A DNA stretch of 64,000 bases from positions 1,054,001-1,118,000 of the forward strand of contig NZ_KZ614145.1 in assembly GCF_002884495.1 (NCBI RefSeq). The letters are read 5' to 3'. This stretch comes from Rummeliibacillus pycnus (GTDB lineage: Bacteria; Bacillota; Bacilli; Bacillales_A; Planococcaceae). The position numbers and the translations under genes are program-made. The notes beneath the pieces were generated by a model. The model did not search any database. It was not told where the DNA came from and saw nothing but the letters and a program-made list of their open reading frames with translations. The number at the start of each line of letters is the position of its first letter. Position 1 is the first letter of the stretch. Shown piece by piece: positions 1 through 64,000 of the stretch.

Positions 1-100
1 ATATTATTCCATATTTCATTTCATATGGTATTTATATCAAGTGATTATTAAACATAACAGAGAAATCCGATGCATAAAAAAATACTTCCAAACAACAAAA

Positions 101-128
101 GACACTACTCCGACTAAAGAGTAGTGTC
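101..128 (-). terminator. Terminator of the SNF2 helicase gene
   Basis: Perfect 10-bp inverted repeat (arms 101-110 and 119-128, loop 8) with T-rich sequence on both sides. It lies 24 bases past the stop of the minus-strand helicase gene and could act in both directions. Confidence 0.8.
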
Positions 129-151
129 TTTGTTATTTTCAAAAATAGTAT

Positions 152-3100
152 TTAAATCTGTAAAATTTCTCTTATATCATCTTCAGTAAGTTTTGATGCT
201 GCGCTTTCCGATGAATCTAGAATATCAGCAATAAGCTCTTTCTTCTTTTCCTGGAGCTCGTTCATTTTTTCTTCAATTGTTCCTTTTGCAACGAGTTTTA
301 TTACCTGTACCTCATTTCTTTGACCAAATCGATGTGCGCGATCAGTGGCTTGCTGTTCAACTGCAGGATTCCACCAAAGATCATATAGGATAACTGTATC
401 TGCACCTGAAAGGTTTAAACCTGTCCCACCTGCTTTTAGGGAAATAAGGAACAAATCACGTTCACCAGAATTGAATCGATCACAAATCTCTACTCTTTTT
501 TCTGAGGGGGTTTGTCCATCAAGATAGAAAAACAGTTGCCCTCTTATTGTAAGCTCCTTACCAATTAACCCAAGCATTTTGGTAAATTGAGAGAATATTA
601 GTACCTTTTTTCCAGAAAGCTTTGATTCCTCTACTATTTTTAACAACTGTTCGAATTTTGCCGAGCTTCCTTTATATCCCTCAACAAATAAAGCAGGATG
701 ACAACATATTTGTCTTAACCTTGTTAATCCAGCTAAAATTTTAATCCGATTTTTGCGAATAGTCTCCTGATCAAGATGTTTTAAAGTCTTATGTCGGAGT
801 TTCGCTAAATAAGCTGCATAAAGTTTCTTCTGTTCAGGTAATAGCTCTGATAATTCAAGTGATTCAACTTTTTGTGGCAACTCTGCTAGCACGTCTTGTT
901 TTAATCTTCGTAATAAAAACGGACGAACCCTTCTAGCCACAGCTTTTCTAGATAGATAACTGAATTCTCTTAATCCTTGAAGTAATTCTGGGAAAACAAT
1001 ATGGTATATGGACCAGAGTTCTTCGAGTGAATTTTCAATCGGTGTACCAGTAAGACCGAAACGATGATTTGCTTTTATTTTTTTAGCGGCTCTTGCAGTT
1101 TGTGTTGTCGGATTTTTAAATGCCTGTGCCTCGTCAAAGAATACAGAACGGAATGTTTGGTTTTCATACCACTTAATATCATGTCGAAGTAACGAGTAAG
1201 ATGTAATAATAACATCTACACCTTCAATATCCTTTTGAAGTTGTTCTCGCTCCACTTTATTGCCGTCCATCACAATTACTTGAATTTCAGGCCCAAATTT
1301 TACGATTTCGTGCAACCAATTGTATGTTAGAGATGAAGGACAAACAATCAATACAGGCTGCTTCATCATACGTATGTTTGAAAGTTCGGATACAATAAAT
1401 GTAATACTTTGAACTGTTTTTCCAAGTCCCATATCATCTGCTAGAATTCCACCAAACCCGTAGTTAGCAAGTGTCTTCAACCATTTATATCCGTCTTTTT
1501 GATAGTCTCTTAATAGATTATTTAAACTTTGAGGCACTTCTATTTCTAGTAAACTTGGGTGAATTAACTGACCAATGAACTGGCGAAAAGATTCCTCTAC
1601 CGTGAAAATTTTACTTTCAAGCCTATCAAGGAATTTAAGGCCATGAATAAGTGGCATATGAAGGCTTTCTTCAAAACCATCATCCTGAGTAGGAACTTCA
1701 CTTAGAAAGCGATGGAGTTCTTCCATTTCCTTTGTTTCAAGTGAAAGGAGTGAACCGTCACGAAGTCGATAATATTTGCGTTTTTCCTCAAGTGCCTCTA
1801 ATATTTCTCGTATCTGATCATCAGGAATACCATTCATCTCAAATGTAAACTCCAACCAATTCATTCGATCTTTTTGGTGCTTGACTCTTATTTTAGGAAA
1901 AGCATTTTTTGTCATAATACGATTTCGAACAGCAGTTGTTGCATAAATCTGTACTAACTGTTGAAGCTTTGGAACAATATGATATAAAAATTCATACTCC
2001 AGTTCCTCATTTTGCATATAATAGCCACCCTCAGTAATAGAAAAGCCGCTGTTCTCCATAAGTTGAAGTATTTCCTCTTCCTGATCTATATCCCGAATAA
2101 TCATTGGGCCGGTTGCAATATCTCTTTTTTCTAATGGTTGAATTATACTATTTTCATATTGAAACTCTAATCCAGCAAGTAGACGATTATGAACTCGATC
2201 TAAGTACAGCTTGGCAACTAGTGGTTCTTTCATAATCTTCTGAGATACTTTTTGAGACAGTTGAACTTCTCCAATTTTTTTTAAACCAGGAACAACCTTA
2301 TTGAGAAATAAATCGATTTGTTCATGGGAAATCAAAATTTGGTTTGAATCTATTGAAGGTATCATTTTCTTCAGTTCAGATAATCGTTCAAAATCCTTTT
2401 CCTCTATATTGAATACTTTTCCATCAACTATCACACATTTATAAGCATCCATGATGATTAATTTTTCGAAGCCTTTAATGGTCAACTGATAATTATTACG
2501 ATCTATTTCATCGATTGAAAAGTGCAATGGTGGCGGTCCATTCAATACTTGTAACCTATCAAAATATTGTCCCTTATTTTCAAATGTTACTGGGACAGAT
2601 TCCAGTAATCTGGACAGCCCGTACCAAATAGTTGGGGGAATCGGTAATGTTTGCGTACCTCCATTTTCTTCAACTAATTTTGGAGATGAATTCAAAACAG
2701 CTTTTTCATCCTCTAAAATTCCAATTAATTGTTGAATCACTTCATCCGATTTATTTTTAACATAATGGATATTTGGATTGTAAAAAGATGTAGGAGATAA
2801 TATTGTTGGTGTACCTTGTTTTACATCTTGTAAGAAGGCACGAATATTTTGTACCTTTATAGCCCCAATTTTTACTTCTATTCCAAACAAATGCTGATTT
2901 TCTCCCAGAGAAATCGGTTTAAGTATAAATAGTACATCCAATACTTCTCTTTTTTCAAAATGAAGCTGCTGTCCACTATTTCTCTTTGTTTGATGACTAA
3001 AGATTCTCATGAAATCATTCGTCATTTCTCTATTTTTATTTGGTTGGTCTTTTATATCAATTGTAGTTGTTCCATGTTTTTGATGTTCATATATTGCTAA

Positions 3101-3358
3101 TAAAACAGCTGCGACGTGTTGACAACTTTTTTGAAAATTAGCTAGTGTTGGACAGCTGCATTTTGTCTTCATTTTACCTGTTGAATCTTTTTCAATTGTG
3201 ACATGAAAATCTTCCGTTCCATCTACAATTGCATCACAATAATCACTTCGGTATTCCTTAAACATCACTTTATTGGATCGATAAAAAGAGTCTCCTCTTT
3301 TAAAGGCAACGGTACCGCACATTTCTTTAATCATCTTGTGAGTTACTTTAATATCCAT
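152..3358 (-). CDS. SNF2-family DEAD/DEAH helicase with SWIM zinc finger
   Basis: Predicted Swi2/Snf2-type ATP-dependent DNA translocase, 1068 residues, cytoplasmic. The N-terminus has a SWIM zinc finger with the pattern C67-x-C69...C79-x-H81, followed by a long family-specific middle region. The helicase core occupies roughly residues 600-1068: Walker A DDMGLGKT near 640, a DEAQ box near 740 and motif VI ATDRAHRFGQ near 1005. Length and order match the SWIM-SNF2 helicases common in Bacillaceae. The gene stands alone, ends in a strong hairpin, and starts with ATG after a purine-rich site. Its biological substrate is not established; a role in remodelling protein-DNA complexes is inferred from the family. 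Confidence 0.93.
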   Translation of the reverse strand: MDIKVTHKMIKEMCGTVAFKRGDSFYRSNKVMFKEYRSDYCDAIVDGTEDFHVTIEKDSTGKMKTKCSCPTLANFQKSCQHVAAVLLAIYEHQKHGTTTIDIKDQPNKNREMTNDFMRIFSHQTKRNSGQQLHFEKREVLDVLFILKPISLGENQHLFGIEVKIGAIKVQNIRAFLQDVKQGTPTILSPTSFYNPNIHYVKNKSDEVIQQLIGILEDEKAVLNSSPKLVEENGGTQTLPIPPTIWYGLSRLLESVPVTFENKGQYFDRLQVLNGPPPLHFSIDEIDRNNYQLTIKGFEKLIIMDAYKCVIVDGKVFNIEEKDFERLSELKKMIPSIDSNQILISHEQIDLFLNKVVPGLKKIGEVQLSQKVSQKIMKEPLVAKLYLDRVHNRLLAGLEFQYENSIIQPLEKRDIATGPMIIRDIDQEEEILQLMENSGFSITEGGYYMQNEELEYEFLYHIVPKLQQLVQIYATTAVRNRIMTKNAFPKIRVKHQKDRMNWLEFTFEMNGIPDDQIREILEALEEKRKYYRLRDGSLLSLETKEMEELHRFLSEVPTQDDGFEESLHMPLIHGLKFLDRLESKIFTVEESFRQFIGQLIHPSLLEIEVPQSLNNLLRDYQKDGYKWLKTLANYGFGGILADDMGLGKTVQSITFIVSELSNIRMMKQPVLIVCPSSLTYNWLHEIVKFGPEIQVIVMDGNKVEREQLQKDIEGVDVIITSYSLLRHDIKWYENQTFRSVFFDEAQAFKNPTTQTARAAKKIKANHRFGLTGTPIENSLEELWSIYHIVFPELLQGLREFSYLSRKAVARRVRPFLLRRLKQDVLAELPQKVESLELSELLPEQKKLYAAYLAKLRHKTLKHLDQETIRKNRIKILAGLTRLRQICCHPALFVEGYKGSSAKFEQLLKIVEESKLSGKKVLIFSQFTKMLGLIGKELTIRGQLFFYLDGQTPSEKRVEICDRFNSGERDLFLISLKAGGTGLNLSGADTVILYDLWWNPAVEQQATDRAHRFGQRNEVQVIKLVAKGTIEEKMNELQEKKKELIADILDSSESAASKLTEDDIREILQI

Positions 3359-3647
3359 GTACTCCCGCTCCTTTCTTTCAGTCGATGGTACTTTTTTTAC
3401 AAAAATATTTAGTCCTTCTCATTTTATCATGTTCTCAATAATCAAACGAACCTTGGCGATTCTTATAATAAATAAACAGATACCTTTTTCTATAATAGAT
3501 AAGTACCTGTTTGTTAAATGAACCAAAAATATTAAACTGTAATAATCCATTTGTTGTCGATACTCTTTTCGTTCATTTGTAAAATCAAACCATTTTTATT
3601 ACTTTCAAGTTAATTGGAATTATGAATAATGCATATTACTCTCCCCA

Positions 3648-4105
3648 TTAATTTAACGGTTTCTCCATATCTAACATCGATTTAAAGCCTAAATTTTCAT
3701 ATACTTTTCGCGCTCTTGAACTAGACCATAATCTAACTCTCTTTGCACCTTTATCTTTTAACATAAACAAACTTCATCTACCAGTCGATCAGCTAAACCA
3801 TTATTTCTATATTGTGGTAAAGTATAAACAGCTATGATCCAACCAAAAAGAGATTGCTCTTCACTTAAAGGGAAGGAGTACTCTTTTCTTAAAAGGCCAC
3901 CTGCACAAGCGACAATCTCATTATTTTCATTTACTGCTACTCTAAATATGAGATTTCCATTTTCATTTCCCATAAAAAATAACTGTTCAACTTCATTAAC
4001 TCTTTTTGTATTTGGCAATGGGATGCCATCTATTTCTCCCATTTCACATGCCATCCTAAACCAAAATTTTGGATCAAGGAAAGCTCGTTTTTAACAGCGC
4101 AACAT
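3648..4105 (-). pseudogene. Broken GNAT acetyltransferase
   Basis: Two frames together encode a GNAT N-acetyltransferase. The body (3758-4054) has a recognisable acetyl-CoA loop LPQYRNNGLA. The C-terminal part continues in another frame after about 3760 (ending RVRLWSSSRARKVYENLGF and a stop at 3648), consistent with loss of one base. Upstream, the natural frame (AFLDPKFWFRMACEMG) is interrupted by a TAA four codons after a possible ATG at 4105. One frameshift and one stop make a functional product unlikely. A sequencing error could explain one lesion but hardly both. Confidence 0.8.
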
Positions 4106-4253
4106 GTTTCGTACATTTATAGTTCCCTATCTCCTCTTTAATTTTTATAAATTAAAATAAATTTTACTTTTACTAATAGCTAAATGGTTATTTAACTTTC
4201 TTTATAATCATTGCTTTTGTTCTCAGACTCAAGATAGGAGTTGAACATAGTAA

Positions 4254-4403
4254 TTATGCTGTGATTTTCTTTAACCAAGTTAAAATCCGAAGAACTTGAA
4301 ATGATTCTAATAAAGTAACCGTTAATAGGATCGTAAAAATTAAAATAAATGATATAAACTTTATAGAACCTTTTTCCTTTTTAAAAATGGCCATTAAACT
4401 CAT
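4254..4403 (-). CDS. Small membrane peptide, 49 aa
   Basis: Short reading frame of 49 codons starting ATG at 4403, overlapping the end of the upstream 35-codon gene. The product has a charged start (KKEKG), one hydrophobic segment at about residues 14-33 and a basic tail ending WLKKITA. I do not recognise a family. The overlap with the preceding small frame and the hydrophobic, non-random composition support translation as a pair. Confidence 0.5.
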   Translation of the reverse strand: MSLMAIFKKEKGSIKFISFILIFTILLTVTLLESFQVLRILTWLKKITA

Positions 4404-4488
4404 TATAGCCCTCGCTTAACCAATTCAAACCCCAGAAAAGTAATCCTAAAACGATAAAGACTATTGAAGATAGGCTGAATGTTTCCAT
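4381..4488 (-). CDS. Small membrane peptide, 35 aa
   Basis: 35-codon frame with ATG at 4488 and a strong AGAGGTGG ribosome binding site just upstream. The product is a single hydrophobic helix (residues about 7-25) followed by a polar end (SEGYNEFNGHF). It overlaps the 49-codon gene 4254-4403 by 23 bases, so the two are probably translationally coupled. No family recognised; a short single-pass membrane protein is all the sequence supports. Confidence 0.55.
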   Translation of the reverse strand: METFSLSSIVFIVLGLLFWGLNWLSEGYNEFNGHF

Positions 4489-4571
4489 AATCCACCTCTA
4501 TTCTATTATTTAAAACTTGTATATGGATTAAATAATCAGATCTACTTAAAATGTAGATAATCATAACCTGT

Positions 4572-5132
4572 TCATATGGAATATGTAGTACAAGTCCAGT
4601 GTTTAGTACTTGTTTTTCTTTTACCTTTCCATCCCTTTCTAATAAGTTCTTTAGATATTAATTGATTAAAAAAACCATGTCCAATTAGAACAACCTTTGT
4701 ATTTTCCTGAGCAAACTGAATTAACTTTTCTGATGCAAGTTTTGCTCTCTTTTTTGCTTCTGCCAATGACTCACATTTTCTTGAGTATCCAATTAACCAT
4801 AAACTTCTTAAAATAACTGCCCAACTATTTGGTCTCAATTTTAGCCTTAATCGTTTTGTAAAGTTAGGTAATTCGGTTTCACGGAACAAACGATCTGAAT
4901 GAGTTTTTATTTTTGGATTTACCAATTTTGCCGACTCAATAGACCTCTTTAAATTACTTGTTATAATCATTTTTGCAGTATTTATTTTTTCAACTGTTTC
5001 AGAAGGGTAATGAAGTTCGTCAATAACACCGCTACCATTATATTTTTTAATCCAATCTTGAAATTCTGTACTGGTTATTCGATTATTTTCTATATGTTTC
5101 GATTTTCCATGTCGTATCAATGTAATCTCCAT
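4572..5132 (-). CDS. Histidine phosphatase superfamily protein
   Basis: 186-residue member of the phosphoglycerate-mutase-like histidine phosphatases. The phosphohistidine motif LIRHGKS is at residues 4-10, and a second conserved His occurs late in VVLIGHGF. Substrate cannot be read from the sequence. The members near 7500 and 35031 are more typical; this one is divergent, with a KRLRLKLRPNSW insert typical of a small bacillar subgroup. Monocistronic by spacing. Confidence 0.82.
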   Translation of the reverse strand: MEITLIRHGKSKHIENNRITSTEFQDWIKKYNGSGVIDELHYPSETVEKINTAKMIITSNLKRSIESAKLVNPKIKTHSDRLFRETELPNFTKRLRLKLRPNSWAVILRSLWLIGYSRKCESLAEAKKRAKLASEKLIQFAQENTKVVLIGHGFFNQLISKELIRKGWKGKRKTSTKHWTCTTYSI

Positions 5133-5196
5133 AATATTCTCCCGTTATAAATAGTCTATATATTCAAATAATTAAAAATTCAATTTATCTTAATTT

Positions 5197-6180
5197 TTAT
5201 AATGACCAATTAATCAGTAATCCAGCATGAGCTAAACCTCCGCCAAAGCCGTACAATAAGAGTTTATCTCCATTTTTAATTTTCCCTTCACTCACCGCTT
5301 TAGCTAGAGATAATGGAATCGATGCTGAAGAAGTGTTTCCGTATTCAACTAAACTATAAAGTGTATGCTCTTTTGAAAAATCACTTTTTTCACAAATCGA
5401 ATTAATCATCTTTAAATTTGCACTATGCGGTACAAACCAAGCTACTTCTTTTATGTCTATTAGGGCTTTTTCTAAAACTGATTTCATTCCTTTTGGTACT
5501 GTCTTTACGGCCCACTTATAAACCTCCCTACCATTTTGAACAATATTACCATTGCCAGCTAAATCGTTTCCATTCATTCTTGTTGATAAATTTGTACAGT
5601 ATAAATTTTTTCCCCCTTCACCTTCAGATCCTAAATTCGCGGAAATAAAGCTGGGGTTTTGTTCATCATATTCAACAAGAACTGCTCCTCCGCCATCTTC
5701 AAACAAGATACATGTGGATCTATCTGTATAATCAGTTACTTTCGATAATGTTTCAGCACCAATCACCAATATTTTCTTGTTTAAACCAGAAGTAATTAAT
5801 CCATTTGCAACATGTAACCCATATGTAAAGCCCGCGCAGGCAACATTTAAATCCATTGCTCCAGTATTTCTAATACCTAATTTTTCCTGAACACAAGAAG
5901 CAACACTTGGCGTTTTAAAATCTGGTGTTAAAGTGCAAACAATAATCATATCAACATCATCTAAAGTTTTATCATAGCGTTCCATCATATCTTTTACAGC
6001 TTTGTAACTTATATCACTTGTAAATTCATCTTCATTTGCTATTCTTCTCTCTGTAATTCCAGTACGTTGAACAATCCACCCGTAATTTGTTTCAACCATC
6101 TTTTCTAAATCAAAATTTGTTAATCTTTTTTTAGGAACATAAGAACCAATCGCTGTAATTCGAGCTTTCGAATTATTCAA
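5197..6180 (-). CDS. 3-oxoacyl-ACP synthase III (FabH-type KAS III)
   Basis: 327 residues. KAS III enzymes condense acetyl- or branched acyl-CoA with malonyl-ACP to start fatty acid synthesis. The thiolase-fold catalytic triad is visible: Cys115 in LNVACAGFTYG, His252 in VPHSANLKM and Asn282 in EYGNTSSASIP. The GFGGGLAHAG C-terminal loop is intact. It stands alone, not beside fabF or other fab genes, so it is probably a second FabH paralogue of the kind seen in Bacillus. A role in a dedicated lipid or signal pathway cannot be excluded. No symbol is given because paralogues cannot be told apart here. Confidence 0.9.
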   Translation of the reverse strand: MNNSKARITAIGSYVPKKRLTNFDLEKMVETNYGWIVQRTGITERRIANEDEFTSDISYKAVKDMMERYDKTLDDVDMIIVCTLTPDFKTPSVASCVQEKLGIRNTGAMDLNVACAGFTYGLHVANGLITSGLNKKILVIGAETLSKVTDYTDRSTCILFEDGGGAVLVEYDEQNPSFISANLGSEGEGGKNLYCTNLSTRMNGNDLAGNGNIVQNGREVYKWAVKTVPKGMKSVLEKALIDIKEVAWFVPHSANLKMINSICEKSDFSKEHTLYSLVEYGNTSSASIPLSLAKAVSEGKIKNGDKLLLYGFGGGLAHAGLLINWSL

Positions 6181-6355
6181 AATTGATCACCTCATCTTTA
6201 GTGTATACAATTATATTATCACTTATTACTATGACTTGGTACTAATAAAAGTTAAATATTACCTTCAATTTATTATTTCCCCTTATAATAATAATAAAAA
6301 TGCACCATGAATAATTTTTTTCCTGAATTCACTTGAATATTTAACCACTAAAATA

Positions 6356-6392
6356 CCCCCCTAAGTTAGACTTTTTTGTCCAACTTAGGGGG
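6356..6392 (-). terminator. Terminator after DUF4190 gene
   Basis: Stem of about 13 bp (arms around 6356-6368 and 6380-6392, CCTAAGTT/AACTTAGG) with a T-rich tail on the minus strand, 45 bases past the DUF4190 stop. Confidence 0.8.
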
Positions 6393-6437
6393 TTCAGTTC
6401 AAAGAGATGCATTTTATTTTTGGCTATAAAACTATTT

Positions 6438-6710
6438 TTATTTAATTTCAGTATTATATACAGAAAAAGAAAAATATGCTAAAATCATAAACCCGATTAA
6501 AATAATCTGAATGCACACTCCTATGATACTACAAATCATACCTGATATAGCCAAACCTTTTCCATTTTCACTTGAAACTTTCATCTCTTTTAAACTTATA
6601 TTTGATACGATAATTCCTACGATACCCAGAATTAGTCCTGCTAAAGGTATGAATATAGATAATATGCCCATTATGAGTGATGCTATCGATTTCGTATTTG
6701 TATTACTCAT
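6438..6710 (-). CDS. DUF4190-type small membrane protein
   Basis: 90 residues with two hydrophobic hairpin segments (about 10-38 and 56-85) separated by a polar stretch SLKEMKVSSENGKGLAISG. The pattern of a Gly-rich membrane segment, xxSxxE, then GlxlAiaGmi is typical of DUF4190 proteins. Function is unknown in this family. Strong ribosome binding site (GGAGGG) upstream; followed by its own terminator. Confidence 0.8.
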   Translation of the reverse strand: MSNTNTKSIASLIMGILSIFIPLAGLILGIVGIIVSNISLKEMKVSSENGKGLAISGMICSIIGVCIQIILIGFMILAYFSFSVYNTEIK

Positions 6711-6803
6711 TTTATCCCTCCTTCAATTAAAGGATACAATAATTTACCATATTATACATTAACTTTTGAAAATGCATTTATACATTTATAACCAAAAACT
6801 TAT

Positions 6804-7244
6804 TTAACGAATAAATGCCAACTCTTGGTCACAAAGAGCATCCTCTAACCATCTTGGATGCATTTTCAATAAATCTTGTGGAAGATTTTGTTGATCAAAG
6901 AATTTGATATCGAGCGATTCATTTGAATTACATTTCAAATCACCACCTGTAATTTCAGCAAGAAAACAAGTTGTTATAAAATGAACAACTTGACCATTTG
7001 GATATTCAAACACCTGAGAACTTGGATCGGAATAAATACCAATTAATTTTTTAATTCTAATATCTAAATTGGCCTCCTCCTTTACCTCCCGAATTGCTGC
7101 TTCAGATACGGTTTCCCCAATTTCTATATGACCTGAAGGGATACCCCACAGACCTACATCTGTTCTTTTTTGTAATAAAACTTGGTTTTCATCATTGAAA
7201 ATAATGACTGCCACACCAGCGCCTAATTCATCAATTTTCTTCAT
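6804..7244 (-). CDS. Nudix hydrolase under riboswitch control
   Basis: 146 residues. Nudix hydrolases cleave nucleoside diphosphates linked to another moiety. The Nudix box lies at about residues 39-61: G, five residues, E, seven residues, then REVKEEAN, giving the Mg-binding REVKEE core. The start at 7244 follows an AAAGGAGGAG site. The 5' leader contains a ykkC-family-like aptamer and a terminator, so expression is probably nucleotide-responsive. Ykkc subtype 2c (ADP/dADP) riboswitches are known to sit in front of Nudix genes, which suggests a nucleotide-pool role. The exact substrate is unknown. Confidence 0.88.
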   Translation of the reverse strand: MKKIDELGAGVAVIIFNDENQVLLQKRTDVGLWGIPSGHIEIGETVSEAAIREVKEEANLDIRIKKLIGIYSDPSSQVFEYPNGQVVHFITTCFLAEITGGDLKCNSNESLDIKFFDQQNLPQDLLKMHPRWLEDALCDQELAFIR

Positions 7245-7270
7245 CTTATAACTCCTCCTTTAAAATTAAA

Positions 7271-7334
7271 AAGGCCCAAGGGGAAAGAATTCAACGCATG
7301 ACAAATACGCTGAACCTTTCCCCTCGGACCTTTT
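7271..7334 (-). terminator. Riboswitch expression-platform terminator
   Basis: Long hairpin between the aptamer and the Nudix gene on the minus strand. The arms AAAAGGTCCGAGGGGAAAGG and CTTTCCCCTTGGGCCTTTTT pair almost throughout and are followed by a T-run, 25-30 bases ahead of the start codon. A terminator inside a leader, immediately after an aptamer, indicates transcription attenuation. Confidence 0.85.
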
Positions 7335-7420
7335 ATGTCAATAGGTGCCTTTTACATTCGTAAAAGATGTAGACCTCGGTCACAGACCTATATAAATAGC
7401 GGAACCCTATCTACAGTTTT
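7331..7420 (-). promoter_or_regulatory. ykkC-family riboswitch (probably subtype 2c, ADP/dADP)
   Basis: On the minus strand the leader shows GTAGA...TCTAC closing a stem around the ykkC-like core elements AGGGTTCCGC and GGTCTGTGACCGAG. A second hairpin (TTTTACGAATGTAAAA) and GGCACCTATTGACA follow, then the terminator. These blocks match the ykkC fold (guanidine-I, ppGpp, PRPP, NDP classes). The downstream gene is a Nudix hydrolase, the association known for subtype 2c. Class assignment is inference; the presence of a riboswitch-like leader is well supported. Confidence 0.72.
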
Positions 7421-7499
7421 CCAGTTCATAAACAAAAATTATATTAGTTTATACTGATATTATACACCAATTTTTTTGATAGGTTTCATAAAATGTACT

Positions 7500-8123
7500 C
7501 TAATCACTTACATTATCTTCCGTATGAGATATATCTCCTTCCAGGATTATTTGATATCCTGAATTATTTATCTCTACAATCGAAAGACTAGTATCATGTA
7601 TGTATGGAGGAGTCCATAGATTTTCAATTGTTGCGTTCTTAAAAATGGTAAGTAAGCATTTAATGATTATGGAATGAGTAACAATTAGGATATTACCTGA
7701 TTTATAGTGTTTCTTAATATGATCTACTATTTGACTTGCTCTTTGACGTGTTTCTTCAAATGTTTCACCTTCAATTGGTTTGTACAAGTGAGGAGAATTC
7801 CAGAAAGACTCATATGATACTGGATACATTTCTTTAATTGCTGATAATTCTTTACCTTCCCACATCCCCATATTCATTTCTTTTAACTGATCATCGTAAT
7901 ATATAGGAATTTCTCTATCTCCCCGTATTAAATTTGCTGTAGCTTTTGTTCTTCCACTAGGACTTGAGAATATGGCAGCAAAATTTGTATTCTCTAATCT
8001 TTGACCCAATAACCTAGCATTATTTTCACCTTTTTCTGTTAGATTTGAATCTAGCCAACCTTGCATTCTCTCTTCACAATTCCATTCAGTTTCACCATGT
8101 CTTGTAATATAGAGAGTTACCAA
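7500..8123 (-). CDS. Histidine phosphatase (PGAM/CobC-like)
   Basis: 207 residues. The phosphohistidine motif ITRHGETEWN starts at residue 7, and the second catalytic His lies in ILIVTHSIIIK. PFIEGET-like KPIEGETFEETRQRASQ and GMWEGKE are hallmark blocks of the alpha-ribazole phosphatase/phosphoglycerate mutase branch. There are no cobalamin genes nearby, so the substrate is left open. It lies 33 bases downstream of the transglutaminase-like gene, probably in one transcript. Confidence 0.88.
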   Translation of the reverse strand: MVTLYITRHGETEWNCEERMQGWLDSNLTEKGENNARLLGQRLENTNFAAIFSSPSGRTKATANLIRGDREIPIYYDDQLKEMNMGMWEGKELSAIKEMYPVSYESFWNSPHLYKPIEGETFEETRQRASQIVDHIKKHYKSGNILIVTHSIIIKCLLTIFKNATIENLWTPPYIHDTSLSIVEINNSGYQIILEGDISHTEDNVSD

Positions 8124-8156
8124 ACTACATCCCTACTTTCATATAGAATTTGATAC

Positions 8157-8768
8157 TTAAATACTTTCAGGTAAGTGGTGTTTATACATTTCTAATGCAT
8201 TAGTATGTTCCTTTAATACATCAATTGTTTTTGAGTTTGGTTTTATGTATATTATCGGATAATCTATTTCATCAAATTTCTCATTAACTGAGAACGCTAA
8301 TTTTTCTTCATTTATTGAAAATTGTGCATCAACACCAGCTTTGTTGCCACGTGCATCTAAACGGATCCACTTGTTAAGAGATTTTATAAAGACTGCATTC
8401 AAAGCGTGAATCGAATATCCTTTCTCTGGAGTATCGAACAACATCAATCTCTGATAACAGAACCCTGTTGGTATTCCTTGCGAACGTAATAATGAAGCTA
8501 AGAGGTTTGCCTTTGCATAGCAAATACCTTCTTTAACCTTTAGTACATCTGAAGCTTTATAAGTAACTTTCTTCCCTTGAATATCCCAAGAATGCACTAT
8601 TTCATCACGAACAAATTCAAATGCAATTTTTGTCTTTTCTATTTCAGTTTGTGTTGAATGAAAAAGTTCCTCAATTTTCTTTTTTATGATTAAATCAGAG
8701 TAGTTTACTACATCCAATTCCAACAGATAATCTTCTAAGTGTTCAGATTCACAAATTATTTTCATCAA
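8157..8768 (-). CDS. Transglutaminase-like domain protein
   Basis: 203 residues. A transglutaminase/papain-fold core is visible: Cys in VKEGICYAKANLL, His in YSIHALNAV and Asp in WIRLDARGN form the Cys-His-Asp triad in the usual order. There is no signal peptide, so it acts in the cytoplasm. Bacterial relatives are mostly cysteine-protease-like and of unknown substrate. It is followed closely by the histidine phosphatase gene. Confidence 0.88.
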   Translation of the reverse strand: MMKIICESEHLEDYLLELDVVNYSDLIIKKKIEELFHSTQTEIEKTKIAFEFVRDEIVHSWDIQGKKVTYKASDVLKVKEGICYAKANLLASLLRSQGIPTGFCYQRLMLFDTPEKGYSIHALNAVFIKSLNKWIRLDARGNKAGVDAQFSINEEKLAFSVNEKFDEIDYPIIYIKPNSKTIDVLKEHTNALEMYKHHLPESI

Positions 8769-8777
8769 TTATCCCTC

Positions 8778-8915
8778 TCAATTTTTATTAGTTTAGACAA
8801 TCTTTCAACACATACCGTTAATTCTCCTGGTATATGGAAACAAACATCTTATGATTCCTCGTTAATAGATGGTGATCGTACATGTAGTATTCGCTATGAA
8901 GGATTTATAGTTTAA
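8778..8915 (+). pseudogene. Possible C-terminal gene remnant
   Basis: A plus-strand frame of 45 codons without start codon reads like real protein (…NSPGIWKQTSYDSS, GDRTCSIRYEGF) and ends TAA at 8913. It runs into the start of the minus-strand gene upstream. It may be the tail of a lost gene; I do not recognise the family, and chance cannot be excluded at this length. Confidence 0.22.
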
Positions 8916-9000
8916 ATAAGATATCGACTCCAAAAGGGTTTACTATTGAATTCAATTATAATGAATTCGATAAAATCTATTAATGGTATCTATATGAAAA

Positions 9001-9031
9001 CAAGGGAATCCTCATTATTGGAGTTCCCTTG
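9001..9031. terminator. Bidirectional hairpin overlapping a stop codon
   Basis: Arms CAAGGGAA (9001-9008) and TTCCCTTG (9024-9031), with TTTTTT on the plus side and TTTTC on the minus side. The TAA of the minus-strand propeller gene (9015) sits inside the loop. Confidence 0.75.
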
Positions 9032-10232
9032 TTTTTTGATAAAAAGTTGCTGGAGAATCAACATTTTTTATCCAAAGTCGTTCGAATTCAGTTTTGCTAT
9101 CTTTCACCCATACCTCTCCCCTGTTATTCTTTTCATTGTTTCGATACCATGTAATCTTTTGCCCAACTACTTGAGGTGCATTATCGATTTCATTTTTCTT
9201 TGGATTCGTAATCTGCATTTGTTCATTTGATTTTAAATTGATGACATAAAGTGAAGTAAACATAGTTGGAACAGGCCCCAGTTTCCAATCCTTATTTTCT
9301 TTTGCGCGGGCAACAATTACCTCTTCTGGTGAGAGCCAATCCAAATCAAGATCAACATATCCTTTAGGAGTGTATACTTTTTGTTCGCTCACTGTAGGAA
9401 TATCAGTAACGGTTGTATTTTTGTTATCAACATAAAATCTCCCCTCACCAGATATAAATGCTAGCTGATTTTTTGTAGGTGCCCATTTGATCCAATCACC
9501 TTTCTCTAGCATTTTACCTATTACTTGAAAGTTAACGCCCACTGATGAGAGGACACAAAGGGTATTGCTATCCATTGACCAAGATGCAGTAGGCGTTGCC
9601 AAAAAACTAAGCCATTTGCCATCACAACTCCATTTAAACGCTACTGCATCAATCGCAAATAAATCATTTGGAGCTGTTTGAATCGTATAAAAAGGTTTAA
9701 TTTTACTTGTATCAAGATTGGCATCTACAGGAACTTTAAAAAGATGAACAGGTTGCCATCCAGTAGGAAGCAGGTTTGCTTGAGACGAAACGATAAAATC
9801 TTTTCCGTTCGGAAACCATTCGAAATCACTAACCCCCAGAGAAACATTCTCAAAACCTCTTGGTTGATCATTCTTTGTTTTTGTGACGTTTAAAACACCA
9901 TCGTCAGTGTAAGCAAGTTGATTTGATATAGGCGACCATTTAAAATTTCTTGTTTGAACAATATATGGCTGATAATTTTCCTTTTTCTTCAAATCATAAA
10001 TATACAAATACGGCTTATCATCACCATCTATATAAGCAATAAACCGACCGTCGTATGACCACTTTGGAAAGAATACATTCCGGCCCACTGTTAATTGTGT
10101 TTCTATATTACCTTCTTTTAACCATAATTGATGATTTCTAATAAAAGCTGCTTTAAGTGGAGCTTCAGCTGAAACTGCTATTGAAAAATTCAAACCCATT
10201 AGTAGGATCAATAATAAAGTTCGAATTGCCAT
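9015..10232 (-). CDS. Exported TolB-like beta-propeller protein
   Basis: 405 residues. An N-terminal signal peptide (residues about 1-22, ending VSAEA) is followed by repeated WD40-like/TolB blades with the signatures PKWSYDGRFIAYID, FKWSPISNQLAYT, FEWFPNGKDFIV, FKWSCDGKWLSFL and IKWAPTKNQLAFI. Such propellers bind peptides or cell-wall components; no catalytic residues are apparent. It is probably secreted or wall-associated. The stop lies in its own terminator loop. Monocistronic. Confidence 0.85.
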   Translation of the reverse strand: MAIRTLLLILLMGLNFSIAVSAEAPLKAAFIRNHQLWLKEGNIETQLTVGRNVFFPKWSYDGRFIAYIDGDDKPYLYIYDLKKKENYQPYIVQTRNFKWSPISNQLAYTDDGVLNVTKTKNDQPRGFENVSLGVSDFEWFPNGKDFIVSSQANLLPTGWQPVHLFKVPVDANLDTSKIKPFYTIQTAPNDLFAIDAVAFKWSCDGKWLSFLATPTASWSMDSNTLCVLSSVGVNFQVIGKMLEKGDWIKWAPTKNQLAFISGEGRFYVDNKNTTVTDIPTVSEQKVYTPKGYVDLDLDWLSPEEVIVARAKENKDWKLGPVPTMFTSLYVINLKSNEQMQITNPKKNEIDNAPQVVGQKITWYRNNEKNNRGEVWVKDSKTEFERLWIKNVDSPATFYQKTRELQ

Positions 10233-10429
10233 TCTTAGACCTCCTTGAAATAAGGATGTCCTAATGAAGAATAAAAATTCGAAGCATTTCTTTAAAATAA
10301 AATTAACTCTATTTATTTATATGAATCAATTTCATAAATACGATTCTAGTCGTAAAACACGAACGTTATTTAAATATACGATCCAATAATTTGGATTACA
10401 CTTCAACTATACTATTTACTTAATATGCC

Positions 10430-10531
10430 GCTTCAGATGGCGCTTTCCGTGGGCGAGCAGTGAGCCTCCTCGTCCGCTTACGCTACCTGCGGGGTCTCAC
10501 TTGTCTCGCTTTCCCACAGGACATTGAATAA
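10430..10531. repeat. GC-rich dispersed Bacillaceae intergenic repeat
   Basis: A strikingly GC-rich block in an AT-rich gap of 420 bases. It starts with GCTTTCCGTGGGCGAGCAG, has internally pairing GTGAGCCTCCTCG and GCGGGGTCTCAC, and ends CTCGCTTTCCCACAGGA. I recognise this as the REP-like palindromic element found many times in Bacillaceae genomes. The rest of the gap shows no gene. A decayed copy appears at about 60187-60300, where the AT-rich flank is also similar. Confidence 0.7.
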
Positions 10532-10653
10532 GCTTCCTTGAATTCGCAATAATAGATATTGCATAACAATTTAATCTTTTAATGTTCGTATTTTATATCA
10601 AAACTTTGAATTATGAAATTAACTCATGTACTTGTGATTTCAACTCTTTTAGT

Positions 10654-11208
10654 TTAAGCCCTCTCCCTTTTGGGCCAAATAAAATAGGAGAGCGTATAAA
10701 CAAGATCAATCCCTAACACAAACGACCAGATTTTTAACACTTTAAATAATGCTTCGGTTTGTGAGGTATCATTTATTAAATAAATCATTCCTACTAAAAG
10801 TCCAGAACCAATCAGATAGGAAAGTACGTGTTTTCCCCAACCCTTCAAATTGTTCAATGCATATTGCATACCGAATAATTTAATAGGTTTTGTCCCTTCT
10901 TTCTTTACATAATAAAGAAATCGTTGATCCGCCCAGTTAATCATGCTTTTTCCAAATCCGATGGAAACACCTAAGTAAACCGCTGCAATCCCATGAGCTT
11001 GTGTTGCAATTGCTCCACGATATAGATCAATACTCGTTGTAATTAACAAAATGAGATCAATTACTGGTGTTAAAGCTAATAAAAATAATCCTAACTTATT
11101 TCGCTTGAACACATATCGAGTCACTAAACCTGAAATAATAACAACCCAAAACAAAACTTCACAAGTTACAATCATCCAAGCTACAAAATTCAAAAAGGAC
11201 CTCCTCAA
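10654..11208 (-). CDS. Integral membrane protein, YmcC-like
   Basis: 184 residues with about five membrane segments (roughly 8-30, 40-58, 72-90, 124-146, 158-178) and a conserved-looking loop GKSMINWADQRFLYYV followed by KEGTKPIKLFG. It resembles, from memory, the uncharacterised Bacillus protein YmcC; function is unknown. Preceded by AGGAGGTCC. No close operon partner. Confidence 0.72.
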   Translation of the reverse strand: MRRSFLNFVAWMIVTCEVLFWVVIISGLVTRYVFKRNKLGLFLLALTPVIDLILLITTSIDLYRGAIATQAHGIAAVYLGVSIGFGKSMINWADQRFLYYVKKEGTKPIKLFGMQYALNNLKGWGKHVLSYLIGSGLLVGMIYLINDTSQTEALFKVLKIWSFVLGIDLVYTLSYFIWPKRERA

Positions 11209-11284
11209 GTATTTAAATTTATTCTATTGAAAGCCACCTTAAAATTTATCGTAATTAACTTCTGATTCCTTCGTTGACTTCTAA

Positions 11285-13432
11285 TTATTCTTTTAAATTA
11301 GTAATAGACTTTTGAACATCTTGACCAACAGTTTGATCTATATTTTTCATACTTTTCTTTTGTAATTTAAAATAGGTCTCAATCGCTTGTCTCGCAATGA
11401 TATTATTCGTGTATTCCGTAATTGTCCCCGAAGTTGTCACCCATGGTATCACGACTGCATAAGCAATTTCAGGGTTTTTATATGGTGCAAAACCTATATG
11501 TGTAATTGTTAGAGTTTTTGTGCCATACGCTGATCTCTGTGGACCATAGTAAACTACTTCTGCAGTACCGGTTTTCCCAGCAGCGTCAAAATTTGTGTTT
11601 TTGAAGTTAAAAGAGGCTGAACCTTGACTGCCATAATAGACTCTGTGCATCCCTATTTTCACATGATCAATTTCTGTCTTTGAATTATTGATCGTATTTA
11701 AAACTTTTGGACTTACTTCATCAATAATTCTTCCTAGTTTTTTACCATCTTCAGAAGGTTTCCGAATTTCTTTTAATAAATGAGGTTGTATTCTTTTTCC
11801 TCCATTTGCAATCGTTGAAACATATTGTGCCAATTGTAGAGGTGTAAAGGTATCATATTGTCCAATTACTAAATCAAGGAATTTACCTGAAATAGTTTCC
11901 GGACCTTTTACACCTGTAGTTTCACCAGGTAAATCAATACCCGTTTCTACACCAAGGCCAAACTGTGCAAAAGAATTTCGGACTTTTGTAAAATTTTTAG
12001 CGTCTATGCTTAAAGCAGCTCCAGGTACATAATTAACACCTGCAATCCTAAATGCTGTCTGGAACATATAAACGTTTGATGATTTTTCCAATGCCGTTAA
12101 GTCCGTTAAATACATCGAGCCAGAAGGATTAAAAATTGATTTTTTGATTGTGCCGGCAATATTAATGGGAGTATCTAATAACACCTGGTTAGGTCTAATT
12201 GCACCTAGTGAGTACCCTGTTAACAATGTAGCAGGTTTTACAACAGAGCCAACTTCATAGGCAGAAGTGAACGTCCCAATTGCATAATCACTAACTGTGA
12301 GTTTACCATTTTCATCATGATCAAGTTTTTTACCTACCATTGATAATACTTCACCAGTATTTGGATTCATCATGACTAAAAATGCACGATCCAGTAAGCT
12401 AGATCCACCTTTAGATTTCGCTGCAAGCAATTGTCTTTCAACAATATCATCTAATTTTAATTGTAAATCACTATCAACCGACAAAACTAAATCATTACCA
12501 GGAGTTCCATCAAATTCTGTCGTTGTATCCACTACTTGTCCAGCAGTATTCGTTTTGCTTTTTATCACAGCCTTTTTCCCTTGTAAGAGCTCTTCATACT
12601 CTGCCTCTATATAACTTTTCCCCACTCGATCATTTCTCGAATAATTTCTAGCTAGATAGTAGTCTAATTTATCTTTTGGAATACCTTCTACAGGTGTTGT
12701 AGTTGAACCTAGAATACTTAAATCTGATTTTTTCTTACGGGCCCAGTCTGTCGTTGTATTCACATTTGGTAATTCATGTAAGTTTTCAGATACAACAGCA
12801 AATTCTTTACGTGTTACATGATCACTTTTTATAATTTGAGGCGTTAAATTGTAACCCGCCACCATTTTGCTATATATCGCTAAAACTTGTAAGTCTTTCT
12901 TTGTTAAACTTTTCAGTTCTTCGTTTGTTATGCGTTCACGAACTAATTCATCAATTTTCGATTGTTTTTGTGAAGAAGATAGTTTTTCATTATTATTGAT
13001 TGCTTTTTCTTCTTTTTTTGAAACTTTATTATAGGCATCTTCTTTATGAAGTACGATCCAATAATTTTGCTGATCGCGTAATGCTATTTTGCTTGTATCC
13101 ATCTTAATAAGATTTGATAATTTTTTAGCAGTTTCTAGCATTTCTTGGGCTTTTGTTGTTGGGAGTTTAGTATATGTAATAGCATTTTTAGGTTTATTGT
13201 CCACTAAAATACGCCCATATCGATCATAGATACGCCCTCTTGGTACATTCGTATTCACTGTTATTTCTTCAGCATTTTTTAACGCTCTAACATAATCTTC
13301 ACCTTTCACAATTTGCATATAACCTAATCGCAAAATGAGGATTGAAAATAGAATGAAAATAAAAAAGAATAAAATATTCATTCGAAATGAGATCTTTTCA
13401 AGTTTTTTGTTTGTTCGTTTTCTTTGATGCAA
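11285..13432 (-). CDS. Class B penicillin-binding protein (PBP2-type transpeptidase)
   Basis: 715 residues; a D,D-transpeptidase that cross-links peptidoglycan outside the membrane. It has a basic cytoplasmic start, one signal anchor at about 18-40, the dimerisation-domain hallmark PRGRIYDRYGRILVDN near 60, and a transpeptidase domain with SVVK near 397 (active-site Ser), SSN near 446 and KTGTAE near 617. The layout matches Bacillus PbpA/PbpH and PBP2b relatives involved in elongation. No shape-determining or division genes are adjacent, so the precise paralogue is not named. Confidence 0.93.
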   Translation of the reverse strand: MHQRKRTNKKLEKISFRMNILFFFIFILFSILILRLGYMQIVKGEDYVRALKNAEEITVNTNVPRGRIYDRYGRILVDNKPKNAITYTKLPTTKAQEMLETAKKLSNLIKMDTSKIALRDQQNYWIVLHKEDAYNKVSKKEEKAINNNEKLSSSQKQSKIDELVRERITNEELKSLTKKDLQVLAIYSKMVAGYNLTPQIIKSDHVTRKEFAVVSENLHELPNVNTTTDWARKKKSDLSILGSTTTPVEGIPKDKLDYYLARNYSRNDRVGKSYIEAEYEELLQGKKAVIKSKTNTAGQVVDTTTEFDGTPGNDLVLSVDSDLQLKLDDIVERQLLAAKSKGGSSLLDRAFLVMMNPNTGEVLSMVGKKLDHDENGKLTVSDYAIGTFTSAYEVGSVVKPATLLTGYSLGAIRPNQVLLDTPINIAGTIKKSIFNPSGSMYLTDLTALEKSSNVYMFQTAFRIAGVNYVPGAALSIDAKNFTKVRNSFAQFGLGVETGIDLPGETTGVKGPETISGKFLDLVIGQYDTFTPLQLAQYVSTIANGGKRIQPHLLKEIRKPSEDGKKLGRIIDEVSPKVLNTINNSKTEIDHVKIGMHRVYYGSQGSASFNFKNTNFDAAGKTGTAEVVYYGPQRSAYGTKTLTITHIGFAPYKNPEIAYAVVIPWVTTSGTITEYTNNIIARQAIETYFKLQKKSMKNIDQTVGQDVQKSITNLKE

Positions 13433-13607
13433 AGAAAGACACCACCCTTTTTTGATTCATCTAGCGTTTGAACTTTATCAAAAATAAAATTGATATTTTA
13501 CATTTTATACAATAATATAGATATAAATTATCATAATACCATTATTTATAAAAATTGGCATTTTTGCAATCATTAAAAAAACATCATGTTTTGAAATAAC
13601 TTTTTAG

Positions 13608-13733
13608 GTGACTTATAGAGCTCAACGTTTAAGTATCTCTGGAGAAGCATCTCATTTTGGGAAGCTTGCACGGTCGATCGTTTTAACGGCTGTGCAAAAA
13701 AATTCAGACCTTTGGTTGATTATTTTATTCTGA
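13608..13733 (+). pseudogene. Possible gene remnant in 349-base gap
   Basis: In the gap between the PBP and glyoxalase genes a frame starting GTG reads VTYRAQRLSISGEASHFG and continues for 41 codons with protein-like composition. It also contains a near-palindrome (TTGCACGG...GGCTGTGCAA plus A/T run) that could be a terminator. I recognise no family; the rest of the gap is AT-rich promoter-like sequence. Confidence 0.22.
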
Positions 13734-13781
13734 ATTCATCGTATATTCAGTTATATAAATATTACTAAAGGAGTTATCAAA

Positions 13782-14252
13782 ATGATAAAAGGAATCTATG
13801 AATCACATTTGCCAGTAAAAGACTTACAAACATCCATAAAATTCTATGTAAAATTAGGCTTGAAATTAGCTTGGAAAAATGAAAAAACAGCTTTCTTTTG
13901 GGTCGAAGAAGGTAGAAGTTGGCTTGGTTTATGGGAAGGACAAGAGTATCAAACACTCTACCACCCCTCCCTTAGACATATCGCTTTTGAAGTATCGTAT
14001 CAAGATTTAAAGAACTCTTTAACATGGTTAAAATCGATACAAATTGAAGCAGTACGCGAAGGTGGTAGAGATTCAGTTGTACCTTTTATTCGTCCTTATC
14101 AAGGAAATGCTTCGGTTTACTTTAAAGATCCAGATGGAAACAGTTTAGAATTAATGTGTTTTGTTGAAGTTCCTGATCATCTAAAACATATTTCGAATAA
14201 GTTAACTTTCGGTGAATGGGAAGAATTAAAAAATGAAAGGATCGTAAAATGA
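13782..14252 (+). CDS. VOC/glyoxalase-fold protein
   Basis: 156 residues of the vicinal-oxygen-chelate superfamily. Metal ligands are likely His9 (YESHLPVKDL), His near 68 (LRHIAFEV) and Glu in the closing strand DPDGNSLELM. Members include glyoxalase I, dioxygenases and fosfomycin- or bleomycin-type resistance proteins; this cannot be resolved here. A good AAAGGAG site precedes the ATG. It overlaps the SDR gene by ATGA, so the two are coupled and may act on the same small molecule. Confidence 0.87.
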   Translation: MIKGIYESHLPVKDLQTSIKFYVKLGLKLAWKNEKTAFFWVEEGRSWLGLWEGQEYQTLYHPSLRHIAFEVSYQDLKNSLTWLKSIQIEAVREGGRDSVVPFIRPYQGNASVYFKDPDGNSLELMCFVEVPDHLKHISNKLTFGEWEELKNERIVK

Positions 14253-14995
14253 CAACTTTTACATTGGAAGATAAAAAAATAATTGTCACAGGTGCTGGCG
14301 CAGGCATAGGGAAAGCAATTGTTGAAAAGTGTTTAAATGAAGGTGCTACTGTTATAGCTTGTGATATCAATCAAGAGTCCTTAGATAATTTAAATCGTAA
14401 AAGTAAATTTCCTACAAATCTTTATACATATACAATGGATGTAAGTCATTATGATGAAGTGCAAAAGTTTTTTGAATACATCCAAAATGAACATCCAGAT
14501 AGTAATAGCTTGATTAATAACGCTGGGATTTATTTGGCTAAAAATATATTAGATTACGAGATTTCTGAGATTGATAGGGTTTTAAATATCAATATTAAAG
14601 GTTTTGTATATTTTTCACAACAATTTGCTAAAATCCTCTTTCGGAATAAAACTTATGGTTCAATTGTTAATATGTCTTCTGTATCTGGAATGGAAGGAAG
14701 TTCTGATGCAATATATGGATTATCAAAAGCAGCTATTTTAGGCCTTACAAAGAGCTGTGCAATGAATTTTGCTCCCTATATAAAAGTAAATGCAGTAGCA
14801 CCTACAATGGTAGATACGTCAATGATGGCAGTAATTCCTGATTGGAGGAAGAAAGAATATCTACATCACGAATTAATTAATACCCCCGTCTTACCTGAAG
14901 ATGTTGCTGACACAGTTGTGTTTCTACTGTCTGAAAAATCCACACATTACACTGGCGCCACTTTTGATCTAAATAATGGTGGATATCTTAGGTAA
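14249..14995 (+). CDS. Short-chain dehydrogenase/reductase (SDR)
   Basis: 248 residues. Classical SDR: nucleotide-binding TGAGAGIGKA at residues 13-22, NNAG near 90, catalytic Ser in MSSVSG and YGLSK (Y-x-x-x-K) near 157. The acidic residue after strand 2 (CDIN) suggests NAD(H). The substrate is unknown. The start overlaps the glyoxalase-fold gene by four bases and the pair ends at a strong terminator, so they form a two-gene operon. Confidence 0.92.
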   Translation: MTTFTLEDKKIIVTGAGAGIGKAIVEKCLNEGATVIACDINQESLDNLNRKSKFPTNLYTYTMDVSHYDEVQKFFEYIQNEHPDSNSLINNAGIYLAKNILDYEISEIDRVLNINIKGFVYFSQQFAKILFRNKTYGSIVNMSSVSGMEGSSDAIYGLSKAAILGLTKSCAMNFAPYIKVNAVAPTMVDTSMMAVIPDWRKKEYLHHELINTPVLPEDVADTVVFLLSEKSTHYTGATFDLNNGGYLR

Positions 14996-15020
14996 TTTGT
15001 TTATTTATAAAATTGTACAA

Positions 15021-15066
15021 AAAAAATGTACATTTCTAAATTGAATGTTAGTCGTGTACATTTTTT
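15021..15066 (+). terminator. Terminator of the VOC-SDR operon
   Basis: Arms AAAAAATGTACA and TGTACATTTTTT (15021-15032 and 15055-15066) about 25 bases past the SDR stop, with a T-run on the plus strand. Confidence 0.82.
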
Positions 15067-15114
15067 CAATATACAAGTTTGCAATACAAATGACATGCTC
15101 TTACATTTCAATCA

Positions 15115-15294
15115 TTAATTCGATAATTTAAATACGATTGTTAGTAAGATAGGTATTAAAAGGAGAACAATCATAACATATCCGATATATTTCAATGGTT
15201 TTGGTAATTTTTTAAAATCACCGTTTGTAGGGTTACCTTCGATTTTATTTAGGTGGTCTATTACATCATTGAACGGCTTTTTTTCTTCTTCCAT
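15115..15294 (-). CDS. Small membrane protein, 59 aa
   Basis: A 59-codon frame with ATG at 15294 and AAGGAGTG ribosome binding site. The acidic/basic N-terminus (MEEEKKPFND) leads to a linker with KKLPKPLK and one C-terminal hydrophobic helix (residues about 37-56). This resembles tail-anchored small proteins of Bacillus, but I recognise no named family. Independent gene by spacing. Confidence 0.72.
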   Translation of the reverse strand: MEEEKKPFNDVIDHLNKIEGNPTNGDFKKLPKPLKYIGYVMIVLLLIPILLTIVFKLSN

Positions 15295-15549
15295 GCAAAC
15301 ACTCCTTATATACGCAACTATTATTTCCTAATCCATATATAGAGAAAAATTTTCTGCTTATCAATGAAATACAATTATTATGTTCAGATTTCAGACACCA
15401 TTAGGTTAACTTCATAAATTTATGGTATATAAGAATACCCCAATTAATGTCTTGTCTTTTCTCAAAACTTTGAATTCGATAATTCATTATACTATTTTAC
15501 ATTCAACATCTATTCGTTAACAATCTGTAGTATATGGCATGTTCATATA

Positions 15550-16014
15550 CTATTTTTTTATAGATGGATTTTCCTCCCAATCTCGAGTTATTGTAAGCCC
15601 ATCAACTGTTAATTGTCCTTTTTTCTCAATCACTTCACTGGATTGATCATCATAAAATTTTAGTTTCAATGTGTATTTGTAATCAATTGTTCCATCTTTG
15701 TTTTCTTTAGATTTCTTAAGATTTACATTTTCTAATTTGATACTTCTATTTGATACCTTTGCTATTTCAGGAGCAATTTGAAATACCCGATTCGCCATCT
15801 GTTTTTCAAACTCATCTTCTGAAAAGTATCCTTTTACTTTTTCACCTATTTCCGTTCCAGATGGCGGGTTCAATGGGTCTTTAATGTTGTACTGGACTGT
15901 CTTGTAATCTTGAAGAAGCTTTAAAACATCTTTATCGCTTGGTTGATCTTTGCCACAAGCAAATAATGTGAACATGATCATACATAAAACCAACATTCTA
16001 ACTATTATTTTCAC
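15550..16014 (-). CDS. Lipoprotein of unknown function
   Basis: 154 residues. Type II signal peptide with lipobox LFAC at about residues 17-20, starting at a GTG preceded by GGGGAGGGA. The mature part is mixed polar with KGYFSEDEFEKQ and beta-rich C-terminus (YKYTLKLKFYDD). A membrane-anchored extracytoplasmic protein; similar in style to the lipoproteins at 29122 and 51291. No family recognised. Confidence 0.85.
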   Translation of the reverse strand: MKIIVRMLVLCMIMFTLFACGKDQPSDKDVLKLLQDYKTVQYNIKDPLNPPSGTEIGEKVKGYFSEDEFEKQMANRVFQIAPEIAKVSNRSIKLENVNLKKSKENKDGTIDYKYTLKLKFYDDQSSEVIEKKGQLTVDGLTITRDWEENPSIKK

Positions 16015-16184
16015 ATGATCCCTCCCCTATCTATCTTATTTGTATTTTATCTACGTATTTTTTATTAGCAAATATTCATTTTTCTTACAGTAATTCAAAT
16101 AAATTTATGATGAAATTAAATATACTCAAAAGATAATTAAAGTACATTTCCCCAATTTATAGGAACTGTGCTTTCTTTAAAATG

Positions 16185-16528
16185 TCATTTAAGTGGTGTT
16201 GTTGATAAAGTGTTATAAGCATTTGGAATCGTATGAGGTCCAAATGAACCGGTTTCACCTTTGTTATAAGTTGAATCATGCATTTACTGCTGAGCTTCTT
16301 TAAATTGATTTCTAAGTGATTGTTCAAACTTTTTTGGCGACATATTTTTAACATTGTTATACAATTTTTCTTTGCTTTTTTCTTCAACATAAAAAGTAAT
16401 ACCAAATTTCTCACTGAGGTGATCCAGAACTTTTTGATAAGGTATTTGTAAAAAATCAATATCGACATTTATGTCCCACAAATAGAAAAGAATATAAAAG
16501 ATAATGTTAAAATTAAAAATCCCCTCAC
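16185..16528 (-). pseudogene. Decayed small exported/lipoprotein gene
   Basis: A GTG at 16528 opens a hydrophobic leader (FLILTLSFIFFSICG) that hits a stop. The protein-like body (DIDFLQIPYQKVLDHLSEKF … NMSPKKFEQSLRNQFKEAQQ) continues in the next frame from about 16481. After an in-frame TAA, a protein-like tail (GSFGPHTIPNAYNTL) ends at 16185. One frameshift plus one stop indicate a dead gene. The overlapping frame 16157-16468 gives implausible protein and was rejected. Confidence 0.5.
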
Positions 16529-16605
16529 TTTATCACTCCATTTAATTTCAATACTTAATTATTATTCAATTGATTCTAGCTATATTAAAAATAGTGATCG
16601 TACAA

Positions 16606-17820
16606 TTAGGTATTTTTCGTCTCGATATAATAGCTTCTACTTTCTTTATTGAAAACACCAATGCATAGAATCATTGCTACGATAACACTTGTTGCTGCAA
16701 ATATTATGGCTACAATTTGTAAAGAAAACAAATCTGCAAGTCCTCCAAGAATAATCGTAAGAGCAATTTGTACTAAACTTTGAAATATTGAAGCAATACC
16801 TCCAAAACGCCCCATAATATTTAGAGGTACATTTTTTTGATAAAAAGTATCAAATCCTGCATTACTAAATGACATAAAGAATCCTAAAATAAGAAAAGCA
16901 GATATGGCTGACCAAAATCCTGTTGAGCAATAAAACAATAAATATCCGATCATAGTCAAAAACATTCCAATGCCTAAATATGTTTGGAGTGATATATACC
17001 TTACTAAAGCAACAGAAGCTGATGCACCAACAATAGCGCCAATCCCTGTCAGACTAACAATTAAGCCATACATTTTTTCTGATTGCTCTAAATCATGTTT
17101 AATATAAGTAGCCTCCTGAGAATCGAGAGCAAATGCAATCATTAATGCACCTTGGAATAACACATAAATTTTAGTAAAGTAACGTTCACCAAGCATAAAA
17201 TTTTTTACGACACGCCAATCATCTTTTATTACTTTCAAGCTAATTGATACACGTTTCTTAGAATTTTCATCTTCAACATCTGGTAATAAATAGATACTGA
17301 ATGCACATATGAAAAATGAAACTGCATTCATAATAATGCACCATGTTGTACTAGAAATCCCTATCAAAAAACCAGCAATAGCTGGACCTATACAAACTGA
17401 TCCAGTATTCAATACACTCATTATTGAATTGAATCTTTTCTTATCTTCATCGTCTACATATTTTGAAATATAAAAAGTTGAGCTTGGTCCAAAGAATGCC
17501 CCAGCAATGTTTGTCGCAAAAATAATTACATAGATTAACCAAATAGAATGAATAAAAGGAACTAATAGAATGAATCCCCCTCTTAAAACATCGGTTATAA
17601 TCATTAATTGTCTTTTATTCTTACGATCTATAACGGAACCTGCCCAAAAGTTTGTTAATATTCTAGCCATTGGTCCAACAATATAGATACCCGCAATAGC
17701 TACCATGGATTTCGTCATGTCTAATATGAAAATATTCAAGGCGATTAGATAAATCCAGTTACCTAAATTAGATACTCCTATCCCACTAAATAAAAGTGAA
17801 TATTTCTTCCAACTCCTCAT
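16606..17820 (-). CDS. MFS efflux-type transporter
   Basis: 404 residues, about 11-12 membrane segments, with the loop WAGSVIDRKNKRQLM between helices 2 and 3, which matches MFS motif A. Overall arrangement resembles the MefA/macrolide-efflux and enterobactin-exporter-like branch. The substrate is unknown. It lies 48 bases after the HAD phosphatase gene on the same strand and may share its transcript. Confidence 0.88.
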   Translation of the reverse strand: MRSWKKYSLLFSGIGVSNLGNWIYLIALNIFILDMTKSMVAIAGIYIVGPMARILTNFWAGSVIDRKNKRQLMIITDVLRGGFILLVPFIHSIWLIYVIIFATNIAGAFFGPSSTFYISKYVDDEDKKRFNSIMSVLNTGSVCIGPAIAGFLIGISSTTWCIIMNAVSFFICAFSIYLLPDVEDENSKKRVSISLKVIKDDWRVVKNFMLGERYFTKIYVLFQGALMIAFALDSQEATYIKHDLEQSEKMYGLIVSLTGIGAIVGASASVALVRYISLQTYLGIGMFLTMIGYLLFYCSTGFWSAISAFLILGFFMSFSNAGFDTFYQKNVPLNIMGRFGGIASIFQSLVQIALTIILGGLADLFSLQIVAIIFAATSVIVAMILCIGVFNKESRSYYIETKNT

Positions 17821-17868
17821 ACAATTCCTCCGAAATTAAATGTAATTGAATTTAATTTGCATTAGATT

Positions 17869-18546
17869 TTATGAATACTTCTCTTTTTCCATTACCTGAA
17901 GTATTCGTGGAATTTCCAATAAATTGTCTATAATGTAATCTGCTTGTACCATTTTTATAGTTAAATCCCTTTTCCAAATTGTGATCATCCCTATATTTTT
18001 TGCTGCTTCAATATCATTTTTAGGATGATCGCCGACAAAAACACTTTCAGTTGCATTTACACCTAACTTTTTTAATGCACGTTCGAATATTTCTGGATCG
18101 GGCTTTTTGAAACCTTCCCATTCTGAAATGATGATTACATCAAGATATTCTTCAATATTTAAAGCGCGAATGGTATCTAACTGAAACTGTCCATATCCAT
18201 TTGTAATAATTCCTAATAATAATCCCTGTTTTTTTAACTGAGATAGCATTTCTAAATGATTTTCAAAAGCCAAGCAATGATATTTAAATTCCGTTAGATA
18301 ATCCTTTAATAATTCCTCACATGTTATGCCAATAATATTGTATTCAATTATCATTTGGCCATAGACTTTGTCTTTCCAAACATAACCATCATGATCTAAC
18401 TCAATAAATCGACTTACATACTCTTCTTTCGGAATATGAGAAAAATATACAAACAATCTTTCATACTGATTTTCAATAAAGGGAACAATGGATGTTTTTC
18501 GATTATGTAATGTCCCATCTAAATCAAAAAATACGGCTTTAATCAT
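17869..18546 (-). CDS. HAD-superfamily hydrolase
   Basis: 225 residues. HAD motifs in order: FFDLDGTL (residues 6-13, nucleophile Asp8 and Asp10), GIITNGYG (motif II), KKPDPEIF (motif III Lys) and FVGDHPKNDIEAA (motif IV). A helical cap between I and II is typical of subfamily IA phosphatases such as YjjG-like enzymes. The substrate is not readable. Upstream of the MFS transporter. Confidence 0.9.
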   Translation of the reverse strand: MIKAVFFDLDGTLHNRKTSIVPFIENQYERLFVYFSHIPKEEYVSRFIELDHDGYVWKDKVYGQMIIEYNIIGITCEELLKDYLTEFKYHCLAFENHLEMLSQLKKQGLLLGIITNGYGQFQLDTIRALNIEEYLDVIIISEWEGFKKPDPEIFERALKKLGVNATESVFVGDHPKNDIEAAKNIGMITIWKRDLTIKMVQADYIIDNLLEIPRILQVMEKEKYS

Positions 18547-18689
18547 TGTATTGAACTCCTTATTAAAAGTTAGAATTGATTTCTTCTCTATTACATTCTC
18601 TTAAATCCACTTTTTTCCTACTTATTTCCACGATATCGCTTCTGTTTTTATACATATTTTTGAATTTTTTCATAATTAGGAATATTATT

Positions 18690-18727
18690 TTGACTTTATT
18701 AAGTACCTCGTTATATTATGTACTTAA
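18690..18727 (+). promoter_or_regulatory. PadR promoter with palindromic operator
   Basis: A -35-like TTGACT (18690-18695) and -10-like TATTAT (18714-18719), 18 apart, stand ahead of padR. A perfect inverted repeat, TTAAGTAC (18699-18706) and GTACTTAA (18720-18727) with 13 bases between, covers the spacer and -10. A palindrome in this place ahead of a PadR gene fits autorepression; that is inference. Confidence 0.62.
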
Positions 18728-18755
18728 CAAACGTAAGTTAAGGTTGTGAAGAAAC

Positions 18756-19079
18756 ATGGATAAAGAGCAATTACGTGGAAGTTTAGATTTAATAATCCTT
18801 TCTCGTATCATGAAAGAAGATAATTATGGGGGTGGCATTCTAAAGGAGGTGTACGAAGCAAGCGAGAACTTCCTTAAAATTAGTGAAGGTTCTTTATATT
18901 CTCTTTTAAAACGATTAGAAAAAAAATCCTATATTGAATCCTATTGGGGAGAAGAACATTTGGGCGGAAGAAGAAAGTATTATCATATAACTGAATCAGG
19001 CCGTGCTTTATTTGAAGAGAAGTTAGATGGATGGCGGAAGATTAATAAACTGATTGAATCTGCATTGGAGGAAATCTAA
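18756..19079 (+). CDS. PadR-family transcriptional regulator
   Basis: 107 residues, PadR winged helix subfamily 2 (short C-terminal helix). Conserved blocks: LRGSLDLIILSRIMKE, NYGGGILKEV, ISEGSLYSLLKRLEKK and GGRRKYYHITESG. These repress downstream transporter or membrane genes and usually their own promoter. The stop TAA is followed after one base by the next ATG, so the regulator and the membrane protein are one operon. A palindromic operator candidate lies upstream. Confidence 0.93.
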   Translation: MDKEQLRGSLDLIILSRIMKEDNYGGGILKEVYEASENFLKISEGSLYSLLKRLEKKSYIESYWGEEHLGGRRKYYHITESGRALFEEKLDGWRKINKLIESALEEI

Positions 19080-19080
19080 T

Positions 19081-19941
19081 ATGAATGATATCGACAGGTA
19101 TATCGATCAAATCTTAATGCGTGTTGAAGTCAATGAGCAGGAACACCACAATTTGAAATCTGAGTTAACTGCGTTATTAAATGAAAAAAAAGAAGATTAT
19201 TTACACAATGGATATACGGATAAAATTGCTATAGAAAAAACAATAAATGATTTCGGAGATGCAGATGAAATAGGCATGTCTTTATCTCGCTCTATATCTC
19301 CACATAGAACAATCGCATTACAGTTATTAGCGATTCTCTCAATCACTTTTACCACTATTGCGATTTTCAAAGTGGGCATTGAATTCAATTTTTATCCATA
19401 TACATGGATGATCATCATGGCAATTCTTACAACTCTTACTTTTATATTTACTAAGAAACAAATTTATATTGCTAGATATAGGATGATCTTCATGTTATAT
19501 TGCTTTATTTATATACTTGCATGGTTTTATGGAATTATGCTAGTTGATGGAGCTACAGATCACATCATAACTTGGTTTTATCGTATAATCGGAATTTTAT
19601 TTTTAATGATTATTATAACCAATGCTATTCTTGGCGCTATTTATCAACCAGTAAAAAAACATTTCAAATCGTTTCAAACAAAAAATCGAATCTTTATCGT
19701 TATTTGTAATACGGTTAGCGGAATAATCGTCATGTATTGCACTCTGATTATGCTTGCTGGATTTCTGATTTTTGGAAGTGCAGAAGATATGTCGAAATTA
19801 GTACCTCCCCTTACTCTATTGTTTATTTGGATATGTAGTCTTTTAATCAGTAGTTATCGCCCAAATTTAAAGTGGTTGAGTCTCTGTATTCAAATTGGAG
19901 TTTGTAGCTATATTTTTACTATTTTTGATTTTATTATCTGA
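19081..19941 (+). CDS. Permease-prefix/DUF1700-like membrane protein
   Basis: 286 residues from the ATG at 19081, chosen because GGAGGAAA lies just upstream. The N-terminal ~85 residues (IDRYIDQILMRVEVNEQEHH … FGDADEIGMSLSRSI) match the HAAS/permease-prefix domain that accompanies PadR regulators. About six membrane helices follow. PadR plus HAAS-membrane protein pairs are common in Firmicutes, often envelope-stress related; function is not proven. Confidence 0.85.
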   Translation: MNDIDRYIDQILMRVEVNEQEHHNLKSELTALLNEKKEDYLHNGYTDKIAIEKTINDFGDADEIGMSLSRSISPHRTIALQLLAILSITFTTIAIFKVGIEFNFYPYTWMIIMAILTTLTFIFTKKQIYIARYRMIFMLYCFIYILAWFYGIMLVDGATDHIITWFYRIIGILFLMIIITNAILGAIYQPVKKHFKSFQTKNRIFIVICNTVSGIIVMYCTLIMLAGFLIFGSAEDMSKLVPPLTLLFIWICSLLISSYRPNLKWLSLCIQIGVCSYIFTIFDFII

Positions 19942-20076
19942 ACATTCCGTCTATTAGACAGTAAATTCGTTAAACGTTAACGGTGGAAACATTATTTATT
20001 AACTATTGTTAGTTTAAAAGCAAAGAATACATTTTGACAAAAAATGGTCAAAATAGATTCTTGGAAGGTGATAGTG

Positions 20077-20505
20077 ATGCAACTTCGATTGAGTTTATTC
20101 ATTTGTATTTCAATTCTACTAGTTTCTTGTGGAAAAGGTGATTTTGTAAATACTTCTGAGAAAATAAAAGTAACGATTCGAATTGAAGATTCTTTAGATA
20201 TCGATCAAAGATATTTACTACGTGTTCTTTCTGATGGCAAACAAGCTAATGATATAGCTATACTTCCTCAAGACAAATCAATCATCACGAATAAAAATAA
20301 CGAAGTTACCACAAATTTAGCCCTTAATGTACCATATACAATTTACGTCTATAGGACAAAAAGCAAGACAATAGATGAATATTATCTTAAACCAAAGTCT
20401 TCTTCAGCAAAATCTAGTGAAAGTACAAAAGACAATCCATTGTATACAGTAAACATTACACCTACACATGATACTAAAACAATAAAGATTCCACTATCGA
20501 AGTAG
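20077..20505 (+). CDS. Lipoprotein of unknown function
   Basis: 142 residues starting at ATG 20077 with GGAAGGTGAT upstream, which fits better than the in-frame ATG at 20044. Lipobox LVSC at residues about 15-18. The mature part is beta-rich (KVTIRIEDSLDID … TPTHDTKTIKIPL), Ser/Lys-rich in the middle (KPKSSSAKSSEST). Membrane-anchored outside the cell. No family recognised. Confidence 0.82.
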   Translation: MQLRLSLFICISILLVSCGKGDFVNTSEKIKVTIRIEDSLDIDQRYLLRVLSDGKQANDIAILPQDKSIITNKNNEVTTNLALNVPYTIYVYRTKSKTIDEYYLKPKSSSAKSSESTKDNPLYTVNITPTHDTKTIKIPLSK

Positions 20506-20550
20506 TAGTTTTCATTTAAATCTTTTTTCATTCTGTAAATAAGTCAATAA

Positions 20551-20588
20551 AGAGGGTGCTTTGCATACAGATATGCAAAGCACCCTCT
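20551..20588. terminator. Strong bidirectional terminator
   Basis: Near-perfect 17-bp stem (AGAGGGTGCTTTGCAT and ATGCAAAGCACCCTCT) between the plus-strand lipoprotein and the minus-strand small membrane gene that converge here. Confidence 0.85.
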
Positions 20589-20601
20589 GGATTTTAGTTT
20601 T

Positions 20602-20859
20602 CTAAGTTATGTATAATATAGAAACAATAATAAGAAACAATCCAACTACTATAATGATCATCTTAGTAATGTACCACGATAGTATACTAAAGAAAAAACC
20701 GATTGAAAAAAATAGCAAATTACCGATTAATCTATCATTAGTCCCTACTGCTGAAGAATATCCATTGACAAAGTATTTTTTACGATCTTCCTTCTTATAA
20801 AAAAATCCAAATCCCATAATTATGCTACCCAAAGTAGCAATAACAATTTTTATCATCAT
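20602..20859 (-). CDS. Small membrane protein, 85 aa
   Basis: 85 residues with three hydrophobic stretches (3-20, 46-62, 64-84) and a polar loop KKEDRKKYFVNGYSSAVG. Its ATG overlaps the stop of the TPR gene (ATGA-type overlap), so it is translated from the same message. Family not recognised; the opposite-strand frame here is a shadow. Confidence 0.75.
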   Translation of the reverse strand: MMIKIVIATLGSIIMGFGFFYKKEDRKKYFVNGYSSAVGTNDRLIGNLLFFSIGFFFSILSWYITKMIIIVVGLFLIIVSILYIT

Positions 20860-21428
20860 TTTAACTTTCCTTTAAGATCCAAGAAATCTAATACAATTTG
20901 TGTTGATTTTATCAATTCCATATTGCCTTTTTTTATTCTAATTTGAAGTGCTTCATTTAGATATTTCTTAGCTAACTCAATTTCACCGAGCTCCATGAAG
21001 CACTTACCTTTATGCTGATAGATAAAATCCTCATAATCTGGCATTTTAAATTCAGTTGAAAGAGTTAATGCTTGTTCAAATAAATCCAACGCTTCTTGAT
21101 GGAAATTCGCAAATTTATAGGCTTCCCCTAGACGAATCAACGTTACGATTTTCCTTTTAGGATGTTGTTCGGTTAAGTTCATACATTCTCGAAAGAACAA
21201 AATAGCTTGTTCCGCATTATTGATCACTCGATATGCATTTCCTAACATACTATACAAAACATAAAGATCTTCGTTTTTCAAAGAACCTAAAATGAGAGGT
21301 TCACTCTCTTCAATAAACTTTTTAACATATTGAATCGAACTGGCTTGTTCTCGAAAACATTGATTTTCATCAAAAAAAATATATTCGGTTAGCTGTGTGA
21401 ATGCAATCTTTACCTTTTTAATATCCAA
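20856..21428 (-). CDS. Tetratricopeptide-repeat protein
   Basis: 190 residues of helical repeats. TPR consensus positions are clear in LGNAYRVINNAEQAILFFRE, LGEAYKFANFHQEALDLFEQ and KGKCFMELGEIELAKKYLNE. No enzymatic or DNA-binding domain is present, so it is probably a protein-interaction module. It resembles stand-alone TPR proteins of Bacillus with unknown partner. Upstream of, and overlapping, the 85-residue membrane gene. Confidence 0.85.
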   Translation of the reverse strand: MDIKKVKIAFTQLTEYIFFDENQCFREQASSIQYVKKFIEESEPLILGSLKNEDLYVLYSMLGNAYRVINNAEQAILFFRECMNLTEQHPKRKIVTLIRLGEAYKFANFHQEALDLFEQALTLSTEFKMPDYEDFIYQHKGKCFMELGEIELAKKYLNEALQIRIKKGNMELIKSTQIVLDFLDLKGKLK

Positions 21429-21467
21429 AGACCCACACCTTCTTTTTCAGAGCTCATAAAGCACCTT

Positions 21468-21920
21468 TTAGATCTCTAATGACAACCTAATCATATCCTT
21501 GCACTGTATACCATTTTCAACTATTTTCTGATTATAATGTCTTATGAAGAAATTTTGGTCAACTCCTGTTATTCTGAATCCACATTTTTGATAAAGTGCT
21601 AGTTGTCCGATGCTAGAATTTCCAGTACCAATTTCGATTGTCTTATAATCTTTTAACTTTGCTAATTGAATGGCATGAAAAATTAATTGTTTCCCAATAC
21701 CTCTATTCTGGAAAGACTCTTCAACTGCAATATTTACTAATTCTACCGTTTCAGGTCTTGTCGGAAGTAATACATAGACACCAACAATTTGGTTGTCTAA
21801 TTCTGCTACATAACATTCCCCCCTTTTTAAATATTCTTCAACAAGTGAGTGTGATGGATCAGCCAATAGCAATAGATTGATTGGTGATTTCTCTCCTTGG
21901 TACAGTTTACGAATAATCAT
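21468..21920 (-). CDS. GNAT-family N-acetyltransferase
   Basis: 150 residues. Acetyl-CoA motif A EESFQNRGIGKQLIFHAIQ and the C-terminal GNSSIGQLALYQKCGFRITG are typical of GNAT enzymes with small-molecule substrates. Substrate unknown. It is 39 bases upstream of the TPR gene on the same strand and probably heads that transcript. Confidence 0.88.
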   Translation of the reverse strand: MIIRKLYQGEKSPINLLLLADPSHSLVEEYLKRGECYVAELDNQIVGVYVLLPTRPETVELVNIAVEESFQNRGIGKQLIFHAIQLAKLKDYKTIEIGTGNSSIGQLALYQKCGFRITGVDQNFFIRHYNQKIVENGIQCKDMIRLSLEI

Positions 21921-22008
21921 TTTTATCTCTCCTTACAAATTTACTAAGAACAATATGAAAATAACTGTGCCGTAATTTTGAATATTGCCTTAGACTGTCT
22001 TTCTTAGT

Positions 22009-22209
22009 CTAATGATTCAAACTATTTACAATGATAAATATTATGATAGCTAAAAGAACAACTACTCCACCTATCGTCGGACTTCCATAGTACGTTCGAT
22101 CAGAAAGTTTATTTGTTTCAATTTTGCTTTTTTTCTCCTCCAGCCACTTTTCTCTCTCCTCTTCGAAGCGTTCCATTTTCTTTTTACTCAATTGAATCCT
22201 CCTTTGCAT
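22009..22209 (-). CDS. Small coiled-coil/membrane protein, 66 aa
   Basis: 66 residues. An N-terminal charged helix (KKKMERFEEEREKWLEEKK) likely forms a coiled coil; a C-terminal hydrophobic helix (GGVVVLLAIIIFIIVNSL) anchors it in the membrane. The ATG overlaps the stop of the HD hydrolase gene (TAATG), giving translational coupling. No family recognised. Confidence 0.75.
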   Translation of the reverse strand: MQRRIQLSKKKMERFEEEREKWLEEKKSKIETNKLSDRTYYGSPTIGGVVVLLAIIIFIIVNSLNH

Positions 22210-23198
22210 TAATTCGCTATTATTTTCACGAACATCCCTTCTTCTGCTTTTTTCTTTGCTACTTCGCCTAAACGCTTTATCGTTTCCGAAAGATTAGATG
22301 CTTTGATTAATTCGTCTCCAAATCGCACAGTTGGATCAATCATTCGTAACTTGTTTTTTCTATGTAAATCAAAATTATTCTTATCTTCTTTTACGATGAC
22401 ATTTGGATGTATCAGTTTTAGAATAGCTTGTAATTCTTCATCTGAACTTGTTCGTAAGTAATTCATAACGTTTGCATCTGTTTCTAAAAGGGTATCTAGA
22501 GTGATGATCTTTTTGTCTAAGGCTATTTTAAGTGCTTTTGTTAACGTATCATATCCGTAAATATTTAATGGATTCATAAAGAAATCAATGACTTCCTTAT
22601 AATATGTATTCACAAACCATTCAGCTGATTCGATATTTTTAACGACCATTTGGTCATCTACTATTATACTATTCGCTAAAAATTGTTGAATCTCCTGTGT
22701 ATTAATTTGACCATATTGATACATATCTCGAAGAGTGTAATCAACACGATCCGCACAAAGTTCAGGTATAGGGCGTTCGAGAATGCTCCATTTTGAATCA
22801 TCAAAGAGTATTTGCTGATAATGATAACCGTATTTAGTCAATATATTGGGGATTTCAGATTTTGTAATGATTGAACGAAATATTTTTTCGTGATAGTTTT
22901 CTTCCATATTCTCAAGAACAAAATCAATAACATGTGAAAATGCGGTATGTGATACATCATGTAGTAAACCTGCAATTTGTTCTTCAAGGGTACCACCCAA
23001 TTTTTTGATTAAAAGCATGACCCCTATCGAGTGATCATATCTTGTCACATTCCATTTGTTATTAACTAAAAAACTTGCTCCTCCTTGATAAATCCCTTTT
23101 AGTCTTTGCACTGGACTACTCAAAATTAATTCTTCCAGAATACCGTCAATGTAAAAGGTTCCATATAGGTCATCTATAATCCTCATCACTTTCGCCAC
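22209..23198 (-). CDS. HD-domain phosphohydrolase (YwfO/dGTPase-like)
   Basis: 329 residues. HD-superfamily metal site: RYDHSIGVM (His), GLLHDVSHTAFSHV (HD pair) and a later Asp in CADRVDYTLRDMY. The arrangement QRLKGIYQGGASFLV before the first His is that of the YwfO/dNTPase-like group. It probably hydrolyses nucleotides or a phospho-compound; exact substrate not readable. First gene of a two-gene unit with the coiled-coil protein. Confidence 0.9.
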   Translation of the reverse strand: MAKVMRIIDDLYGTFYIDGILEELILSSPVQRLKGIYQGGASFLVNNKWNVTRYDHSIGVMLLIKKLGGTLEEQIAGLLHDVSHTAFSHVIDFVLENMEENYHEKIFRSIITKSEIPNILTKYGYHYQQILFDDSKWSILERPIPELCADRVDYTLRDMYQYGQINTQEIQQFLANSIIVDDQMVVKNIESAEWFVNTYYKEVIDFFMNPLNIYGYDTLTKALKIALDKKIITLDTLLETDANVMNYLRTSSDEELQAILKLIHPNVIVKEDKNNFDLHRKNKLRMIDPTVRFGDELIKASNLSETIKRLGEVAKKKAEEGMFVKIIAN

Positions 23199-23466
23199 CT
23201 TATAAGCCTATTCTTTAATTGTATTAATCATTTAAAAATACCTTCAGAAGATTTCTTCTGTCCAAAAAATACACATAAAATTCATGAATATAAAGAAAAA
23301 AGTTAATGAATTCCATTTTATCGTCATATTATTTTATACAGAATGTATTACTTCCATTGTCCATTAAGCTTTTTATTTATTTTGAATGATCCGTTTTTCA
23401 GGTGTCGGTTGTATCATGATGTTCGACTGTGAGAAGAGACAATTCAATTAAAATGGGGGAATTTAG

Positions 23467-23766
23467 TTGGATAAACGGAAGTTTAACAAGTTTTCAATTG
23501 CCTGTTTTTTTGTAACAGTTATCACGTTTTTAAGTTGCTTAAAGTTGTGGCAACATACAAGCAATACAAGTAATCATTTTAGTGAAACAGGTTTTATTGG
23601 GTATATTTTATTTATCCTTGCTTTTAGTTCACCATTAGTAGGTCTCCTATTTGCATTTAAAGGAGAAAGAGAATTTTTGAAACCTGTATTAATAAGTGTA
23701 AATTTAGTTACTTTTTTAACATTATCATTGCCGATTGCTGTCATTGCTTTCCGTGATTATGTTTAA
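23467..23766 (+). CDS. Small membrane protein, 99 aa
   Basis: 99 residues starting TTG at 23467 after GGGGGA. Three hydrophobic segments (about 10-27, 42-64, 75-93) and a conserved-looking short loop AFKGEREFLK. No family recognised. Short gene followed by a terminator, between two minus-strand units. Confidence 0.7.
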   Translation: MDKRKFNKFSIACFFVTVITFLSCLKLWQHTSNTSNHFSETGFIGYILFILAFSSPLVGLLFAFKGEREFLKPVLISVNLVTFLTLSLPIAVIAFRDYV

Positions 23767-23798
23767 CAAAACCTAATATTGAATTCGTTTATTATGTA

Positions 23799-23828
23799 TA
23801 ACACCTTCTTTTAATGAAGGTGTTATTA
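23799..23828. terminator. Terminator between convergent genes
   Basis: Arms AACACCTTC and GAAGGTGTT (about 23800-23827) with T-rich tail (TTATTTGTT) on the plus strand; the minus-strand DUF2306 gene ends just beyond. Confidence 0.8.
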
Positions 23829-23832
23829 TTTG

Positions 23833-24504
23833 TTAAATAATTTTTTCTCTATTTTGCAACTCTTTATTAGGATCTGGTGAAATATCCATTGTTTTGCGAC
23901 TTTTACGAATAACCCATTCAATTAAAAGTAGATTAATCGTCCAACTTAACCATGCAGACAAGCAATATGCTACTTCAAACTGACCCGTTAACTTTAAAAG
24001 GGGATATAAATAAATTCTTAAAGTAACGGCAGCAAATGTTAAAGCGTAACTTCGTAGCATCCATTTTCTATGTGTCACAGTGTCACCTTTTCTAATAGCT
24101 ACTACTGCAACACAAGTAGTGTAAAGCCAAATCAAATCTAATGCAAAAAATGCTGTACTTGTTAACAATCCTCCCGTTGCAAAAAAGGATAAATACAAAT
24201 TGACAATGCTACTGATTACTATAGAAATAACATATATTTTCCCAAGCATTTGATGTAATTTTCTAGTGTTTTCATTCTTTTGACTTCGAAAGATTTGAAT
24301 GGGTCCAATTAGCAGTGCAAGACAGCCTGTTACGATATGCACATATAAAAAGTAAACCCATGGTGTTACATCAAAATTTGGACTCATTAGCTTTACTTGG
24401 ACTAGCCCAGCCAATGATGGTTCGTAAAATCCATATTGAATTACCGTATAGGCACTCACTAACAATGAACCAATTAACACCAAAATAAATTTCATCTTTC
24501 TCAT
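23833..24504 (-). CDS. DUF2306 membrane protein
   Basis: 223 residues, about six membrane helices. The hallmark block of DUF2306 is visible: YVHIVTGCLALLIGPIQIF, KLHQMLGKIYVISI and THRKWMLRSYALTFAAVTLR, where the conserved His/Arg residues suggest possible cofactor binding. Function is unknown for the family. A terminator separates it from the upstream gene. Confidence 0.85.
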   Translation of the reverse strand: MRKMKFILVLIGSLLVSAYTVIQYGFYEPSLAGLVQVKLMSPNFDVTPWVYFLYVHIVTGCLALLIGPIQIFRSQKNENTRKLHQMLGKIYVISIVISSIVNLYLSFFATGGLLTSTAFFALDLIWLYTTCVAVVAIRKGDTVTHRKWMLRSYALTFAAVTLRIYLYPLLKLTGQFEVAYCLSAWLSWTINLLLIEWVIRKSRKTMDISPDPNKELQNREKII

Positions 24505-24557
24505 TTCCCATCCCCTATATTTTCCATGATTTTCTTTTTATTTTATAGGTTTAAAAA

Positions 24558-24584
24558 GCACTGTCTATATCAGAATAGCAGTGC
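24558..24584 (-). terminator. Terminator after the 24660-25142 gene
   Basis: Arms GCACTG (24558-24563) and CAGTGC (24579-24584) with TTTTT following on the minus strand; a short stem, so moderate support. Confidence 0.55.
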
Positions 24585-24659
24585 CCTAAAAATAGTTTTC
24601 AATTTGAATTTTACTTCGCATTATTATGTTTTTATTCAAAACGATTCATCAATCTGTTG

Positions 24660-25142
24660 TTATTTGTGTAGTTCTTTTGTATCCTCAAGCCATTCCTCTT
24701 TTCGACCAAAGAATCCACATAAAAAAGCAAAAAGATGGAGAAGTAAAAATATATTTTCGTTAAAGTACCAATTATTTGTATAGTAATTGAAAGGCCCTTT
24801 CTGATAAATCACAGAGTTAGGATCGTTCCATTTTCCATGTAATGCTTTCAATGAGTTTTGTACAAGCTGATATTCTCCAGGGATACTAACAAGGAGAATA
24901 AGAGCTGTCACAAATAGCAATAACCATGGTCTATTGAAAGGTTTCACAGCAAAATACTTTCTCCCCACTGTCCAAGTAATAAACATACTTAGTAACAGAA
25001 ATGGCACAAGAAGGAAAATTGGGATAAAGGCTACATTTCCTTGCTCAACACTTTTTGTTGGGTCTTGCGTAAAATAAAATTCAATCATGATAAATCCGAA
25101 AAACGAAATTGCCAAAGATATGTACCATGCTAAATTTCGCAA
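24660..25142 (-). CDS. Membrane protein of unknown function
   Basis: 160 residues if started at TTG 25142, where AAAGGAG is correctly placed; an upstream in-frame ATG (25184) has no such site. Four membrane helices, the last near the C-terminus (IFLLLHLFAFLCGFFG). A polar exoplasmic loop, QNSLKALHGKWNDPNSVIY, separates helices 3 and 4. No family recognised. Downstream of the NAD(P)HX repair gene by 71 bases. Confidence 0.7.
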   Translation of the reverse strand: MRNLAWYISLAISFFGFIMIEFYFTQDPTKSVEQGNVAFIPIFLLVPFLLLSMFITWTVGRKYFAVKPFNRPWLLLFVTALILLVSIPGEYQLVQNSLKALHGKWNDPNSVIYQKGPFNYYTNNWYFNENIFLLLHLFAFLCGFFGRKEEWLEDTKELHK

Positions 25143-25213
25143 TGTAATTCTCCTTTCAAAGACAAAAATCTCCAAATTTCGCAACTAGCATAGATTAAAT
25201 TTGGCAATACTTG

Positions 25214-26752
25214 CTAAAATAGTTTATTTAGTATTTTGGGAATTCCTTCAATGATAGCATTCGGTGTTACACCATAATGAGAGAAATCCTTTGCTTGTAA
25301 TTCTGCTGATCTTGCATGTAAATAAGTAGAACATACTAATGCTTGTTCAGGATTAGCCCCTTGACATAATAATGATAGAATCACACCAGTAAGTACATCT
25401 CCACTTCCACCCTTACCTAGCGCATCGTGCCCATAAGGATTCATCCATGTAATACCTTCTGGTGTTGCAACGATGGAACGATGCCCTTTTAATAGAACAA
25501 ATGCATTATATTTTTCAGCAAATCGTTTTGCAATTTCTAATCGATCACTTTCAACTTCTTTTACAGTAACGTCGAGTAATGTTGCCATTTCTCCAGGGTG
25601 TGGTGTAATAATAACGGGTCCTTCATAATCTCTTACTAATTGCATTTGATTTCTTAAGAAGTACAGCCCATCTGCATCAATAATGAGTGGTTGACCATTC
25701 AATTGTTTAAACAATACTTGTACGATTGCTTCTGCTTCATCAAATCTTCCAATGCCTGGTCCGAATGCAATTGCTTTATATTTTGTAAGATTAATTTCTT
25801 TTATAGCATTTGAAGAAATATGGCCGTTTTGATCATCAAGCCCGATAAATAAAGCTTCAGGAGCCTGAACAGCTGTAAGAGCATAATTACATTCTGGTAT
25901 GGCAAGCGTAATCAGGCCAAGCCCTGTACGAAAAGCAGCTTTTGCAGAAAAAATAGGAGCCCCAACATAAGATTTCGATCCACCTATAACTAATCCATGA
26001 CCAAATGTTCCTTTATGCCCATCTGATGGACGTTTAGGTAATTGTGCAAATACATCAGCATTTGAAATTAACTTTGGTAATGAAAGCTTTAATGATTTTA
26101 CTAATGATGTAGGAACTGAAATATTTACTAAATTCCAATTCCCAATATAATTAGGTCCTTTTTGCAAAAAGAACCCTTTTTTCGGCATGACGAAAGTTAC
26201 TGTTTGATCTGCTTTGATGGCAATTTCATCTACATATCCATTGTCAGCTTGGAGGCCAGATGGAATATCTACAGACAAAACAAATGCAGTCGACTGATTT
26301 ACCATTTGAATGACTTTTCGATATGGTTCTCTTAAAGTACCATGAAAGCCTGTACCTAACATTGCATCAACAATAATTGTTGCGTGATTAATTTTCTGTT
26401 GAAGTTCATTTACGTTTTGTTCTGTCAGTTGAAAAAAAGGTAATTGCCGTTTTCGATAAACGTTTAAATGAACAAAAGCATCTCCTTGAATTTTGGATTC
26501 ACTAACAAGAAGACAGAGCTCTACATTTAATCCATGATCACTCAATTTACGAGCAATAACAAATCCATCTCCACCGTTATTACCAGAACCAGCTAAAACT
26601 AGTATTTTCCCCTCAACATCTTCATAATGTTGCAATAATGTTGTAACTACTGCTGTACCTGCATTTTCCATTAATACTGTTCCTGGTAATCCTAAAGATT
26701 CCATCGTATATTGATCTAGTGCATTTAAATCCTTTTTCCCACCTATGTACAT
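25214..26752 (-). CDS. nnr: Bifunctional NAD(P)H-hydrate epimerase/dehydratase
   Basis: 512 residues. This enzyme repairs damaged NAD(P)HX: the N-terminal YjeF_N epimerase domain (about 1-215; LAGSGNNGGDGFVIARKL) interconverts epimers and the C-terminal ribokinase-fold dehydratase (about 225-512) restores NAD(P)H using ADP/ATP. Dehydratase signatures: AFGPGIGR, IIDADGLYFL, ITPHPGEMATLL, LLKGHRSIV and GKGGSGDVLTG. Fusion order is the usual bacterial one. It follows the S66 peptidase gene by 15 bases. Confidence 0.95.
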   Translation of the reverse strand: MYIGGKKDLNALDQYTMESLGLPGTVLMENAGTAVVTTLLQHYEDVEGKILVLAGSGNNGGDGFVIARKLSDHGLNVELCLLVSESKIQGDAFVHLNVYRKRQLPFFQLTEQNVNELQQKINHATIIVDAMLGTGFHGTLREPYRKVIQMVNQSTAFVLSVDIPSGLQADNGYVDEIAIKADQTVTFVMPKKGFFLQKGPNYIGNWNLVNISVPTSLVKSLKLSLPKLISNADVFAQLPKRPSDGHKGTFGHGLVIGGSKSYVGAPIFSAKAAFRTGLGLITLAIPECNYALTAVQAPEALFIGLDDQNGHISSNAIKEINLTKYKAIAFGPGIGRFDEAEAIVQVLFKQLNGQPLIIDADGLYFLRNQMQLVRDYEGPVIITPHPGEMATLLDVTVKEVESDRLEIAKRFAEKYNAFVLLKGHRSIVATPEGITWMNPYGHDALGKGGSGDVLTGVILSLLCQGANPEQALVCSTYLHARSAELQAKDFSHYGVTPNAIIEGIPKILNKLF

Positions 26753-26767
26753 TTTCCCACTCCTTAT

Positions 26768-27760
26768 TTATAGCCAGTTTTCCACTAATGTCACTCTTTT
26801 CTCTGTTGCGTTAAGTTCGACTTGTCGCCCAAACGGCATCGAATGAAGTGGATGTGTATGGCAAGTATCAAATTCCGCTAAAATTGGAATTTCTCGTCCA
26901 TCTAATTGTTCTAATAATAGTTCGTATGGTTTTCTTCCTGTCCCCATATCATCATATTGTTCGTGTTTTCCTAATATAATGCCTGTTACTTTTTCCAAAA
27001 TCCCATGTAATTTTAACATGGCAAAGTTTTTCTCCATTACTGCGGCTGATTTCGTAGTATCTTCTATTAATAGAAGATCTCCTTCTTCTATTATTGGAAA
27101 ATACTCTGTTCCAATGGTGCCATACATCGTATTCACATTACCGCCTATTAGTTTACCTGTTACTTTTCCTTTTTTTACACAAATCCATTCGTTTTTATAG
27201 TACTTTTTTACTTCTGTTTTTTCTAACCAATTCACTTTATCATCAGACCATTGTTTGGGCATTGGTATCGTATAAGGTACGTGATTTTCCTCCATAAACA
27301 TCCATTTAAAATACTTTATCGTATCTTCAACTAAAGGAGGAAATTCTCCTAAGGTTGAAGCAACGGATGGACCATAAAAAACTGGGATGCCTGTTTTTCT
27401 ATATAAAGCAAGTAAAATAGCAGTAACATCCGATAAACCAACTATAATTTTTGGGTGTTGTTGAAATGCTTCATAATCGATATATGGTAAGATACTATTT
27501 GCATTTGTACCACCTATGGAAGGCATGATCATTTTCACTTCTGGATCTCGAAGTAAACTATTAAATTCTGCAGCACGTTCTTTTGGTGTTCCTGAGCGAT
27601 AATAGTCTGCTTTACCTGTTAATATACCTTCTTTTACGATTAAACCCAGCGATTCAAGCACTTGTTTGCCTCTGACATAGCGAGCCTGTGCAGTGACAGA
27701 AGCAGGCTTAGACGGAGAAAAAACACCTACAACATCGCCTTTTTTTAATGGTTGAAACAT
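26768..27760 (-). CDS. S66-family LD-carboxypeptidase (MccF/LdcA-like)
   Basis: 330 residues from ATG 27760, preferred because GAGGGG is close upstream; the earlier in-frame ATG (27826) would add 22 non-family residues. S66 features: VGVFSPSKPA start, PSIGGTNANSILPYIDY carrying the nucleophile region, GKLIGGNVNTMYG, LLLIEDT and the final HTHPLHSMPFG. Members trim peptidoglycan tetrapeptides or inactivate microcin C-like antibiotics. Probably cytoplasmic. Same transcript as the NAD(P)HX repair enzyme. Confidence 0.9.
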   Translation of the reverse strand: MFQPLKKGDVVGVFSPSKPASVTAQARYVRGKQVLESLGLIVKEGILTGKADYYRSGTPKERAAEFNSLLRDPEVKMIMPSIGGTNANSILPYIDYEAFQQHPKIIVGLSDVTAILLALYRKTGIPVFYGPSVASTLGEFPPLVEDTIKYFKWMFMEENHVPYTIPMPKQWSDDKVNWLEKTEVKKYYKNEWICVKKGKVTGKLIGGNVNTMYGTIGTEYFPIIEEGDLLLIEDTTKSAAVMEKNFAMLKLHGILEKVTGIILGKHEQYDDMGTGRKPYELLLEQLDGREIPILAEFDTCHTHPLHSMPFGRQVELNATEKRVTLVENWL

Positions 27761-27921
27761 ACAACCCCTCATTTCAATAGCTTTTACATTTGTTACTATT
27801 ATAGAGGAAATATTGGATTGTGCCAAAAATCTTTTGGTTTTAAAATTTCATCATGTAAAATACTACTATCTTAAATGTAACCCATTTAATCATTCAAATT
27901 TTATCTGGACACAGTGACAAA

Positions 27922-28887
27922 TTATTTCATTTTTAAAGATACTACTTTTTCTAAACTATTCAATAAATGATATTGTCTAGGAATTTTTTTACTCTTAAAC
28001 CAATTATAACTTCTTTCTAGACCCTCTTTTAATGAAATAGTGGGTGTAGATAAACCAAAATCTATTAATTTTTGAATATCCAATAAATAAGTAACATCTC
28101 TAAAAGGGAAGAATTCTCTGCTATTAATAGCTAATTGATCCATTTCAGTTTGCGTAATTGAAATTTCAGGAACTTCCTTATTCGTTACTAATTTAAAAGT
28201 TTGTATTAATTCTTTCCATGTGAAAATTTCTGAATTCGTAATGTTAAATGCTTCACCATTAGTGGCTTCTTTTACTATTGCTTCCATTGTAATATTTACT
28301 AAATCTTCAATATGTATATACTGTGCTTTTCCTTTACTTGTGTCTGGATAAGGAATTGGTAGTTGATCGATTAATCTTTGGAAAAAGTAGGTTTCCCTAT
28401 ATAAATTATTGCCTTCTCCATAAATATATGTTGGTCTGAAAATTAGTATTGGAAAATTCTTTAATCTATGCACTTCCATTAATTCTAACTCTATTTTTCT
28501 TTTATCAACACCATAAGTCCCCCAGTTTTTGTTAAAACCAATCTCACCATCTTCATTTACTACTGAATCAGAAGGCGTATATACTCCCCCTGTACTCATT
28601 AAGAAGTATCTTTGTAACTTTGTTCGATTCAAAACTTTTAAAATGGGCTTAATATCTTCAACTGTATAAGCAGAAATATCAAAAACATAATCATAAGCGC
28701 GACCTTCTAATTGAGTTGCTAAGGCATTTTCATCTTGCCGATTACATTTTAAATGGTTCCGATATCCTTTTACAGTAATTGGCTTGATCCCTCTAGTGAC
28801 AATGTCAACCATATGCCCATCAGCAACTAACCTCTCTAAATAGGCTCTACCAACAAACTCACTTCCACCAAACAGTAAGACATCCAT
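27922..28887 (-). CDS. NAD-dependent epimerase/dehydratase family protein
   Basis: 321 residues from ATG 28887, which has AAGGAGGT at ideal distance. Extended SDR Rossmann start LLFGGSEFVGRAYLERLV (Gly-rich loop), active-site region YGVDKRKIELE (Y-x-x-x-K) and Ser/Thr in FLMSTGGVY. It resembles the RNA-binding/isoflavone-reductase-like epimerases common in Bacillus. Substrate unknown. No partner gene. Confidence 0.86.
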   Translation of the reverse strand: MDVLLFGGSEFVGRAYLERLVADGHMVDIVTRGIKPITVKGYRNHLKCNRQDENALATQLEGRAYDYVFDISAYTVEDIKPILKVLNRTKLQRYFLMSTGGVYTPSDSVVNEDGEIGFNKNWGTYGVDKRKIELELMEVHRLKNFPILIFRPTYIYGEGNNLYRETYFFQRLIDQLPIPYPDTSKGKAQYIHIEDLVNITMEAIVKEATNGEAFNITNSEIFTWKELIQTFKLVTNKEVPEISITQTEMDQLAINSREFFPFRDVTYLLDIQKLIDFGLSTPTISLKEGLERSYNWFKSKKIPRQYHLLNSLEKVVSLKMK

Positions 28888-29048
28888 CTGTATAACCTCC
28901 TTAAGTTTTCTCTTCAAGAATTTCATGCTGCTAAAAACTGATACATACTTTGTTAATCACATATAATTGCTAAGCCAACCAATCAGCTGCATACTATTCA
29001 ACACACTACAACATTTTATAAACTAATTTTTGCAAAAATTAGAATAAA

Positions 29049-29094
29049 AAACAACAAAGTTTCTCTATTTTAGGAGAAGCAATGTTGTTTTTTT
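29049..29094 (-). terminator. Terminator of the lipoprotein gene
   Basis: Imperfect stem (AAAACAACAAAG…GAGA paired with TCTC…TTGTTGTTTT) followed by a T-run on both strands; it sits 28 bases past the minus-strand lipoprotein stop. Confidence 0.75.
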
Positions 29095-29121
29095 ACAAAA
29101 CTTTAACGATAAAAAAATAAA

Positions 29122-29721
29122 TCAACTATTCTTTTCAATTTTCTCTTTCAATCCGCTATCATCTAAATATGTTATATCTGCAATTTTACCTTCTTCGGGA
29201 AGTGTTGCAAGTCCTTTAATCTTATATTTTTTCTCGGGTCCTCCCACTTTTTTATATTTTACATTCACAACAAAATCATAGTTTTTTTGATCATCTTTAT
29301 TTTTCTTAATAGAGATATTGTCTACTTTAATTTGAATATCTTTTGATTGTAAAGTGTAGGAAAAAGCTGAGCCTACAAAAAATTTTTCGAATCCATTATT
29401 CGTGAAATAAGGTTGATATAAGTCTTCTATATATTGGTATAATTCACTTCCGCTAGATGCCTTCAAGACTTTTTTTCCATTTATCTTTAAGATGTTATTT
29501 GGATTTTTTAGTATGTCATTATATTTTTGTTTTGGACTTGTAAATTCAGTCTTAAGTACATGTGCAATGGATTGAATACTCTTATTATCTCCATCCTCAT
29601 TATATTCTACTTTTACTGTTGTCTCTTGTCCGGAGTGTACACTTTGTGAACAACCTACAGTTGAAAAAATCACAATCAAGAGAATCACATAACTTGTCAA
29701 ATACCTAAACTTATTTTTCAT
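29122..29721 (-). CDS. Lipoprotein of unknown function
   Basis: 199 residues. Signal peptide with lipobox TVGC at about residues 21-24. The mature part has several beta-rich segments (KVEYNEDGDNKS, IQIKVDNISIKKNKDD, FVVNVKYKKVGG). Similar in type to the lipoprotein at 15550. No family recognised; extracytoplasmic, membrane-anchored. Confidence 0.84.
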   Translation of the reverse strand: MKNKFRYLTSYVILLIVIFSTVGCSQSVHSGQETTVKVEYNEDGDNKSIQSIAHVLKTEFTSPKQKYNDILKNPNNILKINGKKVLKASSGSELYQYIEDLYQPYFTNNGFEKFFVGSAFSYTLQSKDIQIKVDNISIKKNKDDQKNYDFVVNVKYKKVGGPEKKYKIKGLATLPEEGKIADITYLDDSGLKEKIEKNS

Positions 29722-30074
29722 ATAATCTCACCCTTCTTTAATTGGATCATTACAAAATCTGTTTTTTTATTTGAAAGAATTTCCTACTTAAATTTTCTTT
29801 AATCAACAGTACCAATCAAACACTGATCGTTACGAGTCGAAGAAATTTCAATTGATAGTTAGTTTGAATTGTAATTGTCACCCCTTATTTTTAAATTTGA
29901 TATCTGTCAGTGCATTTACTTGTCTATTAATTTTTGTTTTATACATCTTATTTGAATTTTTAAGACATTATCATTACAGAATTTTTAAAATTCGATATAA
30001 TAATGAAATATAATTGTAACATTCCGCGTTTTTCGTTGTTCTATAGCGTTTTTAATATAGTTAGGAGTGACATG
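29722..30074. other. Gap of 353 bases with no gene seen
   Basis: AT-rich. The minus-strand side carries the lipoprotein promoter and the plus-strand side the Nudix promoter. I see no ORF with a plausible start, no hairpin of note and no repeat. The 23 codons in frame upstream of 30072 look non-coding. Confidence 0.5.
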
Positions 30075-30488
30075 ATGAGTTCCATTATTGTAGTACTTAA
30101 AGGGTTAGTTTTTAAAAATGGACGCTTACTAATCGTAAAAAGGGATCAAAATGACGAAGTTGGAGGAGGAACATGGGAACCCGTTGGAGGAAAATTGGAA
30201 TTTGGAGAAGATTTTGAGTCTGCGTTAAAAAGAGAATTTCTTGAAGAAGTTGGATTAGATATCCATGTAAAATCACTGTTATTTGCGACTACCTTCTTCA
30301 CCGATCAGAATAGACAGCTTGTTTTACTCACATTTCTTTGTGAACACATATCAAATTCCATTCAGTTGTCTTCTGAACATGAACAGTTTTTGTGGGCATC
30401 TATAGTAGAGGCTAAAGTGTTGTTACCTCCAAGCATTTTAGATGATTATAAAGAACATGGAATATTTCATTTGAAAGAATTCTATTGA
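30075..30488 (+). CDS. Nudix hydrolase
   Basis: 137 residues from ATG 30075, seven bases after AGGAG (30063-30067). Nudix box: GGKLEFGEDFESALKREFLEEVGLD with the metal-binding REFLEE. Loss of the usual first Gly-x5-Glu spacing is not seen, so it should be active. Members of this group resemble 8-oxo-dGTPases/ADP-ribose pyrophosphatases; the substrate is open. Ends at a convergent terminator. Confidence 0.88.
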   Translation: MSSIIVVLKGLVFKNGRLLIVKRDQNDEVGGGTWEPVGGKLEFGEDFESALKREFLEEVGLDIHVKSLLFATTFFTDQNRQLVLLTFLCEHISNSIQLSSEHEQFLWASIVEAKVLLPPSILDDYKEHGIFHLKEFY

Positions 30489-30518
30489 TTTTCTCTTCAT
30501 AAATGTGCTCAAAATAAA

Positions 30519-30570
30519 AAAGTGCAATGTACAGGCTTCATTAAAAAAAGCAGCACAAGATTGCACTTTT
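30519..30570. terminator. Bidirectional terminator
   Basis: AAAAGTGCAAT and ATTGCACTTTT arms at the ends of a 50-base fold between convergent genes; A/T-runs on both sides serve both strands. Confidence 0.7.
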
Positions 30571-30637
30571 ATTCTACATACATAATAAGTGTACTTTATA
30601 TAGTATATCCCCTGTTTTATAAAACTCTTTATAACCA

Positions 30638-31447
30638 CTACTTTTTCTTTCCAATATACAATAAGTGCGATGAAATCCCAAGAATATAAGGATTAGTTGC
30701 TTGATCAATTATAAAACCGATTATTTTTTCAATTTCTTGTTGGCCTTTCTTTTTCCAGTAACTCCAGCTACTTTCGTTTAAAATAGTTCCTGCATTTGAA
30801 CCGATTAATTGAATTGTTTCAAACCCCAGTTCTTCCATAAATGGATTAATATCTTCAATGTTAAAGTAATATGCTCCAGTAAAACGATGTTCTTCTTCAT
30901 GATCAAAACAACCCGTTTTAGAAAATTGAATAATTGTTTCTAAGTTATCATTTGGTCTCCAATTATCTGGATTTATAAGTGAATTATATACATGTCTAAT
31001 TCTCGGCATAAATGCTACAAATACAATACCATTCTTCTTTGTTACTCTATTTAATTCTTTAACAGCTTCAATTCGTTCTTTCTCTTCTTGTAAATGATAC
31101 AGTGGACCTAACATGAAAGAAGCATCAAAACTTTCATCCTTCATCATCTTGAGTCTTCGAGCATCTGCTACGTAAAACCCATTAAAATGATTTTCAAGAC
31201 CCATTTCTTTTACTTTACTCTTTGCAATTTCTACTAAACTCGTTGTTATATCAGTTAATGTTACATGATAACCTTCTTTTGCAAGTTCTATCGCGTATTT
31301 CCCTGGCCCAGCTCCGTTATCTAGTACATTACCTGATTTAGGCAAGTATTTCTTGATATAATGCCAATTTACTTGAAATTCAATTGGTTCTCTTTCAAGC
31401 CTTCCCCATTCATCAAATTGATTGTAATACTTAATAACTTTGTTCAT
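30638..31447 (-). CDS. Class I SAM-dependent methyltransferase
   Basis: 269 residues from ATG 31447, where AAAGGGGAAAAG is well placed. SAM motif I VLDNGAGPGKYAIELA, motif II acidic VTLTDIT and motif IV FDASFMLGPLYHLQ are clear. The substrate is unknown; UbiE/small-molecule type. Monocistronic between two convergent/short gaps. Confidence 0.88.
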   Translation of the reverse strand: MNKVIKYYNQFDEWGRLEREPIEFQVNWHYIKKYLPKSGNVLDNGAGPGKYAIELAKEGYHVTLTDITTSLVEIAKSKVKEMGLENHFNGFYVADARRLKMMKDESFDASFMLGPLYHLQEEKERIEAVKELNRVTKKNGIVFVAFMPRIRHVYNSLINPDNWRPNDNLETIIQFSKTGCFDHEEEHRFTGAYYFNIEDINPFMEELGFETIQLIGSNAGTILNESSWSYWKKKGQQEIEKIIGFIIDQATNPYILGISSHLLYIGKKK

Positions 31448-31536
31448 AACTTTTCCCCTTTTTAGTTTTGTATCCAATTTCCACCAATAAGTTCTTTAAA
31501 TTTATTTCTTTTTAAGTGATGTTTTATAGAAAAAAA

Positions 31537-31557
31537 TAGAGGGTAAATCCCCCTCTA
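31537..31557 (-). terminator. Terminator of the DUF2157 operon
   Basis: TAGAGGG/CCCTCTA stem with TTTTTT on the minus strand, two bases past the GDYXXLXY stop. Confidence 0.8.
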
Positions 31558-31558
31558 C

Positions 31559-32140
31559 TTATTGTTTAATTACTTGAATGTCCCTTATTACCGCAAATCC
31601 ATTTCTAACTTTGACTTCTGCTTTTAAATTACCTTTTTGAGATTGTTTTTCCAAAAGTGTCCCCGTATTATCTTCTACATAGTATCGTTCAATAGGAATA
31701 TGGACATGCACATCTTTTGGTGACTGGTCGTTATCCCAATCTCCTTGGTTAATATAGGATGATAATTCACCTTTGATAAATACTTCAGAATTTGGCTTGT
31801 TTTCTGTTACTTTCGTGGCTTCATAGATATTTGTCTTATTATTTTTCTTTAAAGTAATATAGACCGTTTTGTCATGATCAAAGTTAAAATAGTTTTGATC
31901 TTTGCTTAATTGTTTCTTTAACCCTTTATCTAAAAGAGAAAGAGGTAAGGTTTCGATTTCAAACTCTAAATTCACATAATCTCCATAGACGATGTCTGAT
32001 GGGTCTACAGGTGTAGTTTGTAAATAGATAGTTTCACCTGTTAAGACCGTTAAAAGTGGTTTCACTGTCATAGTCAGTAAAATGATTACAGGGAGTAAGA
32101 GAGAAATAAAGAATTGTTTATTTCTTGATAACTTGCTCAT
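31559..32140 (-). CDS. GDYXXLXY-domain membrane protein
   Basis: 193 residues from ATG 32140 with AAAGGGGGAAAG upstream. An N-terminal membrane helix (about 10-32) is followed by an extracytoplasmic part with the family signature VYGDYVNLEFEI near residue 65. These proteins usually sit with DUF2157/DUF4401 membrane proteins, exactly as here; the genes overlap by 23 bases. Function unknown, presumably one membrane complex with DUF2157. Confidence 0.87.
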   Translation of the reverse strand: MSKLSRNKQFFISLLLPVIILLTMTVKPLLTVLTGETIYLQTTPVDPSDIVYGDYVNLEFEIETLPLSLLDKGLKKQLSKDQNYFNFDHDKTVYITLKKNNKTNIYEATKVTENKPNSEVFIKGELSSYINQGDWDNDQSPKDVHVHIPIERYYVEDNTGTLLEKQSQKGNLKAEVKVRNGFAVIRDIQVIKQ

Positions 32141-33578
32141 TCTTCTTTCCCCCTTTACGTGTTCGTTCAAACCAATAACCAAGAGCAATTAGGAGAATTC
32201 CCCCTATTATGAAAGCAATGGATTTACTCATAAATTGAAGTGACAAGTCAACATAGAATCTGAAAACATAGATCGAGATAATGCCTACCCCTAGTAAGTT
32301 GTTTTTCGCAACGAGCGTTAATGCATAGATACAGTACGCTACGCCGAAAACTAAACAAATGATTGCTGCGATAGATGAATCTGGTTGAAAAGGATAACTA
32401 GATTCCCATAAATATGGGAAAGTTAAAAGTAAACCTGAACTAACATGTATGATAGCACCCATAGTTTTGGAAGAGGGTTCATACTCTTTAAAAGGCAGGT
32501 AGAACAAAATCATACCTATAACGAACAAAATTGCTAAAAGTAAGACTGTGTTATTTAAAAAAACATAATAAGTGTAAATGGTAATAACAGCTATTAAAAA
32601 AGTTAAAGTGTTTGTTGTAAATAAGATAATAGATTGATCATAGTAATTGTGAGTTATATAAAATAGTAATGGAATAATCACTAGAAAAATAATTAAACCG
32701 AATACTATTTCCATTGTGTTGCTAATATTGGCGTCTTGTGAATATAAAGTAGTAATAGCTTGAATCAATACTGCAGTATTAATAATAAATAGAAGGCTTG
32801 ATTTATTATAGAAACGATGTCCTATGAAGTATACTATCGGGATACTTATTAAGAAGATCCACGGAAACTTATTATCTCCAATAGGGATGAAGTAGAAATG
32901 AAATTGAATATATTGATAAACAAAGAATAAATTGACCCATTTCAATATGTACTGATATTCCTTTAACAAATAATGGCCAACTAGAAACAGTATTGGTATG
33001 ACGATGATTGCAGCATATGGATATGGACTGTCGATTAAAATAAATTTCATTTCTACAAAAATATAAACTAGTGCTATACTGAATGCCTTTAGATACTCAT
33101 CTCTCAAGTAATACGCTAGTGGAAGGATTCCAATCCCCCATGCTAGAAACATATCTGATGCATGAATACCTAAGTGAAATAACTGACCTATATAGAACAG
33201 TTCTGCCCCAAAAGCAAATACACCAATGTAGTATGCGGTTTTTGAAAGAGGAGGTTTTCTCACTTCTAACAACTTACCAACAATGAAAAAGATGATTAAG
33301 GTTGCTAGTAAGATGATATACTTCGTGGTACTTGTTAAATGTGACCAATTACTAGCGACAAATGTAAGGATTCCCAATCCAATGAGGATTGAACCAATTG
33401 TGAGTAGAACTTGAATGACATTAATCGTACTCTTTGCTTGGTTTTGAAGATGGTTTGGATAATCATACAAGTTCATCAAATCCTTGGCCTGACCTGGTTG
33501 CAGTTTTCCTTCTGACTCTAGATACTTTAACTCATCAGATAAAAAATTATAAAATGACCGTGGAATTATTCTTTTCAA
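32118..33578 (-). CDS. DUF2157 multi-pass membrane protein
   Basis: 486 residues from TTG 33578, six bases after GGAGGTG. A short soluble N-terminus (SDELKYLESEGKLQ … LMNLYDYP) with the DUF2157 signature precedes about 14 membrane helices. The C-terminus overlaps the GDYXXLXY gene start. Known only as a conserved pair in Firmicutes; function is unknown. Confidence 0.88.
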   Translation of the reverse strand: MKRIIPRSFYNFLSDELKYLESEGKLQPGQAKDLMNLYDYPNHLQNQAKSTINVIQVLLTIGSILIGLGILTFVASNWSHLTSTTKYIILLATLIIFFIVGKLLEVRKPPLSKTAYYIGVFAFGAELFYIGQLFHLGIHASDMFLAWGIGILPLAYYLRDEYLKAFSIALVYIFVEMKFILIDSPYPYAAIIVIPILFLVGHYLLKEYQYILKWVNLFFVYQYIQFHFYFIPIGDNKFPWIFLISIPIVYFIGHRFYNKSSLLFIINTAVLIQAITTLYSQDANISNTMEIVFGLIIFLVIIPLLFYITHNYYDQSIILFTTNTLTFLIAVITIYTYYVFLNNTVLLLAILFVIGMILFYLPFKEYEPSSKTMGAIIHVSSGLLLTFPYLWESSYPFQPDSSIAAIICLVFGVAYCIYALTLVAKNNLLGVGIISIYVFRFYVDLSLQFMSKSIAFIIGGILLIALGYWFERTRKGGKKNEQVIKK

Positions 33579-33655
33579 GAGGTACACCTCCAATGATTAT
33601 TTACAAATACAACCAATGATAACAGAGGTTGTAAATTCACTGAAATAGTTATGTA

Positions 33656-34489
33656 CTAAGAAATACTTACGATGTTCTCTTTATATTTATCCTGTTCTTC
33701 TAGAAAAGGATAATGATTGCTCTTTTCAAATATTATAAATTGATTGTTCGGTATGAGTTGACTCATTTCTATTGAAAATTGGATTGGACATTGCACATCG
33801 TATCGGCCACACATAATTAGCGTATTTGTTGATATTTTTTCTAGCTGTCTTGTCACATCGTAAATACTTAGTTCTCTGTTAAAAAAATCTAATCGTTTTG
33901 ATGATATCTTTTTTTGAATATGAGGAGTAAAGTATTCTTCATATTGATCAGGATTATATAATGATAATTTTATTCTTTCTTTGGTTAATATTTCTTTCTC
34001 ATATTCAGAAATGGTCCCTATTTTTAAGTTAGAGAGTAATTCAATCATTCTTTTATTTTGGGGATGATTTGAATTGTAGATACAATCTTTCGAAGATAAT
34101 GTGAATTCTCTTGCAGATGTACCTACAAGTATTAAAGAATTTAATGAGTTTGAGAAATGTATTCCATATAAAATTCCAATCATGCCTCCTGTTGAATGAC
34201 CTGCAAAAATCCATTTTTCATACCCTAATTCTATTCTGATTTCTTCTAAATCCAACACAGCCTCAATCATACTCAGTTGATATGGTTCTGTTGCTTTTGC
34301 TGAATTACCTGTTTCTCGAAGATTAACAAGGATGACTTTGTGATGATCAGTAAATGTTTTTGCAAAATAATCCCCAGTCTCATTGAATTCCGAATAATTA
34401 TGAGTTATACAAACAGGCGTGCCTTTTCCTGAAATGAATATTTCAAAAATACCCCTTTCAGTAGAAATGTTTTGTCTTATCCATTTCAT
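33656..34489 (-). CDS. Alpha/beta hydrolase
   Basis: 277 residues from ATG 34489 (GAAGGAG seven bases upstream; in-frame start at 34528 lacks a site). Nucleophile elbow AGHSTGG (Ser near 97), oxyanion region near THNYSE, an Asp in CGRYDVQCPI and His in KSNHYPFLEE complete the triad. Probably an esterase, proline-iminopeptidase-like or similar. Substrate unknown. Confidence 0.87.
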   Translation of the reverse strand: MKWIRQNISTERGIFEIFISGKGTPVCITHNYSEFNETGDYFAKTFTDHHKVILVNLRETGNSAKATEPYQLSMIEAVLDLEEIRIELGYEKWIFAGHSTGGMIGILYGIHFSNSLNSLILVGTSAREFTLSSKDCIYNSNHPQNKRMIELLSNLKIGTISEYEKEILTKERIKLSLYNPDQYEEYFTPHIQKKISSKRLDFFNRELSIYDVTRQLEKISTNTLIMCGRYDVQCPIQFSIEMSQLIPNNQFIIFEKSNHYPFLEEQDKYKENIVSIS

Positions 34490-34540
34490 TGAACATTCTC
34501 CTTCAATTTGTACTAATTCTATATTCAAATAAACTTATCT

Positions 34541-34708
34541 TTAGAATGATCGTTCTCTCTTTTCTACAAAAAGCAAAATAAATGTAGCTAATGGTCCTAA
34601 CAATAAAGACAAGCAAAACCAATTAAATCCAGTTCTATTTTTTCCTTGAGCTATTCCAGCATTTATAAGTGCCAAAGTTCCCCAACCAATATAAAAATCT
34701 TCTTTCAT
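34541..34708 (-). CDS. Small membrane protein, 55 aa
   Basis: 55-codon frame with ATG at 34708 and GAGGTG ribosome binding site. Two short hydrophobic segments (about 8-20 and 30-48) and a basic C-terminus (KRERSF). No family recognised. It lies between the hydrolase and another small membrane gene (34734-34928). Confidence 0.65.
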   Translation of the reverse strand: MKEDFYIGWGTLALINAGIAQGKNRTGFNWFCLSLLLGPLATFILLFVEKRERSF

Positions 34709-34733
34709 TTTTACACCTCAATTTTAATAAAAA

Positions 34734-34928
34734 TTACTTTTCTTTCGATTGAATAAATTTTTGTGTTAACACCCCCGAATTATAGATACTTACTACCATC
34801 ACGATGAAAAATATAATTTGTACAAATTTATCACCATTAATAAACTTGATATTCGAAATGATAAAATAAATAAATGCTAAAGAAACAAGTAAAGATACTA
34901 TTAGTTGCCATTTTAATGATTTAATCAT
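34734..34928 (-). CDS. Small membrane protein, 64 aa
   Basis: 64 residues with two membrane segments (about 8-26 and 38-55) and a basic end QKFIQSKEK. GGAGAG upstream of the ATG. Adjacent 55-residue membrane gene; probably co-transcribed. No family recognised. Confidence 0.68.
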   Translation of the reverse strand: MIKSLKWQLIVSLLVSLAFIYFIISNIKFINGDKFVQIIFFIVMVVSIYNSGVLTQKFIQSKEK

Positions 34929-35030
34929 AAAACTCTCCTATCATACCTATTATTTTTCAGACTTATATGGAATTTTTCTATTCGAATTTGATCAACGGCT
35001 ATTTCTTTCAAACATGAATCAGATGAATTT

Positions 35031-35621
35031 CTATTTACTTAAATGTGAAGTGCTGTTAGTAAAGTGGATAATGCGTCCTTGTTTGTTGATTTCAACAAGA
35101 TGTATTCCTGTATCTCCTGTGACAAACATACAATTGTGTACTACAGGCAATTGTAAAAAGCTCTCTATTATTTTTGAAATCGTCCCTCCATGAGAAACAA
35201 TCGCAATTTGTTCGCATCCTTCACTTTGTTTTAAGATCGAAGAAAATACTTGTTCTGCACGCATACGAAATTCAATTTTCGATTCTCCATATATCCCTAA
35301 TTTTTCATGTGGTAATAACTTTATTGGCATTTTAACGTTTTCATATGCTTTGCCAGCAAGATCTCCATTATCACGTTCTTTTAATTCATCTAGGTAATTG
35401 ATAGAACAGTTTATTGTCTCACTTAAGATTTCTGCCGTTTTTTTGGCACGCTGCAATGTACTTGCCCAAATCTTATCAATTGTATATGCAGCTTTTACAC
35501 GATTAGCCATCAACTGTGCCTGTTCGATTCCTTTTAAAGTTAATGGATAATCAGCTCTTCCTTCATGAACTTTTAATAGATCTGCTTCTGACTCACCATG
35601 TCGAATTAGTAAAATTTTCAC
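35031..35621 (-). CDS. Histidine phosphatase (PGAM family)
   Basis: 196 residues. Motif LIRHGESEAD at residues 4-13 and second His in AIVSHGGTISKI. The block SLPLTLKGIEQAQ-like DYPLTLKGIEQAQLMANRV and ERDNGDLAGKAYE fits the phosphoglycerate mutase/broad phosphatase branch. Third histidine phosphatase in this window. No partner; substrate not readable. Confidence 0.88.
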   Translation of the reverse strand: MKILLIRHGESEADLLKVHEGRADYPLTLKGIEQAQLMANRVKAAYTIDKIWASTLQRAKKTAEILSETINCSINYLDELKERDNGDLAGKAYENVKMPIKLLPHEKLGIYGESKIEFRMRAEQVFSSILKQSEGCEQIAIVSHGGTISKIIESFLQLPVVHNCMFVTGDTGIHLVEINKQGRIIHFTNSTSHLSK

Positions 35622-35747
35622 TATGTCACCGTCTTTCTAAAAAGTTTATCGTTTTTACTAAGTGATTTTTGGTTTATATAAATTAAGCAAAACTTTTATT
35701 CCCATTAGAAAGTAAATTATCCATTTATTCTATAAAACTATAAATAT

Positions 35748-36221
35748 TTATTTAATCATTCCGCCTGTATAATTTAGTATATAAACTTCCTGATTTTTTA
35801 AATGTATGGATTCTTTTCCTTTAAAGTTCTCTAGGTTTCCCTGATTCGAATTATTATAAATAAAATTTCTCTTTTTAAATTCATTTGGACCCCTAAATGG
35901 ATTTTCTTTAGACACATTTCTCATTGCTTCTCTTAAAAATTCATAAATAAAACGTTCAGTATCCAAATCAGTATCATTTGTCAATCCACCGCTATATGCC
36001 ATTCCCCAGATGGGTTTATCTTGATAGTAAACAGTTTCTTGTCCAACAAAGTATCGAACCCCAAAATATATATCTCTATATAAAAATTCACCTTCTTTAT
36101 ACTCTAATTGTTTTGATCTATTTAGCAGAGGTTCCTTGACGATACTATTCGTATCAAATGAAGCATATGTTGCTTTTTTTGCGTTGATTAAAAATCCCAA
36201 GAAATCTTTATATACTTTCAT
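35748..36221 (-). CDS. DUF5680 protein
   Basis: 157 residues from ATG 36221 with GGAGG upstream. Conserved family features: an N-terminal FLGFLINAKKATYAS, central YRDIYFGVRYFVGQE and YSGGLT with aromatic-rich beta strands. DUF5680 has no known function; in other bacteria it is often fused to XRE regulators, but here it is free-standing. Confidence 0.78.
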   Translation of the reverse strand: MKVYKDFLGFLINAKKATYASFDTNSIVKEPLLNRSKQLEYKEGEFLYRDIYFGVRYFVGQETVYYQDKPIWGMAYSGGLTNDTDLDTERFIYEFLREAMRNVSKENPFRGPNEFKKRNFIYNNSNQGNLENFKGKESIHLKNQEVYILNYTGGMIK

Positions 36222-36249
36222 TTTAAATCCTCCATACACCTAGTTCTGA

Positions 36250-36404
36250 TTAACTAATACGGTTTAATTTATCATGTATTGCTTGTAATAGTTGATTATT
36301 CTTTTTTGTATTTTCAACAAATTTAGCATAAACCAAATTACAAAAACAATTGGCGCTATGTAAATAATTAATATCAACAAAGATACGAAAAATCCGATTA
36401 CCAT
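36250..36404 (-). pseudogene. Frameshifted small membrane protein
   Basis: ATG 36404 with AGAGGTG opens a hydrophobic helix (FFVSLLILIIYIAPIVFVIW). The same frame ends at 36264, but the sequence reads as clean protein (KFVENTKKNNQLLQAIHDKL) in the next frame, ending at 36250. A one-base loss near 36300 best explains this; the ancestral product would be a single-helix protein of about 51 residues with an amphipathic tail. Confidence 0.5.
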
Positions 36405-36457
36405 ATCAATTTTCACCTCTCATCAACCATTTAGAGTGTGGTTCGAACCTATAATAT

Positions 36458-36835
36458 TCAGCTTTTATTCACAAACAACAATCCTACACAAACTAATACA
36501 AAACTAACAGCAAACAATAATACAAAGGTTAATTGTATCCGAATCAATTGGCTAAGGGCACTTTGATCTTTAATCTCTGCCACTCTTCTCGCAACTTTTA
36601 AATTGATTGGGATAAAAAATAAAGAAATTAGGATACCAACACTTAGCGATACACCGATTACCTGCACATACCATGGAGTATTTAATTCGAATAACCACAT
36701 ACTTACTATAAAAACAGGTATACCTAACCAATAACCAAAAGTAAAAAATAGTAAAACAATTGCAATAATAAGCAACATAAAGTTTGTTTTCAAGATCGAT
36801 TTATATGCATTTGCGTATAACTTCATCATATCCAC
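36458..36835 (-). CDS. Four-helix membrane protein
   Basis: 125 residues with four membrane helices (about 18-37, 42-50, 56-75, 98-120), a basic loop LKVARRVAEIKDQS and no recognised motif. Its start overlaps the end of the hydrolase gene 36826-37443 by ten bases, so they are co-translated. Function unknown. Confidence 0.72.
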   Translation of the reverse strand: MDMMKLYANAYKSILKTNFMLLIIAIVLLFFTFGYWLGIPVFIVSMWLFELNTPWYVQVIGVSLSVGILISLFFIPINLKVARRVAEIKDQSALSQLIRIQLTFVLLFAVSFVLVCVGLLFVNKS

Positions 36836-37443
36836 TTATTCCTGGTTTTTTTTAATAAGAACTTCTTTACGATTGCAATTGCTTTTTCATATGAATCCTT
36901 ATTAAACTTACTGGAATAAGGATCAGCAAATCCGTGAGCACCTTTTAAAACATGTGAACCAACTTGCTTTTCTACTAATTTTTTTACAAGTCCTAGAATT
37001 TCAAATGATTTCTCAGATTCTGCATAAATACATAGCACCGGACATGCCGGCACTATTTCTAAATAATTGCGAATACGAGATCCATAAAAACAGACAACTC
37101 CATTCACTTTCTTTATCTCACTACATATCCAAGCAACTGTCGCTCCGATACTAAAACCCATAATATATATTTCTTCATAAATAGAACTCAATTCTTCTAT
37201 TATTTTCTTAGTATCTGAAGCAGCTACTTCAAAAACAATTTTTTCTGTAAAATGCTGATAGGCTTGATGTTCACGTTCATAACTAAACGGTCTTTCCTTG
37301 TTGATAAGATTCGGACAAACTACATCGTATCCTAAATCACAAAAAAGATCGGCATAGTACTTCATATGATCATTAATTCCGTAAATTTCGTGTAATAATA
37401 CGATAACTTTTTTTTGGTTATGTTCAATTTTATATATATTCAT
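36826..37443 (-). CDS. Dienelactone-hydrolase-like alpha/beta hydrolase
   Basis: 205 residues from ATG 37443 with GGAG just ahead. DLH fold: VLLHEIYGI, CPNLINKERPF and nucleophile elbow IMGFSIGATVAW, with Ser where classical dienelactone hydrolases carry Cys, and a C-terminal Asp/His (HGFADPYS). It overlaps a membrane protein gene. Substrate unknown. Confidence 0.85.
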   Translation of the reverse strand: MNIYKIEHNQKKVIVLLHEIYGINDHMKYYADLFCDLGYDVVCPNLINKERPFSYEREHQAYQHFTEKIVFEVAASDTKKIIEELSSIYEEIYIMGFSIGATVAWICSEIKKVNGVVCFYGSRIRNYLEIVPACPVLCIYAESEKSFEILGLVKKLVEKQVGSHVLKGAHGFADPYSSKFNKDSYEKAIAIVKKFLLKKTRNKWI

Positions 37444-37476
37444 GCACTCCATTTGTAAATTTTAATGTTTACTTTA

Positions 37477-37893
37477 CTATTCTAGATATTCATTTGCTAG
37501 TTCCACATTCTGATAGATTGCCATTCCAGTCTTCAGCTTTTTAAAGCCAAACTTCTTGTAAAATGTATCATTGCCAGTTGTCGCAATTAGCTGTATACAC
37601 GAAACAGGATCCAATTGTTTAAGTAAATCTGTTAATGCAATTCTTGCAACACCTTTATTTTGAAAATCTTTATGTACGACAACATCATAGATTGTGGCAT
37701 TGAATACCCCATCTGAAAGAGCTCTAGCAAACCCAATAATTTTTTCATCCTCCATCACAAATACTTTATGGGTACTTGCATCAAAAACCTTTTTAATGAT
37801 TGCTTCATCATGTTTCATCCAACCTACAGATTGATAAATATTCTTTAAAAGGGGTAAATCCATGGGTTCTAATTTATACTTCAATCTAATCAT
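37477..37893 (-). CDS. GNAT-family N-acetyltransferase
   Basis: 138 residues from ATG 37893, with AGAGGCGG upstream; an earlier ATG at 37920 lacks a site. Motif [21 protein letters not shown] and the C-terminal [14 protein letters not shown] are standard GNAT elements. Substrate unknown. It precedes the dienelactone-hydrolase-like gene by 33 bases on the same strand. Confidence 0.86.
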
Positions 37894-38104
37894 TATTTCT
37901 AACCGCCTCTCAATAACCATTATTACTATATATTATCATTAATTTCCATAATTGTTGTAAAAAACTTCTGACTAATCGTAAGGATCATAGTTTCCTTGAA
38001 GTAAAAGGGAATACATAAGAGTAACTTAATTTTGTCTTTCTTTGTCGAATAGCTTTGTTTTTAATCTACTTTATTTTACATTAAAAATATAAGGGAGGAA
38101 TAAT

Positions 38105-38716
38105 ATGAAAAAAATCACAAAAATTATTATAACTACACTTATCACAACCTCAATTATTTTTGGAATGCACAATACGACACCTGTATCTGCGGATTCTTTA
38201 TCGTTGACACAAGATCAAAAAGAGTCTTATTACAAACAATATACTACTATCGTAAAGGAAGTAAATTTAGAGTATCCAGAAGTAGAATTAAAACTAGATC
38301 CATTCGAAAATTTTAAAGCTGAAGAATGGGTAAAACCTGAAGAATTTAAAAGAATAGTAATTGATATGGCAAATTTGAAATTTGTTCCAACGCCAAACAA
38401 CAATAGTATTAGTGCCAATACAATTAAGAAAGTTACTACTACTATAAATGGTACTGCTGTTACTATCAGTATTAATGGTTCTTTTCAAACAATATTGAAT
38501 GAGGCCGCTAGTAGACAAGCATTTGGTAACGTTCTTTCGCTATCGACTTCATCTGATAAGGGGATATGGATACAAACAGGATTTACCCCGTTTTTAATAG
38601 ATTTGGGTAGAACATATTCTATCGATTTAGGAGGCACATTCACATACAATGGTGTTACTTTATCTAGAGGTATAAATATAGAATTCTACTGTAATCCAAA
38701 TGGTGCGATTAACTAA
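38105..38716 (+). CDS. Secreted protein of unknown function
   Basis: 203 residues with a clean Sec signal peptide (basic start KKITK, hydrophobic IIITTLITTSIIFGM, cleavage near VSAD at about 29). The mature part has helix-rich N-terminus (KESYYKQYTTIVKEVN) and a beta-rich C-terminus (KKVTTTINGTAVTISINGSF). No catalytic motif or Cys pattern recognised. Strong GGGAGGA site. Confidence 0.8.
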   Translation: MKKITKIIITTLITTSIIFGMHNTTPVSADSLSLTQDQKESYYKQYTTIVKEVNLEYPEVELKLDPFENFKAEEWVKPEEFKRIVIDMANLKFVPTPNNNSISANTIKKVTTTINGTAVTISINGSFQTILNEAASRQAFGNVLSLSTSSDKGIWIQTGFTPFLIDLGRTYSIDLGGTFTYNGVTLSRGINIEFYCNPNGAIN

Positions 38717-38802
38717 ATCTTACTCTCAATACTTCAGATATTAAAAAGGAAACATATGGAATAAATCTAAAAAACATCATTTTTTACGACAGGAGCTTTT
38801 CT

Positions 38803-39348
38803 ATGAAAATTAACAATAAAGCATTTTCTTTATACGGTTTATCTTACACAATTCGTTCTGCGGAAGTTAAAGATGCTGAAATATTGTCTAAATTGAGATT
38901 AATGATTGACGGAGAGACTGAAAATCTAGATAGAGAAAAAGGTGAGGCATTCATCGATATTCCTGGATTTGAACAAATAATCAAAACAGATACGGATATG
39001 CCTAGAAACTTATTTTTGGTTTCTGTTGTACAAGGAAATATAGTTGGATTTTCAAGATGTGAAGGCACTTATTTACACAGATTTTCTCATAAAGTCGAAT
39101 TTGGCGTATGCGTCTTAAAAGAATTTTGGGGATATGGAATTGGAAAGAACCTTTTAAAAGAAACCATTCAATGGGCTGACTCTAATGGTATAACGAAAAT
39201 CACCTTAAACGTTTTGGAAACAAATGAAAAAGCTATAAACCTCTATAAAAAACTTGGTTTTGAAATAGAAGGTATATTAAAAAATGATAGGATTCTTTCT
39301 GATCATAACTATTATAATACTGTAATGATGGGGAGACTTATAGATTAG
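38803..39348 (+). CDS. GNAT-family N-acetyltransferase
   Basis: 181 residues. Motif A VLKEFWGYGIGKNLLKETIQ, then NVLETNEKAINLYKKLGFEIEG and a terminal MMGRLI, all typical of RimI-like/spermidine or antibiotic acetyltransferases. Preceded by ACAGGAG. The plus-strand stop is eight bases from the convergent TrmO-like stop, so no separate terminator is visible. Confidence 0.9.
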   Translation: MKINNKAFSLYGLSYTIRSAEVKDAEILSKLRLMIDGETENLDREKGEAFIDIPGFEQIIKTDTDMPRNLFLVSVVQGNIVGFSRCEGTYLHRFSHKVEFGVCVLKEFWGYGIGKNLLKETIQWADSNGITKITLNVLETNEKAINLYKKLGFEIEGILKNDRILSDHNYYNTVMMGRLID

Positions 39349-39355
39349 TTTTACT

Positions 39356-39823
39356 TTATGAGTCTCCCCAATACTTTTCCATCATGTCAATAGACCAATT
39401 CGGTTGAATAACTTCACCCTTTGGCAAAAATTCTTTCATTACTGGTTTTATATCAATAATTGGCGTACCATCAATAGCATCCAAACCTTTTACGAAGATT
39501 TGATTGTCCTTAACTTGTAAAAGCTCAACAATTGTTATACCTAATTTATTGGGTCTGTTCTTTCCCCTCTGCGCAAAGATACCAACTTCAGGAAATTTTT
39601 TATTATTTCGAGGATGCCTAGCTTCATATTGGATTTTATCATCAGAAACTTGATCGAAGTAGAATATGATTTCTATATGAGAAAATTCATCTAATCCCTT
39701 GATAGCTGTTGGACTAATACTTGCTTCAAGTTGAATAGTGGATATGATTGATCCCCAATCATCATCTTCAATGTTGATTCGAGAATTATGTACAAATGCT
39801 ATTGGACTTATTGTAAATTGCAT
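39356..39823 (-). CDS. TrmO-like tRNA t6A37 methyltransferase
   Basis: 155 residues of the TsaA/YaeB (TrmO) family, which methylates N6-threonylcarbamoyl-adenosine at tRNA position 37 using SAM. Signatures: LDEFSHIEIIFYFD, GIFAQRGKNRPNKLGIT (conserved R-x-R-P-N-x-x-G) and VKGLDAIDGTPIIDIKP. Short bacillar form without the C-terminal extension of E. coli TrmO. Function assignment follows the family; a broader methyltransferase role is possible. Confidence 0.86.
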   Translation of the reverse strand: MQFTISPIAFVHNSRINIEDDDWGSIISTIQLEASISPTAIKGLDEFSHIEIIFYFDQVSDDKIQYEARHPRNNKKFPEVGIFAQRGKNRPNKLGITIVELLQVKDNQIFVKGLDAIDGTPIIDIKPVMKEFLPKGEVIQPNWSIDMMEKYWGDS

Positions 39824-40124
39824 AAATATCCCCTTTCTTTGTTTTAAATAACTAATTTATCTAAATTCATTTCATAAATTTTGTTTTTTTAATACGAACG
39901 TTGCAATGTATGAGCTTTCAATATTCAAATAATGAAATTTATTCAATTATATAATCATTTTATATAACAATTCTCATTATGAAAATTAATGTTATTATAA
40001 TTATTTCTATAAGTTTTTCTTATGCTGTTTAAATAGAAAAAAGATACGAAGTTTTACATAAATTGACTCCATATCTTATATTGAGTAAGAAACATAGGCA
40101 TATACACAATCTAATCATTTTGTT
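39824..40124. other. Gap of 301 bases: terminator only
   Basis: AT-rich and without a gene. It contains the terminator 40041-40077 of the HesB-like gene and the presumed TrmO promoter. Confidence 0.5.
40041..40077 (-). terminator. Terminator of the HesB-like gene
   Basis: On the minus strand a 12-bp stem with G-U pairs (AAGATATGGAGT with ACTTCGTATCTT) followed by TTTTCTATTT, 48 bases beyond the HesB-like stop. Confidence 0.7.
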
Positions 40125-40451
40125 TTATTTAAAATCATGGTTATGCTCGTGATCTTCATGATTACAACCACATGGTTCAGGAATAATGTAGCCATCTAAA
40201 ACAAGTTCAACTTCTTCACCTGTTTCATCAATTCCAATTGTGACATCTTTTAAATCATCCACTACAGCCGGTTCAATTGCAATTTTCACATTGTCGACGA
40301 TTTCAATTTTGTCTTCAGCCTGAGCTGGTTCAAATTCAGCAGTCAAAACCGGTTGACAACATCCTGCCAAATTATAAAAACGCAACGTATCTTCATTCTT
40401 TTCAGCCATTTCCTTTTTAAAAAATGCTGCAGCTTGTTCTGTCATTTGCAT
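40125..40451 (-). CDS. HesB/IscA-like protein with Cys/His-rich tail
   Basis: 108 residues from ATG 40451 (GGAGGCG upstream; the ATG at 40505 lacks a site). The fold resembles HesB/IscA iron-sulfur carrier proteins: an N-terminal helix MQMTEQAAAFFKKEM, the strand LRFYNLAGCCQP with a Cys pair, then beta strands to a C-terminal CGC followed by NHEDHEHNHDFK. The His/Asp-rich end looks like an extra metal-binding extension. Partner and substrate are unknown; it stands alone. Confidence 0.75.
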   Translation of the reverse strand: MQMTEQAAAFFKKEMAEKNEDTLRFYNLAGCCQPVLTAEFEPAQAEDKIEIVDNVKIAIEPAVVDDLKDVTIGIDETGEEVELVLDGYIIPEPCGCNHEDHEHNHDFK

Positions 40452-40628
40452 CTTTATCGCCTCCAAATTTTGAAAGTCAACTTTCAACAGAACTAGTGTA
40501 GCCACTAGAGTTTCTCTTCATACATGTAAACTAGTGTATAAGGTGATACAAGCACACTTACTTCTTTTTCTCCAAATGATGTAGAAGATGATATACATCC
40601 AAATAAAACTAACATGTGTGTTAATTAC

Positions 40629-40773
40629 TAACTCTTCTCCATTCAAAATCGGATGATGAACCTGTAATAGCTACGAATTCCTTGTTTCCTGATGATGAGC
40701 GTCGATTTGTGAAAAAAGGATGCTGGTCAAGGAATTGTTGCCACAGGGTGTTGCTCTTATACTTCGTATCTAA
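40629..40773 (+). pseudogene. Decayed C-terminal gene fragment
   Basis: In the gap between two minus-strand genes the plus strand reads as protein in two frames: DDEPVIATNSLFPDDERRFV, then after a +1 shift MLVKELLPQGVALILRI and a stop at 40771. The continuity across the shift suggests a dead gene tail. I do not recognise the family and no start exists. Confidence 0.35.
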
Positions 40774-40812
40774 CCCATTGCTGGAATGTCTTATTTACTC
40801 TATCTGTAAAAA

Positions 40813-41268
40813 TTATTTTTTAGGTGCGATGTCTTTTATGAATAAGATTCGGTCCTGTCCTAAACCAGCGTAATTAGTTCCATTGGATATGGAAAAACCC
40901 ATCGATTTATGAAATGAGATAGACATCTTATTTTCTGGAGAAGTAATGCACCGAACAGTATTACAGCCTAATTCTTGCACTGTCGTAAAAAATAATTTAT
41001 ACAATTCTTTCGCTAAACCTTTATTCCTAAATTTAGGATTAACCCCCACAAAATGAATGTAGGCTTCATTGGTATGTGTTTGCGACACAAATCCAATTAA
41101 AAAGGCAGCTAGATTATTATTGTTTTCTTCTATTATGAAACTTGTTGATTGAAAATGTTCAAAAAAAAGTCGTGGCAATAAATGTTTCATTTCTCTGCCA
41201 CCCCACCAATCATTTAAAACATCTATTACTTTAAAATAATCTACTTCTGTAATGTTCCTCGTTTCCAT
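40813..41268 (-). CDS. GNAT-family N-acetyltransferase
   Basis: 151 residues. GNAT elements: FVGVNPKFRNKGLAKELYKL (motif A), TSPENKMSISFHKSMGF (motif B) and AAFLIGFVSQTHTNEAYIHF. N-terminus DYFKVIDVLNDWWGGREMKH. The family YesJ/YitI-like enzymes match in style. Substrate unknown; monocistronic. Confidence 0.88.
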   Translation of the reverse strand: METRNITEVDYFKVIDVLNDWWGGREMKHLLPRLFFEHFQSTSFIIEENNNNLAAFLIGFVSQTHTNEAYIHFVGVNPKFRNKGLAKELYKLFFTTVQELGCNTVRCITSPENKMSISFHKSMGFSISNGTNYAGLGQDRILFIKDIAPKK

Positions 41269-41544
41269 TAACTTTCTCCTCCTACTTTGTTATAAATTCA
41301 CAATAACACAAATGTTATTTTTCAACTATTAAGCTGTGATCATCAAGTAGACAAAATTTTCTTAAAGATACTGTTCTATAACCTCTTACAATTAATCTTA
41401 ATTTTGAGACAAAATAAGTTAACAATGGTCAACGAATAACTTAAATAAAACTCGCAAAGACTAACTTTAATATGTACTTAACATTATTATTATTAATGAT
41501 TTTCTAACAATGATTTTTCTGTTTTTTAAAGGGAGGAAGAAAAT

Positions 41545-42066
41545 TTGAAAAAGAAATTAATGTATATTACTCCTATGATTTTAGCACTATTCCTAACAGC
41601 ATGTGGAGACCAGCAAATTAAAAAAGGGGCAGGTGAATCATCTACAAAGACCGAACAAAAAGCACACAAAAAAGAAAAGAAAAAAGCGAAAATTCACAAA
41701 GTTGGTGAAACAGTAAAAGTGAATGGTGTTGAAATTACGATTACAAAAGCGAAATTTGTAAAATCCGCCAAACACATCCATCCGCATAATGGAAAAGTAC
41801 TTCAGCTGAACATAACCGTTAAAAACAAAAGCAAACAAAAAGTATATGTAGATTCTAGCCATTTTAATTTATACAAAGGGGGTAAATCTCAAGAAGAATA
41901 CTATGGGGGTAAAGCACCTATTTCTGGAGATATAGACAAAGGAAAAAAACTTTCAGGAATCATCAAATATGATGTATCTAAAGCAGGTACTTATCAATTA
42001 ATTTATTCGCCTGCTTTTAGTTTCGATCATAAAGAAATAAAATGGAAAATCGATGTAAAAAAATAG
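41545..42066 (+). CDS. DUF4352-domain lipoprotein
   Basis: 173 residues, start TTG 41545 after GGGAGGAAG. Lipobox LTAC near residue 20, Lys-rich linker (KAHKKEKKKAKIHK) and a C-terminal beta-sandwich DUF4352 domain (VGETVKVNGVEITITKAKF … LQLNITVKNKSKQKVYV). These are membrane-anchored, immunoglobulin-like proteins of unknown ligand (the family includes telomeric-repeat-binding-like and adhesion proteins). Ends at a large foldback structure. Confidence 0.85.
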   Translation: MKKKLMYITPMILALFLTACGDQQIKKGAGESSTKTEQKAHKKEKKKAKIHKVGETVKVNGVEITITKAKFVKSAKHIHPHNGKVLQLNITVKNKSKQKVYVDSSHFNLYKGGKSQEEYYGGKAPISGDIDKGKKLSGIIKYDVSKAGTYQLIYSPAFSFDHKEIKWKIDVKK

Positions 42067-42069
42067 TCC

Positions 42070-42192
42070 CTACGTTATCGAGGTGGTCTTTTCTTGGAAA
42101 ACCAATTCCCTCACCTACAATCTACATCTTGATTAGGCATCCAATAGTTGTCGCAACTATATCCCTAAACAAAAGACCACCCGTAACAGTAG
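42070..42192. ncRNA. Candidate structured RNA or foldback element
   Basis: A 123-base element between convergent genes, with 22-23-base inverted ends (42070-42092 and 42171-42192; the inner 11, GGTGGTCTTTT/AAAAGACCACC, are perfect). The enclosed ~80 bases hold further hairpins: TTGG-AAAA-CCAA, AATC…GATT and ATAGTTG-TCG-CAACTAT. It may be an unusually branched bidirectional terminator, a MITE, or an uncharacterised small RNA. No known RNA class fits what I remember. Confidence 0.45.
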
Positions 42193-42212
42193 CTTTTAAC
42201 TCTTAAAATGGA

Positions 42213-42422
42213 TCAAATTTTTTCAACTTTAATTTTCACTTTCCAACCACACCTACATGTGCGTTCAAATGTTCCCAATTTTCCATTGTAATCCATTGAA
42301 CCAAGTTTTGTATTACTTCCTATCCCCTTACTTCCGCATTCAGGACAGGCATTATAGTCTTTCACAAGTTCTCTGATTAAGCTCAAACTGTTAAATATTT
42401 CATCCTTATATTTAAAACTCAA
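42213..42422 (-). CDS. DUF3797-like small zinc-finger protein
   Basis: 69 residues if started at TTG 42422, five bases after AAGGAGAG; the ATG at 42452 precedes that site. The core is a two-knuckle zinc motif, CPECG (near 25-29) and CRCGW near the C-terminus, which resembles DUF3797 proteins of Bacillus and its phages. Nucleic-acid or metal binding is likely. Close to the phage-related hotspot. Confidence 0.7.
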   Translation of the reverse strand: MSFKYKDEIFNSLSLIRELVKDYNACPECGSKGIGSNTKLGSMDYNGKLGTFERTCRCGWKVKIKVEKI

Positions 42423-42527
42423 GTTTTCTCTCCTTCTCATTATTTTTATCATTACACCCTCATTTTCATCCTATTCCATTATTCGTGTAATTTGTGCATG
42501 TTTCTTGTGTATATTTTTTATCCATGA

Positions 42528-42813
42528 ATGAAATTTATTGAGGCTTTCTTTTATGTTTTCAACCAGGGAGTTTCAATAAGGCAGCTGAAGCCTTATATCT
42601 AACACAGCCATCTGTAACTATGCACGAATTCAATCTCTTGAACGCAAAATTCAAATAAAACTTTTTAATGGAAAAGGAAATAAAATATCTTTAACGGAAA
42701 AAGGTGAAATTTATCCACATGCCAAAAAAATCCTACAATCCTATCCAGAAGCAAGGAAATCGAATTCTGTTTTTGTAGATTTCTTAAAGGATAAAATGTT
42801 CAGACAACACTAA
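42528..42813 (+). pseudogene. LysR regulator remnant (frameshifts + internal deletion)
   Basis: The first frame gives MKFIEAFFYVFNQG; shifted by one base it continues SFNKAAEALYLTQPSVT, a classic LysR helix-turn-helix; another frame gives RIQSLERKIQIKLF and LTEKGEIYPHAKKIL. This is joined after about 75 residues to a short LysR-like C-terminus (VFVDFLKDKMF) before the stop at 42811. Two frameshifts and a missing effector domain mark a dead, internally deleted gene. Confidence 0.75.
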
Positions 42814-42837
42814 ATTTATTTTATTGACATAAACCAT

Positions 42838-42877
42838 AAAAGCCTTTAAACGGTATTATTATCGTTTAAAAGCTTTT
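42838..42877 (+). terminator. Hairpin with AT stem
   Basis: Imperfect 15-bp stem AAAAGCCTTTAAACG/CGTTTAAAAGCTTTT lying just before the tRNA remnant at 42895. The layout (terminator then tRNA 3' end) repeats that of the 45594 and 50365 repeats, so it may be the terminator of the lost tRNA copy. Confidence 0.6.
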
Positions 42878-42894
42878 AAATTTGAGATTATGTA

Positions 42895-42927
42895 TGTTGA
42901 CTAAGAGAATCGAACTTCTTACTAATG
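42895..42927 (-). pseudogene. Degenerate tRNA 3' end (older att site)
   Basis: 33 bases resemble the T-arm and acceptor end of the tRNA at 50460-50530 (AAGAGAATCGAAC shared, with three or so changes elsewhere). It is followed, as at 45.7 kb, by AT-rich sequence and a homologous coiled-coil gene. Interpreted as a decayed attachment site of a related element. Confidence 0.65.
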
Positions 42928-43010
42928 TTAAGCTTACTATACTTCAAAATTCAAATTGTACAATTTTTGTGTATTCATTCTAAAAAAGATGTTTTAAAAC
43001 TTTAGATCAC

Positions 43011-43292
43011 TTATTTCTGATCGCCCAACTTTTTTCTTATATAATCAAAAACTATATATTCATAAGCTAATGATCTAACTTTATTGTTCAATTCGTCTAG
43101 TTCCTTTTCTATCTGTGGTATAAGTACCAAATTGAGATAAGAATAATACTCACTTTCGGTATTTTTAATTTCTCTTTTTGCAATTTTTAGTTTTTTGCTT
43201 AATAATTCCATTTGTTGACTATAGCTTGTTGTTTGTTTCTCTATTTCTGTTTTTATGAAGTCGATTTCAGCAGCTTTTGATAAATTATCCAT
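43011..43292 (-). CDS. Coiled-coil protein, paralogue of 45852-46133
   Basis: 93 residues from ATG 43292 (SD-like AGAAG upstream). All-helical, charged coiled coil: KTEIEKQTTSYSQQMELLSK and IEKELDELNNKVRSL. About 75% identical by eye to the gene at 45852-46133, and both lie at the same distance from a tRNA 3' fragment; their upstream sequences (AATTCTATAATTTAGTATAAT) also match. A mobile-element gene of unknown function; Sbal-like/phage accessory roles are speculation. Confidence 0.75.
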   Translation of the reverse strand: MDNLSKAAEIDFIKTEIEKQTTSYSQQMELLSKKLKIAKREIKNTESEYYSYLNLVLIPQIEKELDELNNKVRSLAYEYIVFDYIRKKLGDQK

Positions 43293-43574
43293 ATGTATTT
43301 TTCTTCTACTCAAAATTTATATTATTATTTAATGTAATTCTATAATTTAGTATAATGGAAAAATTTAAATTTCTTATTGGTAATTTTTTCTGTTAGTACT
43401 GTCTTTGAAAATAAGCAATACCATTTAACTTTGTTCAAATAATCTAATACTCTAACGAATAGCAATAAGCGATTGAAAATAGTACAATTTTAAATTCTGA
43501 CCTTATATTTTCAAGAGTAACTCCATGCTAAAAAACATTCCCCTTTCCACAATTGGTCATGAGGATTTCGTGAA

Positions 43575-44459
43575 TCAGTTATTTTTATATTTTTTATATG
43601 TTAGTGGTGTCATCTTCATAGTCTTTCGAAACTTATCAATAAAATAACTTGTACTATTAAAACCTACTTGATAAGCAACATCAGTGACATTGAATTCTGG
43701 TTGTTGTAATAGGATGAGGCTTTTTTGAATTCGATAATCGGTTACATAATTTAATGGTGTTTTCTTTAAAATTCGTTTGAAATATCTACAACATTCGGAT
43801 CGGCTTAATTGACCTGCATTTGCAATATCTTCTAAAAGAATTTTCTCCGAATAATGAGTATGTATCCACTCTAACATTTTCTTCATTCGCTTACTTTTTA
43901 ACATTTCCATCTGTTCATACTCTAATTGAAAACCATTTACAATTAAGTTTTTCCAAATTAATGTTAACTGGACAGAAATATCAATTTCATAATAAGGAGG
44001 CGATTGTTGTATTAATTGATTGATATTGACAATAGCATCTAAAATGTTTTTCGCCCAAAGTTCCTTTACTTTCAGGTGTAAATATGGCAAGTTTGTCGCT
44101 TGTACATATGGATTTACAAAAGATGTATAAAGTTCTTGTGATAAAACGAAACTCGGAGATACATTTAAGCAAATATAAGCACAGCCCGAATGATTTTTAT
44201 CTTTTGCCATGTGCAGACAGCCACTATTTATAAATAGTCCATCCCCTTCTCGAACGGCAATTTTCTCTTCGTTTATTTGAAAAATTGCTTCTCCTTTAAC
44301 AACAAGAACAAATTGAAATTCATCATGCCAGTGAAGTGGTATATATCCATTTATATTTTGATTAATCATTGTTTCATAACATGCGATTGGTAACACCACT
44401 GTACGGTGTTCCGTTAATTCTTTGAAGCTTTGATCCACCTTAAAATCTTTTAGTAGCAT
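43575..44459 (-). CDS. AraC-family transcriptional regulator
   Basis: 294 residues. N-terminal cupin effector domain (PLHWHDEFQFVLVVKGEA … EGDGLFINSGCLH) and C-terminal double helix-turn-helix (LEDIANAGQLSRSECCRYF, then NVTDVAYQVGFNSTSYFIDKF). It is divergent from the EamA transporter 117 bases away, so it probably regulates that gene in response to a small ligand. It lies between two att-like tRNA fragments. Confidence 0.93.
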   Translation of the reverse strand: MLLKDFKVDQSFKELTEHRTVVLPIACYETMINQNINGYIPLHWHDEFQFVLVVKGEAIFQINEEKIAVREGDGLFINSGCLHMAKDKNHSGCAYICLNVSPSFVLSQELYTSFVNPYVQATNLPYLHLKVKELWAKNILDAIVNINQLIQQSPPYYEIDISVQLTLIWKNLIVNGFQLEYEQMEMLKSKRMKKMLEWIHTHYSEKILLEDIANAGQLSRSECCRYFKRILKKTPLNYVTDYRIQKSLILLQQPEFNVTDVAYQVGFNSTSYFIDKFRKTMKMTPLTYKKYKNN

Positions 44460-44576
44460 ATAATCACCTCAATATACTTATATTTCCCCGTTAGATTTAG
44501 GTATTAATTTAGAGACATTCAACTTATTATATGAAACATAATAACACGATTTTTATAATTTAAGGGAGAAATCATT

Positions 44577-45485
44577 ATGACTAGAAGAAAAGGGATTATT
44601 CTTGTGTTAACAGGAGCAGCTTTTTGGGGAATTGGTGGAACAGTTGCGAAGAAGCTATTTCAACAATATGGAATTGATGTAGATTGGCTTGTAAGTACAC
44701 GATTGCTAATAGCAGGAATTCTACTCTTAACAATTCAATTTTTTGGAAAAGATCGTTCTCAAATCCTTGGTGTTTGGAAAACAAAGAACATAGCTATTCG
44801 ATTGATACTATTCGGGTTATTTGGAATGCTTGCGGTTCAATATACATATATGGCTGCCATAAAACATGGTAATGCTGCTATTGCAACTCTTTTGCAATAT
44901 TTAGCTCCTGTAATGATTATCATTTTCTTACTTTTACGCAAACAAACTGTATTTACACGAAAAGACATGTTAACGATTTTGTTAACTTTAGTAGGGAGCT
45001 TTTTCTTATTAACTAACGGCTCACTTTCTCAATTATCTGTACCACCACTTGCCATCGTTTGGGGTGTTTTATCTGGTGTATCCTTAGCATTTTATACTTT
45101 ATATGCTGTTCCTTTGCTGAAACAATTCGATTCACTCGTTATTGTTGGTTGGGCTATGATTATCGGTGGTTTTGCATTGAGTTTTATCCATCCCCCTTGG
45201 CAAATAGACTATAAGAGCTTAACACTAGAAGTTTATTTATATTTACTCTTTGTTATAATTTTTGGGACTATGATTGCATTTTGGTTCTATATCGAAAGTT
45301 TACAAAGTCTTTTACCTAAAGAATCAAGCATTCTAGGAAGTATTGAGCCGCTAGCGGCAGTTCTAACAACCGTCTTTTGGTTAAAAGAATACTTTGGGAT
45401 TTTCCAATGGGTTGGTACAATTTGTATTATTACGATGATTTTCATACTGGCTTTCAATAAAGATTCTGTTGATCATCAATCATAA
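44577..45485 (+). CDS. EamA/DMT-family transporter
   Basis: 302 residues with ten membrane helices in two EamA repeats (about 8-140 and 150-290); the first contains [18 protein letters not shown] and the second [20 protein letters not shown] with [11 protein letters not shown]. RhaT/YdcZ-like exporters of amino acids or metabolites. Preceded by AGGGAGAAA. Divergent partner of the AraC regulator. Confidence 0.92.
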
Positions 45486-45593
45486 TTAAAAAATGTAATT
45501 TTTATAAGGTCTATTAATGGGCATCCAAATCACTATTAAATTTGATGGTGATGAATATCTAATAGAAATGTGTATGTCACTATTAACATAAGA

Positions 45594-45722
45594 TAAATTC
45601 AGCAAAACAAAAATCCTTATGAACGTTTATATACCTACATTCATAAGGATTTAAAAAGATTATTAATTTTACTAAAAAAGCTTTATTATGCCGACTAAGA
45701 GAATCGAACTCTTATCAATGGA
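45594..45722. repeat. 129-bp direct repeat, left copy (attL)
   Basis: Identical, by my base-by-base reading, over all 129 bases to 50365-50493. It contains the last 30-odd bases of the tRNA gene (45690-45722) and the terminator hairpin 45611-45652. It marks the left end of the integrated element. Confidence 0.9.
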
Positions 45723-45762
45723 GCTGGTTTTACTGTATTTCTATATTCCAATGTGTAATATT

Positions 45763-45770
45763 TGTGTAAC
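45763..45770 (+). promoter_or_regulatory. Candidate integrase arm site
   Basis: TGTGTAAC, with a variant TGTGTAAT 11 bases earlier; the same octamer recurs four times near attR (50285-50336). Confidence 0.45.
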
Positions 45771-45851
45771 ATAAATCTATATGAAAGATGGTTCAAACTC
45801 TAAATTTCATCCAAAAATTTGAACCATCTTTCACATTTTTGTTCAAACGCG

Positions 45852-46133
45852 TTATTTCTTTTCTTTCAACTCTCTTTTTATATACTCAAAAACCATATAT
45901 TCGTAAGCTAAAGATTTTGCTTTTCTGTTCAATTCGTCTATTTCTTGTTCTATTTGAGGTATTAGTGACAAAGTTAGATAAGAATAATACTCACTTTCCG
46001 TATCTTTAATTTCTCTTTTTGCAATTTTTAGTTTCCTTGTTAATAATTCCATTTGTTGACTGTAGCTTGTCGTTTGTTTGTCTATTTCTGTTTTTATTAA
46101 TTCAATTTCTGCAACCTTTGATAGGTTTTCCAT
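45852..46133 (-). CDS. Coiled-coil protein, element B copy
   Basis: 93 residues, ATG 46133 with AGAAGGAAT upstream. Charged heptad-type helix throughout (NLSKVAEIELIKTEID … QEIDELNRKAKSL). Paralogue of 43011-43292, about 75% identical, each next to a tRNA 3' fragment. Probably an accessory gene of the element family; no known domain recognised. It lies left of the HNH gene, same strand, 200 bases apart. Confidence 0.8.
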   Translation of the reverse strand: MENLSKVAEIELIKTEIDKQTTSYSQQMELLTRKLKIAKREIKDTESEYYSYLTLSLIPQIEQEIDELNRKAKSLAYEYMVFEYIKRELKEKK

Positions 46134-46292
46134 ATTTATATTCCTTCTACTTAAAATTTAGTATAATTCTATAATTTAGTATAATAGAAGAAATTTATAT
46201 TCTAATTGGTAATTTTTTCTGATTGCTAGTCTATATAAATTATTTTATAATAAATAATTTTATAGGTTGCGTTATTGATTCAATAAAAAAGA

Positions 46293-46313
46293 GAGTAACC
46301 ATGACGGCTACTC
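46293..46313 (-). terminator. Terminator after the HNH gene
   Basis: GAGTAGCC/GGTTACTC stem with TTTTTT on the minus strand, 25 bases past the HNH stop. Confidence 0.75.
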
Positions 46314-46337
46314 CAAACAAATAAACATCCTATTAAT

Positions 46338-47198
46338 TTAATACATATCCTTTAATTGATCTAAATTTATCTTTAACCCACACTTTATTAATCTTTCTTT
46401 TCTAATATTAAATAATATTTCAACATCCTCACGAATATCTTTCTTACGTCCATGATGTAATCTTCTGTGACAGTTAGGACATAAAGATATAACATTAGCT
46501 CCTACATCCAAACTATATTCAAATTGAGATTGGTATTTTAATGGAATTAAATGATGTCCTTCTACATACTGTCTTTTAGTTCCACTATTTAAAAACGTCT
46601 CATGTTTAGAGTTAATTTCACATTGAAAATTAGCATCATTTATAGCATTTGAAGAGACAAATGGATTTCGATTTAAAATTTTGATATTCTTTTCTACTAG
46701 TATTGGCTTATCTATAGTTTTATCAAAAATAATTTTTTTATCTTGTATTTGTTTTTGAAAATCTTCTTCATTTAATTTATCATCTCCAAATAATAAATCG
46801 TAGTTATATTCAAGCTTATCTTTTGTTTCAAACCAAGTATCAATTTCATATTCTCTCATTGTTGGAGCATCGAATCCGTCAAACGTTGCTGGTCTTTTAA
46901 AAATTCTTTCATAGTGTCTAATTGCTTTTTCTAATTCATCTTCATAAATTACCTTCCAAAACATTCGATAATAAATCAATTCATCAATATCAAAGTTTGA
47001 TTTTTTCATATATCTAATTATTTTTTTAGCATCAGAATAAGTTGATACTAAATCAAATAATATTTCATACATTTGATAAGTTAATTCTATTCCTTGATTT
47101 TGTAATTGTTTATGAGTAGCAAAAAACTCTTTAGACGTATTACATTTGGCAAATACTTTAATAAAATCACTCATATTAAATCCAGATTTGTATTCCAT
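46338..47198 (-). CDS. HNH endonuclease with PPR-like helical repeats
   Basis: 286 residues from ATG 47198, six bases after GGAG. The N-terminal third reads as ~33-residue helical repeats (FIKVFAKCNTSKEFF…; YQMYEILFDLVSTYSDAKKI…; YYRMFWKVIYEDELEKAIRH…) like pentatricopeptide repeats. The C-terminus is an HNH nuclease: EGHHLIPL, then GANVISLCPNCHRRLHHG with zinc-type Cys pair. An HNH nuclease with PPR-like repeats is uncommon in bacteria. Defence or homing roles are inferences from its mobile setting. Confidence 0.85.
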   Translation of the reverse strand: MEYKSGFNMSDFIKVFAKCNTSKEFFATHKQLQNQGIELTYQMYEILFDLVSTYSDAKKIIRYMKKSNFDIDELIYYRMFWKVIYEDELEKAIRHYERIFKRPATFDGFDAPTMREYEIDTWFETKDKLEYNYDLLFGDDKLNEEDFQKQIQDKKIIFDKTIDKPILVEKNIKILNRNPFVSSNAINDANFQCEINSKHETFLNSGTKRQYVEGHHLIPLKYQSQFEYSLDVGANVISLCPNCHRRLHHGRKKDIREDVEILFNIRKERLIKCGLKINLDQLKDMY

Positions 47199-47523
47199 AT
47201 TAATCTCCACTTCTTTTATTTATGTTGAAAGTTATGGAAATATTTCTATCTGGTTGCAACCTATCATAACTATTCAAAAGGAATTATATATTATAATAAA
47301 TTTCATGTAAATATAATATATTTCTGATTTTCAATAGACCATTGTACTCATTTTAACATTAATTTATTGATATTCAGATATATCCCTCATAATTTCATAA
47401 TATTGTTAAAACAAGTAGTTTATTAGTTTTTATTTATTTTATAATCTATCCATATAATCCATATATATGTTATTTATATCTAGCAAAGCACTCCATATCT
47501 GATAGATTTATTTATCGTCAAGA
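47199..47523. other. Gap of 325 bases, very AT-rich
   Basis: No gene, hairpin or repeat stands out. Composition is far more AT-rich than the surrounding coding sequence, as is common around phage-derived cargo. Confidence 0.4.
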
Positions 47524-47691
47524 GTGAATAAAGAATTAGTAGAAATATACGAAACAAGTGAAATCACAGAAGAAAATGTTAAAGAAATATTGGATAATTT
47601 TGTTCATTATAAATTGCAACAACGTAAAATAACTCACTTCACTTTGGATAACAAGGCTATTATATATATATTAAAACTTTGTAGCACTTAA
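47524..47691 (+). CDS. Short hypothetical protein or fragment, 55 aa
   Basis: A 55-codon frame beginning GTG at 47524 (VNKELVEIYETSEITEENVK) and ending TAA at 47689. The sequence is plausible protein, mostly helical, but the ribosome binding site is weak and no family is recognised. It may be the tail of a lost prophage gene. Confidence 0.35.
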   Translation: MNKELVEIYETSEITEENVKEILDNFVHYKLQQRKITHFTLDNKAIIYILKLCST

Positions 47692-47774
47692 TTAATTCAA
47701 ATACTAATTTCACCTTAAATATAAGACTTTTATCTTATTCATCATATATCATTTTACTTATTTTTACTAAAATA

Positions 47775-48203
47775 CCCAAAAAAACAAGCACTGTATCTTT
47801 TAATAAACAAACTGCAGAAGCGAAAGGGTTATTCCCAATTTTCAAGCCAAAACCTAAGCCAAAACCTAAACCAAAACCACAGAAAAAGAAAAAAACAACA
47901 GCTCAAATTTATAATGGAGCAAAAAAGAAAGGTGTTAAAGTTAAAGGTAGAAATTCTACATATAAATATTCAAAAAAACTAAGAAATCTTCCTAGTAAAG
48001 TTAATAAGGGCTATTCTTCAAGAGATCTATATAAAGATGGTAAACTAAATACTAGAAGATATTATAAAAAGGATGGTAAAGCTGAAGTAGATATACATTA
48101 TACAAATCATGGGAATGCAAAAAAACATCCAAAAGTTCCACATCGTCATGACTGGGGCTATTCTTCTAAAGGGATTTGGAGAAAGAAAACGGAATGGTAT
48201 TAG
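47775..48203 (+). pseudogene. Polymorphic toxin C-terminal tip (N-terminus lost)
   Basis: Open frame with no start codon, ending TAG at 48201. A Lys/Pro linker (KPKPKPKPKPQKKKK) leads to a basic domain ending RRYYKKDGKAEVDIHYTNHG, then HPKVPHRHDW. These conserved His-rich blocks resemble C-terminal domains of contact-dependent or LXG toxins (type-24-like by memory). The delivery domain is missing, so it is a cassette relic; the following gene fits an immunity partner. Confidence 0.6.
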
Positions 48204-48213
48204 GAGGGATAAT

Positions 48214-48444
48214 ATGGATGAAAAGGTTTGGAAAGAATTTAAAGAAGCTATAGAAGAAGGGCAAGAATTGGCATTCGATTATAAAGATGAAGAATGGTGG
48301 ATTAGTAGAGTACCTGAAGAAAAAAGCTTTCTACTCACACGTTCAAGAGATTCCTACACTCAGGCTTTTAAAACTGCAGAAGAACTCTTTAAACAGGGGA
48401 TAATTGATGGAAAGCCTTTTATTGAAAGAATAAAGGACTTATAA
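48214..48444 (+). CDS. Putative immunity protein of the toxin tip
   Basis: 76 residues from ATG 48214, with TTAGGAGGGATA upstream; the reading frame's earlier start overlaps the toxin and has no site. Acidic (KEFKEAIEEGQELAFDYKDE, EEWWISRVPEEKS), as expected of immunity proteins that bind basic toxins. It follows the toxin tip by 10 bases. No family recognised; identity is from position. Confidence 0.6.
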   Translation: MDEKVWKEFKEAIEEGQELAFDYKDEEWWISRVPEEKSFLLTRSRDSYTQAFKTAEELFKQGIIDGKPFIERIKDL

Positions 48445-48460
48445 TATTAAGAAAGCATAT

Positions 48461-48493
48461 GACTAGGTACTTATTAAATGTGAGTACCTAGTC
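48461..48493. terminator. Terminator between immunity gene and endolysin
   Basis: Perfect 11-bp stem, GACTAGGTACT/AGTACCTAGTC, followed by TTTACTTT; the convergent immunity and endolysin genes both end here. Confidence 0.85.
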
Positions 48494-48499
48494 TTTACT

Positions 48500-49192
48500 T
48501 TACACTTTCTTAACAATATCCTTATTAGCACTAATCCAATAACCTGATGCAGTTTTCAATCTAGTTGTACCAGCTTTTGATTTACCAATTTTTACAATAG
48601 TGAATGCAGTACCTTCTGGATATGCTATTCCTGATTTAGTATGATCATTAAACTCTACTGAAGTGCATAGGTTACAACTTTTAAGCAATTTAACCTTCTT
48701 AGGATTATTTGTGTAGTATTGTTCTTTGCCCACTTGTGGGCAATCTTTAGTTGTTTGTTTAGTTGCTTTTTTAACAGGAGTGTTAAATAATTCTTTCTCA
48801 GCATTACGTCTACGCACTAGACCTTGTAATACATTACCTCCACCTTTGTTATAGGCTGTGATCCATTTATTAATTGATACAATGCTTCTATCGCTACATA
48901 AACGATTTAGATTACCTACACCACAGTTATAACAAAAGCTAACTAGAGCATCAAATTGATTTTGATTTAGTTTCATACCCAGAGCATTCACATGATTCAC
49001 ATAGACTTGAATATCCTTATCAAATAATGCATCAGCTTGTTTTTGAGTAATAACTTGTCCTTTATGAATATTAGCACCATAATGTCCCCATCCAATTGTC
49101 CAATACTTTTCAGTTGGCACAGGTTTATACGCTGTTAATCGGCAACCTTCAAATGATTTAATTAATTTTTTACCGTTTTCTCCTAATTTCAT
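48500..49192 (-). CDS. Phage endolysin: GH24 lysozyme + C-terminal wall-binding domain
   Basis: 230 residues from ATG 49192 (AAAGGAA upstream). Muramidase domain of GH24 type: catalytic Glu in KSFEGCRLTAY near residue 15, then YWTIGWGHYG and FCYNCGVGN, and the end of the fold QGLVRRRNAEKELF. A C-terminal ~75-residue beta-rich domain (LLKSCNLCTSVEF … TASGYWISAN) resembles SH3-like wall-binding repeats. No signal peptide, so it relies on a holin; the holin gene is next door but truncated. Confidence 0.9.
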   Translation of the reverse strand: MKLGENGKKLIKSFEGCRLTAYKPVPTEKYWTIGWGHYGANIHKGQVITQKQADALFDKDIQVYVNHVNALGMKLNQNQFDALVSFCYNCGVGNLNRLCSDRSIVSINKWITAYNKGGGNVLQGLVRRRNAEKELFNTPVKKATKQTTKDCPQVGKEQYYTNNPKKVKLLKSCNLCTSVEFNDHTKSGIAYPEGTAFTIVKIGKSKAGTTRLKTASGYWISANKDIVKKV

Positions 49193-49267
49193 ATGTATCA
49201 TTTCCTTTCTTTAATATACAAGGGGGCGATATTTCGTCCACCCCTTTTGAATTCAATATGTATAGTT

Positions 49268-49606
49268 TTATTTCTTTTCGCTATCATCTTTAATATTGAT
49301 AAACTTCTCTTTAATTTGTTGTGGCAAAGGTACTTTCATCGCTTCTAAGTTTTCCAGTATTGATATGGCTTCAATTGATAGCAAATAGTAAGCTACCATT
49401 GTACGGAATACAGGTACTCCACCTATTAGTAAATCAAGCATATTAGCTACAATTAGAGCTACAAAGTACATACTTTTCCGTAACATTCCTTTATAACCTA
49501 CTCGACTTGACATCTTACCTGTTACCCAGCCTTTAGTTACTCCTGTAACAATATCAAGTATCATAAATACTGCTAAAATAGATAAACTTACATTCCAATC
49601 ACCTAT
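49268..49606 (-). pseudogene. Phage holin, N-terminus deleted
   Basis: Holin of the Bhla/TcdE-type: hydrophobic hairpin MILDIVTGVTKGWVTGKMSS, then VALIVANMLDLLIGG and a basic tail. The frame runs upstream past the ATG at 49564 as GDWNVSLSILAVF up to about 49606, where it meets a stop and the integrase sequence. The missing first ~40 residues indicate truncation by deletion. It may still be expressed from internal ATG 49564. Confidence 0.75.
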
Positions 49607-50291
49607 ACGTCACGCACATAATGTTGGAGATATTAAATACAACATTACTTTCAACAGAAAAATTAACGCAACTAACGAAGGTAAAAAAGCACATGATAAA
49701 TATTTAGACTTTGACGAATCGCAAATATTATACAATTATCTACTTAATCACCTAGAGACTACTCAGTTTAATTATTTGTTTATTTTAGCCTTAGTAAGTG
49801 GAGCTCGATTTCAAGAATTAGTTGGATTAACTTGGAAAGATTTAGACTTTGAAAATAATATATTTGATATTAACAAAGCGTGGGATCATCAGAAACAAAG
49901 TGGATTTACTCCTACGAAGAATGAACAGTCTATACGTAAAATTGCAGTTGATCCTGCTGTTATGAAAGAATTTAAACTAATATGTCCTGATACTAATTTA
50001 GATGATCGAATTTTCAAAAGTCCACACAGCCCATCAAAATCATTAACAAACAATGGTGCAAATTCAGCTCTCGAAAAAATTTTAAAAGAATTAGGATTAA
50101 AAATAATTACTGTACATGGGTTACGTCACACTCATGCAAGTGTATTGTTATTTAATGGAGCTTCCACACAGTACATTGCTGAACGCTTAGGTCACAAAGA
50201 CGTACAAACTACTCTTAACACATATAGTCATGTTATAAAAGAGCTTAAAACCCGTGATGACAGTGTTGCTATTAGCATTTATAATGTGTAA
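49605..50291 (+). pseudogene. Tyrosine integrase, catalytic half only
   Basis: About 228 residues of a phage integrase catalytic domain: Arg in VSGARFQELVGLTW, HGLRHTHAS (H-x-x-R), GHKDVQTTLNTYSH with the active Tyr, and a short C-terminus ending VAISIYNV*. The N-terminal arm-binding and core-binding domains are absent; coding sequence begins abruptly at ~49605 (RHAHNVGDIKYN), exactly where the holin is broken. The catalytic residues look intact, so loss of function comes from truncation. Confidence 0.85.
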
Positions 50292-50336
50292 CATTTATGT
50301 GTAACGTTAAGTGTAATGTGTAACAATCTGTGTAAC
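50285..50336 (+). promoter_or_regulatory. Cluster of TGTGTAAC arm-site repeats
   Basis: Four exact TGTGTAAC octamers (50285, 50298, 50317, 50329) and one variant in 52 bases, immediately after the integrase stop and before the attR repeat. Position and repetition fit integrase arm-binding sites. Confidence 0.6.
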
Positions 50337-50364
50337 ATGATTAAAAAGTTGAGGTTTTTAATGC

Positions 50365-50493
50365 TAAATTCAGCAAAACAAAAATCCTTATGAACGTTTA
50401 TATACCTACATTCATAAGGATTTAAAAAGATTATTAATTTTACTAAAAAAGCTTTATTATGCCGACTAAGAGAATCGAACTCTTATCAATGGA
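50365..50493. repeat. 129-bp direct repeat, right copy (attR)
   Basis: Identical to 45594-45722. Holds the terminator 50382-50423 and the tRNA T-arm and acceptor end; the tRNA's 5' half lies just to its right, so this side keeps the full tRNA. Confidence 0.9.
50382..50423 (-). terminator. tRNA terminator (duplicated at 45611-45652)
   Basis: Stem AAATCCTTATGAA…/TTCATAAGGATTT with T-run on the minus strand, about 37 bases past the tRNA 3' end. Confidence 0.8.
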
Positions 50494-50530
50494 TTACGAG
50501 ACCACCGTTCTACCATTAAACTAAATCGGC
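50460..50530 (-). tRNA. tRNA-Thr(CGT), integration target
   Basis: A 71-base cloverleaf on the minus strand: acceptor GCCGATT/AGTCGGC, D-arm with TAGTTTAATGGTAGAAC, anticodon loop CTCGTAA (anticodon CGT, Thr), T-arm AAGAG-TTCGATT-CTCTT and discriminator A. No CCA is encoded. The anticodon stem shows a U·U mismatch (31:39) and a G·U pair, so structure or charging may be odd. Identification by reading only. Confidence 0.72.
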
Positions 50531-50652
50531 ATTTGGAGAATTTATTGCTTATCAACTACAGGAATTATTGTAGCACTTTTCAGGGAAACTTTCTAGGGTT
50601 TTAGATAAAAATTTTTGCAATATATTAATTTCCCTATTGCTTCATCAGATTT

Positions 50653-51084
50653 TTATAAATGAGTAGCTTTTTTTAATTTGTAACGGAATTGATTCAACTG
50701 GAAAAAGATAAAGCAGCCAATGCAAAATCCTAGAATTGCAATACCTGATGCAGCTGCAACCATAATTGTAAAAATATAACCCATTACTGGTTTATCTACT
50801 TCAAAGCCTATAAAACCAAGTACTAAGCAACTAATGGCAATGCACGAATTAAATTTTTGTTGAACAATATCTTCAGGAATATATTCAGATGGTTTTTTCT
50901 TTAAAAACAATCTCGCAATTTTCATAACAGGATTAAAGTTAAATAATAAACCTAATAAATTTGCAATAAGTGGAAGTAATAAGATTAGTGGTTGATGAAA
51001 TATCCACGTAGCTACTGTACTTAACAAAATAGTCCATTGATTAACACGAACTAATGGTCTTGGAATCGATAATGGCTTTTTCAT
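50653..51084 (-). CDS. DUF4395 membrane protein
   Basis: 143 residues from ATG 51084 (AAAGGTTGG upstream). DUF4395 features: the IPRPLVRVNQ start, a cytoplasmic-type loop with KKKPSEYIPEDIVQQKFN and three to four membrane helices. Function unknown; in other genomes often near thioredoxin-like genes, which are absent here. Located just beyond the tRNA. Confidence 0.82.
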   Translation of the reverse strand: MKKPLSIPRPLVRVNQWTILLSTVATWIFHQPLILLLPLIANLLGLLFNFNPVMKIARLFLKKKPSEYIPEDIVQQKFNSCIAISCLVLGFIGFEVDKPVMGYIFTIMVAAASGIAILGFCIGCFIFFQLNQFRYKLKKATHL

Positions 51085-51290
51085 ATAAAACCAACCTTTC
51101 ATATAAGATTTATATAAATAATACTACTTATTTTAATAAATCGAAAGGTTTTTTATCTAAAAAATTTTAAATTCTTCATTAATTCCATATCATTTTACAT
51201 TATTTAAAAAATACAAATGTCTTCCATACTATCAACTTTGTTTTAAATACGTTATGATTATAGAAAAAGTTTGTGAAAGAAGGTACTGAT

Positions 51291-51902
51291 ATGAAAAAAT
51301 GGAAGGTCATTTCTTCAATTTGTTTAGCGACTGCACTAATTGCCGCTTGTAGCAATGATTCAGAAAAAACTTCAAAAGAACCAGCTAAAACAGAGGCATT
51401 TACTACTGACTCGCATAAGACTACTCAATCAGATCAAACTAATCAAAGTTCATCTTCTTCAACTCAACAATCCGAGAATGTTTCAAAGAAGACTGCTGTT
51501 TCTGGACAAAAAATGACGAAAATTGAAAAACAAAAGCTTATCAATTTCATAGAAAAATATCCTGTTGAATATGTAAAAGCAATTGATTCGGGTGACTTTA
51601 CACCTTTGGCTAATGAATACATTATGCACGACACAAAATTATACGAAGATCTTTTAGCAGCAATTCCTAAAAAACATAAACAAGGGATAAAACTGCAAAT
51701 TAATAAAGTGGAAGTTACATCCATTAAACGTAATTCAGACACAGATATTACTGTTGATACAAAAGAAATTATCGATGAAACTCAAAATGGGAAGACGAAT
51801 ACAAAGCAATTCCTTCGCAAGTATAAAGTCTTCTACAATTATGTTGAAGGCAATGATGCACAAAGTTTCTTCCAGATATCTGATATAAAAGATATAAACT
51901 AA
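51291..51902 (+). CDS. Lipoprotein of unknown function
   Basis: 203 residues from ATG 51291 (AGAAGGTA upstream). Lipobox IAAC near residue 17-20, then a Ser/Thr/Gln-rich linker (SDQTNQSSSSSTQQSENVS) and a compact C-terminal domain (INFIEKYPVEYVKAID … TVDTKEIIDE). Membrane-anchored extracellular protein; no family recognised, reminiscent of TcaA-NTF2-like tail domains. Confidence 0.82.
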   Translation: MKKWKVISSICLATALIAACSNDSEKTSKEPAKTEAFTTDSHKTTQSDQTNQSSSSSTQQSENVSKKTAVSGQKMTKIEKQKLINFIEKYPVEYVKAIDSGDFTPLANEYIMHDTKLYEDLLAAIPKKHKQGIKLQINKVEVTSIKRNSDTDITVDTKEIIDETQNGKTNTKQFLRKYKVFYNYVEGNDAQSFFQISDIKDIN

Positions 51903-51915
51903 ACTTTTTCATATG

Positions 51916-51950
51916 AAAAAGGAGTAAGCTAATTGCTTACTCCTTTTTGA
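51916..51950. terminator. Bidirectional terminator
   Basis: Perfect stem AAAAAGGAGTAAGC/GCTTACTCCTTTTT between the lipoprotein and the convergent ABC operon. Confidence 0.9.
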
Positions 51951-51955
51951 TATTT

Positions 51956-53056
51956 CTATTTATAGTTACCTAAAATCTTCACTGCTTCTTCTGTAACAGA
52001 CGTATCAATTGCCTTATTAAAGTCAAATTTTCCTTGAGTTGCTCCGTTCGCTTTATACATTTCATATTGCTTTTTAATATCATCTATACGCATTTTACCA
52101 TCTGGGTCCAATCCAGTTACATATACCTTATCCCATAATGCTGGATCTTTTAATGCAGTATATTTTGTCATAATGTTAACAATTTCCGCTTTTCCTTCTC
52201 CTTTAGTGAAAGCATCATTATAGTCACGTACTCCTTTTAAATAGGCAAGCATAAATCGTAATGATACATCTTTTTCATCTTTCATAAACTTAGGGGATGC
52301 TAAAACTAATGCAATTTGTGAATCTGGTGCAAAGTCAGTTGCATCACCAAAACGTGTAAGAATTCCTTTGCTAACACCTTGAGCAATTAAAGGCTCAATA
52401 CTAAGTGCGGCATCAATTGAACCATTTTCCAAGGCACCTAGCATACTGCCAAAATCGTTCATAATCACTGTTTTAACATCTTTCTCAGTTAATCCAGCAT
52501 GTTTTAACATAAGTTGATAGATATAGCCATCAATAGAGTTTCTTGAAGAAATGGCTATTTTCTTTCCTTTAAAATCCGGATAATCTTTTATCACATTTTT
52601 CATTTTGTTGCCAATGACAAAAGTAAAATAAGATTTTCCCGGCATATTATGACCTTTATCCCCTACAATTTTCACGTCAATTCCTTGTGCAATCGCATTA
52701 AAGAATGACGCAGTAGATATTCCCCCAGCAATATCTACTTCACCTGCAGCAAGTGCCGGTAACATATCATCACTATTTGCGAATTGTGCAAATTCTACTT
52801 CAATATTATAATCCGCAAAATAGCCTTTTTCATTTGCTATATAAAAACCTGCACCAGATGCTGCACCATCTTCAGCAATGACTACTTTCGTTTTCTTTTT
52901 TAACGGTGCTAAATCCCCTGATTTATTTTCCTTACTTACCTTATTATCTACTTTAGCATTATTTGTTGGTGATGTACTTTTTTCAGTACATCCTGTAATA
53001 ACCATTGCAATTAGTACAAGTGGAATTACAAGTAATCGTTTCACCCATTTCCCCAT
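51956..53056 (-). CDS. ABC transporter substrate-binding lipoprotein (SsuA/NMT1-like)
   Basis: 366 residues. Lipobox VITGC near 20-24; the mature part is a periplasmic-type binding protein of the nitrate/sulfonate/thiamine-precursor (NMT1/THI5-like) group: VVIAEDGAASGAGFYIANEKG, EVDIAGGISTASF, and ALSIEPLIAQG. It binds the solute outside the membrane. Third gene of a three-gene operon. The ligand (sulfonate, taurine or pyrimidine precursor) is not readable. Confidence 0.9.
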   Translation of the reverse strand: MGKWVKRLLVIPLVLIAMVITGCTEKSTSPTNNAKVDNKVSKENKSGDLAPLKKKTKVVIAEDGAASGAGFYIANEKGYFADYNIEVEFAQFANSDDMLPALAAGEVDIAGGISTASFFNAIAQGIDVKIVGDKGHNMPGKSYFTFVIGNKMKNVIKDYPDFKGKKIAISSRNSIDGYIYQLMLKHAGLTEKDVKTVIMNDFGSMLGALENGSIDAALSIEPLIAQGVSKGILTRFGDATDFAPDSQIALVLASPKFMKDEKDVSLRFMLAYLKGVRDYNDAFTKGEGKAEIVNIMTKYTALKDPALWDKVYVTGLDPDGKMRIDDIKKQYEMYKANGATQGKFDFNKAIDTSVTEEAVKILGNYK

Positions 53057-53076
53057 TCCAATCCCCCTTTATAAAC

Positions 53077-53862
53077 CTAATACTTTCTAGATTTTTGTAC
53101 TTCTTCATGCAAATGCTTTAATATCTCTATAAATTGATTTGCTGTCTGTTTGTTTGCACGAATTTGTTCAATATTACGTGGTCTTGGTAAATCATTTTTT
53201 ATTTCTTTTATGATTTTTCCTGGTTGAGCACTCATTAATAGTATCCGATCGCTAAGTAATAACGCTTCATCAATACTATGTGTGATAAAAAGGACTGTTT
53301 TTTTTGTTTCTTCCCAAATAGAGAGAAGTTCTTCTTGTAGGATAAATTTATTTTGCTCATCAAGAGCAGCAAAAGGTTCATCCATTAATAATATTTCTGG
53401 ATCATTAGCAAATGCACGTGCAATACTAACTCGTTGTTTCATACCCCCAGATAATTCTTTCGGGTACAATTTAGAAAACCTCTCAAGACCAACCTTCTTT
53501 AAATAGTAATCTGATCTTTCTTTGATCAACTTGTTAGGTAGATGTCTCATCTTCAAACCAAAAGCCACGTTCTCCTCAACCGTTAACCATGGAATAATCC
53601 CTCTTTCTTGAAAGACCATTGATTGAAGTGGCCGATCTTCCTTGCCATGCATAATTTCAAATTCACCAATACTTGTTGTTTCTAGTCCAGCCAAAATTCT
53701 CAGTAATGTTGTTTTCCCGCAACCACTTGGACCTACAAGACAAACAAATTCACCTTCTAAAATATCTAAGGATACTTGGTCTAATGCTGTAACACTACTA
53801 TTTTTCTTATAGAATACTTTTGTTATATTTTTGATTGATATTTTTGTTTGATCTTCCATCAT
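53077..53862 (-). CDS. ABC transporter ATPase (SsuB/TauB-like)
   Basis: 261 residues. Walker A GPSGCGKTT (residues 41-49), Q-loop MVFQERGIIPWLTV, signature LSGGMKQR, Walker B ILLMDEPFAALD and switch His in FITHSIDEALLLSD. Energises import of the ligand bound by the 51956 lipoprotein. One base separates it from the permease gene upstream, 20 from the lipoprotein. Confidence 0.94.
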   Translation of the reverse strand: MMEDQTKISIKNITKVFYKKNSSVTALDQVSLDILEGEFVCLVGPSGCGKTTLLRILAGLETTSIGEFEIMHGKEDRPLQSMVFQERGIIPWLTVEENVAFGLKMRHLPNKLIKERSDYYLKKVGLERFSKLYPKELSGGMKQRVSIARAFANDPEILLMDEPFAALDEQNKFILQEELLSIWEETKKTVLFITHSIDEALLLSDRILLMSAQPGKIIKEIKNDLPRPRNIEQIRANKQTANQFIEILKHLHEEVQKSRKY

Positions 53863-53863
53863 C

Positions 53864-54685
53864 TCACCTCCAAGGGAGAATTTTCTTCTGTAAATATCGA
53901 AGAATTAGTGAAAATAGATAGCCAAAAAATGAGATGAGTATTAGGCCAACAAACATTTCTTTAAGTAAAAAGGCTTTATAGGAGGTCCAGATTAAATAAC
54001 CAATTCCAGAAGTTGCCCCCATCATTTCTGCTGCAACAATCGTTAAAAGCGCTATTGCCTGACCCATTTGAATCCCTTCCATCATTACCGGTAAAGCACC
54101 TGGAAATGCAATTTTAAAAAAGAAATCCTTTGAATTAGCCCCATAGTTTTTTGCTACATCTAAGTAAATGGAATCAATGTTAATAACTCCAGCAGTAGTA
54201 TTGATCACAACAGGGAAAAATACACTTCCTGCGATTGTTACTACCTTTGATACGTCACCAATACCAAATAAAATGATGATGATTGGTAAAAGGGCCAATG
54301 TTGGAATGGGCATCAATGCCATAACGATTGGCGAAATGAAATGCCTAATTGGAGAATATAATCCCATCAATAGTCCAATAATCACACCAGGTATAACCCC
54401 TAGCAAAAAGCCAGCAAATATCCGGTATAAAGAAATCCAAATATGATGAAATAATTCTCCACTCATTGCCATACTAAAGAAGGTGTGTAGAATTTCTGTT
54501 GGCGGCGGGAAGAAACGTGCATCAATTAAATCTGTTCGTGATAACAACTCCCATAAAAGTAAGAGAAAAATAGGTGAAGCGATTGTAAGCAATTGCTTCA
54601 TTCGTTCATTTAACCGTCTTTTTTTCCATTCCTGTTGCTCAATTTCGACAGGATCATGATTTATAGCTTTTTCTTCGTCTCTCAT
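53864..54685 (-). CDS. ABC transporter permease (SsuC/TauC-like)
   Basis: 273 residues, six membrane helices, and the EAA-like coupling loop NYGANSKDFFFKIAFPGALPVMMEG at about 190-214. A charged cytoplasmic N-terminus (KAINHDPVEIEQQ) precedes the first helix. Builds the import channel with the adjacent ATPase. The promoter is probably in the 230-base gap shared with the divergent gene at 54915. Confidence 0.93.
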   Translation of the reverse strand: MRDEEKAINHDPVEIEQQEWKKRRLNERMKQLLTIASPIFLLLLWELLSRTDLIDARFFPPPTEILHTFFSMAMSGELFHHIWISLYRIFAGFLLGVIPGVIIGLLMGLYSPIRHFISPIVMALMPIPTLALLPIIIILFGIGDVSKVVTIAGSVFFPVVINTTAGVINIDSIYLDVAKNYGANSKDFFFKIAFPGALPVMMEGIQMGQAIALLTIVAAEMMGATSGIGYLIWTSYKAFLLKEMFVGLILISFFGYLFSLILRYLQKKILPWR

Positions 54686-54914
54686 TCTTCACCACCTCTT
54701 CAATAAAGAATATGTATCTTCCCCTTAAAGTGTGTCGATTGCCTACGAATGAGTAAAATAAACTACTTAATTTTTCTTTTTTAATCTATCCATGAATTAT
54801 AAATAAAATGTATATTTTTGTTACATGTTATTTACATAGTTCTTTTGTAATTGTATAATACTATTGTTATAAGACTTTGTTATTATAAAAACTAATTGCA
54901 TAGAGGTAAAAAGA

Positions 54915-55310
54915 ATGAAATTAGATAGAGATATTGTATTTTTAGAAAAAAGTATTGCCAAAAGTGATTTTGCATCTGCACGCGTTATTATTGAAAACAA
55001 TTTAGAGAAACTATCGAATCCTCGTATTCGCTCAAATTTAAGTATGGAAGCTTTAACATTCTTAAATTGCGTCATTGAATTAAATAAAGAAGATAATCAT
55101 GTCCTGTTTTCTAGAGAGACACAACTGATTATCAGACATATTAATGCCCTTGCTAATGACTGTAAATTTGCGGAACTTAAATCGTATGCTTTTTTACAAA
55201 AAGAATTATTATCGAATCCTAAAATTTATAACGCACTGTCTGAAGACGCTAAAATATTTCTCCCTAAACCTCAAAATACCGAAATGGTTAAAGCGGCAAC
55301 AAATTTTTAA
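54915..55310 (+). CDS. Hypothetical helical protein, 131 aa
   Basis: 131 residues, almost entirely helical (KLDRDIVFLEKSIAKSDFAS … EALTFLNCVIELNKEDNHV). AGAGGT ribosome binding site. Chosen over the opposite-strand frame because composition, site and terminator agree. No family recognised; soluble, cytoplasmic. Ends at a strong hairpin shared with the YpzG-like gene. Confidence 0.75.
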   Translation: MKLDRDIVFLEKSIAKSDFASARVIIENNLEKLSNPRIRSNLSMEALTFLNCVIELNKEDNHVLFSRETQLIIRHINALANDCKFAELKSYAFLQKELLSNPKIYNALSEDAKIFLPKPQNTEMVKAATNF

Positions 55311-55332
55311 AAGGATTTCTTACAAATATAAA

Positions 55333-55369
55333 AAATCACATAAGTGTCACAACAACACTTATGTGATTT
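55333..55369. terminator. Bidirectional terminator
   Basis: Perfect stem AAATCACATAAGTG/CACTTATGTGATTT with loop of nine, between convergent genes ending at 55310 and 55403. Confidence 0.85.
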
Positions 55370-55402
55370 CTTCGTTTGATTACACTTTATCCTACACGAT
55401 GA

Positions 55403-55555
55403 TTAAAATTGTCGAGCTTTTGCTTCACTTTTCAAAATTCGGTTATGGAGCGTCAGTTCAGACTGCCCTTTCACCTGAGATTTTGAATGTTTTAACCTAG
55501 TCCAGAGCTGATGAATTTTCTGAGATTTTGGATCTAAATGGTCCGGTTTACCCAT
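55403..55555 (-). CDS. YpzG-like small protein, 50 aa
   Basis: 50 residues, ATG 55555 with a GGAGGGTGG site. The C-terminal two thirds WTRLKHSKSQVKGQSELTL and RILKSEAKARQF match, from memory, the YpzG-like family of tiny Bacillus proteins. Function unknown. It is the only intact member of a group of four related units; three decayed ones lie at 56290-56815 behind ribH. Confidence 0.65.
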   Translation of the reverse strand: MGKPDHLDPKSQKIHQLWTRLKHSKSQVKGQSELTLHNRILKSEAKARQF

Positions 55556-55640
55556 TATTTTCCACCCTCCTGATCATGTTGGATTTCATTAGTGAAATCT
55601 AATTTAGTATGGCTAGAATCTTCAAATTTATTCAATAACA

Positions 55641-56051
55641 TTACATTTTTACACTGTCTAATAAAACATATCCGAAGATTACTCCTGTAATTGTTGTTAA
55701 TATTGTAGTATCACCTAGCAAAACAACTTCGTGTGCAAATAATAATTGATCCCCATAAGAAGAATAATTCAAAATAGGTAAAACTGTTAAATAAAGTGCA
55801 GGAAACCCAATTGTAATTAGCTTTACCCAATCAAAACTCCATTTTTTCTTCCCTTTTTTCTCTGCAAAAAATTTAGGAAGTCGCAGTAAAATTCCCGTTA
55901 AAATAGGAAATGTATATGTAAAAATCATTAGAGGATACGTTTCAAACGACATTTCCGCTTCATTTGCTAAATAATTCATGAATCTTAAACCACAGTAAAT
56001 GGCAAATCCAATTATGATCACCCATACTAAATAAATGACGAAGCGTTTCAT
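55641..56051 (-). CDS. Membrane protein, 136 aa
   Basis: 136 residues with four membrane helices (5-25, 43-60, 78-96, 108-132) and a lysine-rich loop FAEKKGKKKWSFDW. No family recognised. It stands between the YpzG-like gene and the decayed microgenes. Confidence 0.75.
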   Translation of the reverse strand: MKRFVIYLVWVIIIGFAIYCGLRFMNYLANEAEMSFETYPLMIFTYTFPILTGILLRLPKFFAEKKGKKKWSFDWVKLITIGFPALYLTVLPILNYSSYGDQLLFAHEVVLLGDTTILTTITGVIFGYVLLDSVKM

Positions 56052-56260
56052 CCCGATCCCCCATTCAATAATTTACTGATTTATAGGATAATAAATATTT
56101 TTACCCAAAATATTTGAACACAATATACTATAATATTCATCAAAGGTTTCAATTGTCCTGCTTATTCAGTTAATCAGAGATCAAAATAATCCTGAAGTGA
56201 AGCTATGTTAAATCACAATTGTAGTATACTTATTTCTGGCTAAAACAAGAAAAAAGCAAA

Positions 56261-56283
56261 AAACCCGGAAAATAATTCCGGGT
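56261..56283 (-). terminator. Terminator behind the rib/YpzG region
   Basis: ACCCGGAA/TTCCGGGT stem with TTTTTT on the minus strand; the probable end of the ribH-proximal transcript. Confidence 0.85.
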
Positions 56284-56289
56284 CTGATT

Positions 56290-56446
56290 TCACTTTATCC
56301 TTCATGCGATTAAATTGTTTAGCTTTGCAATTCATCTCAGACTCCTGTACAAAGTACTGATCACCTGAGATATAAAATTTATAACACAGCTCACAGTAGA
56401 TGAATTTTCATGAGAAATATGAACTTTTTGTTCAGTTTACTCACTG
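56290..56446 (-). pseudogene. Decayed YpzG-like unit B
   Basis: Same DNA pattern as the intact unit at 55403 (TCTCAGGTGATCAG…, then GAATTGCAAAGCTAAACAATTTAATC), with several stops and frameshifts from a possible GTG near 56446. Confidence 0.5.
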
Positions 56447-56492
56447 GCTATTCAACATCCTGATCATAAAAGATTTTATCCTTTTATGATGA

Positions 56493-56636
56493 TTAAAATG
56501 TTAAGCTTTCGCTTCTTACTCAGACCTGATCCACGGGACTTCACTCCGTTTCCTAAGCTCGAGAAAACAACTTTTTAATCTGGCTCAGAGTAGATGAACT
56601 CTCTGAGTAATTACGCTTTTTCGGCGGATCACCCAT
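56493..56636 (-). pseudogene. Decayed YpzG-like unit C
   Basis: ATG 56636 opens MGDPPKKRNYSESS, but the frame stops after 27 codons; the family tail (GAAGCGAAAGC…TTTTAATCATC) is present in a different frame. A 46-base stretch is shared with unit D. Confidence 0.6.
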
Positions 56637-56665
56637 TGAATTCTCCCTCCCAAATCATGTTAGAT

Positions 56666-56815
56666 TTACGAATCCTTCATGTTGTTTAAATTTTTTGCAT
56701 TTGCTTTATACTCAGACCTGATCCACGGGACTTCACTCCGTTTCTTAAGCTTGAGAATGTTTAACGATTTAATCTACTATGAGCTATAGTGCTCTACTGG
56801 ACTTGGTTCCCCCAT
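56666..56815 (-). pseudogene. Decayed YpzG-like unit D
   Basis: ATG 56815 with GGGGAGGGG site opens MGEPSPVEHYSS and meets two stop codons; the frame then reads on (LNILKLKKRSEVPWIRSEYK) to 56666. Lies about 100 bases downstream of ribH. Confidence 0.6.
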
Positions 56816-56916
56816 CGGTTAACCCCTCCCCGTCATGAAAGGATTTCTTAAGTGAAATCTTTTATAGTATAGCTCGTACAACGACTTTTATACACAAAGT
56901 CAAAAACTTTTTAAAT

Positions 56917-57390
56917 TTAATCAAACATGCGGCTTAAATTAGCCATTTCAATTGCTGATACAGCTGAATCGTAACCCTTGTTTCCTGCTTTTGTGCCAGA
57001 TCGTTCGATTGCTTGTTCAATATTTTCTGTTGTAACAATTCCAAACATTACTGGTATACCAGTTTTCAATCCAACGTTAGCAATTCCTTTGGCTGCTTCA
57101 TTACAAACATAATCATAGTGAGAAGTTGCTCCTCTAATAACAGTTCCTAACCCAATAATGGCATCATATTTTTTCGTTTCCGCCATTTTTTTCGCAATAA
57201 ACGGTACTTCAAAAGCACCTGGTACCCAAGCGATATCGACATCATCTTCAGATACTCCATGACGTTTTAAACCGTCCATAGCACCACTTAATAATTTTGC
57301 TGTCAAGAATTCATTAAATCTTCCTACAACAATCCCGATTTTTAAACCTGTTCCAATTAATTGTGCTTCAAATGTTTTTGCCATTTCCAA
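56917..57390 (-). CDS. ribH: 6,7-dimethyl-8-ribityllumazine synthase
   Basis: 157 residues. Condenses 5-amino-6-ribitylamino-uracil with dihydroxybutanone-phosphate to lumazine, the penultimate riboflavin step; forms icosahedral capsids in Bacillus. Signatures: [42 protein letters not shown] (catalytic His) and MFGIVTTE. Last gene of ribE-ribBA-ribH, six bases after ribBA. Confidence 0.97.
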
Positions 57391-57396
57391 CCACTC

Positions 57397-58587
57397 CTAT
57401 GCTAAAATATGTCTCATTTTAATTTTTTTTGTTTCTAAATATTTTTGGTTTTCTGGTTCTGGTGAAATTTCAACCGGTACACGTTCTACTATTTCGATTC
57501 CGTATTTTTCCAAACCTTCAATTTTAGCTGGATTATTCGTCATTAAACGTATTTTCGTAATACCAAGATCTCTTAACATTTGTGCACTTAAACCATAGTC
57601 ACGCATTTCTGCTGGAAAACCTAAATGAATATTCGCTTCTACTGTGTCATATCCATGTTCTTGTAACTCGTATGCTTTTAGTTTGTTAAGAAGACCAATT
57701 CCTCTTCCCTCTTGACGCATGTATAAGATAATTCCAGTACCTTCCTCTTCAATCATTTCTAATGATTTATGAAGTTGCGGGCCACAATCACAGCGTTTTG
57801 AGTGGAAAATATCACCTGTTAAACATTCTGAATGAATCCGTACAAGCGGTGCTTCTTCCTTTTGTAGATTTCCCTTAACAATAGCAAGATGTTCTTTATC
57901 ATTTAATTGATTTGTATAACCAATCATTTGAAATTCTCCAAATGAAGTAGGTAATTTTACAGATGCAACGCGTTCAATTAATTGTTCATTTTCATAACGG
58001 TAGCTAATTAAATCTGCTATAGTTACAAATTTTAAGTTATGCTCTTCAGCAATTTCGTGTAATTGTGGTACTCTTGCCATTTTTCCGTTATCAAGCATAA
58101 TTTCACAAATTACCCCTGCTGGTTCTGAACCACAGAGTTTTGCAAAATCAACTGCTGCTTCTGTATGACCTTGTCTTTCCAATACGCCGTTATCTTTTGC
58201 GATTAAAGGAAATACATGACCAGGACGACGGAAATCAGAACCTTTTGCAGTTGCACTAATCAATTGTAGAATGGTTTCAGAGCGTTCATATGCACTGATG
58301 CCAGTTTCTGTTGTTTTATAATCAACACTTACTGTAAATGCAGTTTGATGATTATCCGTATTATTTTCTACCATCGGATTCAGTTCAAGATGTTTGGCTA
58401 AAGATTTGGACATCGGCGTACAGATTAATCCACGTCCGTATTTTGCCATAAAATTAATATTTTCAGGTGTTGCAAATTCCGCTAAAACGAGAAAATCTCC
58501 TTCATTTTCACGGTTTTCATCATCAACAACAATGATCATTTTACCTTTTTTTAAATCTTCAATTGCTTCTTCGATTGTATTAAACAA
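57397..58587 (-). CDS. ribA: Bifunctional DHBP synthase/GTP cyclohydrolase II
   Basis: 396 residues (RibBA). N-terminal DHBP synthase (about 1-200; [31 protein letters not shown]) makes the four-carbon precursor. C-terminal cyclohydrolase II (about 205-396; [17 protein letters not shown] with the zinc Cys residues, [14 protein letters not shown]) opens GTP. Starts TTG 58587 after AAGGTGG. Both catalytic halves look intact. Confidence 0.97.
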
Positions 58588-58738
58588 TTGAATACACCAC
58601 CTTATATCAATTATACTCGGTATAATTTTTTAAAATTAAGTTTGTAAATCATTCTAGAGGCTAGTTCTTTTTTAGCAAATGATTACTTGATCAAAAATAC
58701 AGTTAGAAATTAACAGCATCTATAACACTTTTGAGAAG

Positions 58739-59377
58739 TTAAAATCCATTTTCTTTTAGAAAATCCATCGTAATTGTTGAATTTTCCTGCTTACGATCTA
58801 AATGATTGATAACATACTTTCCAAGTAAATCATTTTCAATGTTGACAATATCACGTTCTTTTTTGATTCCTAAAATTGTTTGATCAAATGTATGTGGAAT
58901 AAGTGAAACAGTTAGTTGTTTTGGCTTCACATCGAATATTGTCAGGCTGATGCCATCAATTGCAACTGACCCTTTCAACATACAAAATTTACTTAGTTCC
59001 GTGCTTATTCCGATATCTACATAAACAGCATTTGCAAATTTTCTTTTTCTCAAAATAACCCCTGTACCATCAACATGACCAGATACAAAATGTCCTCCGA
59101 ACCGACCGTTTGCAGGCATTGCTCTTTCTAAGTTGACATATTCACCAATTTGAAGAGATTGAATATTTGTTGCTTTTACAGTTTCAGGCATGACCTCTAC
59201 TGTGAATTGGTTGGCGGAAAATGAAATAACTGTTAGACAAACACCATTGACTGCAATACTGTCACCAAGATGGACATCTTCAACAATTTTTGGGGATTCA
59301 ATCGTTAATTGCATACTATTTGGTGCATTCTTAATTGCTTTTACACTTCCTAAATCTTCTACAATCCCTGTAAACAA
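58739..59377 (-). CDS. ribE: Riboflavin synthase alpha chain
   Basis: 212 residues, start TTG 59377 with GAGGTG six bases upstream. The family's usual start FTGIVED follows directly. Two tandem lumazine-binding repeats: first with DSIAVNGVCLTV, MPETVKATN; second with GSVAIDGISLTIF, SLIPHTFDQT. It dismutates two lumazines to riboflavin. First gene after two riboswitches; no ribD precedes it. Confidence 0.95.
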   Translation of the reverse strand: MFTGIVEDLGSVKAIKNAPNSMQLTIESPKIVEDVHLGDSIAVNGVCLTVISFSANQFTVEVMPETVKATNIQSLQIGEYVNLERAMPANGRFGGHFVSGHVDGTGVILRKRKFANAVYVDIGISTELSKFCMLKGSVAIDGISLTIFDVKPKQLTVSLIPHTFDQTILGIKKERDIVNIENDLLGKYVINHLDRKQENSTITMDFLKENGF

Positions 59378-59554
59378 AAGAATCACCTCACTTCAGAACA
59401 GATTGACTTTTAGTATTTTTGCCTTTATTTAAACCTATCTGCTATTTTACACTTATTCAATAAGTATAGTAGGTTTTTAGAATTGGACAATTCCATCATT
59501 AATCGTCATCTGTCAAAATAATCATTCTTTTTTGGATTATTTCACCAAAAAGAA

Positions 59555-59586
59555 AACCCCTAAAGGAAATTTTACCTTAGGAGTTT
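59555..59586 (-). terminator. Terminator of the proximal FMN riboswitch
   Basis: Minus-strand stem CTCCTAAGG/CCTTTAGGGG followed by TTTTC; lies between the proximal aptamer and ribE, so it can attenuate transcription. Confidence 0.85.
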
Positions 59587-59666
59587 GCGGGAGAATATGT
59601 AGTAAATGGTATGACTAAATAAGCCTATTGAAATTGCATTTCAACAGCCACAACCACTGCTCATTG

Positions 59667-59789
59667 TCCTTCTCCCATCCAGACTATACTGTCGGCTTTG
59701 GATTCACACCAAATCCTGCCTATAAAAGGCTCACGGGCTTAGAATTGCTTCATCACCGTCGATTGGGAATTTCACCCGACCCCGAAGGA
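59667..59789 (-). promoter_or_regulatory. FMN riboswitch (RFN element), proximal copy
   Basis: Full RFN element on the minus strand: GGGGTCGGGTGAAATTCCC, GACGGTGATGAAGC, AGCCCGTGAG, GGATTTGGTG and CCGACAGTATAGTCTGGATG, all consensus blocks in order. Binds FMN and controls the rib operon by attenuation. 123 bases; differs from the distal copy at about four positions. Confidence 0.97.
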
Positions 59790-59865
59790 CTGCAAATATG
59801 AAATTTTTAATGGCTTTCAAAAAGAAATTAGAATGTACAAAGCATTCTTTTCATAAATAAGAAAA

Positions 59866-59889
59866 CCCCATAGATTAATCTCTACGGGG
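59866..59889 (-). terminator. Terminator of the distal FMN riboswitch
   Basis: Stem CCCCGTAGAG/CTATGGGG-type with TTTTC after it on the minus strand, between the two aptamers. Confidence 0.82.
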
Positions 59890-59969
59890 ATAGGAAGTAA
59901 ATTTATGTCATCAACAAATAAACCTATGAAGTACAGTTGTAAATCATAAGAAATTTAAAGTTCCATACA

Positions 59970-60090
59970 TCCTTCTCCATCCAGACTATACTGTCGGCTT
60001 TGGATTCGCACCAAATCCTGCCTATTAAGGCTCACGGGCTTAGAATTGCTTCATCACCGTCGATTGGGAATTTCACCCGACCCCGAAGGA
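59970..60090 (-). promoter_or_regulatory. FMN riboswitch (RFN element), distal copy
   Basis: Second complete RFN element, 121 bases, the first element transcribed. Same consensus blocks; changes include GCACC for ACACC and a shorter hairpin loop. It has its own terminator and no gene between it and the proximal copy. Confidence 0.96.
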
Positions 60091-60186
60091 TTATTCATCT
60101 ATGCGCATAGTATAACACTCTTTCCTAAAAAAATCATTAATTTTTTAATATTTATTCATACAAATCATTCATAAATTTTTATAAGC

Positions 60187-60300
60187 AAAAAAACACGAAT
60201 GCTTTTTAAATATACAATCCTATAATTCATATAATTTTTTATTGTTATTTGCTTAATAGAGTGCTCAAGATGACGCTTCATGCTAAGCAATCTGTGAGCC
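60187..60300. repeat. Degenerate copy of the 10430 intergenic repeat region
   Basis: AAACACGAATG…TTTAAATATAC…ATCC and CTTAATAGAGTGCTC…GACGCTTC…GTGAGCC align in order with the sequence around 10360-10470. Strongly decayed, so identification is tentative. Confidence 0.45.
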
Positions 60301-60328
60301 AGCTAATTCTATGACTAATTCATAGACC

Positions 60329-61078
60329 TTATACTACTTTATTAGAATTTTCATAGCGTCTAATGATTACTTTATTTAAATTATCATGACGCTTAATCAA
60401 GACACTAATCATTTGATGCCATTTTTTACATTGTTTATATGCTTCTTTGTATTCCTCTGCTTCTTTTGAAATAGGTTCTTCCGGTTCCAAAAATACATAC
60501 TCAATAATTGGGGTAGACAAATCATCTACTACTACTTTTAAACTTAATTTAGATACTCCTTGTTCTGGAGAATTTTCTACTTTCTGTTCAGTTGCATTAT
60601 CCGAATCTTCTTTTGAACTTTTTTCTGGCTCCATTAAATAAATCAAAGAATTTCCACCACCATCAAGTAAGGATCCTCCAAGTAACCCTCCTCTTGAAAT
60701 TAACGCTATTTGAATGCCATCTTCTTCAATTGCAGTTTCATAAATTTCATTGAATAAGTATTCCTTTACTTCAAAGTCAGAATCTATATCTTCTCTTTTT
60801 GCAATAAAAAATGTTTGAGAAGCCTCATCAATAAGTAATGCATGCAGATAATTCGAAGAGATTGTACATTGACTATGAGGGTACTCTTCCAACATTTCTT
60901 CTGTTTCTTTTTTTATTACCTCTTCTCTTTTCATCTCGATTATTTTTATCTTATGAGAACCCCATTTATACAACAAAAACGAAACAAATAGACAAAATAG
61001 TTTGGCTTCAAGTGTGGATACGATAAATGTAAAGATGAAGAATAACGCACTTGAAATAAAAATTAGTAAGAGTTTCAC
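60329..61078 (-). CDS. Membrane-anchored protein of unknown function
   Basis: 249 residues. Two N-terminal hydrophobic helices (about 2-20 and 26-42), then a cytoplasmic part: an EMLEEYPHSQCTISS-type segment, Gly-rich GGLLGGSLLDGGGNSL, an acidic low-complexity stretch (EKSSKEDSDNATEQKVENS) and helical C-terminus with ISKEAEEYKEAYKQC. No family recognised; monocistronic. Confidence 0.75.
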   Translation of the reverse strand: MKLLLIFISSALFFIFTFIVSTLEAKLFCLFVSFLLYKWGSHKIKIIEMKREEVIKKETEEMLEEYPHSQCTISSNYLHALLIDEASQTFFIAKREDIDSDFEVKEYLFNEIYETAIEEDGIQIALISRGGLLGGSLLDGGGNSLIYLMEPEKSSKEDSDNATEQKVENSPEQGVSKLSLKVVVDDLSTPIIEYVFLEPEEPISKEAEEYKEAYKQCKKWHQMISVLIKRHDNLNKVIIRRYENSNKVV

Positions 61079-61254
61079 TAGCAGCCCACCTTTTTGAAAA
61101 TATCGAGGAAATTATTACTTACTATTAGTAAATAGTATTCCGTGAATATTTATTTCATGCCCTTTTAAGAGAATATTTATAAAAATTTCTACTATCTCTT
61201 GAGAGTATTTCTTCATCGGCAAGTTGAATCTAATTTTAAAAAGAACCAATAAAA

Positions 61255-61318
61255 AAATACTCCTAACTATACGAGTTCAGATCTGTTTCATTTTGAACTA
61301 CGGACAATAAGAGTATTT
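61255..61318 (-). terminator. Terminator of the mnaA/tag unit
   Basis: Branched fold: outer arms AAATACTC/GAGTATTT and inner GAGTTCA/TTGAACT, followed on the minus strand by TTTTTTT, 28 bases past the mnaA stop. Confidence 0.8.
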
Positions 61319-61346
61319 GGCCATATTCGATTATTTTTCGTACTAT

Positions 61347-62519
61347 CTATATGTAAATTAATTCTTTACTGAATTCAAACGGTTTTGGTAGACTATCTCT
61401 TTTTCCAAAATGATATAGTATAGACTCTACAATTCTTTTTGAGGCATGTCCATCACCATATGGATTGGAAGCCTTCGCCATCTTTTCATATTCATTTAAA
61501 TCCGTTAACAATTCCTTTGTTAAAGTATAAATTGTAGACTGATCTGTACCTGCAAGTTTTAATGTACCAGCTTCAATTCCTTCTGGTCTTTCTGTTGTAT
61601 CACGTAATACTAGAACCGGAACACCTAATGAGGGAGCTTCTTCTTGAATACCACCGGAATCCGTTAGGATAATGTGTGCTCTTGATAAAAAATTATGAAA
61701 ATCAATTACTTCTAACGGTTCAATTAAATGAATCCTCGAATTCTCTCCTAATATTTCAGTAGCAATTTCTCGTACAGCAGGGTTTAAATGTACAGGATAG
61801 ACTATCTGTAGATCCTCATGTTCATCGACAATTTGTTTAATTGCTTTAAACATATGTCTCATGGGTTCACCTAGATTTTCCCTACGATGCGCTGTCAAAA
61901 GGATCATTTTATCTTTACCGATTTTCTCTAATATCGGATGAGTATAGTTTTTAGAAACAGTTGTCGATAAGGCATCAATTGCTGTATTTCCAGTGACGAA
62001 AATAGAATCGCTTTTTTTGTTTTCATTCAACAAATTTAATTGTGCCATTTTAGTCGGTGCAAAATGATAATCTGCGATAACCCCTGTTAATTGACGATTC
62101 ATCTCTTCTGGAAATGGTGAGTATTTGTTCCATGTACGTAAGCCTGCTTCAACATGACCAACTGGAATTTTATTGTAAAAGGCTGCAAGACTTGCAACAA
62201 AAGTTGTTGATGTATCGCCATGAACTAATACTAAATCTGGTTTTTCATTTTGCAAAACTTCATTTAATCCTTCCAATGCACGCGTAGTCACATTAACTAA
62301 CGTTTGTCGTGTAGTCATGATATTTAAATCATATTGTGGGTGTATATTGAATACATCCAACACCTGATCAAGCATTTCGCGATGTTGAGCAGTTACCGTT
62401 ACTATCGATTCAATTTCATCCTGATGTTTTTCTAATTCCAGTACTAACGGTGCTAATTTTATAGCTTCTGGTCGAGTACCAAAAATCGTCATTATTTTCA
62501 ATTTACTCTGAATAGTCAT
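61347..62519 (-). CDS. mnaA: UDP-N-acetylglucosamine 2-epimerase
   Basis: 390 residues (WecB/MnaA family). Interconverts UDP-GlcNAc and UDP-ManNAc, the donor for the ManNAc in the teichoic-acid linkage unit. Signatures: IFGTRPEAIKLAPLV, VHGDTSTTF, GHVEAGLRTW, PFPEEMNRQL, LTAHRRENLGEP and LTDSGGIQEEAP. Next to tagH/tagG, which supports wall teichoic acid use. Confidence 0.95.
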   Translation of the reverse strand: MTIQSKLKIMTIFGTRPEAIKLAPLVLELEKHQDEIESIVTVTAQHREMLDQVLDVFNIHPQYDLNIMTTRQTLVNVTTRALEGLNEVLQNEKPDLVLVHGDTSTTFVASLAAFYNKIPVGHVEAGLRTWNKYSPFPEEMNRQLTGVIADYHFAPTKMAQLNLLNENKKSDSIFVTGNTAIDALSTTVSKNYTHPILEKIGKDKMILLTAHRRENLGEPMRHMFKAIKQIVDEHEDLQIVYPVHLNPAVREIATEILGENSRIHLIEPLEVIDFHNFLSRAHIILTDSGGIQEEAPSLGVPVLVLRDTTERPEGIEAGTLKLAGTDQSTIYTLTKELLTDLNEYEKMAKASNPYGDGHASKRIVESILYHFGKRDSLPKPFEFSKELIYI

Positions 62520-62546
62520 CTAGAACATACTCCTCTAATTTAAATA

Positions 62547-63455
62547 TTAGGCAAACATATAAGCAACACTTATGATTACTACAAATAGTAAAAGAATCGT
62601 TTGTAGAAGGAACGAAAAATTCAATTTATTTTTTTCTTGATATTGACTAATTGTATTGTTTTTTTCTTCTTTGTACTGTTCATCTAACAATTTACCACGA
62701 TTTAATTTCTTTTCTTCTTCACTTAAACTATTAAACCATTTAATAAATTTTTTATATTCTCCAATAACTTTTTTGGTTGAATCATACATCTTAATTTGCC
62801 CAAAATGAATCCACATCACTCGGTCACAAAACGCTTCAATTTGGGATAAGGAGTGACTGACAAAGATGATAGTTTTTCCTTGACTTTTAAATTCATTAAT
62901 CTTATTTAGGCATTTTTGATAAAAAGTTTGATCCCCCACAGATAATGCTTCATCGACTATTAAAATATCTGGATTTGTGTGAATTGAAATAGCAAACCCT
63001 AATCGTGATTTCATACCACTTGAATAATTTTTGACGGGTTGATTAATAAAATTACCGATGTCTGCAAACTCGATAATGTCTGCAGTTAAATCGTTTATTT
63101 GAGCATTGCTTAAACCATGCATCAAGCATTTCATTTTAATATTTTCTAAACCAGTTAATGATGCATTTAAACCAACTGAAATTGCTATTAAAGATGTTTC
63201 ACCATTAATTTCAATTGTACCTGAACTAGGAGGAATTACTTGCGCTAGTAAATTTGATAAAGTCGATTTACCCGATCCATTTAATCCAATAATCCCTATA
63301 GCCTCACCAGCATTAATCTCAAAACTAATATTTCTTAATGCGTTAAACTGATCTCGATCTTTTTTTAAAGAAATAATATCTTTTAATTTATCAGATTGTT
63401 TACTATATAATCTGAAACTTTTTGAAACATCTACACATTGTATTTTCGGATTCAT
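62547..63455 (-). CDS. tagH: Teichoic acid export ABC ATPase
   Basis: 302 residues. ABC motifs: Walker A IGLNGSGKSTLSN, signature NYSSGMKSRLGF, Walker B DILIVDEALSVGD and HSLSQIEAFCD. After the ATPase comes a charged helix (GEYKKFIKWFNSLSEEEKK) and one C-terminal membrane helix (FLLQTILLLFVVIISVAY), as in TagH but without its long SH3 extension. Exports undecaprenyl-linked teichoic acid with TagG. Confidence 0.92.
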   Translation of the reverse strand: MNPKIQCVDVSKSFRLYSKQSDKLKDIISLKKDRDQFNALRNISFEINAGEAIGIIGLNGSGKSTLSNLLAQVIPPSSGTIEINGETSLIAISVGLNASLTGLENIKMKCLMHGLSNAQINDLTADIIEFADIGNFINQPVKNYSSGMKSRLGFAISIHTNPDILIVDEALSVGDQTFYQKCLNKINEFKSQGKTIIFVSHSLSQIEAFCDRVMWIHFGQIKMYDSTKKVIGEYKKFIKWFNSLSEEEKKLNRGKLLDEQYKEEKNNTISQYQEKNKLNFSFLLQTILLLFVVIISVAYMFA

Positions 63456-63469
63456 ATTTCTTCCTCCGA

Positions 63470-64000
63470 TTATAAGTAATCAACAAATTTGTTACGGAAT
63501 TTAATATGCAAAAAGGAGCCAACGGTAAGTATTAATATGCTCATACTCCAGAAATAAATCGTATAAGGAAGGTCTTCAAAAAACCAACGTCCCCCTAAAA
63601 TGGAATATCTAAAACCTTCAATAATATAAAATAAAGGATTTAATTTTAAAATATTAACAAAAACCTCAGGAAAATTATGAACATTCCATACTATTGGTAA
63701 GAAAAACATAATTAATCTTACAATGGATTGCACCATCATTTGCACATCTCGAATAATTGTTGTCAGTGTTGCCAAAAGTAAGGTTATTGCAAACAGAAAG
63801 AAATATAAGCAAATAAGATAATAGATTAATTGAAACAAATATGCACCTGAAAAAATACCATAATATATTGAAATTCCGATCGTAATCATAATCATCGGAA
63901 TTAAGGAAATGGAATTTCCTATGATTCTAATAGTTGGTAATACACTTACTGGGAAGTGCATTTTAGATACTAAATTTACCTTTGCAAAAATACTATTAGA
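63470..64000 (-). CDS. tagG: Teichoic acid export permease (partial)
   Basis: ABC-2 type permease; the frame is open to the window edge (NSIFAKVNLVSKMHFP precede the apparent ATG 63961), so the N-terminus lies outside. Membrane segments LIYYLICLYFFLFAITLLL and SMSILILTVGSFLHIKF, and the conserved LNPLFYIIEGFRYSILGG, are typical of TagG. Partner of TagH 14 bases downstream. Confidence 0.92.
   Translation of the reverse strand, partial: SNSIFAKVNLVSKMHFPVSVLPTIRIIGNSISLIPMIMITIGISIYYGIFSGAYLFQLIYYLICLYFFLFAITLLLATLTTIIRDVQMMVQSIVRLIMFFLPIVWNVHNFPEVFVNILKLNPLFYIIEGFRYSILGGRWFFEDLPYTIYFWSMSILILTVGSFLHIKFRNKFVDYL

Follow-up and report, generated by a model that had tools for sequence, protein, structure and literature searches.

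In Oenococcus oeni, prophages and prophage remnants with tyrosine integrases lie in tRNA genes, have att sites that measure 11 to 128 bp, and include a remnant and a prophage in tandem with degenerate att (PMC8074189). Both the host and the tRNAs differ from those considered here, and the word terminator is absent from the main text of that article. For integrative elements with extended identity blocks, the text of PMC10111431 describes attP sites that carry a replacement 3' end, blocks that for icd and many tRNA genes can be as long as about 250 bp and, as stated for the fis gene, a block that can reach into a rho-independent terminator; unlike our case, these elements are satellites embedded in helper prophages. 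The Bacillus phage BCJA1c (NC_006557) has a related integrase (47.5%) of the same integrase group and, downstream of int, GTGTAA repeats that enclose a hairpin and a sequence like the 3' end of a tRNA-Arg. However, BCJA1c is a free phage and its target looks like a tRNA-Arg, the match to tRNA-Arg 3' ends being 12 nt exact with an E value of 0.45, which is not significant alone.

In a 64,000-nucleotide stretch of the Rummeliibacillus pycnus genome (the window), we found what is very probably a tRNA-Thr(CGT) prophage, later reduced by a deletion of about 34 kb, at a site used before by an older element (Table 1). ARAGORN detected one tRNA in the window, on the minus strand, and a repeat search of positions 44000-52500 (minimum length 25) returned a single direct-repeat family, a pair of 129 nt that is 100% identical, has a spacing of 4771 and encloses 4.8 kb. 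Each copy contains positions 39-73 of the tRNA (35 nt of its 3' end) and 94 nt past the 3' end, the latter including the hairpin AAATCCTTATGAA...TTCATAAGGATTT and, after it on the tRNA strand, a T-rich run; one copy, attR, completes the tRNA gene. The perfect repeat described in the earlier note, and its identification as attL and attR including a terminator, were borne out. A 33-nt tRNA-end stretch (at most three mismatches) occurred twice in the window, with a maximum count of 0 in 100 shuffles. When the complete genome of 3.85 Mb was searched with the 129-mer, five matches had E 0.001 or better: the two full repeats, two reverse complements of the hairpin itself and one partial match of 85% at 42888-42927.

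The repeat had also been called larger than usual, which holds against tens of bases but not against the published sites of 128 bp and about 250 bp (PMC8074189, PMC10111431). The identity block is long, yet not exceptional, and needs no special explanation, because examples of these lengths are in print in those sources. The view that full identity marks a recent or selection-kept integration was not demonstrated; the absence of any difference over 129 bp is what a recent event would give, but gene conversion between the two copies would leave the same picture.

Table 1. Features of the tRNA-Thr(CGT) locus, in window coordinates
Feature	Position	Strand	Basis
Old terminator-like hairpin of decayed att copy (scar 1)	42832..42882	-	Hairpin model R1 at contig positions 1096832-1096882, 39.7 bits, E 1.2e-4
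Decayed tRNA-Thr 3'-end fragment, third att copy	42888..42930	-	85% to repeat positions 90-127, E 7.9e-4 whole genome; alignments
100-aa ORF, paralogue of 93-aa ORF beside attL	43011..43313	-	70/93 residues
AraC-type regulator, divergent from EamA exporter	43575..44459	-	Pfam
EamA exporter	44577..45485	+	Pfam
attL: tRNA-Thr 3' fragment and terminator (129-bp repeat)	45594..45722	-	Repeat search, whole-genome match
Two GTGTAAY repeats, possible integrase arm sites (putative role), attL side	45753..45770	+	Motif search
93-aa orphan ORF, beside attL	45852..46133	-	In family genomes (n=261) only here, two copies
HNH endonuclease; C-terminal part like type IV restriction enzyme model	46338..47210	-	Pfam PF01844; PADLOC mREase_IV E 5.1e-13, residues 158-268
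Fragment like C-terminal part of phage-associated toxin families	47775..48203	+	phrog_21033, phrog_18811
Small ORF, possible immunity partner (from position)	48214..48444	+	phrog_3711, unknown function, matched by longer frame 48109-48444
Phage lysozyme (endolysin) with DUF5776	48500..49201	-	Pfam PF00959, PF19087; phrog_7
Holin without N-terminal part, cut at deletion junction	49268..49606	-	PF05105 from profile position 21; G002 homologue 130 aa
Deletion junction, ~33.7 kb missing relative to G002	49606..49611	.	Left matches to L013:11756, right from L015:5451
Integrase fragment with catalytic domain	49611..50291	+	PF00589; frame open
Five GTGTAAY repeats, possible integrase arm sites (putative role), attR side	50286..50336	+	Motif search
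attR: 129-bp repeat completing tRNA gene, supplying its terminator	50365..50493	-	Repeat search, ARAGORN
tRNA-Thr(CGT), whole	50459..50531	-	ARAGORN

No phage structural genes were found between the repeats in the seven frames scanned with Pfam and PHROG profiles, and the element is therefore filed as a deleted remnant. The 93-aa protein had no match in phages and no relative in viral_contigs, the HNH protein had four partial matches in phages, none with 80% coverage, and no N-terminal part was seen for the toxin-like fragment. The integrase gene beside the att site is a fragment only, 80% identical to residues 132-361 of the 365-aa integrase of Rummeliibacillus suwonensis G20 (G002), with residues 1-131 missing and TTG at 49776 as the first possible in-frame start. 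Since this N-terminal part has been lost, excision by the element's own integrase is not expected. A second related integrase, full-length (45%), is present elsewhere in the genome and might act in trans. Two short patches just inside the repeats hold 7 of the 19 GTGTAAY and five of the six GTGTAAC sequences of the window, and these patches, which flank the core, are possibly arm-type sites. The whole-window GTGTAAY count of 19, against a shuffle mean of 14.8, was reached by 19 of 100 shuffles and is no excess over chance.

When 101 genomes, our own included, were searched for the repeat at E 1e-10 or better, six had a match; the other 95, without one, are uninformative. Two copies were present only in our genome and in G002, each with an element between them, whereas G001, G003, G030 and G046 had a single copy, so that the comparison with relatives proposed in the earlier note agrees with its reading. 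The single-copy site is rearranged in G001, with the tRNA and a neighbour inverted relative to the ABC genes, and has other neighbours in G003; an undisturbed syntenic empty site was seen in none of the relatives compared. R. suwonensis G20 carries a 42.8-kb prophage in the same tRNA-Thr(CGT), with repeat copies at C1 1582430 and 1625235, and this prophage has head, tail, lysis and integrase genes (ten proteins were scanned, including terminase, portal, protease, capsid and tail). Its repeat copies end at the same position inside the tRNA as ours, its integrase is about 80-82% identical over the shared part, and its holin and lysozyme sequences are in the same order. In contrast, it is 42.8 kb rather than 4.8 kb long, and its copies are 93.5% identical over 108 bp (7/108 positions differ). 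The 93-aa protein was not found in the G002 genome, and the left part of the remnant (93-aa ORF, HNH gene and toxin-like fragment) had no DNA match at E 1e-3 in three G002 stretches; the G002 prophage is therefore a relative, not the same phage. The junction joins a G002-like holin gene to the middle of a G002-like integrase gene, with the deletion size measured against G002 alone. Taken together, the phage lysis genes, this junction and the G002 prophage at that tRNA support the proposal of a deleted prophage in a tRNA gene.

To the left of the element we observed a third, decayed att copy (about 42830-42930), absent from the earlier note; model R1, which located its hairpin, is unspecific, with 20 matches in this genome. 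The flanks of the two elements align with gaps (about 42790-43410 against 45592-46240), with 499 of 691 columns identical. Because a diverged paralogue of the terminal 93-aa gene comes after the decayed att copy, two or more related elements have probably entered the locus one after another. The AraC/EamA pair may be cargo of the older element or a later arrival; the two genes are adjacent elsewhere in the family, are separated from the G003 tRNA by about 0.98 Mb, and were both not found in G002 at the thresholds used.

The three partial tRNA-end copies in a row might suggest local tandem duplication of the tRNA end, with the phage genes there by coincidence. We find this scarcely credible, as the lysis and integrase genes between the repeats are arranged as in the G002 prophage, both G002 copies stop at the tRNA position where ours do, and ours have GTGTAAY repeats just inside them; the G002 prophage already largely refutes it. 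The size of only 4.8 kb and the accessory genes would also suit a phage satellite or small island instead of a deleted phage, but one junction cuts both holin and integrase, joining two distant parts of a long prophage, and no satellite gene was named among the family matches (Pfam, PHROG), making this very improbable.

A deleted prophage may still have acquired its 129-bp identity in another way than by an original match of phage and host, namely by gene conversion or by a second integration into the attR of an earlier close relative, and we give this appreciable, if less than even, credence. The older scar to the left has a related terminal gene and a hairpin that differs from the other two, a stack implies that the middle terminator should stem from an earlier element, and the G002 copies differ at 7 of 108 positions despite the long prophage. 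However, the identity of the older and newer flanks shows that the elements were not near-identical, and no donor sequence is known.

In 24 of the 37 integrase loci that we examined, a tRNA lies on the opposite strand no more than 600 bp away; the other 13 have none within that distance. A hairpin starts 22-45 nt from the tRNA end in all 24 tRNA-adjacent loci (weak in G037), and the hairpin score of the locus was reached by 2 of 960 shuffles, both at G037. Terminator carriage is thus common among tRNA-adjacent loci with a related integrase. A covariance model from 30 of the 37 hairpins (omitting G052, G221, G112, G125, G026, G209 and G254b, where the best hairpin was motif-less or doubtful) had matches at E 0.1 or better in 17 of 18 genomes, with 20 matches in this genome. 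Nineteen of 30 loci retrieved with it had no tRNA within 300 nt, and in L196, L200, L211 and L215 the hairpin adjoins a tRNA gene and the 3-kb locus lacks any match to an integrase. Since the model matches loci without tRNA or without integrase, the hairpin form is that of a common host-type terminator; the idea that the conserved hairpin separating integrase from tRNA is a phage-specific element was dropped, similar hairpins occurring away from tRNA and integrase genes.

The attL search at other prophages covered 13 regions of at most 60 kb each. A tRNA was present in ten, with a matching tRNA-end fragment in four (G002, G106, G299 and G025) and none in six (G127a, G121, G110 with 31 kb only, G224, G293a and G254a); given these six, we claim no distribution of core lengths. 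In G106, the exact block is 57 bp and stops a few bases into the hairpin, and each end has a different terminator; G299 contains two hairpins that share the form but have diverged; and G115, where no tRNA was detected, has a 77-bp match at 82%. The exact tRNA-end pattern had 0 matches in viral_contigs. We suggest tentatively, considering it somewhat doubtful, that attP of this integrase clade might carry a replacement terminator and tRNA 3' half as a functional part, such that the tRNA would never be without a stop signal and would be separated from the convergent integrase gene; stacked integrations would leave a row of fossil terminators, here three.

For the deleted prophage, the history that we regard as very probable is as follows. 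A temperate phage with a tyrosine integrase would have entered the 3' half of tRNA-Thr(CGT) by a crossover inside the tRNA, probably near the anticodon stem, judging from the repeat end. Its attP would have brought a replacement 3' half with a terminator behind it, so that the tRNA was whole at attR and its former 3' end and terminator were pushed aside to form attL. A later deletion of roughly 34 kb would have taken out all the DNA from the holin to a point midway in the integrase gene, sparing the lysis and accessory genes and the catalytic part of the integrase; homologous recombination across the two 129-bp copies might yet eliminate what is left. Earlier use of the site would be represented by the third att copy and paralogous terminal gene, as traces of an earlier element on the left side that has almost disappeared. 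The locus is an ordinary, well-understood kind of scar, beside a still older one. It resembles a hotspot of integration, used by elements of at least two generations, and offers a checkable example of a phage that, on entering a tRNA gene, replaces its end as well as its terminator.

The earlier note had described a perfect 129-bp direct repeat bounding a deleted prophage in a tRNA gene, and our analysis bore out the repeat, with copies at 45594-45722 (attL) and 50365-50493 (attR) that were 100% identical and spaced by 4771 bases; its picture of the structure was also the correct reading. By coordinates, the repeat consists of positions 39-73 of tRNA-Thr(CGT) and 94 nt downstream, the latter part containing a hairpin rich in A and T, which a T-rich run follows on the tRNA strand. 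A whole-genome search with the 129-mer (E 0.001 or better) gave five matches: the two full copies, a partial match at 42888-42927, and two in which the hairpin matches its own reverse complement. The perfect identity allows three readings, namely a recent event, gene conversion or successive integration.

Features in and around the prophage remnant (window positions)
Feature	Position	Strand	Remark
AraC/EamA gene pair	43575-45485		Between the two integration scars
Orphan family gene, 100 aa	43011-43313		Adjoins an att site
Orphan family gene, 93 aa	45852-46133		Adjoins an att site
Toxin-like fragment and small downstream ORF	47775-48444	Opposite to lysis genes	
tRNA-Thr(CGT)	50459-50531	Minus	Overlapped by right repeat copy

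From left to right, the region between the repeats contains the 93-aa ORF, to which no family was assigned, an HNH protein with a C-terminal part similar to a type IV restriction enzyme model, an orphan fragment that resembles phage-associated toxins at their C-terminal end, together with its small neighbour, a lysozyme, a holin and an integrase fragment; the seven frames scanned here gave no match to head, tail or replication families. The integrase fragment represents the catalytic region of a tyrosine integrase. It aligns to residues 132-361 of a relative 365 residues long, and its frame is open, without a stop, the earliest possible in-frame start codon being TTG at 49776. A second related integrase (full-length, 45%) is located elsewhere in the genome (G000:C1:3564065-3565174), and no tRNA was found in the stretch just downstream of it.

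When the right repeat plus the tRNA was searched against 101 genomes, our own included, matches at E 1e-10 or better were found in six, with two copies in our genome and in Rummeliibacillus suwonensis G20 (G002), and one copy in each of four other genomes (G001, G003, G030 and G046). In G001 (L016 7200-11625), the tRNA-Thr and its neighbouring gene show an inversion, compared with the window, with respect to the ABC transporter genes. The two G002 copies lie 42.8 kb apart and have 108 bp in common at 93.5% (7 mismatches), and, as in the window element, the repeat stops at the identical position inside the tRNA. Ten proteins scanned from the G002 prophage included terminase, portal, protease, capsid and tail proteins and a transposase; the transposase gene and its DnaC-like ATP-binding partner (L014 10749-12985) are presumably IS21-like. 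Homology of the window to the G002 holin extends to 49606 and homology to the middle of the integrase begins at 49611, the switch falling within a short stretch only partly common to both G002 parents. Holin and integrase are both truncated at one junction, as a single deletion would leave them; measured against G002, about 33.7 kb is missing.

Integration probably involved a crossover inside the tRNA, since a crossover in the terminator would need no phage-borne tRNA fragment, yet attL has one. Such a fragment was present at attL in our genome, G002 and three further genomes (G106, G299 and G025), and searches of six other prophages did not reveal one. With a crossover in the tRNA, the hairpin beside the intact tRNA would be the phage's own; this fits G106, where a 57-bp exact block stops only a few bases inside the hairpin and one terminator is unlike the other. 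The free Bacillus phage BCJA1c (NC_006557) has the order integrase, GTGTAA repeats, hairpin, tRNA-Arg-like end and GTGTAA repeats, although the tRNA-Arg-like end is a 12-nt exact match with an E value of 0.45. GTGTAAY clusters occur on both inner sides of the window repeats, with a total window count not above chance.

Related integrases were examined at 37 loci. In 24 of them, a tRNA on the opposite strand lay downstream, no more than 600 bp away, and each of these 24 had a hairpin beginning 22-45 nt from the end of the tRNA; 23 of these hairpins beat all their 40 dinucleotide shuffles, the weak one, in G037, being reached by 2 of 40. We considered the hairpin as a phage hallmark and rejected this, because this form is common in the genomes examined, also away from tRNA or integrase genes: it was matched in 17 of 18 genomes, a tRNA was absent within 300 nt of 19 of the 30 fetched matches, and four matches adjoined tRNA genes near which no integrase was detected. 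The hairpin is a host-type terminator.

To the left, a third, damaged att copy at about 42830-42930 retains the hairpin and tRNA end with several changes, and is followed by a member of the small gene family that also flanks the att of the newer element. In a gapped alignment, the older and newer flanks were identical at 499 of 691 columns (110 gaps) across att, spacer, gene and upstream region, ending near 43410 and 46240. The third copy as an old chromosome boundary is supported by the gene at 40125-40505, which in G002, too, is located about 1.7 kb away from attL; it was the sole left-flank gene matched there, and G001 was unusable, its copy being on another contig. Near the old scar, 42540-42800 looks by eye like a broken LysR-type regulator start. 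The AraC and EamA genes are also neighbours in other genomes of the family, including G003, where they are about 0.98 Mb away from the tRNA. At the thresholds used, G002 yielded neither gene, while G001 had only an EamA relative at 45%. The orphan gene was present in one of 261 family genomes, our own, in two copies with 70 of 93 residues identical. They differ at 8, 11 and 26 sites at codon positions 1, 2 and 3, and three methods gave a dN/dS between 0.25 and 0.34, so both have probably been real genes.

Extended identity blocks, replacement 3' ends and extension into a terminator already appear in PMC10111431, and PMC8074189 describes a block of 128 bp as well as remnants in tandem whose att sites are degenerate. 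The tRNA-Thr(CGT) prophage scar is an ordinary structure.
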